Positions 1 through 64,000 of a stretch of 64,000 nucleotides of DNA are shown in pieces. Under the pieces are notes generated by a model. The model did no database searches, was not told the origin of the DNA, and saw only the letters and a program-made list of their open reading frames with translations. The DNA is taken from assembly GCA_021292105.1 (NCBI GenBank), contig CM037857.1, positions 33,922,680 through 33,986,679 on the forward strand, read 5' to 3'. The stretch comes from Anadara kagoshimensis. Lineage: Eukaryota; Mollusca; Bivalvia; Arcoida; Arcidae. The translations under genes were made by a program, and so were the position numbers. Positions within the stretch are counted from its first letter, which is position 1, and every line of letters begins with the position of its first letter.

Positions 1-200
1 AGTCACGGTTCTTTCGGATGGGAACTTAAAATAAGCAGGTCCCGTGTCAAGGTGGGCTTGGCACGATAAAGAACCGTGCTGTATGATGTTATCAGCGGAA
101 CGCACAGTCAAAATATCTGCTCGTTAGCCTAAAGCTGGCGACGTCTTGATTTAAGAGAAATACTCTTGACTGGGACGTTAAAAACAATTTCCCAACTCCA
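1..200 (+). repeat. tRNA-derived SINE, 3' part
   Basis: This is the body and tail of the SINE family seen complete at 14943-15228. Shared blocks are the TTCTTTCG stretch, the GCACGATAAAGA stretch and the tail TGGCGACGTCTTGAT followed by GACTGGGACGTTAAA. The tRNA-like head is missing, either lost or outside the window. Confidence 0.75.
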
Positions 201-333
201 CATAACATAAAGGGAGAGGAAACAAAATGGTAACTGTAAAAAGGAAAGCGACAAGACTGGAAAATATTATTACATGTATATATGTACAACATAATTTACA
301 TAAAGGTTAAAATGAAAAACGGCAATGGTTTAA

Positions 334-1115
334 AGGGTCTTATTGACTGGTGTAATTGATACAGCGGTAGGGTCTTATTGACTGGTGTAATTGATACAGC
401 ATCAATTACACCAGTAGGGTCTTATTGACTGGTGTAATTGATACAGCGGTAGGGTCTTATTGACTGGTGTAATTGATACAGCGGTAGGGTCTTATTGACT
501 GGTGTAATTGATACAGCGGTAGGGTCTTATTGACTGGTGTAATTGATACAGCGGTAGGGTCTTATTGACTGGTGTAATTGATACAGCGGTAGGGTCTTAT
601 TGACTGGTGTAATTGATACAGCGGTAGGGTCTTATTGACTGGTGTAATTGATACAGCGGTAGGGTCTTATTGACTGGTGTAATTGATACAGCGGTAGGGT
701 CTTATTGACTGGTGTAATTGATACAGCGGTAGGGTCTTATTGACTGGTGTAATTGATACAGCGGTAGGGTCTTATTGACTGGTGTAATTGATACAGCGGT
801 AGGGTCTTATTGACTGGTGTAATTGATACAGCGGTAGGGTCTTATTGACTGGTGTAATTGATACAGCGGTAGGGTCTTATTGACTGGTGTAATTGATACA
901 GCGGTAGGGTCTTATTGACTGGTGTAATTGATACAGCGGTAGGGTCTTATTGACTGGTGTAATTGATACAGCGGTAGGGTCTTATTGACTGGTGTAATTG
1001 ATACAGCGGTAGGGTCTTATTGACTGGTGTAATTGATACAGCGGTAGGGTCTTATTGACTGGTGTAATTGATACAGCGGTAGGGTCTTATTGACTGGTGT
1101 AATTGATACAGCGGT
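334..1115. repeat. 35-bp minisatellite, 22 copies
   Basis: Twenty-two head-to-tail copies of a 35-bp unit starting AGGGTCTTATTGACTGGTGT are almost identical. Unit starts are 334, 369, then every 35 bp from 416 to 1081. Between the second and third unit a 12-bp excess (about 401-414) is an inverted copy of part of the unit (ATCAATTACACCAG). No open frame or spacers run through it. Confidence 0.95.
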
Positions 1116-1649
1116 ACTATACTGTATCCTTTATTTAAAAAAAAAAACTACATTGACACTGCTGTCGAGAAATGCGTAATTATCCAGTAAATAATTCCCC
1201 TTGTTGTAACTCTTTTATTTATGGAGGTTGCTAACGTGGAAAGGGAATAGTGGGTGCAATGTTGGCGTCACCTTAAAGCTGATACTCTGTAATTGTTTTA
1301 GTTACGAGTGGCAGATATTGAGCCAGCTTTGGTAGAAACCGTGGAGATCCTAACTCAGATAAATACGAATGCCACATATTTCGCGTCGTCATTGACTTAA
1401 TTTTCACACAAAAATTGAGGAAATACTGCTGTCAACTGTGAAATGTCTCAGACTGCTTGAATTAGGAACAGTCGTGTTGAAAATGAGAACGACCGCAAAG
1501 GAAAGAAATGCCACCGGCTACATAACAAAAACAGAAGCAAAGAACAGGCAAAAAATTGAAAGATAGCGCTACGGTCTCACGCGCCTTCTGGCGAGGAGAA
1601 AGTTAATAATTATTAAAAAAAATATGTTGAAAATGCATCAAACAAGCCG

Positions 1650-1709
<60 letters not shown>

Positions 1710-2306
1710 ATTTTTCCTCCCGTGTGCGTTATGAATGAGAGGGGTTGTTTACCGACAGCGTAGTATACATGTAGTTAATCATGTTATCATCGTGACAGTA
1801 ATGTAATAATGTTTGGACATTTATTGTCATTTTGACGTATCTGTCATGTTTTATAAACAATAACAAACTTTTTAATTAACAATAAACCTCGAACAATTAT
1901 CTCTACAAGGCCGTATTTACAGGTGATATTACTAAATTAGGTTTGATTGCAATTATTGATAGATAACATAAATTTGAATTGAATTATTATCACGATTTAT
2001 TAATGAATTTGTAAAATTGTGATGTTAGTTGTAAAAATTATAATTTTGCCTCCCGTGTGGTTTTCAAAAGCGTATACATCAGTATTAACAGTATCGCGTG
2101 CTACATTTGATTTTTAAAATAATAATAATAAAATAATATATCGACACGGTATTTCATATGTGGTATCACATTTGAAAATGAAGAGACTATGTGTATGTGC
2201 TTTTTGCATTGGAACCAATTTTAAACTAGGAACTCGACAGTTACCAATACTAATAAACAACTATACTGGACTAATGATGGTGTTTTTAAACTCGCTTTTT
2301 AAATAC

Positions 2307-2339
<33 letters not shown>

Positions 2340-2702
2340 ATAAATGTTAGCATTTATATAAAGTGATATTTATATACTAGTATACTTAACAAAGTCAATA
2401 AAAATATAAACAAGACTACTAAAAAAATTAACACAATCCTTAACCATGCAAAGCTGAAATACGTGTATTTTCACACTTGTGTTGTAAAATGTTTTTCAAT
2501 TTTCAACAAAATTGACCAAAGAACACTGATTTAATTGATCAGTGTTATTTTCCTAAAAGAACTGTAAAATTTCTCGATTTTTCGTATTGATTTGTATTCT
2601 ATAAAAAAGTTAAAACGAAATAACACATGAAACACACGGCAGTTCAGTGTTACAGTTTACCGTTGATAATTCAGAAAAAAAGAAAAAGAGAAAAAAAAAA
2701 GG

Positions 2703-2733
<31 letters not shown>

Positions 2734-3399
2734 AAGCAAGCAAAATCTGTCGTGTGCTAGCTTTAATTATTTGTTGTTGAAACAATACATTCAAAAGTAG
2801 CATTATTCTGTTATGTTATTGAATTTTGATTTAAAAAAAAAAAAAAAATTCTGTATATGACATTATAAAGCAAGTTTCCAAAAATTCAATGAATGGATTT
2901 CAACTGCGGGACATGTTTCCAATAAAAAATAATAATGATAATAATTTGAATAAATTATATGTAAAGGTAAAACTCCAATACTCACAGTAAACTGGAAACC
3001 TTAACTAAAATCCAAAAACTATTTTTCCAGAAAAAAGTCGAATATAATGATAAAAGTAATTGAACTTACAATGATCTAAATGTCTTCTGGTTCTTGCAAC
3101 GGACACAGTCCAGATATCTAATGGTCAAGCACAATGTCCAGTTTCTTATATATGATCGGCCGGAGACCTTGGGGCTGGACAACGTCAATTATATGATGTT
3201 TTAAGTGATCGTTGGTCATTAGCGAGAACGCCTTTTCTATGTCATGACCAAAATTCGCCAAAGGACAATAAATGGTTACATGTTATAAACCCACGTTTTT
3301 AGCGGAATCATTTATCATGGATTAGGCTTATAGTTTGATCAGCTAATATTGTATATTGTTCTGGTCAAGTTTTTGGAATTCATAACATGGGTCAAGACA
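1116..3399. other. Intergenic, AT-rich, no gene seen
   Basis: I see no exon-like frame here. It holds a (CT)n run at about 1650-1709, a poly-A tract near 2308-2333 and another near 2680-2732. A 68-codon open frame at 2160 reads through the first poly-A tract and is not gene-like. Confidence 0.6.
1650..1709. repeat. (CT)n microsatellite
   Basis: About 28 CT repeats with one G interruption. Confidence 0.95.
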
Positions 3400-3497
3400 G
3401 ACTACAAATCAAAAACAAACATTGCAATTCATGTGAAAAAGCAAACTAAAAACTTTGAATGTGACCAATTAAGTTAGACTTCCACCAAGGAACTAAC
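3400..3497 (-). mobile_element. RT-element 3' tail, 5'-truncated copy
   Basis: The first bases (AAAAACAAACATTGCAATTCATG) are the minus-strand form of the shared 3' end of the reverse-transcriptase element described at 51120-51790. Only about 95 bp remain. Confidence 0.6.
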
Positions 3498-3862
3498 ATT
3501 CTCCAACACCATTGTCATGCGCTACTTTTGAATGCGTTTTTTTAATTAATATTCAAAAGTAGCACATTGCACCCTGATAAACTAGTTTTCCCTTTATAAT
3601 GTAATAAATGGTCTGGTAAAACTTTGTTCCACACCATGGCGTAGTGTGGGATCTCCTGGTAGTACTTTAGTTACCACCATAATGTAATTCAGGGTCTGGT
3701 AACTTCCATCATCACCATAATACGATGCAACATTCTATTTTATTGCCAATTAAGGACCTGAAATTAAGGATATGAAGTTACAATAAGAAGACAAAATCCA
3801 AATGTCAGAATATGTAATTAATAAATCAAGATCAATCTGATTTAAACTCTTAAAAGTCAGGT

Positions 3863-4121
3863 CAGGCCCTAGTTTCACAATCATTCCTTAACTAAGATTC
3901 TCCTTATCTTAAATCTGTCAAATTTGAATCTTAATTTTATGAATTATTAGGATATTAAGAAACTTAAGGAAGGAGCCAATTTGAAAATCTCTTTAAGCTT
4001 ATAACATATGCGTTTAGCTTAATCAAAAATGGGCATCTATTGTTCTAACACAGATTTCCAAAATTTGCCAAATTTAAGTAAAGAAAATCTTAGTTAAGAA
4101 ATGATTGTGAAACCGGGACCT
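3863..4121. mobile_element. MITE with TTTCACAATCATT inverted ends
   Basis: The left end reads GGCCCTAGTTTCACAATCAT followed by CCTTAACTAAGATT. The right end is its inverse (TCTTAGTTAAGAAATGATTG, then TGAAACCGGGACC). The interior is AT-rich without a frame. Relatives lie at 25120-25279, 37833-38062 and 39175-39400. Confidence 0.75.
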
Positions 4122-4421
4122 AGAAGTAGTATCTCGTTTACAAAACGTCACCCGTGTATCGACCAGAACGCCTGTAAGTTGGGGGATCGAATCATGGCCG
4201 AGTACAATGATAGGTTATTTTTGTCATTATAGCAACAAAAAGCAAGACTTCGCCATAATGTTCAGTGACACAGAGTGATTTATTTACAAAACTTCGCTGA
4301 AATGTTTATTTACAAAGTGAGACATATTTACAAATCTTAAGAGATGGTCAGTTTATAGGAACATTTTCAACCATGTCTACTCCAACAACTTATTCTATGA
4401 AATATCGTAAAACACACCTAC

Positions 4422-4552
4422 TTACGAAATCTTGTTAGTGCCTTTTTGTACAAAAGAAAAAATAATAATAAGTCGTTTAAACGAAATACTGAGTCGTTTA
4501 AACGACTAATTATTTTTTTCTTTTGTGCAAAATGGCACTTACAAGCTTCGTA
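4422..4552. repeat. Long hairpin (inverted repeat, about 60-bp arms)
   Basis: The arm TTACGAAATCTTGTTAGTGC is repeated in inverted form as TACGAAGCTTGTAAGTGC, followed in both arms by an ACAAAAGAAAAAA tract and GTCGTTTAAAC. The centre carries the perfect palindrome GTCGTTTAAACGAC. Confidence 0.75.
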
Positions 4553-5533
4553 CCCTACTAGTACTTTGTCTGCAAAAAACTTTTGTAGATAATATATTTG
4601 TTCTGTGAGCACAAACTGTGAAGTCGGGTGTGGGCGGCAACTGTTATGTTCAAGTAGCGTTTTAGTAGCACATTAATAGTGAAAAAAATTTGAATTGTGT
4701 GTTACAAAAGGCTATCCTACACAATGTGTAAATATGGACAGTAAAACTGTCACATCAATGTGTTTGATGTTTTACAGACAGATTGGACTACAGTGCTTGA
4801 CCCTATGCTTTAGAAATCCATTTGCAAAAAGACATGTCCATTTTAGTATGACAGACAATTTATATTACGAAATTTTCATCATCTAGCACTGATGGAAATT
4901 TATGTTCGATATTTCAACAACTTCAAACTAAACTTAATGAAGTAATTAGCCATAGATAAACAAAACGCCGGAACATGCTGAAATATACATGTACATGTGC
5001 ATTGCTTCATTTATCACAGGGTTTTGTATTATTGTTAATACTATGGACATAACTTAATTATCATTTTATTTACCAAACAGTTGAATGCATTATAGAATAT
5101 CACATGAAAAGAAAAGGACTGAACACATATCCTTGTAGTACTCCACCATCGAAAAGACAATGAACAAGTGTTTAAAGGTGTCAGCATATGATGCAGACGC
5201 TCATCATCACTTGCCTCTTGTGTTGATCTTGCCGTGTCGAATAAGACATAAAGTCCTAATTTTTGGGTTACATTGAGAATTTGAGATTAATTGGCTGGGA
5301 GCTTACATCACAATCTAGAATTATCAATTTATCCACTTATCTATTACAATAAATTGTAAAATAAAATGAAATTTTGGAATACAACCTTTTGACGTGTCTA
5401 AAACCAAGATTTACATAATACGGATGTTAGATGAATGCTCGTATTGGTCATAGGCATTCCAGATTTGTACAAGCATCCGGACATTGTGACCAAGACCTGT
5501 GCTTATATAATCTTGTAAGGTGTTCATCAACGC
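4553..5533. other. Intergenic, nothing recognised
   Basis: AT-rich unique-looking sequence. A 63-codon frame at 4695 shows no domain signal and no splice context that stands out. Confidence 0.5.
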
Positions 5534-5864
5534 ATGTTATTGCACATGATTGGTTGATTGAATGGAGTTTTACGCCTCAGTCAAGAAAAGTTCACTTATA
5601 TCAAGACGTCACTATTTATAGGTGAAGTGGTAGAAATTTTTATCAGTGCGATCAGGACAATGCTGTGACACGGGTATCGGTTTATAATGTCTCTTAAGAA
5701 GGACTCTTTGAATTTCATTTCGAAATGCCGAGTGCTTAGCGAAAGAACAGTCACTACTTTTTTCAAGTCTTGGTCAGACCCGGTCGGGGTTTGAACCAAC
5801 GACCTACTACAGTCAAAGCGATAACTCTACCAACTGAGCTGCCGTAGTGATGTTATTGCACATG
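5534..5864 (-). mobile_element. Complete tRNA-derived SINE with 15-bp target-site duplication
   Basis: Read on the minus strand, the copy starts with a tRNA-like head: an A-box-like AGCTCAGTTGGTAGAG and a B-box-like GGTTCAAACCCC. The family body (AGTGACTGTTCTTTCGC) and tail (GTGACGTCTTGATATAAGTG) follow. The direct repeat ATGTTATTGCACATG lies at 5534-5548 and 5850-5864, so the insert is about 5549-5849. A perfect duplication of this length suggests a fairly recent, LINE-driven insertion. Confidence 0.88.
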
Positions 5865-6076
5865 GATGTTCATCCGCGGTGCAAAACACATACACAGTAC
5901 AAAAGTATTCATAATTGTCTTGGTAATCTATAGGTGGAATTTGAAAATAGATTAATAATATGTACGATGTACTTGGCAATGACCAAAGACACCAAGACAA
6001 TAGATAGTTTAAGGATGGCAGAGGAAACCAGAGTGTCCGTAGTAAACCACCGAAAAGATTAACTTAAAAGATGATA

Positions 6077-6262
6077 TACAGTCTAACCTGCCTTAAAGGC
6101 CGTCACCTCTTTGTAAAGATCACCTGTTTATAAAATCCAGTAAAATTGTATCCCAATTGTTTTTTATTAATATTATTTGAACTGTATATAAAGACGACCT
6201 ATCCACATAGACCACTTTCACTGGTTCCCTTTGACTGGCCTTTATAGACAGGTTTGACTGTA
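6077..6262. mobile_element. TA-flanked MITE, CAGTCAAACCTG family, copy A
   Basis: The ends are TACAGTCTAACCTGCCTTAA and TATAGACAGGTTTGACTGTA, an inverted repeat beginning CAGT after a TA duplication. This is the usual look of Tc1/mariner-type MITEs. The interior repeats GGCCTTTATA motifs. Other copies: 7149-7312, 18317-18488, 28860-29021, 62632-62789. Confidence 0.82.
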
Positions 6263-6609
6263 CTTATACGCTACTGGTGGTATATAAGCTGTCTATGACA
6301 TCACCATTATAGGTCTATCAGTGTATTTATGACATTGTTTTATTTCTTATGGAGTCGGTGTATGTATGCCTGATTTGTATCGTGGTGTAAATCACCAAAC
6401 AGGAAGTTCTTCATACACAAATACCTATAGCTTCCTTAATTATTGTCAAAAATATCACGACCGTCGCTAGAATTAATTACAGTCCCCGGAAAATGTCTGT
6501 CAATCCCTCCGACTGGCTCGAACCGGTGTCGGGCGGTTCGGATACTAGTATGTACGTCAGTATAGGATTTAATGGATAATGGTTATGTAATTTCAGCTCA
6601 GGGTTTAGA

Positions 6610-6962
6610 CACTTAGACACAAATGTTGGTTGTTGAATGTTAAATGAAAGATGTATATTTTGTAATGGTGTTGTTGAAGATGAATGTCATTTTATTTTGG
6701 AGTGTGAAACATATACCGATATTAGAAAAAACATACTACTGGGTCAAATCATGTTCAAACTTATACAGTTGCTCAGCATTGATCAACAATGTAAAACCAT
6801 TATAATCTAGCAAAATTTACTCTATGTTTATTATCTCTCCTGGTACTGCTGTTTGTTTATTACAGATATATACTGCTCATTGAACATTGTTTGTATTATG
6901 TTATTATATATTGTAAATCCAATAAGTTGTAATTAACTTACGGAATAAAGAAATTGAATTGA
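6610..6962 (+). pseudogene. LINE 3' end: C-terminal zinc-knuckle fragment
   Basis: A short frame from about 6640 encodes RCIFCNGVVEDECHFILEC, a CxxC...H....C pattern typical of the C-terminus of several non-LTR retrotransposon polymerases. The same pattern occurs in the larger fragment at 8113-8739. Stop codons follow, then an AT-rich tail ending GGAATAAAGAAATTGAATTG. Only the 3' end was inserted or kept; the clade cannot be settled from this piece. Confidence 0.65.
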
Positions 6963-7148
6963 ATATTAATGATTTATTTCATTTGATTTCACTTTTTTCG
7001 AGTAGTACATTTTGCCTTGTCGCCATACACAATCTTTTACTAATTTCTGTCACAACTTTGTTCATTTAAAGTTTACAAATTAAACTTTTAACTTTATGCA
7101 GTATGTCATATTTGAAACAACGTCTTTGTCATATCGATAATAAGAAAT

Positions 7149-7312
7149 ACAGTCAAACCTGTCTATAAAGGTCACCATGGGAACCAGTAAAAGTGGCCTT
7201 TATATACAGGTTCAAGTAATATGAATGAAGAACAATTGAGATACAATTATACTGGCCTTTATAAGCAGGTGGCGCTAATATAGAGGTGGCCTTTAAGGCA
7301 GATTGAACTGTA
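7149..7312. mobile_element. TA-flanked MITE, CAGTCAAACCTG family, copy B
   Basis: Starts TACAGTCAAACCTGTCTATA and ends with the inverted GGCAGATTGAACTGTA. Short open frames through it are not genes. Confidence 0.82.
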
Positions 7313-7630
7313 GTATGTCTTGTGACATTTACATAATAATGTGTAATTATTCCAACGATAAGGTTAAATTCCATGTAATATATTGTATATTGTCATAGCT
7401 CACCGTCGCATGGTTCTTTCATATACTAGTACTGAATACGAAAAAACATTGGAGAGGAAAACATATTGGCGACTTTCACCGTGACTCTTGTAAAGCGAAT
7501 ATATCTTATCTGCGTTTTTTTATTAACCTTGGTCAACTTTACCTTCAGTCGAAACCATGAGAATTTCTTACCGCCAAAAAGTTAAAAAGATTAAATCCGC
7601 GAAAGTTCCCTACCGCTAATGTTTCGGCTT

Positions 7631-7687
7631 ATACGGTACAATTTTTTAATATTAGTCATAAAATACATTAAAAAATGGTATATGACA
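7631..7687. repeat. Small hairpin, second copy of the 10365 type
   Basis: Shares CATAAAATACATT and AAAAAATGGTATATGACA with the hairpin at 10365-10423. Its left arm is degraded (ATACGGTACAATTTTTTAA). Confidence 0.6.
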
Positions 7688-7789
7688 GATCTATAATAAA
7701 AGAATAGAATTAGGCAGAGACACCAATGGAATTATCCTCAACTTCGAAGTTGAAAAGTTAATACAAAATGAAGACTTAAAGACCTGTAA

Positions 7790-8845
7790 GTGCACAAAGG
7801 CTATTGTAATATATGGTGGACACCAAATCACAATTTAAGACATTCGCCTCTTATTTGCTTTCTTTCTAACACCGAAGATGTATATATTAATACTAAACAA
7901 CAGTGTTATTTATTCAACAGTATGGTCAGTTCAGTTTTGAATTATGGTTCCGAAATTTGGGGGTTTCATCGAGCAAAGGATGTGGAAATGATACATAATA
8001 GGTTTTGTAGGTTTATATTGAAAGTTGGGAAAAGTGTTCCAGTGTGTTTTTTATACGGCGAATTAGGTCATTTTCCAATGTATATAATGCGTAAGCATAA
8101 AATAATTAAGTATTGATTAAAATTGTTGTACAAAAACCACCAGTTGTCTATGATGTATATAAATTGCTTTATGTTGATGTTATGAATGGTTATGTTAACT
8201 GGGTATCACTTGTTCGTGATCTTCTATTTCAGCTCGGTATGGGTAATATTTGGATTCAACAAGAAACTTTAAATATTTCATATAACACTATTAAATTACG
8301 TATTAATGACCAATTTTTCCAAACCTGGCAAGGAAGTGTTACTAGTAGTGAAAAACTCAGTACTTTTGTTTTATACAAGAAGGACTTTTGTCTTGAACGT
8401 TATTTACATTTTAATTTCAACGTTAGTTTACTGACTAAATTAAGAAGTGGAACTTTAAAACTCCGTATAGAAACCGGCAGATACGATGCTGTAGACATGT
8501 CATTACGTTTTTGTCGTTCATGTAATATGAACATCATTGAAGACGACTACCATTTCGTTCTGGTATGTCCAACATATAGAGACATTAGACTACAGTGTCT
8601 ACCTAAATATTATTGTGTTTGGCCCACACGTCACAAATTACTGAAACTGTTAAGTGCCAATTCTGAACTCTTACTCAGGAAACTTTGTCGCTACCTCCAG
8701 TTATCATGGAAAAGAAGAATGGATTTATCTTATAATTAACTATTGTTCTCTGCTATGTTGTTACCATAACTATTTCTGTATAATTGCTATAGCAATTTTT
8801 GTTTAGCTTTGCAAATAAATAATAATAATTATTATTATTATTAAC
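7790..8845 (+). pseudogene. LINE (non-LTR retrotransposon) 3' end, frameshifted
   Basis: Two adjoining frames, 7790-8116 and 8113-8739, give one continuous polymerase C-terminus. The first contains FNSMVSSVLNYGSEIWGFH, the familiar post-catalytic segment of LINE reverse transcriptases. The second ends with the zinc-knuckle-like block CRSCNMNIIEDDYHFVLVC (CxxC...H....C). A one-base loss at about 8114 (TATTG before ATTAAA) breaks the frame. After the stop a short UTR ends in AATAATAATT/ATTATT repeats to about 8845. The catalytic domain is missing, so the copy is 5'-truncated and dead. It could belong to the CR1/jockey-like group; I cannot decide further. Confidence 0.82.
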
Positions 8846-9114
8846 ACCGAAAAGCACGCGATTGTTAACAGTTTTTAAGATCTACACTGGCAATTAAATA
8901 TGACAATGTCGGACGGGTACCTTTAGTTATAAGCGTTATAGGACTAGTTACCTGTAAAATACGGGGTCTTAGAAAAGTATTACATTTAACCTTGAAATCG
9001 TCTTGATAGTCACCAGTTTAAAAATATGCCAAAACTGAAATTCAAGATATTAAAATTTAAAGCTATTTTAAGAAACCAAAAAATTTAACGTACAAATGCG
9101 ATGCCTATTAGATA

Positions 9115-9255
9115 CCTACCCTTCTGGAGCACCCGGCCTCATTTCCCTGGTAGAAGTTTACATTTTAAACCGAATCCTGATTTGTTAGTTTTAAAGTTTT
9201 TATTTTGCTTTGAATTGTAATTTTAAAATGGATAAGTATGTTTGTTTTTGATTTC
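9115..9255 (+). mobile_element. RT-element 3' tail, 5'-truncated copy
   Basis: Contains GGAGCACCCGGCCTCATTTC and the shared 3' end ATGGATAAGTATGTTTGTTT of the element described at 51120-51790. Confidence 0.8.
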
Positions 9256-10364
9256 AAATATCACAAATCAACGTACCAAAATCAGATGTCAGTTTTAGAG
9301 AAGGGTGTTATGCCATTGGGACCCAGTGACCTACTTTTATTGTCTTGATAAATTTCCTTTGTGGTAGGAAGTGGTTTACTTTACAATTTTTTCTCAATTT
9401 GCTGAAACATTTAACAAGATTGATGATTTGTTAGACGTCTCATAACTGGTTCTTTAAGCTTATTACTCACGTTAATCGTTGACAACAGAACAATAATACA
9501 CGGAGTCTAGCAAATTAATCAACGGTTAAGCTAAAACGGGAAATCATAAAAATTAATGTGCGGTAAAACGTCTATTTCTGTAGCTCTAGTGGTTATTGTC
9601 CGGTTTTTATGCATGTGGAAGAAAACGTGGAAGACCATTCACAATAAAGACTAATGGTGAATGTGGCTTTATGTGTGTTTATATGGGCATTACTCACAAA
9701 AAGTACTATAACTGTTTTTTTTAAGCCTTGAGACTAGTCTGATGTGTAGTATTTTGCCATCTTAACCATTTATTTATGGAACAACATAACGTTAAAAGTT
9801 GTGTTGCCCTGCAGACGTTTATGCATACACACAAGTTAAAAAACATAAGTAAATTATGCTTTGTCATACTTAAGAATATATGATGATCAGTTTTCTATCG
9901 TGGCCTTGTTTATCAAGACTGTTCTGTCCTAGAAGGTGTATTCCGATTTTTCTAATGTCGAGGTGGTTTTAAAATAATCAGCGGGCTTCACCATTGTACC
10001 TCTTGATAATAAATGCCGTTACATCTGTCCCTGTACGTAATATGTAACTAAAATACAAGGCGACCGATACCCGTCTTGATGCTATGTTGATTCATACTTA
10101 TTGGATTCTCCACCCGTTTTTTATACACATTAAGATAACCAACTAGTAATTGTGTAACAAGTTTTAAGTCTATTTAAACATCAAACCTACACCGAATTGT
10201 AGATAAATTGTAAATCGTAACATTGTCAAAGCATTGATAGATTTTTTTTCTTTAGTTCTTCAGCTTATAAGTAGTTTCCCTTTATCACTTTTTAACTGAG
10301 CCGAAAATATCATTTTAGTCATATATGTAAAACAACCATTGCCTATTTATACACATGTTGCTAC
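9256..10364. other. Intergenic, nothing recognised
   Basis: No frame longer than chance and no repeat structure noticed. Confidence 0.5.
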
Positions 10365-10423
10365 TGTCATATACCATTTTTTGAATTTAATCATAAAATA
10401 CATTTAAAAAATGGTATATGACA
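10365..10423. repeat. 59-bp perfect-arm hairpin
   Basis: TGTCATATACCATTTTTTGA at the left is matched by TTAAAAAATGGTATATGACA at the right, with the loop TTTAATCATAAAATACAT. A related copy lies at 7631-7687, so this is a mobile or dispersed micro-element. Confidence 0.8.
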
Positions 10424-10494
10424 CTACGTTAACTGAGCTGTATCGAGCTTCTAAAGTAAAATATTGTAGAAGTTTACTGATGTTCTCAATATTT

Positions 10495-11230
10495 TCCGCT
10501 AACCAACTGGTTAATCTAACCGAGGTTTTAACAAGAGGGCCCAGGGATTGACTCTTGGCCTCAATATTTTCCGCTAACCAACTGGTAAATCTAACCGAGG
10601 TTTGAACAAGGGGACCGTATCCGGGGATCGAATCTCGACCTCCAGTTTTTTTTTGCTAAACGAGTTTTGAAAAAGAGGACCAATGGATCGAATCTCGACC
10701 TCCAGTTTTTTTCGCTAAACGAGTTTTGAACAAGAGGCCCCATGGATCGAATCTCGACCTCCAGGTTTTTTCCGCTGAACGAGTTTTGAACAAGAGGGCC
10801 CACGGATCGAATCTCGACCTCCAGGTTTTTTCGCTAAACGAGTTTTGAACAAGAGGCCCCATGGGTCGAATCTCGACCTCCAGGTTTTTTTTAGCTAAAC
10901 GAGTTTTGAACAAGAGGGCACAGGGAACGAGCTTTGAACAAGAGGACCCATGGATCGCATCTCGACCTCCAGTTTTTTTTTTCGCTAAACGAGCTTTGAA
11001 CAAGAGGGCCCAGGGATCGAATCTCGATCTCCAGGTTTTTTCCGCTGAACGAGTTTTGAACAAGAGGGCCCAGGGATCGAATCTCGACCTCCAGGTTTTT
11101 TCGCTAAATGATTTTTGAACAAGAGGGCCCGGGGATCGAATCTCGACCTCCAGGTTTTTTTTAGCTAAACGAGTTTTGAACAAGAGGGCACAGGGATTGA
11201 ATCTCGGCCTCAAGTTTTCTATACTAAATC
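10495..11230 (-). repeat. 60-bp minisatellite built from a tRNA-like unit, about 12 copies
   Basis: Units of about 60 bp repeat GAGTTTTGAACAAGAGGCCC followed by ATGGATCGAATCTCGACCTC. On the minus strand each unit reads GAGATTCGATCC, close to a tRNA B box (GGTTCGANTCC). The outermost, less changed units add AACCAGTTGGTTAGCGG, like a tRNA A-box region. Length varies in the T tracts. The long open frames seen on both strands here are products of the repeat. Confidence 0.85.
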
Positions 11231-11756
11231 ATATTCATTTTATTAAATTCCCGTTATTCAGAGATTGTGGTCTCATTTTACAAATTTTTACAATTTTTTC
11301 TAATGGTATCATTCTATTAGGAAGTGACCTAATGTACAAAGCCAGTCTATTTAAAACACCCTGCACACTCTGTAAAATTTTCAATTTAACTTTAAACTGA
11401 GAAAAATATTGTGTCACTAGAAAAAATGTAATGTATTATAAAACGTGGCTACTACTATCCCTAAAAAAGGGGGGGGGTTAAGTAATAATGAATATGGTTT
11501 AGAAATCAGCCAATGTATATATATTTTGACAATACTGCGTAATTCCTGTAAATGAACAGATCTATCATACAGACATCGATAATAAATAATCACTTAACTG
11601 ATTACTGTCTAGACCTACATATAGATAAATTATTGACCGATAAAGATATATATGTCATTTTTAATAAATCATTATTTTATTTGTTCTGTCAAAAAGGTGA
11701 TAACTTACAACATATTATCAAACACTGGTCGAATGACAAGGTCAATTTACTTATAG
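11231..11756. other. Intergenic, nothing recognised
   Basis: AT-rich. Frames of 60-77 codons at 11176-11785 show no domain signal. Confidence 0.5.
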
Positions 11757-12145
11757 TACAGACCTGCCGAAAGTTTAACACCTAGCTAGACCTGCCGAAA
11801 GTTTAACCTAGCTAGACCTGCCGAAAGTTTAACACCTAGCTAGACCTGCCGAAAGTTTAACACCTAGCTAGACCTGCCAAAAGTTTAACACCTAGCTAAC
11901 GACAATGAGTCGAAGCTCGACTGCCGAGTGGTCGACATACAGTACAGACCTGCCGACAGTTTAACACCTAGCTAACATAAATGTGTCGAAGCACGACTGC
12001 CGAATGCTCGAAATTTGTGAAGTAGTGACTGAGATAAAGAACATACCGAAAACTTATCGAGACATAGCTAACGAGGGACGGAAATAAGCTTTCGATTCGA
12101 CATTGAAGTTTGTTAGCTCAGTGTTAAACTTTCGAAAGGTCTGTA
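11757..12145. mobile_element. TA-flanked CAGACCTG MITE with an internal 28-bp array
   Basis: The left end is TA-CAGACCTGCCGAAAGTTTA and the right end is the inverted CTTTCGAAAGGTCTG-TA. The left end is amplified as five 28-bp units (GACCTGCCGAAAGTTTAACA plus CCTAGCTA) at about 11761-11898; a second full left end follows at 11942. Relatives: 31870-33067, 37130-37336 and the shortened copy at 38392. Confidence 0.78.
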
Positions 12146-12503
12146 TTGCAAGTAAAGTATGGTCCTTCTATTGGTAGTCCAGAAATATTTGTGGTCCGGA
12201 AAAATGCTTGCAATGTTTGCAAAAAATGACTATCCCTTGTTAAAATGAGTCCGACTAGCCGAAAAATAAATCGGCATTAAACGATTTGATTCCCGGACCA
12301 TAACGTAGTTAAATACGACAATTTAAACTCTCGTTACTGTTTTTATTGTCGTTTCGCGACCGATCGGCATTGCAGGCTTTTGAATGACAAACATTTAGTT
12401 AGCCACATTTAGTAAATGTCTAGTAAAAACATTGACATTTTAAAATTTCACTTATATCAAGATGTCGCCAGTTGAAGCTTATATAATACGTTTCAAAATA
12501 TTT

Positions 12504-12506
<3 letters not shown>

Positions 12507-12539
<33 letters not shown>

Positions 12540-12593
12540 GGATCAAATTGGACCGACTCACTACGAGATCATTTATCTACCAGTACGTTTAAG

Positions 12594-12636
<43 letters not shown>

Positions 12637-12776
12637 CTCGGGATCACATTGGTCACTCACTACAATATCATTTATCTACAAGTACGTTTAAGGAACCCCC
12701 TCTCTCTCTCTCTGGCTCGGGATCACATTGGTCACTCACTACAATATCATTTATCTACAAGTACATTTAAGGAACG
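12507..12776. repeat. Three tandem units, each led by a (CT)n run
   Basis: Each unit is a (CT)n run followed by about 75 bp containing CACTACAATATCATTTATCT and ending GTTTAAGGAAC. The microsatellite and its flank have been copied together. Confidence 0.85.
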
Positions 12777-13040
12777 GTTTTTGACGTGACCTTACATTAA
12801 CCGGTCAGAATTCTTGTATCAATCTAACTGAAAGTATGTAAACATAAACAATATTTATACATTGTATAGATATGTCCAGATTTTATTGTTATTTTCCTAT
12901 CATTACACTGTCATTTCCCGGTTAATGCATGTTTATTTACTAAATATAAGTTACATTTATAGTTATACGGAAGTTTAGTACCGCTAAAGACTTAAAAAAT
13001 GAACACATGTATAATACATGTGGTTTCTTTTTGGTGTGTG

Positions 13041-13138
<98 letters not shown>

Positions 13139-14254
13139 CATAGCCGGTGACGTATCGATATAAGTTCCTAATTTTCTACACTGACAACCTGTGGGCTATT
13201 TAACTATTATCTTATTTCAAGAGTTTCTAAAAAAATAAAATTAAAGCAAACTTTTTGTCAATATGATTGCAATTATTGCCAGGTAGCTTGTGACTAACTG
13301 TGACTTGATGTCTCGATATCATGCTAAGTAGATACATGGAGCATTGTTCGGTATAATGTTTTTGGTGTTTTAACGGCAGTTAAAAAGTTGCCTGCGTTGG
13401 TGTATATAGTTGCATGTGACTTACGTGCAGTTTGCAACAGTCGGAGGCACAAAAATATGCCACAATAAAAAGGCATGAAATACGAAAATATCAAACCATC
13501 CGATTAAAGAAAAACTCTTCTCGGAGACATTAACTTTGTACCCACCCGTTGCTTCCTCTGAGCAAAGGAATTTCAACAAAAGGAGATAAAAGCGGAATTA
13601 CTCCGAAGTTGTATTGTATATGACGCCGAGATTTGAAAAAAAATGTGATTACATTCTTAGTTTGCTGGAGGATTTTCACGCCAAGTGATGTCGATACAGC
13701 GATCGAATTTTTTCTACAATAAATATATCAACATGACCAACAGCAACAACATCGCAGTAGTGAAACAAAGTATTGTTAATTTGTAATGAACTCTGATCCG
13801 GCGATCTGTTCAAGTGACAATTACGGGATATTTAGTATTTCTGCATAGGGACTTCAACCGGCTGATTCTAAATATATCCCGTCTTCTGTCGGAAAATAGT
13901 TTTTTTCGGAAGTATATGTCAGATAGTGATGGTGACATCATCATCGTACCATGCAATGTCCGTTAAATGAACGAAATAAAAGTCACTTCTAAACCTCATT
14001 ATGACAAATCATTCTAGCTAACAATCTTGTTTTCTCAAGTTATGGGATATGCTGGTCTCCGTTTCACTAAAAATTTTCTTAACTCAAATCTGGAAATTTA
14101 ATGAATTTTAAGATGTCATTTTAAAGACCATTCTTAATTCATAACATCTATATTTTAATTTTATTGAACATTTTCATTTTCAATACGATTAAAGGTTGTT
14201 TAGTTAAGATAGCTAAATTTCAGTTAAGGAAACATTTTGTTAAACAATAGGGCC
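12777..14254. other. Intergenic with compound microsatellite
   Basis: A (GT)n(GA)n tract occupies about 13034-13133. The part from about 14051 to 14254 resembles a degraded MITE of the TTTCACAATCATT family (TCTCCGTTTCACTAAAA ... TTTTGTTAAACAATAGGGCC). No gene seen. Confidence 0.55.
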
Positions 14255-14812
14255 AAAAAGGTCTGTAATGCTCAACTGGCAAAATGTGACCTCATTTGCA
14301 TAATTTGCTAAAATTAGGTCAATGAAAAATTACATGGAATTTCAGATATAAACAAACGCCGTAAAAAATAAAAACCACAAAAGCCATTTTAGTGATTTTG
14401 CTATTTATAGTAACGGCGACCATCGGTGATTGTGTACAGGGTCGCCTTTGACCTAGGGACCGTCTACATCATGAATTGTATAATAATTTGACCTCACTTG
14501 CATGGTTTGCTAAAAATTGGTCAAGTAAAATTTTCACGAAAAAGGTAGTTACGTATGTTAAATGGCTAGGTATTTACTTTCAATATTTCAAATTTGAAGA
14601 AAATTGGTGAAAAATTTAATCCACAATGACCATTTTAACGAGTTTGCTATTTTTAGTAAAGGTGGTCATTTTAGATTTTGTACAGGGTCACCTTGTGAAA
14701 ACTTTAATCTACCCCATCTAGAAACCTTCTACACCAAATTTGGTTTCAATTAGTTCAGTGGTTTAAGAGGAGAAGTCCAAAGTTTAAACACGGAAGCACG
14801 CACGATTGCAAC
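14255..14812 (+). repeat. Diverged relative of the CTCACCTGAG element, two internal units
   Basis: Two units about 200 bp apart begin GACCTCATTTGCATAATTTG and GACCTCACTTGCATGGTTTG. Each contains TTTGCTATTTxTAGTAA followed by GGTCACC/GGTCGCC. The end (AGTGGTTTAAGAGGAGAAGT) resembles the 3' part of the element at 22912-24956 (CCAGTAGTTTTGGAGGAGAA). Confidence 0.6.
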
Positions 14813-14929
14813 CTACCATAAGCTCCGCTGGCTATAGTCAGTTGAGCTTAACATATAGTTAGACTGCAATGGCGGAGAAGATAGACACGAGTCGCTCGAA
14901 ACAAGGTGCATCATCGCTGAAGTGCAACC

Positions 14930-15241
14930 GCTTGTAACGATGCAACCACTGCGGTAGCTCAGTTGGTAAAGTGATCGCTCCGTAAGCTGGAGGTCATGAG
15001 CTCGAACTCCGACCGTGTCTGACATAAGACTTGAAATTGGGTAGTGACTGTTCTTTCGCCAAACACTCAGCATTACGAAACTGAGGTCCCATGTCACGGT
15101 AAGCGTTGCACGATAAAGATACCTGCTGTTTAATGCCATCAACGCACGCACATTCGCCTATAGCTGGCGACGTCTCGATATAAGTGAAGAATTCTTGATA
15201 GGGACGTTAAATACAATTACTGAACTCAGCTTGTAACGATG
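14930..15241 (+). mobile_element. Complete tRNA-derived SINE with 13-bp target-site duplication
   Basis: The head holds the A-box-like TAGCTCAGTTGGTAAAG and the B-box region GAGCTCGAACTCC. The family body (GTAGTGACTGTTCTTTCGCC) and the tail (TAGCTGGCGACGTCTCGATA) follow. The direct repeat GCTTGTAACGATG is at 14930-14942 and 15229-15241, bounding an insert of 14943-15228. The anticodon region is not tRNA-like, so this is no functional tRNA gene. Confidence 0.88.
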
Positions 15242-16225
15242 TCGTTCTAAAAACCATGTAACAAACTAGGGCTTCCCTCTATATAACGCTCACCTGTTTA
15301 TAGTGACCAGGTACAATTTGTTCAAAGCTCCTCAGTTTAGCTTAAACAGAAAGTTAGCTAAAATTAGTATATTGTGTTTTAGGGAATGTATCTGAAATTT
15401 CTGTTCAAAAGTTAATCACGGTTCGTGTTATTATAAATAAAAACAGTTACGACAAAATTGTATTTTTAATGCAAATATTTTTAATTTTAATAACATTTCG
15501 AATTTTCACTAACCATTTGGCTTAACATGTGACAGCCAGGCACATCACCCTGTAATACACAGTATACTCAAAATCCGACTTTGTTTTCTGACAATAGTCG
15601 GTTTATTAAATGAGAGATAACTCAGAGGGGAAAAATGAAAGATAAATGTACAATACATTTTTATTGCGGATAGCTTTAGTTGGTAACGTACTACAGTAGG
15701 GTCATGTGGTGCATTTATCATGCACTACAACGCACACTGCAGTTTTTTAAAATTACCGAAAAACAAATGTTTGAGAAAATAAAATAAACATGTAACTCAG
15801 CATGGCGGTATTGGTAGTATATTATTTATACACTACTTATTGTATAATTTCTTTTTTTCTTGGAACGGGAAAAATCAGTAAATCATTACGAAAAAAAAAC
15901 ATTCTACGTTCTTACAACTCAACGGAAAAAAAAGATCATGATATTTGTTTGTTGTATTATTTACATTATTTATTTCAAATCATATTTAAATGAATTATTC
16001 CTATAAGATTATTGGTTAGTCGATATGAACATACACCTAAGTGGAGTGGAACCTTTCCCATCATGTATATGACATGTCCGTTATTTGTCTGTCATGATTT
16101 TGATGTTTGTCTAAATAAAAAACAAAAAAGCACCTGTATTAATGGTACAACATTAGTGTAACTATCTTGTCACTGTCCTGATTAACTCTACCTGGAATGT
16201 CTATATTTCATAAATGCACTAATGT
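15242..16225. other. Intergenic, nothing recognised
   Basis: AT-rich. A fragment near 15275-15310 (TATATAACGCTCACCTGTTT) may be a remnant of the CAGTCAAACCTG MITE. Confidence 0.5.
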
Positions 16226-17930
16226 CGTTACCTTGTACCACTGGTAACTAGGGAAACACGTGAATAATTCCATGTATGTACGTACGTACTTATATCCGTA
16301 CCTTCTACCACCGGTAATCAGGAAAACACGTGAATAATTCCATTTATGTACGTACGTATGTCCCTTGTACCAACGGTGACTAGGAAAACACTTCAATAAT
16401 TCCACGTAACTGTTCCTTGTACCACCGGTAACTAGGGAAAACACGGCAATAATCCCATGTACGTACGTCCTTATGTCCGTCCCTTGTATCACCGGTAACA
16501 AGGGAAAACACGGCAATAATTCTATGTATGTACGTACATATGCCCGTCCCTGTTATCACCGGTAACAAGGGAAAACACGGCAATAATTCTATGTATGTAC
16601 GTACATACGCCCGTCCCTTGTATCACCGGTAACTAGGGAAAACACGGCAATAATTCCATGCATGTACGCACGTATGTCCGTCCCTTGTACAGTCGGTAAC
16701 TAGGGAAAACACGTCAATAATTCCATGTTTGTACGTCCGTATGTCCGTCCTTTGTACGCCGGTAACTAGGGAAACACGTCAATAATTCCATGTATGTACG
16801 TACGTATGTCCGTCCCTTGTACCACCGGTAACTAGGGAAAACACGTGAATAATTCCATGTATGTACGTACATATGCCCGTCCCTGTTATCACCGGTAACT
16901 AGGGAAAACACGTCAATAATTCCATGTATGTACGTACATATGTCCGTCCCTTGTACCATCGGTAACTAGGGAAACACGGGAATACATCCATGTATGTACG
17001 TACGTATGTCCGTCTTTGTACCATCGGTAACTAGGGAAAACACGCGAATAATTCCATGTATGTACGTACATATGTCCATCCTTTGTACCACCGGTAACTA
17101 GGGAAAACACGTGAATAATTCCATGTATGTACGTACATATGCCCGTCCCTGTTATCACCGGTAACAAGGGAAAACACGTCAATAATTCCATGTATGTACG
17201 TACATATGTCCGTCCCTTGTACCATCGGTAACTAGGGAAACACGGGAATACATCCATGTATGTACGTACGTATGTCCGTCTTTGTACCATCGGTAACTAA
17301 GGAAAACACGCGAATAATTCCATGTATGTACGTACATATGTCCGTCCCTTGTACCACCGGTAACTAGGGAAAACATGTGAATAATTCCATGTATGTACGT
17401 ACATATGTCCGTCCCTTGTACCACCGGTAACTAGGGAAAACACGTGAATAATTCCATGTATGTACGTACATATGTCCATCCTTTGTACCACCGGTAACTA
17501 GGGAAAACACGTGAATAATTCCATGTATGTACGTTCGTATGTCCGTCCCTTGTACCACCGGTAACTAGGGAAACATGTGAATAATTCCATGCATGTACGT
17601 ACGTATGTCCGTCCTTTGTACCACCGGTAACTAGGAAAACACGTCAATAATTCCATGTATGTACGTATGTATGTCCGTCCCTTGTACCAACGATAATTAG
17701 GGAAAACACGTCAATAATTCCATGTATGTACGTATGTATGTCCGTCTCTTGTACCAACGATAATTAGGGAAAACACGTGAATAATTCCATGTATGTACGT
17801 ATATATCCGTCCCTTGTACCACCGGTAACTAGGGAAAACACGTCGATAATTCCATGTATGTACGTACATATGTCCGTCCATTGTACCACCGGTAACTAGG
17901 GAAAACACGTCAATAATTCCATGTATGATT
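16226..17930. repeat. 67-bp minisatellite, about 25 copies
   Basis: The unit is about 67 bp: GTCCGTCCCTTGTACCACCG, then GTAACTAGGGAAAACACGTG, then AATAATTCCATGTATGTACG and TACGTAT. Units differ by point changes, and some share the same variant in blocks (for example CATCC for ATTCC at about 16985 and 17250), which points to duplication of multi-unit blocks. Each unit ends in an ACGTACGT palindrome. The many minus-strand frames are repeat artefacts. Confidence 0.93.
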
Positions 17931-17939
17931 AATTTTTTG

Positions 17940-18316
17940 ATTGTGATTTGACCAGGTGTTCCGGAAGGGTAAATCCCTCCTGTTTAGCTAGCAATGTCCG
18001 TCATGTTTGAAGTAATAATAAAGAACGAAACAAACATGAAACTATGGGACGTCAGATATGTCCAGGATAATTTTGGACAAAGAGACACCAACCTCATTGT
18101 CATGACTGCCATAAAACTTTTTAGGAACTTGATATTCCTAAGCTTGCAATATAACCGTCAGCACAAACATTTTTGCGCCAATGTACAAAGTTTCCGTAGT
18201 GGGAACAAGTCGTATTATCAGTGAAAGAATACATCATAAGCAGGAGAAGCAGGTTTATTGCTGCAAAGAAAAGAAAAAATAACAATAGAAAAATTGAAGT
18301 CATCACGTTTGTCATA
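17940..18316 (-). mobile_element. RT-element copy, 3' coding end, degraded
   Basis: Minus-strand copy of the element at 51120-51790. It retains the conserved segments matching CCGTAGTGGGAACAAG and ACATCATAAGCAGGAGAAGC, and GACGTCAGATATGTCCAG near the coding end. The far 3' tail is lost and stops interrupt the frame. Confidence 0.75.
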
Positions 18317-18488
18317 TACAATCAAACCTGTCTAATAAAAGCTCCCTAAGGGATCCATGAAAAATGGCCTTTGTGGGTAGATGGCTCTCAAATAACATGA
18401 ATAAAGTTCAATTGGGATAAAATCATACTGGCTTTTAAAAACATGTGACCCCTATATAGAGTTGGCCTTTAAGGCAGATTTGATTGTA
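18317..18488. mobile_element. TA-flanked MITE, CAGTCAAACCTG family, copy C
   Basis: Starts TACAATCAAACCTGTCTAAT and ends GGCAGATTTGATTGTA. It abuts the RT-element copy directly. Confidence 0.78.
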
Positions 18489-19009
18489 GCTTCAAACAAA
18501 GCAATTCTGACGTACATAACATGTAAACATAATATTTTACACAGTAAGTGATTACAATTATAGATATCAATGTACCGTAGTCTCCGGTAGAGACACAGTC
18601 TCCCGGAATCCAAAATTGAGTTTGTAGTTGTGGTAATATGTAGATCACTGCCTAGTAGAACTTGTATAAGAACGTCTGTATGAACAGAGAGTGCAGTGAA
18701 AAACATCATCAAAGTTCAGATTAACGTCGTAACGATACAGAATAAAACACAGAATAAGACAATGTGAACAGATTCCTATATACTACCCTCAAAGTAGTTT
18801 GCGGGGGTATTATACTAGTAAATTGTCAACATTCTCTATTCAGGCTTCACAAGAGAAATGTACACTATATGATACATATGCAATGACCAGGCAACTTGAA
18901 GTTATCCTTACGGTTACAAAATATCAGTGAATGGTTGTTTTTTTTTTGGTTTTTTAGCAATTGTCGTCAATGTACAAGCAATCGTTTCGTAATGAAGATA
19001 CTTATATAA
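18489..19009. other. Intergenic, nothing recognised
   Basis: No frame, repeat or motif worth naming. Confidence 0.5.
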
Positions 19010-19205
19010 ATCAAAAACAAACATACCAATCCATGTGCGAATCACAATCGCAAAGTTAAGTAACAACTTTGAAACAGACAAATTAGGTTAAACACACGGA
19101 CTTCCGACAGGGAAGTGAGGTCGGGTTCTTCGGGAGGGTAAGCACCTTCTGTTCAGTAAGCTACATCCATTACGTGTGTAATCATAATTTTGAGAGTGAA
19201 AGGAA
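19010..19205 (-). mobile_element. RT-element 3' tail, 5'-truncated copy
   Basis: Reads AACAAACATACCAATCCATG, then GGGAAGTGAGGTCGGGTTCT, the minus form of the shared tail. Confidence 0.82.
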
Positions 19206-21697
19206 CATGAAACTTACAATATACCTCATATTTATTGAGATTTTTTTTCAAAATGAAAATTTTGCATTTTTTTTAATTTAGCAAATTTAGTGGTTTCGGT
19301 CAAACAAACATACATGTGTATTAAGTCTACAACAAATTATTAAGCAATACTTAAACCGTATTCCGTAGCTTTACATCTGAAGATATATATCTCCACTGTG
19401 TACTTGGCTGCCAGGAATATTGAGAAAGTTATTGGAATTCAACATTAGAAAGGAGCTGGATGAGCCCAAAAACTGACAAATATGACCTTGCTGAAATGAG
19501 GAGGCTAGGTTATCTGACCAGTAAAAGTTAAAACCGGGGCTAGAAACACTGAAACTTGGCGAAATTAATATGTAGAGTTAATTTGTGTGTAAAAAACCTG
19601 AATTGCTAGTTAGATTTTTCAGAGGGATAATGACCCATGTACAGCAGTTATTTTAGGGGGTTGAGGCCCAAAGGATTTTTCTTGACCTATTAAGTTAAAG
19701 TCCAAAACTAAACCTGACTACGAATTTCTGAGACTGCTTATTTGATAAAACTGGCCCATGTTAGATTGAGGTCTCTATTTTCAAAACTAAGGGGCTGGTG
19801 CAATATAAATTATATGGTATTCCATTAATTAAGGTAACCCCTTGTTAATGGAAATAAAATGGCTATGAAAAGTTTAAAATTTTAATGGTTTTTCATAATA
19901 AGAAATGCTCAATAATTATGAGGTATAAATGATAAAAGCGAGACAACTGCTTCATAATTATAATGCATGGAAATTTCTCCAAGTTGATCAATTCGGGACT
20001 TTCTGGAAAACGTTGACATAGTTCCTGGAATAGCGTCCTTTTACGGGAAATCGGCGATTCCATATTCAAAGGCAATGAAAATGAGGATTTTTTATATTCA
20101 AGTACTTTTTAGACAGTTCGATTGTACAAAGGCGAGATGAGATGACGCGTCGTCACGGAATCGATGGAGCTGTGACGGTGGGTTATGTTACTGTGTAGTA
20201 CAAACTCTCAACAAGTCAAAAATTAAAATAGGGGTTTAGTGGGCTGATAAGTCGGACTAGTTACTATGCAGCTACACTTTAAACTAAAGCCTTAACCCGA
20301 AAATAAATACTAATTTAACAATTGTCCAACTCCATCCAGACTTTCAAATTTCCAAAAATGTACATATTATATAGGAAATGCCGAATTGGCGTCTTCTTCG
20401 CGTTTAAATATCTGTTGTAAAACAAGCACGGTAATAGTTCACGCCAAAAGTACTAAAACTACACCATTTTGTTATTACATTGTACGTCCCGGAGTACCCC
20501 TCGAAATAAAAAGCATACTAATCCATGTACGAATCACAATCCAGAAGAAGAGAAAGTCAAAACTTTGAAACTAAAAAGTTAGGTGAAAAACGCGACCTTC
20601 AAAATCAGCACATGACAGCACTATAAACGCCATTTCTAGACAGTTTACATTTCGCATTTATAGAACAAAATCTTTACAAATGTAAACATATTTTTTAAGT
20701 GTGGTTTAAGTGTCTTAAGTAAAAACACTCAATATGGGATATTTTGCAATTGACAAAATGAATCCAAATTCAATATTTGTCTGGATTGGTATAGATCGAC
20801 CGAACAATTGATATCAGAGATAGTGACTGAAATCAATTAATTTGTCAAGTGCAGAATTTTGAATAATAAATCAAAATTCTGCTTATGATAAATCTACAAC
20901 ACTCAACCAAAGAATCATGCATGCTAATTAGTGTATGTACATGTCGTATAAATTAAATTTATTTATAATAACAAATATATTATCACAATCTCAGTAAAAT
21001 ACTAATAAATATACAACAATAGTATAATGAGCAATATTTGTAGATTAATATTGGTACTAACATTGTAAATAAAAATGAAATCACTAACGCAATTATGATC
21101 ATTGATCAATTAAGCAACGTCGTACACAGCTTCCGTTAAAGGTTTTTCTAAATAGTCCAAATGATAATCAGATTCAATGCTTATAAATTCTCATACAAAT
21201 GGGGCATCTAATATAATAATTTTTAAACCTAAGTTATTATTTTCCAAATAAAAAAAATTAAATATTAATTCGTAATGATATGTTATCTGCACCATCCGAT
21301 ACGTACAGTTGTCTTTCAATTGCAACCATTCACATCGTTAGAGATCAATTATTAGGTGTTACTGTTGTCTTACGTACCCAAGTACAAGACAGGGTACATG
21401 TAGACTTTAAACTCCGAAAATCACCATCATGATTATTAAGCACTAATACACAATATAAGCACTGTTGTTGACATCACAGTTCGTTAATGTTAGATCACTT
21501 AAATATACATGTAGTTTCATCCAGTGATCAAGAGTCGTTATATGTGAATTAATGAATGAAATAATTTAATGGCGTTGAGTATGATGACCATTAATAAGGC
21601 GGCTAAGCGTTTTTTTCTCAAAACTCTTAAACAAAATACATTTGTCTTACAGTTATTGTTTTGACAAAAGAGTTTGGGTAATATTTGAATTTGTCTA
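19206..21697. other. Intergenic downstream of the ADP-ribosyltransferase gene
   Basis: It is mostly AT-rich unique sequence. A short RT-element tail (minus) sits at about 20505-20600 (AGCATACTAATCCATGTACG). The 3' UTR of the gene at 21698 should begin here on the minus strand, but I could not fix a poly-A signal. Confidence 0.55.
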
Positions 21698-22876
21698 CTA
21701 ACCCTTTTGGCACAATTTCAGGTAAACCCTGGTCAGTGCTCCCTCGGGTTCAACTTTTTGAACCAAAAATTCAGCACCAGCTGGGTATATTCTTTCATTT
21801 TCCTCATACTCTGCGCATGCGCCGATGTCTCGAGGTTTCCACTGACTGTTAACCGAATTTTCAATTTCAAAAACAACCTCTTGGTCCTGATCCATGCTGG
21901 GTTCTACGGTTGGAAAAACCGAGGCATAAACAAAATCCATAGACGATGAGACGAAGGCTAACCAAAGAAAACGCACCCCTTCTTTGTATTTGTCGAGTTC
22001 GGTCCGTGAAAGGTTCATTCTGCGATAAGTTGTACCAGATTCTTTTTTCAGATTGTCCCAATACAGTAGCAGAAGATGGAACATAAGAATGTAAGGGCCC
22101 AGTGCTATATCGTCTGCTGTTGGTCTGTAATCAGTTTTCCTCTGTCTTCGTAACGCGGTATTTACATAGGTATATAGATGAGTATTCTCGTTTGTATATA
22201 CGTTGACAACGATGTCATAAAACGCGTCTTTTGTGGTACATTTGGAAATTTTTGAACTAGCGGGTTCACAAACTGAATACAACGGTTGGAAAATTTTATC
22301 CTTCACTGTTTTCCAATTGTCACCAGTGTTTATATACCGGAAGATGTCAAAGAGCAGACGGTGCAATGGCTTACTTCTGTCGATATCAAACGGACAAAAG
22401 GCTTGTCTGTAAGCAGCAAGCGTTATTCTCAACAGACCAAGTTCCTCATCTTCAACTGCCACACCCAGTGTATGATATGTCGGTAACGCATGCGCTCGGT
22501 GACCTATGTTATTTTCCTTTAGTGTATCAACCATTTCTTTGTATCCGAAGTCTGTTGCTAGTTCTTGTGGCGTTTTCCCGCTACATGGCCCAGCTTCACA
22601 GGAGCCTTCTTTGGTCTTGATTTGACTATCGCATGTTCTAAATTTAAGCAGAGTCTTGACAACATCACAATCAAAATAATACACCGCTTGATGTAACAAT
22701 CCCCATCTTCTGTCTTCGGGTATACAGTTTATGAGATATGGCTTTCGCGGTTGTTCAGGTGTACCCACAATACACCAGACGAGTTCCCAATTTCCGTTTT
22801 TTGCTGCCTCAAGTAGATCGCTAATGCTCTGTGAATCTTCAGCTATACTACTTGTTTTACTCGAGATGTTTCCCAT
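21698..22876 (-). CDS. Ankyrin-repeat mono-ADP-ribosyltransferase (R-S-ExE type), 392 aa
   Basis: The protein is predicted to move ADP-ribose from NAD+ to a protein side chain, probably arginine. Residues 1-7 (MGNISSK) fit the N-myristoylation signal (Gly2, Ser6), so membrane attachment is likely. Residues about 17-125 hold ankyrin-like helices (RRWGLLHQAV 57-65, GKTPQELATDFGY 100-112). The catalytic part shows the family order: TTYRRM with Arg285, FVSSS 308-312 in place of the usual F-S-T-S, and ENERIYPAG with Glu359 and Glu361 as the ExE pair. There is no signal peptide, unlike secreted or GPI-linked animal ecto-ARTs, so it should act inside the cell. TTTGTTTATTTTAG directly precedes the ATG, a clear splice acceptor, so the whole coding part is one terminal exon. 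The arginine target is inferred from the ExE motif. Confidence 0.85.
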   Translation of the reverse strand: MGNISSKTSSIAEDSQSISDLLEAAKNGNWELVWCIVGTPEQPRKPYLINCIPEDRRWGLLHQAVYYFDCDVVKTLLKFRTCDSQIKTKEGSCEAGPCSGKTPQELATDFGYKEMVDTLKENNIGHRAHALPTYHTLGVAVEDEELGLLRITLAAYRQAFCPFDIDRSKPLHRLLFDIFRYINTGDNWKTVKDKIFQPLYSVCEPASSKISKCTTKDAFYDIVVNVYTNENTHLYTYVNTALRRQRKTDYRPTADDIALGPYILMFHLLLLYWDNLKKESGTTYRRMNLSRTELDKYKEGVRFLWLAFVSSSMDFVYASVFPTVEPSMDQDQEVVFEIENSVNSQWKPRDIGACAEYEENERIYPAGAEFLVQKVEPEGALTRVYLKLCQKG

Positions 22877-22911
22877 CTAAAATAAACAAAGTATTGTTAT
22901 ATTTTAATTAA

Positions 22912-24956
22912 AGACAAGAGGCCCATGGGCCTTAACGCTCACCTGAGGAATAGTACATATCTTATGCAGAGGTTCAATGGTCAATGACATTAATAAAAGA
23001 GAATATCAAAATTTTCAGTAGTAAGAGCCAAAAATATGCAAGTATTTTTGCAAATTAATTATAATAATTATCATATAAGTATGCTATATATAACACATTT
23101 AAAGTCTAGCTACAATATATTATTTATAAACAGCTAAAACATCTGTATATTAAAATGTGCATTAGGCCAATACCTACAATATTCCAATATACATGCCTAT
23201 ACAAAGAGTTTATAGTTTTTAAGATAATTAACCATTTAAGTATTCGTTTGCAACTATGACCTTGACCTTTGAACCTATGAACTTCATTCATATATCAAAA
23301 TGATTGTTGTGCAAATGCCTACAATATTCCAATATACATGCCTATACAAAAAGTTTATAGTTTTTGAGATAATTAACCATTTAAGTATTCGTTCGCATCT
23401 ATGACCTTGACCTTTGAACCTATGACCTTCATTCATATATCAAAACGATCGTTAGGCCAAGTTGTACCTTATTCCAATATACATGCCTATACAAAAAGTT
23501 TATAGTTTTTGAGATAATTAACCATTTAAGTATTAATTTGCATCTATGACCTTGACCTTTGAACCTATGACCTTCATTCATATATCAAAATGATCGATAG
23601 GCCAATACCTACAATATTCTAATATACATGCCTATACAAAAAGTTTATAGTTTCTGAGATAATTAACCATTTAAGTATTAGTTTGCATCTATGACCTTGA
23701 CCTTTGAACCTATGAACTTCATTCATATATCAAAATGATCGTTGTGCAAATGCCTACAATATTCTAATAAACATGCCTATACAAAAAGTTTATAGTTTTT
23801 GAGATAATTAACCATTTAAATATTCGTTTGCAGCTATGACCTTGACCTTTGAACCTATGACCTTCATTCATATATCAAAATAATCGTTAGGCCAATATCT
23901 ACAAGATTCCAATATACATGCCTATACAAAAAGTTTATAGTTTTGAGATAATTAACCATTTAAGTATTCGTTCAATTCTATGACATTGACCTTTGAACCT
24001 ATGACCTTCATTCATATATCAAAATGATCATTAGGCCAAAACCTACAATATTCCTATATACATGCCTATACAAAAAGTTTATAGTTTTTGAGATAATTAA
24101 CCATTTCAGTACTTGTTTACATCTGCGACCTTGACCTTTGAACCCATGACCTTTATTCATATATCAAAATGACCATTGTGCCATTACCTACAATATTCTG
24201 ATATACATGCCTATACAAAAAATTCATAGTTTTGCAGATAATTAACTATTTTGGTATTCTTGGACATCTGTGACCTTGACCTTTGAACCCATGACCCTGA
24301 TCTATGTATCAAAATGATCGTCATGTCAATACCTACAAATAACTGAAAATCCTACGCCATTATCACAAGAAATGTTAAAAAAATAGCATTTTTTATCAAA
24401 GGTCAAAAACTGGGACATGACCTTGACCTTCAACCTTGACATCAATTGGAAGAAAATTGCAAGACAAGATCAACAGTGAAAACTCCATACAATTATCTTC
24501 AGCCGTTATGAAGTTATAACAATAAATGTCTCATTTTAAAAATTACGTAATTTTACACAAAAAACGCGTAACCTATTTTTCGTCTAATTTTCATGAAAAA
24601 CACAATTTTAATGTTCCTAGGTATGCTGAATCCAAATATCCAATCAAAATTTGCTTGCACCTTTTGGTTTCAGAGAAGAAGATTTTTTTGTCTTTTTGCT
24701 ATTTTTAGTAACAGCGGCCATCTTGTTGGGCGTGGCCAAACCCCGAACACAATTTTGAAAGGCTGTTACCCAGGCATGATAATCACCTAGTTTCATCAAA
24801 TATGGCCCAGTAGTTTTGGAGGAGAAGATTAAAATGTAAAGTTTACACACGACGGACGACGCACGACGGACGACGGACGACGCACGACGCACGACGGACG
24901 ACGGACGGTGATAGATTGCAATAGCTCATCTAAGCCTTTGGCTCAGGTGAGCTAAT
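22912..24956. mobile_element. 2-kb element with CTCACCTGAG inverted ends and internal satellite
   Basis: The left end carries CCTTAACGCTCACCTGAG and the right end GGCTCAGGTGAGCTAA, an inverted pair. Inside are eight units of a 145-bp repeat, then a unique part with TTTTTGCTATTTTTAGTAAC and CCAGTAGTTTTGGAGGAGAA, then a GACGGACGACGCAC-type simple repeat at about 24848-24907. There is no transposase frame. I associate this terminal sequence with a widespread bivalve repeat (recollection, not checked). Confidence 0.78.
23160..24340. repeat. 145-bp tandem repeat, eight units, nuclear-receptor-like motif in each
   Basis: The motif TGACCTTGACCTTTGAACC starts at 23257, 23402, 23547, 23692, 23837, 23981, 24126 and 24271, a steady 145-bp step. 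A ninth, altered block is at 24418. On the other strand it reads TTCAAAGGTCAAGGTCA, which contains TCAAGGTCA (monomer site of ERR/NR5A-type receptors) and a DR1-like GGTTCAAAGGTCA. Confidence 0.9.
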
Positions 24957-25119
24957 AAAATATACAGACAATGTAATCTTTATGGCGCCGATGGGATTGT
25001 GGGATTAGTTTTGTTTTTCTATACTAACGTTAGTATGGTCTTCCCAGGGCTGGAAGTCAAGCTCATAACGTTAGTATGGTCTTTCCAGGAGTGGGGTGGG
25101 CGTGAAACTAATTACATAC

Positions 25120-25279
25120 CGAAAGTTAGTTAAGTAAAATCGAGATTTTCTAGATTAAAACATTTGCATTTAGTTTTGACAAAAATATTCATCAGTAGTT
25201 TCAAAAAGAGATTACAAATATTTGCTAAATTTAAGTTAAGGAAAATCTAAGCTAAGGAATGATTGTGAAACTGGGACCA
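25120..25279. mobile_element. MITE fragment, TTTCACAATCATT family
   Basis: The right end, GGAATGATTGTGAAACTGGG preceded by TTAAGTTAAGGAAAATCTAA, is well kept. The left end is degraded. Confidence 0.6.
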
Positions 25280-25463
25280 GTCCCCATAATACAGCAGATC
25301 ATTCAGGGAAAGGGTCAATCTATTATTTATGTTTCGACTGTGACGAGTACCAGCTAGTGTGCCGCGATATCTTACATGTAACTTGCTTAGTACACGTACT
25401 ATTGCATATATTCAACAGTTTGTATACATGTAACGATTATACCTGGCTACACCACACTTTACA

Positions 25464-25477
25464 GTTGCTATGGAAAC
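25464..25477. promoter_or_regulatory. X-box (RFX site) match
   Basis: GTTGCTATGGAAAC fits the RFX consensus RYYNYYATRRNRAC at every position. There is no gene start beside it, so function is open. Confidence 0.35.
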
Positions 25478-26445
25478 GGACGGGTTAATATAAGCCTTTG
25501 TCGGCTTGTTCGTGGATCCATTTCTATATTTTTGAATGTTGAATTATATATTGTATATTGCTTTTTGAGAATAAAATATTGTTTATACTAATCAAGCATG
25601 CTGTCCACAAATTGAAGCAATATTAGTCGTTATAGGCATTTGTGGTCGTTTTATAGGGATATCGTGTCGTGTTCATACGGGTACCCGTGACGTCTTACAT
25701 TGTTGGACTACTCGTTAATATTGATAGATTCCAAACTAAACTACACTTCTTGTGGCAAGTCAGATTTTTTTTGTTTCTCATTGTTGGTCGCTGTTGAAGT
25801 AACTGATATTACACTTAATGTCAATCTTTTATATTTTAACCATTTTAAATTACTTTACGAAGTAATAAATATTAATAATACCGCCCTGACCTGTAGCCCC
25901 AACTCAGAATAAGACGTACTTAGCTTAATCACACACTGGGGATTCTCAGGAAAAGTGTAATTAAAAACAAAAGTTAAATATCTAAGGCAAACTATCTTAA
26001 AATAACAAATATCTAGTATTTATTTGTTCATCGCCAATATTAACCAATATATATTCTCCATAAATGAGTGTTTAGATTCTTCTACATATTAGACTTTAGA
26101 GAGCGGGTTTACTAAATAGGTTCATTTTGACCATTTGGTTATCGTATACATGTACACGGCCACTGCTCAAACGAAAACACTTTCTACATAATTAAGTCTT
26201 TTCTTCTGGGGAAGGCATTGTAAATACGACAAAAACATGAAATAGCAATAGTGATACAGATGGTATTTTAGCATATTATTTTGAATAACAAAAATGATCT
26301 ACATTAATACTGACATTATCCGTATTCGAAGCCTGAAGTTGTATGTACGTGCTCAGTGAAAAAAATGATACAAAAATAATTATGGCTCTATATTACTTCC
26401 GAAACAAAACCTACGTTTATGATTAATTACCTTTTTTATTCTTAC

Positions 26446-26503
26446 CTTGTGTGTTCTGTGTATTCATAAACACTGACTATAAACACTGAAACGAAACCGA
26501 AAG
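26446..26503 (-). promoter_or_regulatory. Candidate non-coding exon 1 and IRF/ISRE-like promoter of the ADP-ribosyltransferase gene
   Basis: On the minus strand, CTTTCGGTTTCGTTTC (26503-26488) gives three TTTC/GAAA half sites, matching the IRF-type consensus GAAANNGAAA. About 40 bp further on comes CACACAAG|GTAAG, a near-ideal splice donor at 26446/26445. The first acceptor downstream that precedes a coding ATG is at 22877. A short untranslated first exon controlled by an interferon-regulatory-factor-like site would follow (inference). Confidence 0.4.
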
Positions 26504-26506
26504 TAG

Positions 26507-27629
26507 AATATGTGGGAAATACGCAATGATATCATGAATAGGCTAAGTACAGGAGGGGTTGCATCCCATAAATGTGGTGAATTTATCTTAGTTCTGGTGA
26601 GGCCCTTTCAGTGTTCATGATATGTGTGGGATATTTTTCTGAGTAATGGATAATAAAATGATTGTATTGCAAATACCACATGTAGTTATATAATAAAAAA
26701 ATTCCCTATCGCCGACGTTGTTCTTTCATTTACAGTAAATATGGAAGGTGAATAAGGTTACACTATATAAATATTATATTCTGATAGAGGACCAGTCCAT
26801 ATTGTCACCTAAAGACATTATAAAAATATAACAGCCTTTTTAAACATCGAACCACGTTCAATAAAACTACATGTATATAATTACATATTATACCAGTTTT
26901 AATTTTACAGTACTATACAGCCGTTTCGGAATACAATTCCTCATCAGTAGTGCTTGGACCAAAATTATGAAACCAAGATTGTTATCAAGATGTTGAAAAG
27001 ATATCTAAACGACCAAAATATATTTTACCAAAATTAGCTATAGAGGTGATACTTTGTATGAGGGAGTATACCTTAGTTTTTGAGGAATTTCAAATTTCAA
27101 CTAGCATCAAATTTAGATAATTGTATATTTTTCACTAATTAGTTTTTAATAATTATTATAAAATATACAAACTGACGTCTAGGAAAAATAGCACAAGATA
27201 AACCCTTCTTGCGACTAATAAATCTGTATATATAACTTATTGGCAGGACTTCCTTTAAAACTTTTAAAATTGGCTTGTTTCCGTCATTTGTAGATATGTA
27301 GATGTGAAGTGCGAGGGATTACATACATAATGAAGTCACTAAAATTCATAATATGTTCGTTGATGAAGATCATGTTTTTGTATGGGGCGCCATTCATTAA
27401 AACGTGTTGGTTTTCTTTTGCTGACCGATTTATATTTTGTATAATATATGAAGTGTTGTTAATATAGCTTCAGTAAATCGTCACTAAGTTATAGATCTCT
27501 ATCCATGTATTATTATGGTTTAAACTACGAATAATAAAATAGTGCGTCAAGTTTGACCTGACGGGTTGACCTTTAGTTTCAATATTAAATAGGTTTAATA
27601 GCCTGCGTGATTTAGGGACAACAACTAAG
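26507..27629. other. Intergenic; L1-type 3' tail at 26885-26990
   Basis: On the minus strand, AAAATTAAAACTGGTATAAT with TATGTAAT matches the 3' end of the LINE at 56420. It is preceded by GAGGAATTGTATTCCGAAAC. The rest shows nothing I recognise. Confidence 0.5.
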
Positions 27630-28512
27630 TTATACAGGGCTTTGGCAGGTTACACGGTCCCATGTACCCCGTCAACGATTCATGTACCCTGAGCCACAGG
27701 CGAAGGGTACATTCATCTTTGACGGGGTACATGGGACCGTGTAACCTGCCAAAGCCCTGTATAACGTTTTTGTCGCCCTTCAAAACGTTACCAGTTGGAT
27801 CTTTTTAACTTCCATTGACTTGCGTGCGTTGTCGCCATGTTTGTTTACCGTAACTAGACGTCAGAGATGTACGAGTTACTCCCCTTTTACCGCTAAACGT
27901 CGCGTGCTCTCATGTACCCCGGCAGATTTCCGAACATCGTTCCATGTACCCCGGCAAGTTAACCAATCGCTATACGAGAAATTTCTTTGAAGGATGACAA
28001 TATAAGTTATACAGGGCTTTGGCAGGTTACACGGCCCCATGTACCCCGTCAAAGATTTATGTACCCTGAGCCGCAGGCGAAGGGTACATTCATCTTTGAC
28101 GGGGTACATGGGGCCGTTTTTTTACAAAAACGTTATACAGGGCTTTGGCAGGTTACACGGCCCCATGTACCCCGTCAAAGATTTATGTACCCTGAGCCGC
28201 AGGCGAAGGGTACATTCATCTTTGACGGGGTACATGGGGCCGTGTAACCTGCCAAAGCCCTGTATAACGTTTTTGTCACCCTTCAAAGCGTTACCAGTTG
28301 GATTTTTTAAACTTCCATTTCGTATTATGTTTGACTTGCGTTCGCCATGTTTGTTTACCGTAACTAGACGTCAGCGATGTACGAGTTACTTCCCTTTTAC
28401 CGCTAAACGTCGCGTGCGTTCATGTACCCCGGCAGATTTCCGAACATCGTTCCATGTACCCCGGCAAGTTAACCAATCGCTATGCGAGAAATTTCTTTGA
28501 AGGGTGACAAGT
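27630..28512. repeat. Cluster of three near-perfect hairpins with linking repeats
   Basis: Hairpin 1 (27630-27764) has 46-bp arms that match base for base, starting TTATACAGGGCTTTGGCAGG. Hairpin 3 (28132-28267) has the same build with GGCCCC for GGTCCC. Hairpin 2 (28004-28115) has lost the end of its right arm. Between and after them lie two copies of a 240-bp linker (27765-28003 and 28268-28512) with ends TTTTTGTCACCCTTCAAA and TTTGAAGGGTGACAA. The linker repeats CATGTACCCCGGCA, echoing CATGTACCCCGTCAA in the arms. Confidence 0.88.
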
Positions 28513-28859
28513 TCCATTACCATAAACACTCGGTACCCAGTATTACTATCATGTGTCCTTATATATGAACTTTTTGTCACCCTTCAAAGAAATCCCCTGA
28601 ATTACACAATGGATATGTCTGCTTGAAAATTGAAATTAAAGGTCAAACGCCACGTCAAAGTTTACTCACTAGTACTTTACCTATTTACAAGTGTTATTTT
28701 TTAAATTGTGGGTAGCAGAAAACGATTACAAAATGTAATGCTGCTAAATTTCAATGAAACTGCGTGAAAAATGGTTAAATCTATCGACAGAAGTAATGGT
28801 GGCGATGTGACTTGTCATCACTTAAGATGGTAATTAAATTTACGTGCAAATATATCGTG
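28513..28859. other. Intergenic, nothing recognised
   Basis: One more TTTTTGTCACCCTTCAAAG end stands alone at 28568. No gene seen. Confidence 0.5.
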
Positions 28860-29021
28860 TACAGTCGAATCTGCCTTAAAGGCACCAACTGCTTTTAAAG
28901 ACCAGTAAAATTGATCCAAATGGCTTTATTCATATTTTTAACCTGTATATAAGGGCCACCTGTCTATAAAGATAACTTTTGATGGTTCTCTTTGGTTACT
29001 TTATAGACAGGTTTGACTGTA
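28860..29021. mobile_element. TA-flanked MITE, CAGTCAAACCTG family, copy D
   Basis: Starts TACAGTCGAATCTGCCTTAA and ends TATAGACAGGTTTGACTGTA. Confidence 0.82.
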
Positions 29022-29036
29022 TCTGCATATGACAAA

Positions 29037-29706
29037 CCTGCTCCCGCGACCTCACAGCAGTGGATATCCGACATCACAAGAGAGGATGTCTCACAACAGA
29101 GAATATCCGACCTCAGAAGAGAGGATGTCACAAAACAGTGGATGTCTGACCTAACAAGAGAGGTTGTCTCACAAGAGTGGATGTTCTACCTCACAACAGT
29201 GGATATCTGACCTCACAAGAGATGATGTCTCACAACAGTGGATATCCGACATCACAAGAGAGGTTGTCTCACAACAGTGGATATTCTACCTCACAACAGT
29301 GGATATCTGACCTCACAAGAGATGATGTCTCACAACAGTGGATATCCGACCTCACAAGAGAGGATGCCTTACAATAGTGGATATGCGACCTCACAAGAGA
29401 GGAAGTCTCACACCAGAGAATATCCGACATCACAAGATAGAATGTCTCACAACAGATGATATCTGACCTCACAAGAGAGGGTGTCTCACAACAGTGGATA
29501 TCCGACCTAACAAGAGGGATGTCTCACAACTATGGATATCCGACCTCACAAGAGAGGATGTCTCACAACAGTTGATGTCCAACCTCACAAGAGAGGATGT
29601 CTCACAAGAAAGTATGCCTCAAGAGAGGATGTCCGATCTCACAAGAGAGGATGTCTCACAACAGAGGATGTCCGACTTCACAAGAGAGGATGTCTCACAA
29701 CAGAGG
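29037..29706. repeat. 39-bp minisatellite, about 17 copies
   Basis: The unit is about 39 bp: GGATGTCTCACAACAGTGGA, then TATCCGACCTCACAAGAGA. Because 39 is 13 codons, several frames stay open for stretches and give repeats such as SDLTREDVSQQ. They are cut by stops and have no start or splice context, so I do not call a gene. Confidence 0.9.
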
Positions 29707-30036
29707 ATGACATTGGACAAACATAACAAGTTTAAAAAGTGAATACCAGACTTAAACGTTCTGTAGAGAAAATATTTTATGTTTTCTATATAAGACATTT
29801 GATATTTTTAACGTAAAAAAGATCACGTTATCGATTTTTGTGGAATGAAGGGGCATGTCCACATAACTCATATTTGTCAAACTAAATCACCCGTTCTGTG
29901 CCTTTAATTCTTCAATAATAAATTACCCCTTTATAACAGTGTTCCACTCACCCGTTCAGGTGTTCATTCAAGTCGATCGATTCCTACAACATCAAGGTTG
30001 GTGCATTTATAATTAATCCTTTTGTACTGTGTGTGT

Positions 30037-30078
<42 letters not shown>

Positions 30079-31384
30079 AGTTTAAAAAGTTTATTTGAAA
30101 TGTAGACAGTTTGAAAAAAAAACTACCAATGAGTGTCGACATTTATCTGTAATACATGCGAGCGAGATAAGATAATAATACATGGGTATAATTTTTATCC
30201 TACTGTAATGTATATGTATATATAGAGTGTTCGATTTATAATATGTGCAGTTTAAACTTGTATCGATTTAAAGCGCAATGCAATATGACGAGCTTGTGTA
30301 CAGAAAACAAGTAAGTAAATTATTCATTATAGTGACATAATGCATTTACCCTGTTTAGCTCTGTGAGTAGTATATGTACATGGGTCACAATAGCGATGGT
30401 TGATTGTTTAAAATTTAATCTGGTTTGAATAATCAAGTATTTATTTACTGTACAATAATAATAAAGAATTGTCTCGATCCAACAAATACACTAAAGGCCG
30501 ATAAATCACATTACACTTATTTAGATACATGTATTTACTTGTCAACATGTAAATTATGAGTGCGCCGAAAGTTTGTCTTGGAAAAGTAGTTACTGTGTGA
30601 AAGCAAATGAAGGTTCCAAGTACATGTATGTTGACATTATCAAAGTGTTCATGATATAGCACTGATGCCGATATTTATTTGTCTCAATCCGGAATATTCT
30701 GAATGAAAAGTGGCAGAGACTTTCGTCTTCGGTACACCACGTATATATATATATATATTATATATGTACATTTTATACATTTCTATTGAACAATTGTTAC
30801 TTATAATCTTCCAGTTTCTATACCAATTGAGTAGTTTTCTTCGTGTTTTGGAATGCTTAATTGTAAGTAGGGTTCCATTAATTATGGTAATTCGACTCCA
30901 GTTTCACTTAAGTTTCCAGTTTGGGTTTAGACTGTATTTTAGTAGAGCATTGCTCTATGTGTTCTTCCAACATAATTCCCTAGATAACATAGAGATCCCC
31001 GGTTTAAACACATTTAGACATGTATTCGTTTAACTTATGTTGATATTCCACTTTGTTAGTCGCCAACAATCCACCAATAGTAGTCTATTCCAAGGCAGCC
31101 ATCCAAATTCACCATTAAGGGCATCTAGACCCCCGAGAAAGTAACAATGACCAAGATATAGAATGGTGTTAATACAACTAAAACTGTGGTATAGCCTAAA
31201 ACGGGAACCACGAGTTTAAAGTGTCTCGTAAGTCAATAGTTCAATGACTTAAATTGAAGTAGATTTGATTTGTCGTTTCGTCCTTGACTTAGATATCTCC
31301 AAGATAACACTTAAGTTTATCATTTAATACTGTACAGCAGACAACGAGTGTTTTTTCCACGATAGTCCGTTGGCATTTTGTCAA
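29707..31384. other. Intergenic with (GT)n at about 30028-30075
   Basis: AT-rich unique sequence. A 107-codon frame at 30710 is hydrophobic and AT-driven and shows no domain. Confidence 0.5.
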
Positions 31385-31480
31385 GCTCTGTCTCTTGGTT
31401 GATTGATTTTACGTCCCAGTCAAGAATATTTCATTTATAGCGAGATGTCACCAGCTATATGTGATGGGGGGGGGGTTCTT
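31385..31480 (-). repeat. SINE tail fragment
   Basis: TTACGTCCCAGTCAAGAATA followed by GCGAGATGTCACCAGC is the inverted tail of the SINE at 14943-15228. Confidence 0.65.
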
Positions 31481-31869
31481 TAAGGTGCCACATCTCATCT
31501 CATATCATCGGTTTTAATGTATCTTCCGTATCTAGGTACTGTAATAGCTTTCTAACGTATCAGAGTTGAATGAAGTAAAAAGGAATAAGGTACAGTGATT
31601 TTTCAAATGACCTTCATTTATGTCGAGGCAAACAGTTCTAGGGTGGTTTGGTGTTTGACACCATTTGGATATAGAGGTCTTTTATCGGTAGAGAAGACAT
31701 AGAATAAATATGTTTATGCATGTCAATTGCTGCCACCCATCTCAAGCAAAGTGAAAATAAAGGGCTAAGTAAACGAAAGATTGATATCTACGTTCTTCGT
31801 ACAATTACAGATACATTTAATTGACAAATATGTACAATATGGAAATTGAAAACGGCATGGAAAATGGGA

Positions 31870-32120
31870 AGTTCGGATGACGAGTGGCCGAAATATTGAT
31901 ATACAATACAGACCTGTCGAAAGTTTTACATTGAGGTAACGAAAACCTGCCGAAGTTCGGATGCCGATAAGCCGAGATATTAATATACAATACAGACCTG
32001 TCGAACGTTTAACATTGAGGTAACAAAAACATGCCGAAGTTCGGATGCCGATAAGCCGAGATATTGATATACAATACAGACCTGTTGAAAGTTTAACATT
32101 GAGCTAACGAAAAGGAGTAG
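31870..32120. repeat. 84-bp tandem repeat, three units, from the CAGACCTG MITE
   Basis: CAGACCTGTCGAAAGTTT begins at 31909, 31993 and 32077 (one or two changes between units), an 84-bp step. Each unit also holds GCCGATAAGCCGAGATATT. Confidence 0.85.
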
Positions 32121-32182
32121 AAGCGACCAAGACGTACTATTAATTAGCTAGTAGCTGACAAACTACCTGAAGATAGCCGATA

Positions 32183-33067
32183 AGCTGCAAAGATATAGGT
32201 AACGAGGGCCTAAATTAGCAGCCGAGATATAGGTAACGAGGGCCTAAATTAGCAGCCGAGATATAGGTAACGAGGACCTAAATTAGCAGCCGAGATATAG
32301 GTAACGAGGGCCTAAATTAGCAGCCGAGATATAGGTAACGAGGGCCTAAATTAGCAGCCGAGATATAGGTAACGAGGGCCTAAATTAGCAGCCGAGATAT
32401 AGGTAACGAGGGCCTAAATTAGCAGCCGAGATATAGGTAACGAGGGCCTAAATTAGCAGCCGAGATATAGGTAACGAGGGCCTAAATTAGCAGCCGAGAT
32501 ATAGGTAACGAGGGCCTAAATTAGCAGCCGAGATATAGGTAACGAGGGCCTAAATTAGCAGCCGAGATATAGGTAACGAGGGCCTAAATTAGCAGCCGAG
32601 ATATAGGTAACGAGGGCCTAAATTAGCAGCCGAGATATAGGTAACGAGGACCTAAATTAGCAGCCGAGATATAGGTAACGAGGACCTAAATTAGCAGCCG
32701 AGATATAGGTAACGAGGGCCTAAATTAGCAGCCGAGATATAGGTAACGAGGGCCCAAATTAGCAGCCGAGATATAGGTAATGAGGGCCCAAATTAGCAGT
32801 CGAGATATAGGTAACGAGGGCCCAAATTAGCTGCCAAGATATAGGTAACGAGGGCCCAAATTAGCAGCCGAGATATAGGTAACGAGGACCTAAATTAGCA
32901 GCCGAGATATAGGTAACGAGGGCCTAAATTAGCAGCCGAGATATAGGTAACGAGGGCCCAAATTAGCAGCCGAGATATAGGTAACGAGGGCCCAAATTAG
33001 CTGCCGAGATATAGGTAACGAGGGCCCAAATTAGCAGCCGAGTTATAAGTAACGAGGGCCCAAATTA
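32183..33067. repeat. 34-bp minisatellite, about 26 copies
   Basis: The unit is GCCGAGATATAGGTAACGAG plus GGCCTAAATTAGCA. Its inverse, CCCTCGTTACCTATATCTCGGC, matches the interior of the CAGACCTG MITE at 37130-37336 (CCCTCGTTAGCTATATTTCG). Later units share a GGGCCCAAATT variant, so the array grew in blocks. Confidence 0.93.
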
Positions 33068-33469
33068 AAAAAACAAACATTGATTTTACAAAATTATCGT
33101 CCGCGATTCTCACAACTCGAAAAATTCTCCCAACTTAACTGTTCACAATGAATGACTTCATATTATTGCTGTCGGAAAAGGGAATTCCCCTAAAAGTAGT
33201 TCCGGCTACTATGGTGATACGGAATATTGTATTGCACATGTACGATACGGACCTTTGTATTACATGGCAAGAAAATGTAATGTATCGCTATAGTAAAGTT
33301 CAATGGGTATGTGATAATGTTTGAATATGCACCAATGCAGTAGTATTTATCATCGTAGATTATGCTTATACTGTATTAATTTTAATGGGCACGAGAGATT
33401 ATTGCAAAATGGTGTACTCTCTGCCAATTATAATATTTCATTTTTACGAATATCATTTTCTATTTATAG
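33068..33469. other. Upstream region of the NHL-like gene
   Basis: No TATA box or start site is clear. TTTCTATTTATAG at 33457-33469 is a fair splice acceptor, so the 5' UTR may be spliced here from an unseen first exon. Confidence 0.4.
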
Positions 33470-33494
33470 ATTTTTAACTGAAGAGGTTTCCATT

Positions 33495-36400
33495 ATGAAA
33501 ACACGTGCTAAATCAGCAAGCATCGCTCGTTTGATGAGATCAGAGAGCACACAGACAATCGATGAAGAAACCGAAAATCTTGACGCTTCTCTCTCAAAAT
33601 CACGAAAGAACCGGAAGCTTGGAATACATACAGATGCGAAGGCAAAACCAAAGAGAAAACGCCGCCGATTAGTCAAAGAAAATGACGACGTAACCAATCA
33701 AACTGACGCAACCAAAAGCACTACACTTCCCGAAGAATCTAGTACCGTTTCCTCCGAGATCAATCAAAATACGAATACAGATTTACCAAAAAACGAGAAT
33801 GAGAATGAAACAGAAAGGTATTTTATTACAATATGATATCCACCCAGTATGACCCTGGTTAATTAAAACACTTCTGTCTTTTGTTGATAGCATTTAAGTT
33901 TTTTAGTATTACTGGTACATGTATTTCAACTTTTGTATATCAACGTGGTCTACTTTGTTACATTCTAATGATAAAGGTATGAATATGATCACAGGTCAAT
34001 TACAAAGGTTCTTGATTGTGTTTCTAAGCCTGGACGTGCTTCTGGGTTTTGATTTGGACATGGATTAGTTTGTTTGTTTGTTTTTGATTAGCCTGGGGAG
34101 GGGGGGGGGGCTTTATTATAATGTATGGTCGTTTTATATATTTTCGTTTTGAAGATTTATATATGCGTTTTAGAGATCGTCTTCTCTTCTAGATGGACTT
34201 TTTATCCATTGCTACGGCATAATGATTGTATTTACGACAATAGTATAATTTTATAAAATGGTCAAATATGCAATAAAGGTATATTCGAAATAGATTTATT
34301 GTTATCACCGACTTTCCTACAACTAGCAGCATTAATCTGTTATTGTTTGTATTGGGCATTGGCGTGCCTAGATTAATTAACTGATTGAGGGAGGTATAAA
34401 CGTCCTGGGCATTGTATGCAAAAAATTGACATGATGGTTTTCAGTTTTGACGTTTTTGACGTTTTCTTAAAGTATTAAAACTACCCATTATTTACCAGGT
34501 GAGCATACTAGGCCCGTTTGGTCTCTGAAAGGATACAGAAGATTCGTGATTTGCATTTCTAAATGCTGAGTGCTTGGCGAAGAACATTAACCGCCATTTT
34601 GGTTTGACCCGCCCTTAATCCCAACAACGACCTCCCAAATACAAAGCGAATACTCTACTCTGATTCCAGAACACCTACACAAAAAACCAACATATATATT
34701 ACTAGCGAATTAATTAGAAAACCGCCTCCAACTAAGAAATGCCCCGAAACATCTGTTAATTTTTGAATAGAAATGTCACTCTGTAATTTTGAATTTACGG
34801 GACATGAAAGTGAAACATAACGTTGATTACAAATCAATGTGCTCAAAAAATATTTGTTTAAAACGGTTTCCTACGTTATGTTTTATTTTTTGTTTTATTC
34901 GCTGTAAACAATTTTACCACAAACAGAATTATTTAATTAGTTTTTGGTATTTTTTAAAAAAAATAAAATAAAATAAAAGGAAAATTAAAAGCATTTTTAT
35001 TACTTGCGTTTACGACTAATAACATTTGACAAACGATAAAATATTTAGAATATACCAATCAAATTAAGCTGTCAAGCTTTAGTTTTGCCGTTCCATCTTG
35101 AGAATTTTTAAAAAAAAATATAAGTTGTCAAATAAACACTTCATGAAATACTAGTGGCATTTTTTAAAAGATTTAATAGAAAAACAATGTAACGTAAGCA
35201 ATAAGCAGAGAAAGAACCCAGATTATATATAACCCAATCCGCCCTAATAGCTGTCAGAGTTAGAGGAATTTAAATTGTAAATTTAGCTTAAATAAAGAGT
35301 AAATCAGTGTTATCAAAGCACAGTTTTTACTAAAGATTGAATTGAAAAAAAAGAAGTTTTTGTAGATGGCAATTACTTTATATTGCATATTTGTATTTAC
35401 TGATTAATTAAATATGGTTTAAACTAAGTGTCCGAAGAATTACGTTCACAAACTTTCAACTTATTCAGCTAAAATACATACCTTTAAAAATATTTAAACA
35501 AAAATGCGGAAGGGGGATAACATCTTTGATAAATGCTAAAACTTAGTTTGATGAGTTGAGCTAAGAATGATTAATAAAGACCTTACTGCAAGCTCATCAT
35601 AATATGAATAGAATACAAAATATAATTAATGTATTTGTTGTCCAATTGTTTTTATGATGCAAGATTTGCAAGACTAGATGGTCTATTCGCCTGAATACTA
35701 ACTCTTCCTCTAGCCAAATAATTGTCGCAAAAATGTAATAAGAATAGTTTTCAAAATCAGTTTTACTGTCGTACTAAAATTAACGAGAAAGGAAAAAATA
35801 TTACGATTATTGCTTGATTAGATGACACCATCTATTTCTTCAACAAACCATGATGTTTTTTCTCCAGTAATTTACAGATGGATTGCCTAGGACAAACCTC
35901 TGACTGTTTGTCTCGGGTAAAATCTTTGCCTGTTTTCTGTCAAACCTCCGACTGATTGGGTTTTTTAGTCTGGCAAAACAACTTACTTCTTCTGTCAAAT
36001 CCAGATTAATTGAGATTCTAATTTTTAACCAAACATTTATTTTAGCTTTCTAACATTTATTCAGCCAAAACTCTGATTGTTTAAGCTTTATAATATCCAT
36101 TATACGTGTTTTATTCGGTAAGACGTTAAGGTATATGTTTTGTTCTCAGTATAGATTGAATTATCTTAACACCTAGACCATTTTTTTTATTTTAGTCGAA
36201 TAAACGAAGAACAAGAAGCAAATGTTGGCACATCTACAATAGAGTATTTACCACTGCCACTTAAACCTGTACACGTGCAAACCGTTGCAGCATTTCCGAC
36301 AAAACGAGGGTACATAACAGCCATGGCGTCGAATGAGCCTGACAAAGTATGGGCTGTTCACAACTTTGGAAATATCATAAACTGTTATACCATAGACGGT

Positions 36401-37102
36401 AAAATTGAAAACACGCTGCAGTTGCCTGTTAGTATTGATGACGTCACCAAATGTCCGGATGGTAGTCTGCTTCTAACAGAAGGGTGTCTGTCTCCTGGAT
36501 TTGGTAAAAGTAAGATTTGGAAGATCGATGAAGATCATAAAACTGTTAAACCCCATGAAACAATTAGTGTAAGTCCGCTGTATGCCCGGGGCATCTTTTG
36601 TAAAAATTTAATCTTATACGTATGCTGTGTGGATACAAATACAGCCTGGCGTGATGGGACAAACAGACGAGTAGTTGTCAAGATGACCAACAAAGGTCAA
36701 ACATTAAAAACAATGGACACAGATCTACTAGGAGAATATTTGTTCACACAACCGTATAGAATCTGTGTAAACAAAGATGGCGATATCGTTGTTCTAGATG
36801 TTCAAAATGTTAACCAGGTCAAACTCGTTTCTGCGCTCGGGCAGTTATTGGGTTCATTTCCTGGAAGTTCTGGTATAGAGCGGAATATAGTTGACGTCTG
36901 CTGTGATTGTGACGGTTACATCTATGTTTCAGATACTGTTCATAATTGTATTGATATGTTATACCCGGATGGTAGATTCTGTCGAACGATTCTTACTCGA
37001 AAACAAGGGATAAACGCCGTTCAAAGCATCGCAATAGACTCTACAGGGAAACTTTGGGTAGGAAATCACTCAGAAATCAAAGTATTTAAAGTTTGGAAGT
37101 GA
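33495..37102 (+). CDS. Two-exon NHL/TRIM-like beta-propeller protein, 409 aa
   Basis: Coding exons are 33495-33817 and 36196-37102. The donor AAG|GTATTT and the acceptor TTTATTTTAG join in phase 2, giving AGT (Ser108), and 323 + 907 bases make exactly 410 codons. Residues 1-108 are polar and low in complexity, with a basic run KPKRKRRRLVK (about 51-61) that could be a nuclear signal. Residues about 135-409 form repeated propeller strands (PYRICVNKDGDIVVLD, DVCCDCDGYIYVSD, SIAIDSTGKLWVGN), the pattern of NHL-type six-bladed propellers in TRIM2/3/71-like proteins. No RING finger, B-box or coiled coil is visible, so it is not a complete TRIM ligase. Such truncated TRIM-like proteins are known in molluscs (general knowledge). 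I chose Met33495 because it starts the conserved-looking basic region; an in-frame Met lies at 33327. Its 3' end is duplicated downstream at 38124. Confidence 0.75.
33818..36195 (+). other. Intron of the NHL-like gene
   Basis: GT..AG intron of 2,378 bp. It contains a 3'-tail scrap of the RT element at about 34055-34095 and a degraded minus-strand SINE at 34505-34672. No further exon noticed. Confidence 0.7.
34505..34672 (-). repeat. Degraded tRNA-derived SINE
   Basis: Matches the family body (AAATGCTGAGTGCTTGGCGA) and the head region (ACGACCTCC) in inverted form. The tail is lost. Confidence 0.6.
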
Positions 37103-37129
37103 AAGAAAATCGATTAACTACATCTACAG

Positions 37130-37336
37130 TACAGACCTGTCGAAAGTTTATTACTATAAGCTAACGAATAAGTGCGAAAGTAGCAGCTCTTCTCAGTCCC
37201 TCGTTAGCTATATTTCGCCAGCTACCATCCATGTCTCGACAGTTTTGCGATCACCGGCTATCCATATCTCGGACACTCGGCAGTCGAGATTTAATCTCTT
37301 TCGTTAGCTAAGTGTTTAACTTTTAACAGGCCTGTA
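37130..37336. mobile_element. TA-flanked CAGACCTG MITE, most complete copy
   Basis: TA-CAGACCTGTCGAAAGTTTA at the left and TTTTAACAGGCCTG-TA at the right form the inverted ends. AGCTAACGA near the left and TCGTTAGCTAAGTG near the right extend the pairing. It lies 28 bp after the stop codon of the NHL-like gene, so it is probably part of that gene's 3' UTR. Confidence 0.82.
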
Positions 37337-37832
37337 CTGTATAATTAACATTTTAGTTGTGGTTCCAATCCACTAAACAATGACACACATTGAAGCCACT
37401 AAACATTATAGTCGGATACTGAAAAAAATGTTTTGACTATATGAATATGCACTACGATGTTTATGCTAATTCAGATACTAGTAATCAAAACCGGGGTATC
37501 AGTCAGGACCCACCTACATCTATAGAGCTTTAGGAAGGTTGCGTTTTAGATCCCCCAGTAAGTACTGGTACTAATAAGGTTGAAGGTTGTATATGTTACT
37601 TCGAAGATTCTTAGTAAAGAGCTGTCAAATATTTTATGTATCATATCCTGTACGAAAGTATTTTTCATATACTAGTATATCCTACAGGTAACATGGACAT
37701 TTCTTGTTTTTGATTATGTAATATTAATCTTGCAATGTTTGACAATATGAAGATGTTCTATTTAATGTATTATAATCAACTGATAAATAAGGAGTATACC
37801 GATCTTAATTTTGTACATTCATGATACAAGTA

Positions 37833-38062
37833 CCTGACCTCGGTTTCACAATCATTACTTTACTAAGATCTCATGGATTTTCCTTAACTTAAATGTGAAA
37901 ATAATGAAATTTTAATAATTTTGTCGTTTTTCAAGATATTCAGGATTTTAGGGTGTACTTTTAATGATCATTCTAAGCGTATTACATCTACATTCTAATT
38001 TTGTTGATTCTAGACTTAAGTTAAGAAAAATCTTCGTTAAGGAATGATTGTAAAACTTAAGC
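37833..38062. mobile_element. MITE, TTTCACAATCATT family
   Basis: CTCGGTTTCACAATCATTAC at the left and GGAATGATTGTAAAACTTAA at the right. The tandem duplication carries it to 39175-39400. Confidence 0.7.
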
Positions 38063-38123
38063 CTGAGAATACAACTTAGAATGTAACTAGGAGTCAAACC
38101 ATGGCATTTAAGTAAGTACGAGG

Positions 38124-38363
38124 GTTCTGGTATAGAGCGGAATATAGTTGACGTCTGCTGTGATTGTGACGGTTACATCTATGTTTCAGATACTGTTCAT
38201 AATTGTATTGATAATTATGTTATACCCAGATGGTAGATTCTGTCGAACGATTCTTACTCGGAAACAAGGGATAAACGCCGTTCAAAGCATCGCCATAGAC
38301 TGTGCAGGGAAACTTTGGGTTGGGAATAACTCAGAAATCAATGTATTCAAAGTTTGGAAGTGA
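38124..38363 (+). pseudogene. Duplicated 3' end of the NHL-like gene, frameshifted
   Basis: Nearly identical to 36867-37102. Four extra bases after ATTGTATTGATA (about 38210) shift the frame. There is no upstream exon, so it cannot encode a propeller on its own. The final 45 codons after the shift are still open and identical to the parent apart from four changes. Confidence 0.88.
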
Positions 38364-39461
38364 AAGAAAATCGATTAACTACATCTACAGTACAGACCTG
38401 TCGAAAGTTTAACACTATAAGCTAACGAATAAGTGCGAAAGTGGCAGCTCTTCTCAGCCCCTTGTTAGCTATACTTTGCCAGCTACCATCCATGTCTCGA
38501 CAGTTTTGCGATCACCGGCTATCCATATCTCGGACACTCGGCAGTCGAGTTGTGATCTGTGGTTCCATTATATATCTGATCATATTCTTATGGTTATGGA
38601 AACTTTACTTGGGCAAAGTTTGATTATCTTGAATTGAAGGTGTTCTTTAATCACAAACGAACAAAAAGAACTTGAAACATTACATTACAAAACGCGATAA
38701 TATTACTAAATTGTCACGGTTTAACAATTACACATATTGAAACCACTGAACACTGTGGTCAGATACTGAAAAAAATGGTTTTGACTATATTAATATGCAC
38801 TACGATGTTAGGAATCAAAACCGGGGTATCAGTCAGGACTCTCCTACCTCTATAGAGCATTAGGAAGGTTGCGTTTTAGATCCCCCCAGTAAATACTGGT
38901 ACTAATAAGGTTGAAGGTTGTATATGTTACTTCGAAGATCCTTAGTAAAGAGTGTCAAATATTTTGTGTATCATATCCTGTACGAAAGTGTGTTTTTCAT
39001 ATACATGTACTAGTATATCCTACAGGTTACATGGACATTCTTGTTTTATGCTTATGTAATATTAATCTTGCAATGTTTGACAATACGAAGATGTTCTATT
39101 TAAGGTATTATAATAAACCAATAAATAAGAAAGTATACCAATCTTAATTTTGTACATTCATGATACAAGTACCTGTCCTCGGTTCCACAATCATTACTTT
39201 AGAAAGAACTCATGGATTTTCCTTAACTTAAATGTGAAAATAATGAAATTTTAATAATTTTGTTGTTTTTCAAGATATTCATGATTTTAGGGTGTACTTT
39301 TGATGATCATTCTAAGCGTATTACATCTACATTCTAATTTCGTTGAATCTAGATTTAAGTTAAGAAAATTCTTTGCTAAGGAATGATTGTAAAACCGGAG
39401 ACTTAGAATACAACTTAGAATACAACTAGGAGTCAAACCATGGCATTTGAGTAAGTACGAG

Positions 39462-39893
39462 TGAATCATGTGCAGTAAGGATGTCCTCTAAGTAAGGAGG
39501 TCTTTTATCCGTGTCTTCCATATGTTTCCCTGTTTTTTCTTGCAACACACTTGTGCCTTGTTCCATAAGTAAACAAAAGATTTTGCAACTGAAAATCTTG
39601 ACTGGCAATCATCAATAAAACCGAGTAAAACGAACCAACAAACTAATGAAACAAGCACTGAGACAAATAATTAAAAAACTCTCGACTTAAAGGAACAACA
39701 GAGTAAATAGCAAATGACATTGGATCATTTACATACAATGTATTTTCTTGTATTCCACAAACAATTTATTTAAGAAAATAGAAACGCACAAATTTTCATT
39801 AGGTTAACACTCACGATCAATTGATTTTTGCAATATACATGTGCATAAAATGTTAAAAGTAAAAAATGAAAAAGTAAAAAAATATTCACCGGA
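39462..39893. other. Intergenic, nothing recognised
   Basis: No structure noted after the duplication ends. Confidence 0.5.
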
Positions 39894-40740
39894 TTAATCA
39901 GTCGCGTATTGCATTATAGTATTTCTTATACATTCTTTAGCTAAATCAATGTAGCTTTTGTAATAAAGAAGACCGTTCTTAAACTTCCAAGTACCCCTCC
40001 CATTTTCGTGTTCTAAAAATTTGATATTGATCCTTACTTGGGAGTGATTTGATTTATAACATATATCTATTTCAAAATCATAAATAAAGGGTTGTAAATC
40101 CGAAGATACCAAAAAATTATCTATCTTAATGAGTTTTTTATTTTTCTCTCTTGTTCCCCGCCATGTGTATTTAAAAAAATCTGGGTTCGAATCTCTCCAT
40201 ATATCTTTTAAATCTAGTTCAGCAATAACTTTAAGTAGTTTTTAGTGTGATTTAGGGTTATTTTAATGAACATAATTCTTGGTGTCGAGTTCATTATTAA
40301 ATTGTCTATTGAAGTCACCTCCTATTGAAAAAGAAGAATTTTCAAAATTATAAATATTATTTTTGAGGTTTTGAAATAAAAATTGGCTGGTCAGAGTTTG
40401 GTCCATAAACTGCAGCAACTGTAATTCTTTTATTGTGTTTTAATGCCTAGTATCCAAAACATTCCCATGGGGTGTTTTATTTCATTTAAAATCTCACACT
40501 GAAACGAATTGTTAAGTAATATCGCAACACCACGACAGTTGCTGGCGAAAGAGCAAAACCTTGCTTCATAACCCAATTCTGCTCTCCAAAAACTTCCATT
40601 CTATCTCTATTGTGCTATGCGTATCTATAAAAAAGGAATCATCGTAGTTTTTACTACATTTATTAAATATATCCCTTCGCTTTAACATATCAGAAAAAGT
40701 CTCCTACGATTCAGACTTCCAAGAAAAAAATAAACATTAA
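39894..40740 (-). pseudogene. L1/Tx1-type LINE fragment: end of endonuclease and linker
   Basis: The frame 39894-40112 encodes the end of the endonuclease domain and the linker (GRGTWKFKNGLLYYKSYIDL), like WKFNNSLL in the LINE at 59200. Further upstream on the minus strand GGDFNRQFNNELD (about 40310) is the GDFN motif of the endonuclease. Stops and shifts break the frame. The reverse transcriptase is absent, so this is a fragment. Confidence 0.72.
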
Positions 40741-40754
40741 AAAGACAAATTGCG

Positions 40755-41106
40755 ATACCTCAATTATGACTCCCAACAAGGGCTACAATTGAAACTATGA
40801 CAAACGCGATGACCGATTTTTCTATTGTCAACTCTCTTTTTCTATGCGACAATATATCTTCTTCTCCTTCTTATGGTGTATTTGTTTCCAAATCAATACG
40901 CTATCGTAGAGGTTGTTCCCACTACGGGGACTTTGTTTAAAGAAGCAAATGATCATGAATTATTGAGGCAGGAATATTGCAACCATAGGCTTATCAAGGC
41001 ACTCAAAAAGTTTTATTGCCGTCATCACAGTATTATTGATAAAGTTGATGTCTCTGTGTACAGAATTGCCCTGGATATATTTAACGTCCCATATAGCGAG
41101 TTATGA
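40755..41106 (+). mobile_element. RT-element copy, coding end without 3' tail
   Basis: Frame 40825-41106 shows the family C-terminus in broken form (FYCRHHSIIDKVDVSVYRIA). Homology stops at TTTAACGTCCCATATAG, so here the 3' end has been lost. Confidence 0.72.
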
Positions 41107-42993
41107 CTTGTCAAAAAATAGCTCCCGTACAATTTTTGAGCTAAAATTTAGTTTTTGGTTGTTTTGGTATGATGTTAAGTTTTTCGAAAAAATGGGGTAA
41201 AAATTTTCCCACCCCTATAGCCCATTCTACTGAACCTAGACTTTGACACCTAAAACCCATTATTGAACGCATCTTATGTATTATGACATGTTATTTTGTA
41301 GATTATTTTTAGCTAAAATTGGTTTTTTTGTGTATAATTACCGGGTTTTGATCAATTAATCACAAAATGGTGGTGTTCAATTTATTATTTACTCCTGCTT
41401 CTATTTATAAAGGGGGTCACATTTAGACATACCTTTGTATAATCTTGAATAAAAACACATTTTTAGCTCTTAAGATTCACACATTCCTTTTATCTTTTAT
41501 GCTGAAATAACTTTTAAATAAAAACTGATCAATTTCAACCCCATAACTTGATCGGAAGTGGCTACAGTCTGCTTCCGGTTGCAAAAATTGTGGTTTATCT
41601 TTGAATAACAACAAATGTTTCACTCTTAAAATTCGTATTTTCCTTTAATCTTTTTAAATTGAAACATAAAATCACTTTTTAATTTAAACTGTTCAATTTC
41701 AATCTCATTACTTCACCGGAAGCGACTTCTGTCTGTTTCCGGTCACGTGAATTGTGCTTCATGTTCTACTTCTATAGTGAACTTATGATTTGGGTAATAT
41801 CACTTCGCATTTCATGCTAATATCGATTGCTTGCTTTGTTTTACCAGGTCCCATGTATGGTTTATTTTGTTAATTTTATTACCTTAGGCCATTTTTTCTT
41901 ATAACATTATCTTAAAATCTTTGATCTTTTTCTTTTGCTCGAACGGAAGTTGTCAAACTCACGTTCGCTCACGAATATTTCAGGTATAAAATGTAGGTAA
42001 TATTTTTGTTAGTTTTAGGAAACACCCATAGGGGTGATATGATGTTGTGAAACCACCCTTTTATGACCAAGGCTTGAGTAATTTCATATAATATGGAAAT
42101 AGAAAATTGACAGTCTGTTCAGCGGTTTTTTGATATTTTCCAAAGATTATATAAAAAATTATATTTGCTTCATGGAGGTTGCTCTTATCCTAATTTTGAA
42201 TGATTTTCCATAGCTCTATGCAAGTTAAGCGTTTCTTCACAAATCATATTTCTATTTTTTGTGCCATTTCTTTCTACTGTATATCCTAAAGTTGACTGAC
42301 TAGTTATGATAATCCTTTTCCTCTAAGGGTTTATTGAAGAATTTTGCAGTAGCCAGCTATCTATGCTACTATCAGCTACTATGATATAGTAATATTTTTT
42401 CTTCTCGTTCTTACCGAAGGTAACACCTTTACAGGTACTAGAAAATCAGTTTCTTTTAGCATTGATACAATTTTTCAAATACAATGCTAATTGTTATAAA
42501 TATGTCGACCAAAAATGTCCTCCTAAAATCCTTAATTTGGTCTTAATAAAAGGCGTTGTCTGAAATTATTACAACAAGATTCTTTTGAGAAATATGTGAA
42601 TATTCTTAATGATAAATATTGACGATTTGACCATCCAATTACGCGCATTGAATGGAGGATACTAAAAACGAGGGCTTTATGCTAAATTATGTTAAGGATG
42701 TGATCATAACAATGCTACATACTAGTGTCTGTTGGTAAGAATGTCCCCTATCCACACCTATAATAATTCACAATCTTGACAATTTTTGTTCACTATTTCT
42801 TCGAATAATATGTTACAATGTTTAATATTTCATGCTATTGATTCTCTTCAAAAACACGACATTATATTATTGGACACATTTTTACTGAAACTGCGGCATA
42901 TACATTGAAATAAATTCTAATGATCATCTAAAAGTTATCTAGAAAGTGACCATCATAACATTTCATTACAATTCACCTTTTAAAGATACATAC
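41107..42993. other. Intergenic; two diverged tandem units at 41453-41755
   Basis: The two units end CGGAAGTGGCTACAGTCTGC and CGGAAGCGACTTCTGTCTGT, each followed by TTCCGGT. They are about 150 bp long. The remaining sequence shows no gene. Confidence 0.5.
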
Positions 42994-43154
42994 ATATTAT
43001 ATACACAGTGTGTATGTACAATCCTTAGTATAAGGTCGAGTCTTTTTTTTCGTAGCCGTATCACTACGAGTCGCGCGACAAGTAGTGATACAGCTACGAA
43101 AAAGGACGAAACCTGATACGAAGGGTTGTACATACACACTGTGTATATAATATT
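42994..43154. repeat. 161-bp palindrome (MITE-like)
   Basis: The outer arms ATTATATACACAGTGTGTAT and CACACTGTGTATATAATATT and the inner arms TTCGTAGCCGTATCACTAC and GTAGTGATACAGCTACGAA pair along nearly the whole length, with a short GC-rich centre (GAGTCGCGCGACAA). Confidence 0.85.
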
Positions 43155-44699
43155 GTAATCTAACATTTCCAATTAGGTTATTTTAAATAAAAAAAAATCA
43201 ATACTTTATGTGTAAAAATTACATTTACCACAGAAAACCCCTGAACTATGTTACGACATTTGTTCTGTAGTTATGACGAAGACTCGCTAATGACTTTACA
43301 ATGAGAAAGTGCACGTGCATTTTACCGCCAATGTTTTACCACTAGTGTGGTGATACAAGATTCTGTATCATGCGTGTTCGATAAAACTTGTATTTCGTCA
43401 AATTAGGTAGAAAAACTAGTCTAATGTTAGAAAAATTGTCAGATATTCAAGAAGGGTTTATAACTGATATACCATGAGCGTCGAGAAACATGCCCTGTAG
43501 ACAAATGACAAATATGTCAAGATTATAAACTGACACAGAAGTGATTCTACCAACCAGTATTTTGGTATTAGGTGTGGATAAGAGATTCCCTTACAGCAGA
43601 TAACAATGGGTCCTATATGAGGTCACACCCTTGTCAAAATTTGTTATGCCGTTTCCTAACATTTTTCAACGACCTCCCTGAAGTTAATTACTTAGAGACC
43701 ATATTGTACATGACTAGAATTCAAGAATAGGGTACACCGAGGCTTCTATAGGGATTTAATTTCAAAACACGGCCTGCAAAAGAAAACGTCTGTCTTTCTG
43801 ATTGTATTGCTATAAACTATATAAAAAGTGGTGGTAAATACCTTCAAAGGCGACGATGATTTCGATAAAAACACATTGTCTTCATTTTTGGAGATATTTG
43901 ATTAAACTCTTAAAGAATAAAGAATACCAGAGTGAGTTAGTGTGTACATTGGGAGCATTACTTATAAACAAACACTATCGCAAACGTATTGACGAGGTAG
44001 GTTTAACTACAAATGAGGTAATTAAAGGTGCATACAACTTGTATGTGTAAAAATTCCAGCGCAAACATGTCTGATGAAAGCCGATGCATGTCAAAATATA
44101 TAAAAAATATAACGGAAGTCTTCCTTCTTTCCATGAAAGAATTTGTGATTTAAACAATCTCCATGAGGCATTATTATTATATAATATATGAAAATGCAAT
44201 AGCTTCGCTATGTAGACGGTCAGTGTTTTAGTTCCAAGCCGAGAGCAGTGAATCGAGCAACGATTATAAAAGGAAGATTTAAACAGCATCATATCAATTC
44301 TGTGGGATTTTCTCAACTAACCGGAAGCATAAGATTCGCTCCGTTACTGGAAGATTACGTATATCGTACGTTATGCACCAGATTCCGTATATTTTAAGAA
44401 AGAAAAGAGTAAACAAGTTCAAAAATTATAATGGTTATTTAATTAAAAACACATTGCATTATTTGCCCCCACCCTCTCCGCCCCACAAAAGGATCAAAGA
44501 TAACAAATTAAAGTGGACCAGATACAGAACAAAACAAACAAAATAAAACAATATTAAAATGAAAAGAAGTACATGTAGTATAAAGGAAAACTTTAAGTAA
44601 ACTTCAAAAGTAGAAAAACAAAACCCAATTCAACTAAAAAATTTCAGCGAAAAATATCGTACGGAATTACATTCATAGGTCTATGTTCCCTTCGAAAAC
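43155..44699. other. No recognised gene; 64-codon frame at 43856-44050
   Basis: The frame 43856-44050 ends KHYRKRIDEVGLTTNEVIKG. Similar lysine-rich text continues past its stop in other frames. It could be a decayed coding relic, but I recognise no family. Confidence 0.3.
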
Positions 44700-44865
44700 T
44701 TTGATTACACACGTGGCGGTGTAGCTAGCTAGCTTACCCTTCCGGAGCATCCGGCCTCACTTCCCTGAATGAAGTTAACGTGTCGAATGTAACTTGTTAG
44801 TTCCAAAGTTTTTACTTTGCTTTTCGATTGTGATTCGGATATGGATTAGAATGTTTGTTTTTTAT
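44700..44865 (+). mobile_element. RT-element 3' tail, 5'-truncated copy
   Basis: Reads GATTACACACGTGGCGGTGT, then GGAGCATCCGGCCTCACTTC, ending GGATTAGAATGTTTG. Confidence 0.82.
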
Positions 44866-45289
44866 ATATTGTACTCAAAACAGATAACTGCTGGTGTGTG
44901 ATGTTCTATAACAAAATAAGTCCGTTCTCATTTTACTTCTATTCTCTTTGTGGTTTCGTTTATTTGTTGAGAGTCGAATCGACTGCATCCCCTTCGACGG
45001 GCGAAATACTGCATTTTGAAAATTTCAGTTGACATAAACACTTGTTTAGCACTCTATGGAAAATATAAGGTACACGTTTAATGTAACGTACTTGGGATGG
45101 TTAGAACCATTCAGTAGTACAAATACTACACCTAAACAATAACTCAAATCAAGTCTAGTATGGAAACAATTTGGTCTATCTTTTTCGTTTCGGACCCTAA
45201 ATAAATAAATACATGTGTTCCTGAAAAAGATGCATTTGGCAACACCAATCCATTCATAACTGTAAACATGAAAAACACAAATTATGAAC

Positions 45290-45400
45290 TACACACATAC
45301 CGATCCATGGTCAAATCACGGTCCAAAAAGCAAATACAAAAACTTCGTTAGCTGGTAAATAAAGTAAAATTGTCGAACTTCCACAGGGATAACGATTAGC
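45290..45400 (-). mobile_element. RT-element 3' tail fragment
   Basis: ACACATACCGATCCATGGTC followed by AACTTCCACAGGGAT is the inverted tail in degraded form. Confidence 0.55.
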
Positions 45401-47107
45401 AGGGGCACAGTACCCCCTCTCCCATGACTCCTACAAATAACTATGGGCCCCTAAATTACACAATTTATTACTACTTCAACTTCTAGAAATGAGCTGGGTC
45501 ATAGTTAAGTTTCATCCCTATGTTTATGCAATCTCACATATCATTTCTTCTGAAATGATAAAAAATATTCCTTCATTTTTTATTATTTATATGCTCCTTG
45601 TATTTTCCTTTTATAAAAACCGAGTTTTTGATTATCAGTTATTGATCTTACAAATCAAACCGATTTTAGATTTAGTACTAAATTTAAAACAAAATACATC
45701 AGTAAAATTATATTTATTTCAAACATTTGTGTACATACAAAGACGAAAACATGTTTACAAACGTTCACAAATAGAGTTCCATTCAGAATGGATTTTAACG
45801 GCATAAAAAGCCACCATCTGTAGGAAACGATCTAACCTGCATGACACAGATTGTCATTTTACTGTAGAGAAGGTTATACTGATGTTTATGTTTATACATG
45901 TACAAACAACACACTAAGCTGAAACAATTTCCAAATAATCATATTATAAAGCATTGATTATCTAAAAGTTCTGTCAATATAAGATGTATAACACGCATTT
46001 TATCAAGTTATTAATTTTGTGGTATTATAAGTAAAATGTTTTTTTAAGTGTCCAGTATGAAATGATACATGCCGGTTGCCCATGTCGATGAAAGAAGAAA
46101 ATTATCTGATGAAATAAAATGCTACAGAAAGATAGTTTAACATAATGGATGAGTTTATTAGCCTTTACGTTGACTTTCAACGTCTTATACTGATACTTTC
46201 ATGTGTTTTTAATTGCTATTTTTGATCACAATGTTCCGAAAACCATTTACGTTCGCTATTTTGGTTGACGTGTACGTTAGCGACGGTGGACGTAACTCTT
46301 ACCCAACCGGTATGAGTCTGAAAAACCCAGCATTTTTTGTGCGTTTGACACATTGACCGACAGGCTACACGCAGACGTTAAATTTAGGTATTATAATAGG
46401 TGACGTTACAAAATTCTACCCGAAGCCTGTTTTCCGACATTCATAAAAATGATTTACCAAAACCGTATACAGATGATTACCCTACCTTTGATTAAATTCT
46501 ATGCAAGTGATTGAGTAAAAGAGATCATATGACCAACCAAATTATTTTTCGTACATACCACTATGTTTTATGTTAGCCCAATGTTCAGTCCATTCTGGGG
46601 CCTACACTGTTATAAAAAGGTCAATGCCTAATAAAAAGAGATCATTTGTTGTTGCGTTATATTTTTAGATTTTTCTATTAAAAAATGTTAAGGATTTTAA
46701 CAGAATGAATACACTTGTTTGTAATCGAAAATCGTGCAGAAAATGTTAATACTATTATCAATATGTTCGGAGATTTGGCCTCAGAGTAGACTATTGTTTG
46801 CGAAAATTGAGATATTGTGATTCGTTACCATGGAAACTTAAAAATTTAGGATAGTGTTTACTTTGGTGATTTTACGTAAATTATCGAAAATTGGACACGT
46901 GCTTTCCCAAAATAAGGTTGAAGTTTTAGTTCATAGAGAGAATGAAACCAATACGCCCGTGATTTATACATGGTGTATATAGTAATAATTCAACTAACGG
47001 TATCCATTTATTTCTGGTAATACGATATTATATAAATTAAAATGCAACTAAGTTATCAAGGAGATAAGAGTAAACAACAATAACATGACATGTGTTTACT
47101 TTAGTAG
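45401..47107. other. Intergenic, nothing recognised; one X-box at 46824-46837
   Basis: GTTACCATGGAAAC (46824-46837) fits the RFX consensus. The 105-codon frame at 45489 is AT-driven and unlike any domain I know. Confidence 0.45.
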
Positions 47108-47355
47108 TTAATAATAATTATACGGTGCTTTTTGACAAATAGATAAATGGTAACTCCGACCATATAGGCAATGATCAGATTCTGATGCATGCCATTTGTA
47201 ATTATCATTACTTAATTTATATGTTACACAACTGTTCCGATTTTGTGGTTCACCTTCTGCCCAATTATTGTAGTTGGCTGGTTCTTCTGTTTTAAGCCAT
47301 CGCCACTCACCATTCCAATATTTCATACCGATCCAAAACACACCACCTCCATAAC
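47108..47355 (-). CDS. C-type lectin domain, terminal exon (exon C)
   Basis: This exon encodes the second half of a C-type lectin-like domain: FWIGMKYWNGEWRWL, then NNWAEGEPQNRNSC, then the final disulphide part HC...LSICQK and a stop. The acceptor TTTATCATTTAG abuts the exon at 47355. It joins exon B (54858-54955) in phase 1 to give a Gly codon. The usual calcium/sugar motif EPN is EPQ here and WND is replaced by WHA, so classical mannose-type calcium binding is doubtful. Lectins of this fold are typically secreted recognition proteins. The signal-peptide exon is not seen. Exons A and B carry single-base shifts, so the gene may be a pseudogene or contain assembly errors. Confidence 0.72.
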
Positions 47356-47984
47356 CTAAATGATAAATAAGAAAACAATTTTAGTTAAACACACAAATGA
47401 GTACATTTTTGAAGTCAATTTAAACATTTATTAAAGCAGACAAAATAAAATAATTAATATTACTTTTACGTTTTATTCATTGACCGTTTCTATAATCTGA
47501 TCACATTTTCAGTAAGGAAAAAGTATATTTTGTGTGAGTGTTACGATTCTAATTTGGATATCTTTTTGTTGAATTTACCCATGTTTAATAAAACATAAGT
47601 TTTGAAGGAAAAAAAAATCGGAAATTGTGTCAGTTTTTTTTTTAAATTTTTTGTTTTTAGATGAATTAATTTTCATAAACGGTTTTCATAAAAGTTTGTT
47701 GAGAAATAAATAAATGCTCGATTATATTTTTGTGTTAAAGATACGTGTTTAAAAATGCTATTTTCTATCTACATTGTTAATTTGTTAACATTTACATTCT
47801 GAACGGCAAGTCGACTATTTCCACAAATTTGGTTTTTTGACAAATTTTACATCAAATTTGAAAGTTCACAATTTTTTATGAATTCTTACGCGGAATGGGT
47901 TGGCATTCCGAGTGTCATTGTAGTTTTTATGATTAGGGAGTTACAATTTGACAATAAATTAAAAGGTATCTGTTGCCCCGCTGA

Positions 47985-48775
47985 TATGTTGATATGTCCA
48001 TTCATATAATCAAAAACAAACTTACTAATCCATGTCCGAATCACAATCCAGAAGCAAAGTAAAAAATTGGAAACTGACAAGTTAGGTTAGACACGTGACC
48101 TTCCACGAGGGAAGCGAGGCCGGGTGCTCCGAAAAAAGTAAGCACCTACTGTTTAGCTAGCTACACCCACCATGTGTGTAATCAAAATTGTGTGAAAGGA
48201 ACATGGAACTATGAGACGTCAAATATATCCAGGGCAATCCTGGACACAGAGACATCAAACTTATCAACAATACTGTGATGACGGCCATTAAAATTTTTGA
48301 GGGCCTTGATAAGCCTAGGCTTGCACTATCCCTCAGTCAACGATTTATTTGCAAGCAGTCTACTTTGTTGTACAGATTCCCCGTAGTGGGAACAAGCTCT
48401 ACCATAGCGTATTTATTGGGAAACAAATACATCATAAGCAGGAGGAGCAGGTATATTGCTGCATAAAAAAGGAAAGTAAGGAAAGTAGACAGTAGACTAG
48501 GGTAGATGACATTTACATAGTCTCGAAATTGAATGATTTGGCAACAGTCTTCTCTCCAGATTTTACAAGTTTCTGCATAAAATTCTGCTTTATAATAAAA
48601 AACAAATCAGCAAGCAATGGTGCACAGTTTGTACCCATTGGTATACCGATTGTTTGCTGAAAAACGATACTACCAAACACAACAAATATGTTATCTATCA
48701 AAAACTCCAACATTTTGTTGAGGGTATCTTTAGTATATTTTTGTTTGGAATCCGTATGATTTATAAGAACTAGAT
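47985..48775 (-). mobile_element. RT-element copy with part of the reverse transcriptase
   Basis: The minus-strand frame 48713-48513 contains QQTIGIPMGTNCAPLLADLF, a hallmark reverse-transcriptase segment (GIPMG). The catalytic YxDD part is deleted, after which homology resumes at the SNIPA segment and runs to the common 3' end at about 47990. Inactive. Confidence 0.85.
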
Positions 48776-49777
48776 TCTAATTGGCTGATACGCACAGGAT
48801 AGTACAATACCTTTTTGCCACTTGTTCTTTCGGACAAGGAAACAATTTTCAGCATGCCTAGGCAAAAAATAACTTGTCCGACTTATTTAAGTGGAACAGT
48901 TTTTTTTTAATTTTAAGTCTTGTATGTGACTGAAATCACTGGCTGTGTATGTTTGTATAAATTAAAATAAGTTTGATCATATACAGTGACGATCAAATCA
49001 GATTTTAATTTCTAAGAAAGCTTGTGACAGTTATCACAACGTATCAACTATGATATCCTTCAAATGCTTTGAATATCATTTTAGAAATTTTATACCAAAA
49101 CATTGCAGTGATTGTAAAGCACTCTGCATGGTCCTGATATATTTTTGTTGATTACAATTACATCAAATATGCCGACTACAATATGACCCTTGAACTAGAC
49201 GATGACTCCCGACTTGACAACGTGGTCCATAATCAAGTTTAAAATTTTACTCTTGTCCCAAAGGAGAAGTATCAAAACTGCTGAACTTGTCCGTAAGAAA
49301 AACTGATCGGTACCGGACAAGTGGACAAACCTTAATGCCATACGCGTTTATACAGGTGTTTCATTGCCTAATCAATATACGTCACGTATTATCCCGGTAA
49401 TGTTGGAAAACATTTTTGCCTGTCCGTCTAACCTTAAATTTAAATATCTATTTTGGACGACTGTATTTATATATGTGAATCAAGTTTTACTTCTCTCGTC
49501 TGGTGATTTGTCGCCAGATGGCAAGATTTAGATTTTACTTTCCGTCGCGTCGTTGTCGAAGTAAAATAAAATGTTAAGTTTTTGTCTTAAAGTTAAAAAG
49601 TCTAAATAAATCAATTTTAATCAGGATTTTAGGGTTAAAATAGCTGATGTTTAAGATATTTTAAGAAATTACTTGTATTTAAGAGAAAAACTGAGTTTTT
49701 AGAAAATGCTCCAACAGACTTATTTTTCAATGACATTTTGAATATAGCTTTTACCACGAAGGAACTTTAACATATAT
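48776..49777. other. Lectin intron, nothing recognised
   Basis: Several short CTTGTCC/GGACAAG motifs occur at 48828-49330, but I could not define an element. Confidence 0.45.
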
Positions 49778-50796
49778 TACTGTGAAATCATTAATTTTCG
49801 TTGGGTCCAATTTTCGTGGAATCGGTAAAAAATAACATTTCGTTGGGACGTAAATTCGTGGTTTTACTGTTATGTCAAAAATTTAGTTTGTCCTTTGAGC
49901 CTTGATAACGGGTAGGAAGTCATGCTTTGTTTGTTTATCGGCACCTATAGAAAAAGTTGTTTGTTGAAATAAGAAAGCAATAAATCGTGACAGAGACGCG
50001 GATTAATGACTAAGTCTCGGGTAGGCGCTAATTACCTGTAATCATTATATCAGTATCAATTAACTACACAAGCGATGTGACACCTGGCCCGAGTAGATCT
50101 ACCTGATACGTTGTACAAATAAGCGGTAATTAATTTAGATTTAAAAGTTTATGCATAGAACATCAATTATAATGTGTTTTATAATCCCTTTACGCAAAAC
50201 TGAATGTTTTTTCTGTGATATCGGCAACTTTATAAAAATTCTAATTATTGACCTCTGATGACCTAATCAGCTGTTTACGAGAGTAACAATGGCAGCTCTT
50301 ACCGATTCGAATGAAGTTTCGTATTTTTAGAAATCAAACAGCTGACTTAGTAATAATAATATAAAACAGGTTTATAGAGATTGTTAAAATGTTTATTCAA
50401 TTAATATGTAATCGGATTGGAATTTAAATGAGACGGGTCATAATTGATGATGAAAGTTACGGTTAGAAACCTGTCTGTCCCCAGGTCCCTATCGTTCCGA
50501 CCAGTTCCTAATTGAAAACAAACATTTTAAAAAAAATAATGAAGAATTTATTAAACATAATATATGTACTTAAATAATTTTCATAATTAAATCAAACATC
50601 CACCCATCTATACCTTGTGAAAAGTTTGTGTTTATGTGTGAGGTACGCTAGAGCAAAAAATATGGTCCATTAGTTATCATATATCTTGTCTTTTTACTTG
50701 AGGTTAATGTTTCGTGGTGGTCGTAAATTCGTGGTTCAGACTGTCCACTAAAACCACGAAAATTGATCCCCAACGAAAATTAATGATTTCACAGTA
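49778..50796. mobile_element. 1.02-kb element with perfect TACTGTGAAATCATTAAT inverted ends
   Basis: TACTGTGAAATCATTAATTT at 49778 is matched by AAATTAATGATTTCACAGTA ending at 50796. Inner parts of both ends carry TTCGTTGG and TAAATTCGTGGTT. The terminal TA may be the duplicated target. No transposase frame exists in between. Alternatively two separate inverted MITE copies lie 800 bp apart. Confidence 0.72.
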
Positions 50797-51119
50797 CATA
50801 GTTTTAAAAATATTTCACATTTTGTGGGGTAAATAAGAGTTGCATTAAAAAGAAAACCCTGTTAATTTCGAGAAGATACTTTAAAAGACTTTTCTTTCAG
50901 AAAGTTTGAATATGTTTTCTACAACCAAGGATCTTTATCATATACTACAGGTTTTATTTAACTAATATACATTTTCGAGGTTTGAATCGCACTTATAGAT
51001 AATTCCTATGAATTAAGAGAGCAAATACTTTAGCAGACACATTTTAAATGTTTCTTCTTGAAATTTAAAATATAGATTGTAAAAAAATATGAAAGTTTAA
51101 TCTTTTTTTCTATTTTATT

Positions 51120-51790
51120 TGACTGTGGCCAAGTCATTCAACTCAATATACAGATATGTAGATGACGTTTTGTCTTTTAAGAATTCTAAATTGGAGCCTT
51201 TGTGAATGTCATTTACCCTAGTGAGCTAGAAATATGGACACAACTGGTTCCTCAAGTTCTGCTTCATATTCAGACTTAAACCTGAATTATGACGTCCTAA
51301 AAAGGCTACATTTGAAACTTTATGCAAATTGTGATGACTTTAATATTTCTATTGCCAACTTTCCTTTTGTATGCAGCAATATACCTGCTTCTCCTGCCTA
51401 TGGTGTATTTGTGTCCCAATTATTACGCTATGGTAGACCTTGTTCCCACTACAGGGACTTTGAACAACGAAGCAGGCTGCTTGCAAATAAATTGTTGACT
51501 CAGAAATATTGCAAGCCTTGGATTATCAAGCCCCTCAAAAAGTTTTGTGGCCGTCACCACAGTTTTGTTGATTGCCCTGGATATATTTGACGTCCTATAG
51601 TGTTCCTTTCACACAATTTTGATTACGCACGTGCCGAGTGTTGCTAGCTAAACAGTAGGTACTTATCCTTCCCGGAGCACCCGGCCTCACTTCTCTGGTG
51701 GAAGTTCAGGAATCTTACCTAACTTGTCAGTTTTAAATTTGTTTACTTTGCTTCTGGATTGTGATTCTGACATGGATAAGTATGTTTTAT
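51120..51790 (+). mobile_element. Penelope-like-type reverse-transcriptase element, best-kept 3' part
   Basis: This copy defines the family. At 51150-51190 a frame encodes IYRYVDDVLSFKNSKL, the catalytic YxDD box. The frame 51234-51590 continues with the downstream region (SYSDLNLNYDV, FVCSNIPASPAYGVFVSQLL, CGRHHSFVD). A non-coding tail follows: GGAGCACCCGGCCTCACTTC, TTGCTTCTGGATTGTGATTC and the end ATGGATAAGTATG. A stop at about 51203 separates the two coding parts. I have seen the GIPMG...YxDD...SNIPA order in Penelope-like or related retroelements (recollection). No endonuclease is visible. About fifteen copies occur in the window. Confidence 0.78.
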
Positions 51791-53745
51791 TTTATAGAAT
51801 ATTTTACAATTTTTGGTAAAAATTTTAGGGGAAAACCTGGGAAAGGCTCTTATAGACACATTTCAACATTTCTTTTTCAAACAAACTATGGATATAGCTT
51901 CTACTGAAATGGAACTGTAACACTTTTTTTCTATTTTTTTATTTTTAGAGCAAAATGTACAAAAATGTATTTTCAACTCAAAATGTTTTACCGTCGTCGA
52001 GACATCTAATTCCATAAAATTCTTATTTTGTATACATAATAACTATTAATAAAAACACTTATCAGTTAACTTGTATACACATTTTAACTGCGAATTCTAT
52101 TACTATGTTATTTTCTGTTATAGTCCATTCCAACAGAGAAACTGCAGTAAATCCTACAGGTGATGCTTTTCCTCTTATACGATCACCCATGTAATATTTA
52201 CCCATAAGTGCATTTCTTTATACCCGAGTTGTGATAGTAACAACAGAAACAGACAAAGGGTCAACTCGATTGCTGTATTAGTTCAAGAGATCATGCACTA
52301 AAATCCGGATGAACTAGAACAAAAGGTCTGAAGGTTGATTCTTAAAGGACATGACTTTATTGAAAATCAATTTTCTTACGCGTTAACTGCTATTTTTTTT
52401 ATAGCAATTTACATTTAAAACGAAATAAATACGCAATTAAACATGTGAATTAGACCTATCTGCCTCAAAATAAATCGTTCTGCAATTATTTAATATCTTT
52501 TAATTTTGTTTTATCACTGTTGCATTCACATTTACTTGATATATTCATTACAAACACAAATAAACACATTTGGCCGAACACATTTTTTCAATTTTGGGGT
52601 AGGGGAAACAATATTTTTTCGTTTCATCTTTACACTACAGTATTTCCAATAGTTTTTAATGTTGTTAAATTTGTAGGTGACATGGGATTACAGCAATATA
52701 TATTACGTGGTATTTAATGACAATGTAACAAAATTACAAGAAGTAAAGTATGACATTTCATTAAAACGCATTTCCAACACTACCATTTGATGTAAAGTGC
52801 ATTTTTTTTAAATAACCAAAATCTCTACGTATTTTGGTTTAATAAGTATGATGTGAACAGACAGAAGATGTAAGAAACAATTGTGTTTTGTTTAACACAT
52901 TCAAGGGCAATATGAACCTTTTTCATATTTTTGGGGAAGGGGAAACATATTAAATCGTTACAGTATTAGGGCACTATATTTTCGTATTTCGTTAAACTAA
53001 TATTTACAAGACTATCATAAAAAAAACTATAAAACTATATAGTTTGTCAGATTTATCGAATAAATTACAAATTTACAAGAATGGTAAGAAGGTAGGTGTA
53101 ATAAAAATGCATTTGTCAGCAATTACCTTTTGCTTATTTTAAAATTTTGACACATAATCGGAAAACTGTCAAGATGTTTTGCTTTTGAATCTATGATGTG
53201 TCCACGGTGACAGATAGAAAAAAACGTTTTTGTGTTTTATTTTTCTTTTGCCACAGAATACTTAAAATCTTACTTTTTATCATTTGCAAAAATTTTAATT
53301 TTCACTGAGTTTTCTACAAAAACAGATTCACATTCAAAAATCAGTTGACGTGTAAGAAATTGGTTTTTCGGAAACTATAGACCTTTTGGCATCGTTCACT
53401 CGTATTTAAGTGCATGGTCTCTTGAACTATATCCCGAAGGTCTTTTTGCACGATTAAGTGACGAATCGCCAATAAAACTAATTTACGACAGTATAACCAC
53501 CGATATACGTCTGGAAATCGAGAATTACAAGAAAGTTATTCTTATTCTAATTTATAACATACTCTAAAGGGAAAAGCAATGATTTTCTGAAAATGATGCT
53601 ATAAATAACTCGGGGGTTTTCTTAATCCATTTTAAGACAGATTAGACGGACCATCTCCCGCATTAATTAAATATCTCTGACTTTAAAATCTAATTAAATG
53701 AAAAAATAAAATCCATTTCGAATGAGACACGGTCTCAAAATATGA
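51791..53745. other. Lectin intron, AT-rich; possible old duplication
   Basis: TTTTGGGGTAGGGGAAACAA at 52592 and TTTTGGGGAAGGGGAAACAT at 52931 begin two weakly similar stretches of about 340 bp. No gene seen. Confidence 0.4.
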
Positions 53746-54089
53746 TGACGTCATATTCTAAAGGCGCGGATGGTAGAATGAAAACTGAATATTTAATGCA
53801 AATCTTTGTTTACAAATTTGTATTTTGCGTGTAAGTAAAAGAATCCTACACCACAGGAAAATATTTATCCTCGTTTGAGATATCGGTGTGAGTTTTCATT
53901 CATCCAACAGGTTTGTTAAGTACCGAATATGCACGTGCAAATACCCATAAAATTTGAAGCGGTATATTGTGATTTTACTGTAGGGATTTGCGACAGTTTA
54001 TCGACGATTCTTCCGTCGTAAACTTTTGACGTCAGCCAATACAAACGGGCGTAAAATACAGAATGAATTAGAATACAAAATATAAATAG
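53746..54089 (+). promoter_or_regulatory. Candidate promoter: two CREs, CCAAT box, TATA box
   Basis: A perfect CRE, TGACGTCA, is at 53746-53753 and again at 54027-54034. The second is followed at once by GCCAAT (54035-54040) and, 41 bp on, by TATAAATAG (54081-54089). Order and spacing are those of a textbook TATA promoter pointing to the plus strand, with a start expected near 54110. It lies inside the lectin intron on the opposite strand. Confidence 0.42.
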
Positions 54090-54159
54090 CGACGGGGCAT
54101 CTATCCTATCATCGGGGTGTTTGTGACATTGTCTAAATTTGGCGGTTTGTGATGTGTTG

Positions 54160-54393
54160 ATGATGTCTAAAATGGTGTTGTTCAAGCTTATTATCATGCT
54201 TAAACACCTTATCACCAAAGCGGATATTACGATGCCTACTTGCACATCAACACATCTCAACGAACAACAATACAATTCATTGTGTTATTGCCAAAAATGT
54301 ATTTATTATCTTATCAATAATAAGTTATCTACCCTTATCTCTACACGTTGGTTAAATAACCATATTGAAACAAATCGGTGCATAACAAGATAA
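54160..54393 (+). CDS. Small ORF of 77 codons below the candidate promoter
   Basis: The first ATG after the predicted start opens a frame of 77 codons, beginning MMSKMVLFKLIIMLKHLI. The first part is hydrophobic with basic residues; the rest is polar with several cysteines (SLCYCQKC). I recognise no family. Its end runs into a degraded RT-element copy, so the C-terminus may not be original. It is listed only because of the promoter-like sequence above it. Confidence 0.2.
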   Translation: MMSKMVLFKLIIMLKHLITKADITMPTCTSTHLNEQQYNSLCYCQKCIYYLINNKLSTLISTRWLNNHIETNRCITR

Positions 54394-54725
54394 CAATCCA
54401 AAACTAAAGCACTGACTTTGAAAACAGGCTAGGTACTAATGAAATCAAAATTGAAAATGCGAAGATGACGAAAGTAAGGACGTAAAATATATCCAGAAAA
54501 AAATGTGGAAATTTCGACATTATAATGATCAACAATATTATGATGGTGACTATAAAACGTTGTGATGGCATTGATACGTCAAAGCTTTGCTTCTATATTT
54601 TCTGTAGTGGTAACACAATCAAGCATGGCTGAAACGGAATGAACTATTAACAGAATGAGCAAGTATATTGCTGCATGGAAAATGATATTTGACGATTAAA
54701 AGGCTTTAAGTTTGTCACATAACAT
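54385..54725 (-). mobile_element. RT-element copy, strongly degraded
   Basis: Weak but ordered matches to the family: ACAATCCAAAACTAAAGCAC (tail), GGACGTAAAATATATCCAG (coding end) and CTGTAGTGGTAACAC. Confidence 0.5.
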
Positions 54726-54857
54726 TACATATAGACTTTATATAAACAAATCAAATGAAACTTGAAGAAGTTGTATTTTATTTTTAGCTTCTCAGGATAA
54801 ATGTCATTTACATTATGTTTAAATTCTGGATTATGAATAACGAATGTAACACATTAC

Positions 54858-54955
54858 CTTCGTTATAATCCCATAGCAACGGTTGTAATTTATCATCGAC
54901 ATCTGCCACTATCTATCCTAGCGAGATATGCTCCATCATGTCGTTCACAATAATA
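54858..54955 (-). pseudogene. C-type lectin domain, middle exon (exon B), one-base shift
   Basis: Flanked by the acceptor TTTATTTTTAG and the donor GAAG|GTAATG. It starts YYCERHDGAYLARIDS, the classic C-type lectin stretch around the third cysteine. After AGT an extra G in a GG pair shifts the frame; beyond it the other frame reads ADVDDKLQPLLWDYNE and leads in phase into exon C. Without that base the exon is 97 nt, which fits both neighbouring phases. Confidence 0.68.
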
Positions 54956-55084
54956 CTAAAAATAAATAAATAAATTGGTCGTGATTTTTTTCTGTGTATC
55001 ATGTCTAGTATATTGATAAATAGATACGATAATCTTACATTAGTACTTTATAGGGTTATGAAAAAATGTATATGATCCTACCAT

Positions 55085-55405
55085 GGGTACTTTGTACAAC
55101 GATACAGGCTGCTTGCAAATAAATTGTTGACCCAAGAATATTGCAAGCCTAGGCTTATCCAAGCACTCAAAAATTTCATAGCCGTCATCACAGTATTGTT
55201 GACACGTTTGATGTCTCTGTTTGCAGGATTACCCTAGATATAATTGACTGCCCATAGTTCCATGTTCTTTCCACACAATTTTGATTACATACGTGACGAA
55301 TGTAGCTAGCTAAACAGAAGTTCTTCTTCTAACTTCTTAGTTCCAAAGTTTTATTCTATGCTTCTAGATTGTCATTCGGACATAGATGAGTATGTTTATA
55401 TTTGA
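55085..55405 (+). mobile_element. RT-element copy, 3' coding end and tail
   Basis: Contains GGCTGCTTGCAAATAAATTG and GCCGTCATCACAGTATTGTT, then the tail. The CACCCGGCCTCACTTC part is deleted. Confidence 0.8.
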
Positions 55406-55893
55406 TAAAAGCATCACAATAATCGGATTGAAGAAACGTTTATCTCGACCAAGTCCTCCTTTTAAAACTGTCGATTTTATATGTTAAGCAGGTTTTACTT
55501 CAAAACATCACGTAATACAGATTGTAAATACATTGGTGATCAGAAATGCCGAATCAAAATCTTTTAAAGAACGTCTAATAGAAAAAATAACGACATCAGA
55601 TTGATTGTGTTCATAAAAACAATTAGGTATCAATTAAAACCTTTTTATCTTTAATCGCATACACACACATGGTACAAAAAAGATTGAGCATTTAAAAGAT
55701 ATTACTTCTGTCTAAATATGACGGTAGTTAAAATCTGAAATCCTCAAAAATAAGGTATTCCCTCTCATGTAAATTTTAAACCCTTTGGTAAAAATGGTTT
55801 CATAGTTTTGTTCCAAGTAATGTGTTCCGAACCGACCGCCGTTTGCTGTAAAATTGGCACTGGTATAATAAATAAATAATGTTGTATACATAC

Positions 55894-56006
55894 CTCTGCG
55901 CCTAAAAATGTGGTTAGGAACGGTGAAAAAAAAGCAAGACATGCCTATGTTATGCCATCCATACGGACAAGCAGAGGCTGGTACATAAGTACGTTGGATA
56001 CCCTCA
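55894..56006 (-). pseudogene. C-type lectin domain, first domain exon (exon A), one-base shift
   Basis: Flanked by the acceptor TTTATTTATTTTAG and the donor AGAG|GTATGT. It encodes ACPYGWHNIGMSCFF, the standard opening of a C-type lectin domain. A run of eight T follows. With eight T the frame does not fit exon B; the frame expected with seven T gives TTFLGAE before YYC of exon B, matching the family pattern TWxDAExxC and closing the exon in phase 0. Either the gene is broken or the run was miscounted during sequencing. Confidence 0.66.
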
Positions 56007-56419
56007 CTAAAATAAATAAATGATCAAATAAACGGAAAAAAACAAAGGTCACGATCATATTAAAAGAGAATACATAGAATAGTGAATGAAAAAGATACTT
56101 AGGATTAATGACGCAATTGATTCAGAGGTGGACGACTTTGTAATTGCTTCAGTGTATTAATTGGACTTTGTAAATGTTTCGAAGAAACTTAACTCTCTCT
56201 GAGTAGATTTGCGTTAAATTTTAATAAAGATGTAACGATACGCCAGAAAGTGTTTTGCAAACTATAACTATAAAGTTTTTTTTATTTTTTTATTTATATT
56301 TTTTAACATTTTACATAATATAAGACAAAAACACCACCCACTCACTCATACCTTCATCTTTCATACGGGTTTTTTCATGATACACAAATTCTAAATAACA
56401 ATATGTACAATATACTTGT
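56007..56419. other. Intergenic, nothing recognised
   Basis: Upstream of lectin exon A on the minus strand. The signal-peptide exon expected in this direction was not found here. Confidence 0.45.
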
Positions 56420-57099
56420 TGGTATTACATATTATACCAGTTTTAATTTTGTAGTTATTATTCAAATAAAGAACAAATATTAGATTTTCCCGAAGCTTTG
56501 TACCTATGTTTCGATTCGATAGTATTTTGTAATGTGATTTTGTAGTTCTTTTGAACGATGGGAAACTTTTTCTTCAAAACGATTTGCAAAATAACATTTT
56601 GAATCTTGCTTGATATTAATTTTCTGGAGAATTTATTAGTGCCATATATTTGGGTTATAATTCGGAAATTAAGCCATTTGAGTTTTTGCATCAAAGTTCT
56701 ATGGAAATTTTGATAGACTTTTCCCAATTGTAATTTTGAGGAAGATTAAGTTCGTCCTCTGATTTTAATTCGGCTTTCGGTTTTTTGTATAAGGATTCTA
56801 CAAAAATAGAGTAGATATGTTTTGTTCCTTTAGGTTGCTTACATATGTATTTATTTCTTCGTTATTGCGATGGTTTGTGTTGTTAGGGATGTAATAGTTG
56901 CTGAGTATAGCTCTTTTTAGACCTTCATACACTGTAAATGGGATTCGTATATCTAAGTTTGGTTGTAATGTTTCTAAGTTCATGAAAGTATTGTTGGGAT
57001 TTAATAGGTCTTTTATTCGTTTTACTTGTTTATCATATAACTTTTTATGTAAGCAGTTTTTCTGTTCATTTTTATTTTTGAGTTGTGCCAACTAACAAT

Positions 57100-58650
57100 T
57101 TTGTATGTGATACGTTGAGCAGTAAATTGGTAGTTTGTTTTTTAATTCGGCTAAATCAATTAAAACTTCTTTCCAAAAACCATTTTTGATTTGCTTTCAC
57201 TTGTCTAGACAGAAATTATCTCCAAAGTCGTTGATTTGAGTCAACTTACATTTAACTATTTATGTAAATAAGGCTTTTAGTATATGAGTATTGCTATTGG
57301 TCAGTCTACGTAGCCATGTTAATTTTACAGATTTGATAAAACTGTCTAAATGTATCATGTTACATCCACCAAGCCTGTACTCCTGAATCATATTTTTTCT
57401 ATTACTTTTTTTCGCATTTGCTATCGCATATATATTGGTAGAATTTGGTTTCCAAATCTTTAAGACTGTGTTCTTGTGGCTTTGGAAGAACTCTAAGTAA
57501 GTGTGTTAATTTTGGCAGAAGTAAAGATTTAATAACTATAATTTTTCCAAATGGGGTAATCATTCTCTTAGACCAAGATCTTAAATCATTCTCTATTTTA
57601 GAAATATATTTATTGTAAATAAAAGTATCGATGTTATTGTGTCAGTCCATTCTAATTTTATATCTGGACAAATTATGTCTTTACAGTTTGTTTTAGAGCC
57701 AATCTAAACAGCTTTGGTTTTGTCGATATTTGGTTTGAGACCAGAATATTTAGAAAATTGAAATAAGAGGCCCATAGAACTTTTCAAACTTTTTTCTGAA
57801 CCATCTAAAAATATACAGGTATCATCGGCATATTGCAGTAAATTAATTTAAGTGTTTTCTAATTTTATCCCTTTTATGTCCTTATTGTGACGGAACATAT
57901 TGGCCATAATTTCTGCACATAATATAAAAAGGTAAGGGGACACCGGATCTCCTTGTCGACATCCTCGGGAAATGTTGAAAAACTGAGAGAAAATGTCATT
58001 TTGAATAACACATTACTGTGCGATTTTATTAAGACTTTTTACCCATTTTTTAAGATCAGATCCAATATTAAAGTAATGCAAAGTCTTTCTAATCAAATTC
58101 TAAGATATTGAATCAAACTCTTTTTCAAAATCAACTAACAGTAATACGCCGGGTATATTTTTTTCTTTTGTTAGCTGCAAAGTGTCATAAATAATTCTTG
58201 TATTTTCACCAATAAATCTTCCGAAAATAAAACCCTTTTGATTTTTGTGTATTAAGTAATCTAATACTGACTTTATTCTATTTGCAATACAGCTGGATAG
58301 TATTTTGTTTGTAACATTTAAAAGGGCAATAGGTTGCCAGTTTTTTAATTTTGTTCTACTTTTATCACCCTTAGGCAGTATTGATATAATTCCTTGTTTT
58401 TTTTGGTTATTGATAGCTCGCCATATTCAAAACTATAATTAAAAGATTTGATAAGAAATGATGATAAATCTTCCAGAAAAATGTAAAAAATTCAACAGAA
58501 AATCCATCGGGGCCAGGCGATTTTTCATTTTTCATTTGTTTTAATGCATTAAGTAATTCAGGATATGTTATCTTACCCTCCATTTTAAGAAGTTGATTCT
58601 TATCTAATTTTTTTTATATCCTCATAGTCTAAAATACTATTTAAATCAAC
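57100..58650 (-). pseudogene. LINE reverse transcriptase region, frameshifted
   Basis: Motifs in order on the minus strand: KSPGPDGF at about 58525-58500, CRQGDPVSPYLFILCAEI at about 57960-57905, and QYADDTCIFLDGSEK with the catalytic ADD at about 57832-57818. Past them come GLKPNIDKTKAVWIG and, further on, KSVKLTWLRRLTNS. They belong to the L1/Tx1 polymerase pattern. Stops occur between them. Confidence 0.8.
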
Positions 58651-58709
58651 ATCTTCTAGTGAGTGGTCGTTGTTCATATAAAGTTTTTTATAAAACTTTT
58701 CAATTTCGG

Positions 58710-59648
58710 TCAAGATTTCTTTGTGATTTGATATATATATATATACTTTCCGGTATCGTCAATCAATCCGGTTAAATTTTTATTTATATAATTTCTCTTT
58801 TCTAGATTTAAAAAATAGGTTGTTGGTTTTTCACCATGTTCAATCCATTTAGCTCTTGTTCGTATAAAAAGACCTTTTATATAATTTTTCCTAATTTTTT
58901 CTAGCTCATCGTTTAATCTTTTAACTTCATTTTCATTTTCTTTGGTTGGGGAGATAGCATATAATTTAGAGGCTTTATTGATTTGATTTTCCAAGTTTTC
59001 TTTTTCATTTTTGCGTTCCCTCTTTTTCCAAGAACTGTATTCAATTGTTTTCCCTCTTATTTTAAGTAATAATAAATCAAGAAATAAATTATCGTTAATG
59101 CTTAATTGATAGTCACCCTCCTCTCCATTATTTAAAATTAAATATTCTTGTACTAAGTTAACAATCAATGTTTTTATTTCCTTCACGTAATCAGTATCGT
59201 ACAATAAACTATTGTTGAATTTCCAGAAACCCCTTTTCAAAATTTGTAAAGCGAAGTTGAATTTCAGCAAAAGAATGATCGGATCGATAGCCTGGTTTAA
59301 TTTCTGTTTTGTTAACCAATGACATAAATTCTTCAAATAAGAATAAATCTTAACGGGCAGCTTTTGGGGGATTTTGACAAAACCAAGTATAGCGTTTAGT
59401 GCCGTTATTACAAATTCTCCAAGGGTCTACCAAATTATAAAACTCTTTAAATGACAGCAATTCTTCTCTTGCTTTTGGGTTATTTATTCTCTTGTAATTT
59501 CGATAGTCAAGTGATATGTCTTGTACTAAATTAAAATCGCCCCCTATAATTATAAATTCGTTATCTAAGTCTTGTATGGTTGATTTTAATGTTGTATAAA
59601 ATTTTGGTTCATCTGTATTGGGTCCATACATATTTATTAAAGTTATTG
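58710..59648 (-). pseudogene. LINE endonuclease (second part) and linker
   Basis: Frame 59631-59350 carries INMYGPNTD and IIIGGDFNLVQD, the apurinic-type endonuclease motifs. Frame 59336-58710 carries WKFNNSLL, a long charged coiled region (residues about 105-165) and RTRAKWIEHGEKPTTYFLNL, the L1-type entry to the polymerase. A stop and shift at about 59340 separates the two. Confidence 0.82.
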
Positions 59649-59650
59649 TA

Positions 59651-61050
59651 CAATGCTTACGGCAGTAGCGGATCTCAGTCAGTAGCGGATCATTTTTAGA
59701 ATGAAGTTAATTTTTTCCCTATCATTACAAGAGACCAATAAAACTCGGATATATTTCTTTAAAGCTGGTAATTTTACTTAATTCTACGTTTCATTTGTGT
59801 TGATAAATGTCCTATTTTTTAAATTCTCGGCTTTTTAATGCGAATGTCACAAGCGTCTCAGCGACATGGATGTGATTTCTAAAACCTAACTTCCGATTTG
59901 ACCAACGTGTTCAATACTTTCAAAGGTAATTTGAAAAGATTACAATAGATCTTTACATTCGTTAACATGTCTTCTTTCACGACATAAACCTTTATTGAGC
60001 TTTACAGTTCATGACAATAAAAAATAAACCAGTTTATGCAGGGTGCAATTACGGCAATAACGGATCAGCTGCTGTCTACAGGGGACCTCTCAAAAGGCTA
60101 AGAAAAATATGGCATGTACCAATGGGGCTGTCTGGTGCTTTCAGAAAAATAATAGATTCTGGTGGGTTCAGTTATGCAGAGGCTATGGGGAACCAGTGCC
60201 TAGCTTCACTCCATGGCCAGTACCCCATGAGAAAGATGGGGGCATATTGTCATGCCATGCCACTATCTTATTTATCATATGATAAGACCAGATCAATGGG
60301 CATTTTAAAGAAGCCATAATTGTCATGCTTGAGGGATAATCTGTATGAGATTAGAATATTTTGAATAAATACATTAATATCCAACCCTATATTTTGTGTT
60401 TAAGACAATTAAAGTTTTATTACGTTCTATATTTTTGTCTGGTAACAATTTTGGACCTATGATGTACAGTGTACACTACCAATAAGTATCATTGTATGCA
60501 TATACTGTTATTGTCAAAATAAAATCTTCATGGACAAGAGTATGTCATAATATTTATAACTTATAAGGTACAATTATTTTTATTTCCTTCGCCATTTACT
60601 GCTTTTATAATTCAGTATTCAAAACAATGTTGATTGACTTAATTTATCAGGGACATTGCGATGATTTTTTTGTTATTTATTTTAATCATGACATTTGTTG
60701 ATATTACGATTAAAACTCTTTAATATTGTTTAATGATTAGCATTTTTTGCAATTGAATGATGGAAACTCAAACTAATCATGTTTTGAGTTAATCGCCTAT
60801 CGTTTTCTTGACACAAGGTGGCACGATCCGCTACTCACAAATTGATTCGTTACTAACGTAAATACATGGGTTACAAAACGAGTGGATTGCCCATACTTAT
60901 AGTCGGACGATTTTTATCATCTAATGATAAATTGAAAGAGTGAGAAATGTCAATTGATAGTACATGTACCAAAAAATATAATCGGCAGCGATGTTTTTCT
61001 CGGAGAGCAGTGAATATTGCACTAATGATCCGCTACTGCCGTAAGCACTG
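59651..61050. mobile_element. 1,400-bp TA-flanked inverted-repeat transposon (Tc1/mariner-type ends)
   Basis: The left end CAATGCTTACGGCAGTAGCG and the right end, its inverse (CGCTACTGCCGTAAGCACTG), agree over 24 bp with one mismatch. TA stands on both sides (59649-59650 and 61051-61052). AGTAGCGGATC repeats inside at 59681-59691 and, inverted, at 60825-60835, as expected for transposase binding sites. No transposase frame is present; the only frame of note is 60011-60319. Removing the insert with one TA restores the endonuclease frame of the LINE across the site, which fixes both borders. Confidence 0.88.
60011..60319 (+). CDS. 102-codon ORF of unknown kind carried in the TA-flanked transposon
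   Basis: I do not recognise this protein. It is open for 309 bases with a base composition clearly richer in G and C than its AT-rich flanks, and it uses varied residues (Gly, Met, Tyr, Arg, Cys) rather than the Phe/Ile/Lys bias of chance frames here. It contains YAGCNYGNNGSAAVYRGPLK, then a basic helix-like RLRKIW and SGAFRKIIDSGGFSYAEAMG. TTGAGCTTTACAG just before the ATG looks like a splice acceptor, and AATAAA lies at 60364, 45 bases after the stop. It could be the last exon of a host gene caught by the transposon, or a retrocopied piece. It is too short and has none of the motifs of a DDE transposase. Confidence 0.45.
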   Translation: MTIKNKPVYAGCNYGNNGSAAVYRGPLKRLRKIWHVPMGLSGAFRKIIDSGGFSYAEAMGNQCLASLHGQYPMRKMGAYCHAMPLSYLSYDKTRSMGILKKP

Positions 61051-61052
61051 TA

Positions 61053-61335
61053 TATTTATTTTCTATTAAGATTTCTAGTATAAGGAAGTTTCCATTTTTA
61101 TCTTTTAATCCATTTTTAACTTTGAATTCAAAATTATTGTTTAAAAAAATAGCCACCCCTCTAGAATTACTTCTACCGCATGACATATATTTTTTTCTTA
61201 TCTTTCTCAATGAAGGGAGTATCTTGCAAGAGATAAATACTGAATTTCGTATTTTTTAGGAAATTAATGACGTCTTTTCTCTTATTATTTTAATCCCCGA
61301 GACCCCTACAATTAAAGGACAAGATTTTAATATCG
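61053..61335 (-). pseudogene. LINE endonuclease (first part)
   Basis: From ILSFNCRGLGD near 61330 through LLQDTPFIEKD (about 61230) and SRGVAIFLNNNFEF (about 61170-61130) to IENKYT at the insertion border. This is the N-terminal half of an apurinic-type endonuclease. A frame change occurs near 61290. Confidence 0.75.
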
Positions 61336-61340
61336 GTCAT

Positions 61341-62439
61341 CTAGACAGGAAAAAGAATCGTATATACAATATATACCAAGTACTGTATACTACTATATGT
61401 ATTACAATTACATATGTGTTGTAAATATTTCAAACCCATCATGTACACACCATTCTTTCCAGAAACAAACAATACAAAAACATAAAACAAACAAATAGAA
61501 GGATAGTCACGTGTGAAGTCAACAAATACAAAAAATTCAAGGTCTACATTTGCGTGAATTTAAAAGTATGCAATGTGATCTTTTGATTGCGTATAGATTG
61601 TCATTGACAATACAGAGTTTTTATAAAAAATCTTACAATATTACAGTTCATTCTAATGAAATGAAATAGATTTGGGGTCAGTTGTTCGAAGCCTGACAAG
61701 TTCAATCAATTGATTAGTCAAAATTTGAATTTTAACTAATTTCATGATCAGACACACTGCGAACCTAAATTTGAAACGTTGAAATTGAATAAAAATTCCA
61801 TCAAATTGTAATAAAACTATCGATTCTATTCTTATATTTTGATTATTATTCAAGTATTTTATTTCTTCTAATCATTGATCAAACCAATCAAGCCTCGAAC
61901 GAATGGGTCCTGGTAAGTACTGTTGGCGATATTCCCGCGTCACCGCATACTCTGCCTCGCTTGTATATAGGCAGATCAATTTTGTAATACTACCCATGTT
62001 TATGTAATGAGCCATTGGATTGGTTCTTTATCAGATCACCCTGTAGTTTACGGATTTATTTGGTATAACATGTATCGGAACTATAAAGGTAGTTCGTTAA
62101 TTTGTTTGCTATAACTGTTTAAAGTCATTCATAGTGTTTCACTTTGTTTAAAAGTGGTGGAAAAAGGTTATATACTTTTCAAAAGTTTTGGTGATATTAG
62201 AATCCGGGCCGTGTATGCCTCAATGCGGGACCACAGTCTATAGTCTACAACAAAACCTTAAAAACCTGTATTATCAAATCATCGGTATCAGGATTTATAT
62301 ATCAAAAGGTAAGTATCCAGAAACGTTGGGTAACATTGGCGCCAAACCAAATTACCAACGGAGGAGTTGTGTGAGTTCTCAAGATAAGAGGGGAGGAATG
62401 TAGCGGAGCTGACCTAGTAGCGGTGTTTTATTAAGTATA
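61341..62439. other. Intergenic, nothing recognised
   Basis: AT-rich. A 71-codon frame at 62188 has no domain signal. Confidence 0.5.
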
Positions 62440-62490
62440 TATAAAAAACAAACATACTAATCCATGTCCGAATCAAAATACAAGCATCTG
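62440..62490 (-). mobile_element. RT-element 3' tail scrap
   Basis: AACAAACATACTAATCCATG followed by TCCGAATCAAAAT is the last 50 bp of the family in inverted form. Confidence 0.6.
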
Positions 62491-62631
62491 AGCTGAACAA
62501 GGATTCTGATTATTTTTGCAAGCATCATACTGGTTCCAAACAAAACATACTGAAGGCATTCAAGTGCATTACGGTATTGGGAACTTACATAACAGTAATC
62601 GATCAGATGTCCGACGAACATGTTTTATCTG

Positions 62632-62789
62632 TACAGTCCAACCTGCCTTAAAGGCCACCACTATTTAAGAGCCAACTGCTTATATAGGCCAGTGAAATTG
62701 TGTCCCAAGTGTTTTTATTTATATTATTTTAACCTGTATAAAAAGGCCACCTGCTCCCTTGGTGGCCTTTATAGACAGGTTTGACTGTA
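62632..62789. mobile_element. TA-flanked MITE, CAGTCAAACCTG family, copy E
   Basis: Starts TACAGTCCAACCTGCCTTAA and ends TATAGACAGGTTTGACTGTA. Confidence 0.85.
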
Positions 62790-63009
62790 TATCGTTACAC
62801 CTCGAACATTCAACATTTTTGCAAGGGTTTGGCTTAATGATACAGTGATAGTTATAATGCACACAAGACTGTAAAGTTAATTTTCTTTTTCTATGCATCA
62901 ATAAACATGTACATGCTGTTGTTTGAAGTCTTTGTATCCAAAATTTAAAATTGGATATATTTAATAGTTAATACGCCCATGTGCCTTTTATTTTAAAATT
63001 TGGATATTA

Positions 63010-63360
63010 CGAATAACGGACATATCGAGATACACAAGTAACACGACTGATTCTTCAATTTCTGCTTCATATTTTGACTTATACATTAATTATGACGCCA
63101 ACATGCTACATTTGACCATGTTTGTCAAAAGAGATGAATTCAACCTTTCTATTAGCAACTTCTCTTGCCTCTCCTACTAGTTAGCAAAACAGGTGGCGCG
63201 TTACCGTTCCTAAACACTCGGTTTCACATTCCTGTTGGAAGTTCCTAAACACTCGGTTTCACATTCCTGTTGGAAGTTCCCGTGTGTAACTAAATATGCC
63301 AGTTCTCAAAGTTTCTACATTTCTTTGGCATTGAATAACATTGAATGGTATGTCTGTTTT
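63010..63360 (+). mobile_element. RT-element copy, degraded, with a small internal duplication
   Basis: Coding relics (SSISASYFDL, then KRDEFNLSISNF) are followed by a deletion and then a tail in which TTCCTAAACACTCGGTTTCA is present twice in tandem (about 63209 and 63242). Ends at TGGTATGTCTG. Confidence 0.7.
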
Positions 63361-64000
63361 TATTATATCATTAATGTTCAAATCTAGTATATCCCATTAT
63401 ATTTTTCCTTCATTTATTTTTTATTTTCATTTTATCTATTCTGTATACTTCCGACGGTCCATATACCGAATTTGTCACACATCCCCCGATTGCCTACTGA
63501 AACTGTTGTATTGCGTCAGTCTTTCTCGGAATGAATGACTGTAAAATCACAAAAGTTTGTCGGAGACTAAATTTTGTAATGTTCCTGGGTGAATACCACG
63601 AATTATTTTTAAATGGCTCTTTATTTTTTTCAAATATTACAAAGGTCAATGTGAGTATACATACGTAATACAAATAGGTATAACAATTTAAATAGCGATC
63701 ATAATATAGTTATGGTACAGTTACAAATCAAATTTCATATCATTTATCTGAAAATCTACATGACACCATTTATTATTGAAACCCATTCAAATGGTCTTTA
63801 TAATAAAAAATTATTTTATCAATTGTATCTTCTTTAATAAATATTTATATTTAACAAAATGTTGAGAAAAGTCTTGGATGTTTGAGCAATGAATAAAATA
63901 CTTTGCTTACAGTTTGCAATAATTTAAAATTCCACATTTCATATCATAAAAAACAATAATTACATTTCCTGGAGAAACCTTGTTAATGTACATAATATTT
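63361..64000. other. Intergenic to the window end, nothing recognised
   Basis: AT-rich. The frame at 63341-63538 overlaps the RT-element tail and is not gene-like. Confidence 0.5.

Follow-up and report, generated by a model that had tools for sequence, protein, structure and literature searches.

Elements of the pogo family are known in molluscs and in Crassostrea, according to an excerpt of PMC7325037, and an excerpt of PMC2572040 presents Turmoil-1 of C. elegans as a case of transduplication, in which a piece of a protein-coding gene lies within a DNA transposon. Among the matches listed for the literature on bivalve Tc1/mariner elements and exon capture, none described the element reported here, and three strings from its terminal inverted repeats (TIRs) did not occur in the literature searched.

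The element lies in a stretch of 64,000 nt from Anadara kagoshimensis (GCA_021292105.1, CM037857.1:33,922,680-33,986,679, forward strand), the whole of which is called the window. An earlier examination of the letters alone (the sequence-only reading) had described a non-autonomous Tc1/mariner-type element that either captured a host exon or carries an undescribed small gene. The class assignment stood, in line with the TA sites, the TIRs and the transposase of a long relative. We consider the insert to be, very probably, a non-autonomous and internally deleted pogo-like (Tc1/mariner) derivative, whose "cargo" is a scrap of its parent's own 3' exon.

Insertion site and structure of the element

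The insertion is a real element (Table 1). Its inverted ends and the TA on both sides, as given by the sequence-only reading, were confirmed by direct reading and by a BLAST search of the whole window with the element, in which the two arms paired at E=1.4e-4. Internal copies of the end motif were likewise recovered: CAGTAGCGGATC occurred eight times in the window at ≤2 mismatches, compared to 1.36 expected, and none of 100 shuffles reached eight. By eye, the end-like copies within the element lie on the plus strand in its left half and on the minus strand in its right half. Removal of the insert and one TA restored a single unbroken minus-strand frame (...LEILIENKYTITLINMYGPNTDEPKFY...), also in agreement with the first description of the site. 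The rejoined frame looks typical of a LINE endonuclease; the 93-aa left piece of the split frame matched Exo_endo_phos_2 weakly in Pfam (E=0.0027, 18 bits, under the cut-off of 27.4).

Table 1. Features of the element and its insertion site (window positions)
Feature	Position	Strand	Basis or remark
Probable non-autonomous pogo-type element	59651..61050	+	1,400 bp; ends, TA sites, copy family
Left terminal inverted repeat	59651..59674	+	24 bp, one mismatch vs right arm
Right terminal inverted repeat	61027..61050	-	Pairs with left arm
TA target-site copy, left	59649..59650	.	Direct reading
TA target-site copy, right	61051..61052	.	Direct reading
Apparent LINE endonuclease frame split by the element	59350..61210	-	ORF list, Pfam, empty-site joining
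Second motif copy	59680..59691	+	Start-to-start 17 bp from first; single in some relatives
102-codon ORF; accidental, unconserved	60011..60319	+	Copy census, codon scores
Internal TIR-like motif	60048..60066	+	Within the ORF (codons 13-19 by eye)
Putative junction of internal deletion	60107..60112	+	L041, L042 and L051 hold about 490 bp more at this point
Putative in-frame remnant of parent 3' exon	60110..60184	+	ORF residues 34-58
Putative remaining exon fossil, split over frames	60185..60272	+	Matches L087-exon residues 93-145, three pieces
AATAAA	60364..60369	+	Direct reading; family-wide
Subterminal motif copy, right half	60825..60836	-	

The acceptor-like string before the ORF and the AATAAA after it do exist, with exact forms in 33/41 and 28/41 copies, respectively, and approximate forms in 41/41. 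The AATAAA is possibly a relic of a polyadenylation signal of the parent gene. When the six frames of the window copy were searched with stops read as X, no Pfam family was found at E≤10; as none of these frames holds a DDE_1, HTH or CENP-B-like domain, the window copy is only a non-autonomous relative. An RNA gene was considered and rejected, the best Rfam match reaching E=3.8 and 20.6 bits, where the gathering score is 60. Searches of viral contigs returned neither the TIR nor relatives of the 102-aa ORF.

Other repeats were observed elsewhere in the window. A tandem array with a period of ~35 bp and evenly spaced inverted partners occupies 397-1111. At 27627-28596, long inverted repeats reaching 70 nt cluster together with overlapping ORFs, in what looks like a fold-back structure. 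At 10656-11213, a 185-aa ORF consists of a short repeated unit (FDPWALLFKTR-like) and presumably derives from a tandem DNA repeat. Inverted pairs of 31-32 nt with element-like spacing, at 3868-4117, 6235-7175 and 49776-50798, are possible further non-autonomous transposons.

The copy family and the 102-codon frame

A genome search with the ends, the check that the sequence-only reading had proposed, showed second copies to be abundant: the exact 26-mer of TA plus TIR occurred at 584 sites (284 forward and 300 reverse; individual places known for the first 100), and the reversed control at none. Searching the 1.115-Gb genome with the element gave at least 43 matches (40 of 662 candidates scored), among them the copy in the window and two end pieces of 28 bases. 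Without these two pieces, the main census comprised 41 copies, the window copy among them. Both ends were complete in 38 of the 41, with lengths of 1,390-1,417 bp, and 37 of these 38 were flanked by TA on either side, the exception being L031, with TC on the right. The duplicated subterminal motif, its second copy 17 bp on, was present in 33/41 copies, and the internal TIR-like motif in 41/41 at ≤3 mismatches.

Pairwise divergence among 38 copies (L021b, L022 and L023 left out) had a median of 4.6%. Since the closest pair is 0.36% apart, some copies are probably recent, which suggests recent movement of the family. Internal deletions that differ from each other were seen by eye in L021b, L057, L062 and L067, and this variety fits the reading of the family as deleted derivatives.

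Several loci showed further rearrangement. L021 holds two family members in the same orientation (1458-2867 and 2917-4292), separated by 49 bp and resembling the window copy at 93% and 78%. An insertion of ~340 bp at about 1828-2167 of L043, which we take to be possibly a SINE, contains the tRNA-promoter-like string GGTTCGAACCC. A palindromic insertion of ~60 bp was found at 2620-2700 of L041, in the 1.8-kb form, and additional DNA lies at the corresponding place in L042. Within the 5.3-kb family member on C16 (L075), a tandem repeat of ~145 bp spans 3044-4397. Two long, highly similar elements at C8:69541 and C8:299456 are ~230 kb apart, possibly by segmental duplication.

With regard to the 102-codon ORF, the copies show that it is accidental and no maintained gene. 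Its supposed GC richness was correct in direction (0.427 vs 0.340 for the window), yet is not striking, since 8% of 310-bp window stretches reach the same value. Under four settings, 12 to 21 of every 400 Markov sequences of 1.4 kb (3-5%) contained an ORF of at least 102 aa, compared to 68/400 when the whole 1.4 kb had the composition of the ORF itself; at that composition, 6/1000 sequences of 320 bp contained an ORF of at least 95 codons.

The idea of an undescribed small mobile gene was not borne out. In the copies read, the 102-aa ORF was absent or broken everywhere else: from the corresponding ATG, not one of the other 40 copies attains this length, although 20 of them retain a frame of at least 90 codons from it. 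That a selected small gene is carried by the element is, in our judgement, scarcely credible, even though the ATG is kept in 38/41 copies and a frame of at least 90 codons follows it in 21/41, the window copy included. Most of these frames end in another frame. Indels that shift the frame relative to the majority sequence were present within the ORF region of 22 of the 39 near copies. The length of the window ORF rests on private indels, and L006 and L013 gain its last five residues through different ones. Distinct variants in the first 58 codons comprised 67 missense and one stop to 28 silent, a ratio of 2.43 compared to 3.03 expected (p=0.34), and were distributed over codon positions as 31/27/38; an earlier, smaller count in 19 copies had given 32:12 missense to silent. 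These neutral variants, together with the frameshifts, led us to reject a mobile small gene.

The codon score of the ORF was -0.026, compared to 0.12 for the two host genes that formed the small training set, and three of the five other frames scored better (best 0.019). A single-sequence fold had a mean pLDDT of 41.6, which says little taken alone. No Pfam family matched the 102-aa ORF, and the best PDB match had E=0.079. In the diverged copy L021b (78%), the ATG is missing and ~100 bp of the ORF region is replaced by other sequence.

Exon homology and the transposase-bearing relative

Coding DNA beneath the ORF, which the sequence-only reading had suspected, was confirmed by exon homology in longer relatives. 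In L041 and L042, a frame running through the extra ~490 bp enters ORF residues 34-58; in L042 this shared frame runs uninterrupted for 139 codons, in L041 it is broken by a single stop, and L051 is a third copy of the form. In L042, GC by codon position was 0.509/0.391/0.300 and the codon score was the best of six, yet only -0.001.

A 54-residue query from this exon gave 21 matches in the genome from 23 candidates, all scored. Most were at 70-100% and largely at element-matching loci, and four lay elsewhere at 36-56%. One of these four, L087 on C13, has an AG acceptor followed by an exon open for 164 aa, the beginning of which is missing from L042. At E≤1e-3, the L087 exon protein matched 39 of the 41 copies of the element, and 20/20 shuffled queries matched none. 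Across the genome it had at least 150 matches (150 of 462 candidates scored), most covering only residues ~91-145, the part left in short elements. In the window copy this match is broken up across frames. Judged by this homology, ORF residues 34-58 are a coding fossil. At L087, L089 and L090 the exon is, by eye, preceded by AG and begins AAA, as would fit a spliced 3' exon that may be joined to the transposase.

Eleven element-borne exon copies showed few changes, with pairwise dN/dS of 0-1.56 where computable. Values were low (0.24-0.43) for L064/L065 against several other exon copies, and weak constraint may act on the exon in some long forms.

Searches for a domain returned little. The element exon gave a single 13-residue zinc-finger match in Pfam (E=0.26), and the L087 exon no family at E≤10, a result against the HIRAN-like domain that we had presumed the exon to resemble; among the matches listed for literature on pogo with HIRAN, no title dealt with such a pairing. 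In the PDB, the best matches were at E=1.1 for the L042 exon, 0.48 for the exon profile and, with the zinc finger proteins DPF3/ubi-d4, 0.026 for residues 2-39 of the exon at L087; none of the three was taken as real. The exon had no match in NCBIfam and no relatives in viral or in bacterial and archaeal contigs.

A relative at C18:14730868-14735878, assembled from L071 and L090 with 537 middle bases outside the reading, measures 5,011 bp end to end and is bounded on each side by TA and a TIR with two mismatches. It matched DDE_1 (E=1.1e-10, 41.8 bits vs a Pfam cut-off of 22), as well as HTH_Tnp_Tc5 (0.011) and HTH_psq (0.032), both under their cut-offs. A near-complete exon with one TGA lies 1.2 kb downstream of the transposase. 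In its exon region it shares 78% identity with the window element, and its transposase frames are broken; this relative is old and decayed.

The C18 transposase piece had at least 146 matches in the genome (150 of 307 candidates scored). By the listed coordinates, the two best beside C18, at C9:5405431 and C13:27642312, are 1.4 and 1.9 kb upstream of L089 and L087, respectively, on the same strand, and two weaker ones on C15 (43% and 36%, with stops) are 1.3 and 1.4 kb upstream of two more exon copies. Of the seven exon loci at which TIRs are not demonstrated, as judged from 0.8-0.9 kb at L087, L088 and L089, four thus have a transposase match 1.3-1.9 kb upstream. Together with the C18 element, exon and transposase are paired at five loci. 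At the remaining three of the seven (C13:26612599, C3:49977852 and C13:28670979), no transposase was nearby among the matches listed (150 of 307 scored).

These neighbourhoods bear on the proposal of transduplication of the Pack-TYPE kind, in which an ordinary host gene would have supplied its last exon to the element as cargo. We favoured this explanation when L087 was discovered, and dropped it once pogo matches were found to adjoin L087, L089 and the two C15 loci. The three loci with no transposase nearby would agree with a host gene, as would the coding-like codon-position GC of L042, the open exon after its acceptor at L087, and the dN/dS of 0.15 between the L051 element exon and L087, although dS is saturated at 3.1. 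L087 and three more loci, however, are situated just downstream of C18-transposase matches, in the same order as in C18, which makes host capture, the first alternative of the sequence-only reading, quite unlikely.

The C18 copy could also be a composite, in which an unrelated pogo was inserted into a long form of the family, the family's own transposase being another one. In favour of this, C18 is broken at several points when set against the short form, other long forms (L043, L075) hold other extra DNA, and the transposase piece matched no locus apart from C18 among those read. Against this, transposase and exon follow each other in the same order, on one strand and with similar spacing at four more loci, where the transposases are 36-64% identical, and we regard a composite as unlikely.

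No transposase family was detected in the 1.4-kb and 1.8-kb forms. The 5.3-kb C16 form (L075), its extra DNA being partly tandem repeat, gave weak matches to transposase that are ascribed to chance, and no element combining exactly these ends with an intact transposase turned up among the first 100 of the 584 end sites. Pogo-type transposase matches (41%) in open frames of 553-708 codons were observed at C1:41397536, C9:36445517 and C17:42503519, possibly representing intact families.

According to the preferred account, descent by internal deletion from a pogo-like parent, that parent is best seen as the decayed 5.0-kb C18 copy. It would have had near-identical 24-bp ends and a TA target, a pogo-type transposase (HTH, CENP-B/Tc5-type HTH and DDE_1) and a 3' exon, located 1.2 kb downstream of the transposase and encoding a domain of ~110-160 residues. 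Internal deletions would have removed the transposase and most of the exon, and the remaining 1.4-kb elements, keeping the ends and subterminal motifs, would have been mobilised in trans by transposase made elsewhere. In the window copy, a deletion would have fused non-coding element DNA in frame to ~25 exon codons, and private indels would have extended the fused frame to 102 codons.

A wider proposal, which we hold to be evenly poised between right and wrong, is that a pogo-like lineage bears an undescribed domain downstream of, or spliced to, its transposase, that purifying selection has kept this domain despite divergence of the transposases to 36-64% identity, and that deleted elements have spread hundreds of its fossils genome-wide.

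Significance and comparison with known systems

What looked like a new gene in a transposon is resolved into an accidental ORF over DNA that is probably a readable fossil of the parent element. Although no transposase sequence can be detected in the short copy, the fossil exon led to the identity of the parent (pogo). The exon without significant Pfam or PDB match is the one novel part of an otherwise mostly ordinary element and, being present as a 3' exon at five transposase-adjacent loci, poses a small, testable question for transposon biologists.

The window element shares the TA target and short TIRs with the pogo family (Tigger, Fot1 and similar; Tc1/mariner), and its C18 relative shares DDE_1 and weaker HTH_psq and HTH_Tnp_Tc5 matches. 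Unlike pogo elements, the window copy lacks a transposase, and the parent may differ by its extra downstream exon, encoding a domain with no Pfam match. Classical MITEs are shorter than these 1.4-kb elements. With MITEs and other deletion derivatives, the family has in common its high copy number, conserved ends, near-uniform size and lack of transposase, whereas it differs in retaining what appears to be a readable fossil of the parent's exon. Finally, as in Turmoil-1 and Pack-TYPE elements, a protein-coding piece lies inside a DNA transposon; in contrast to them, the piece most likely came here from the transposon's own parent rather than from a host gene.
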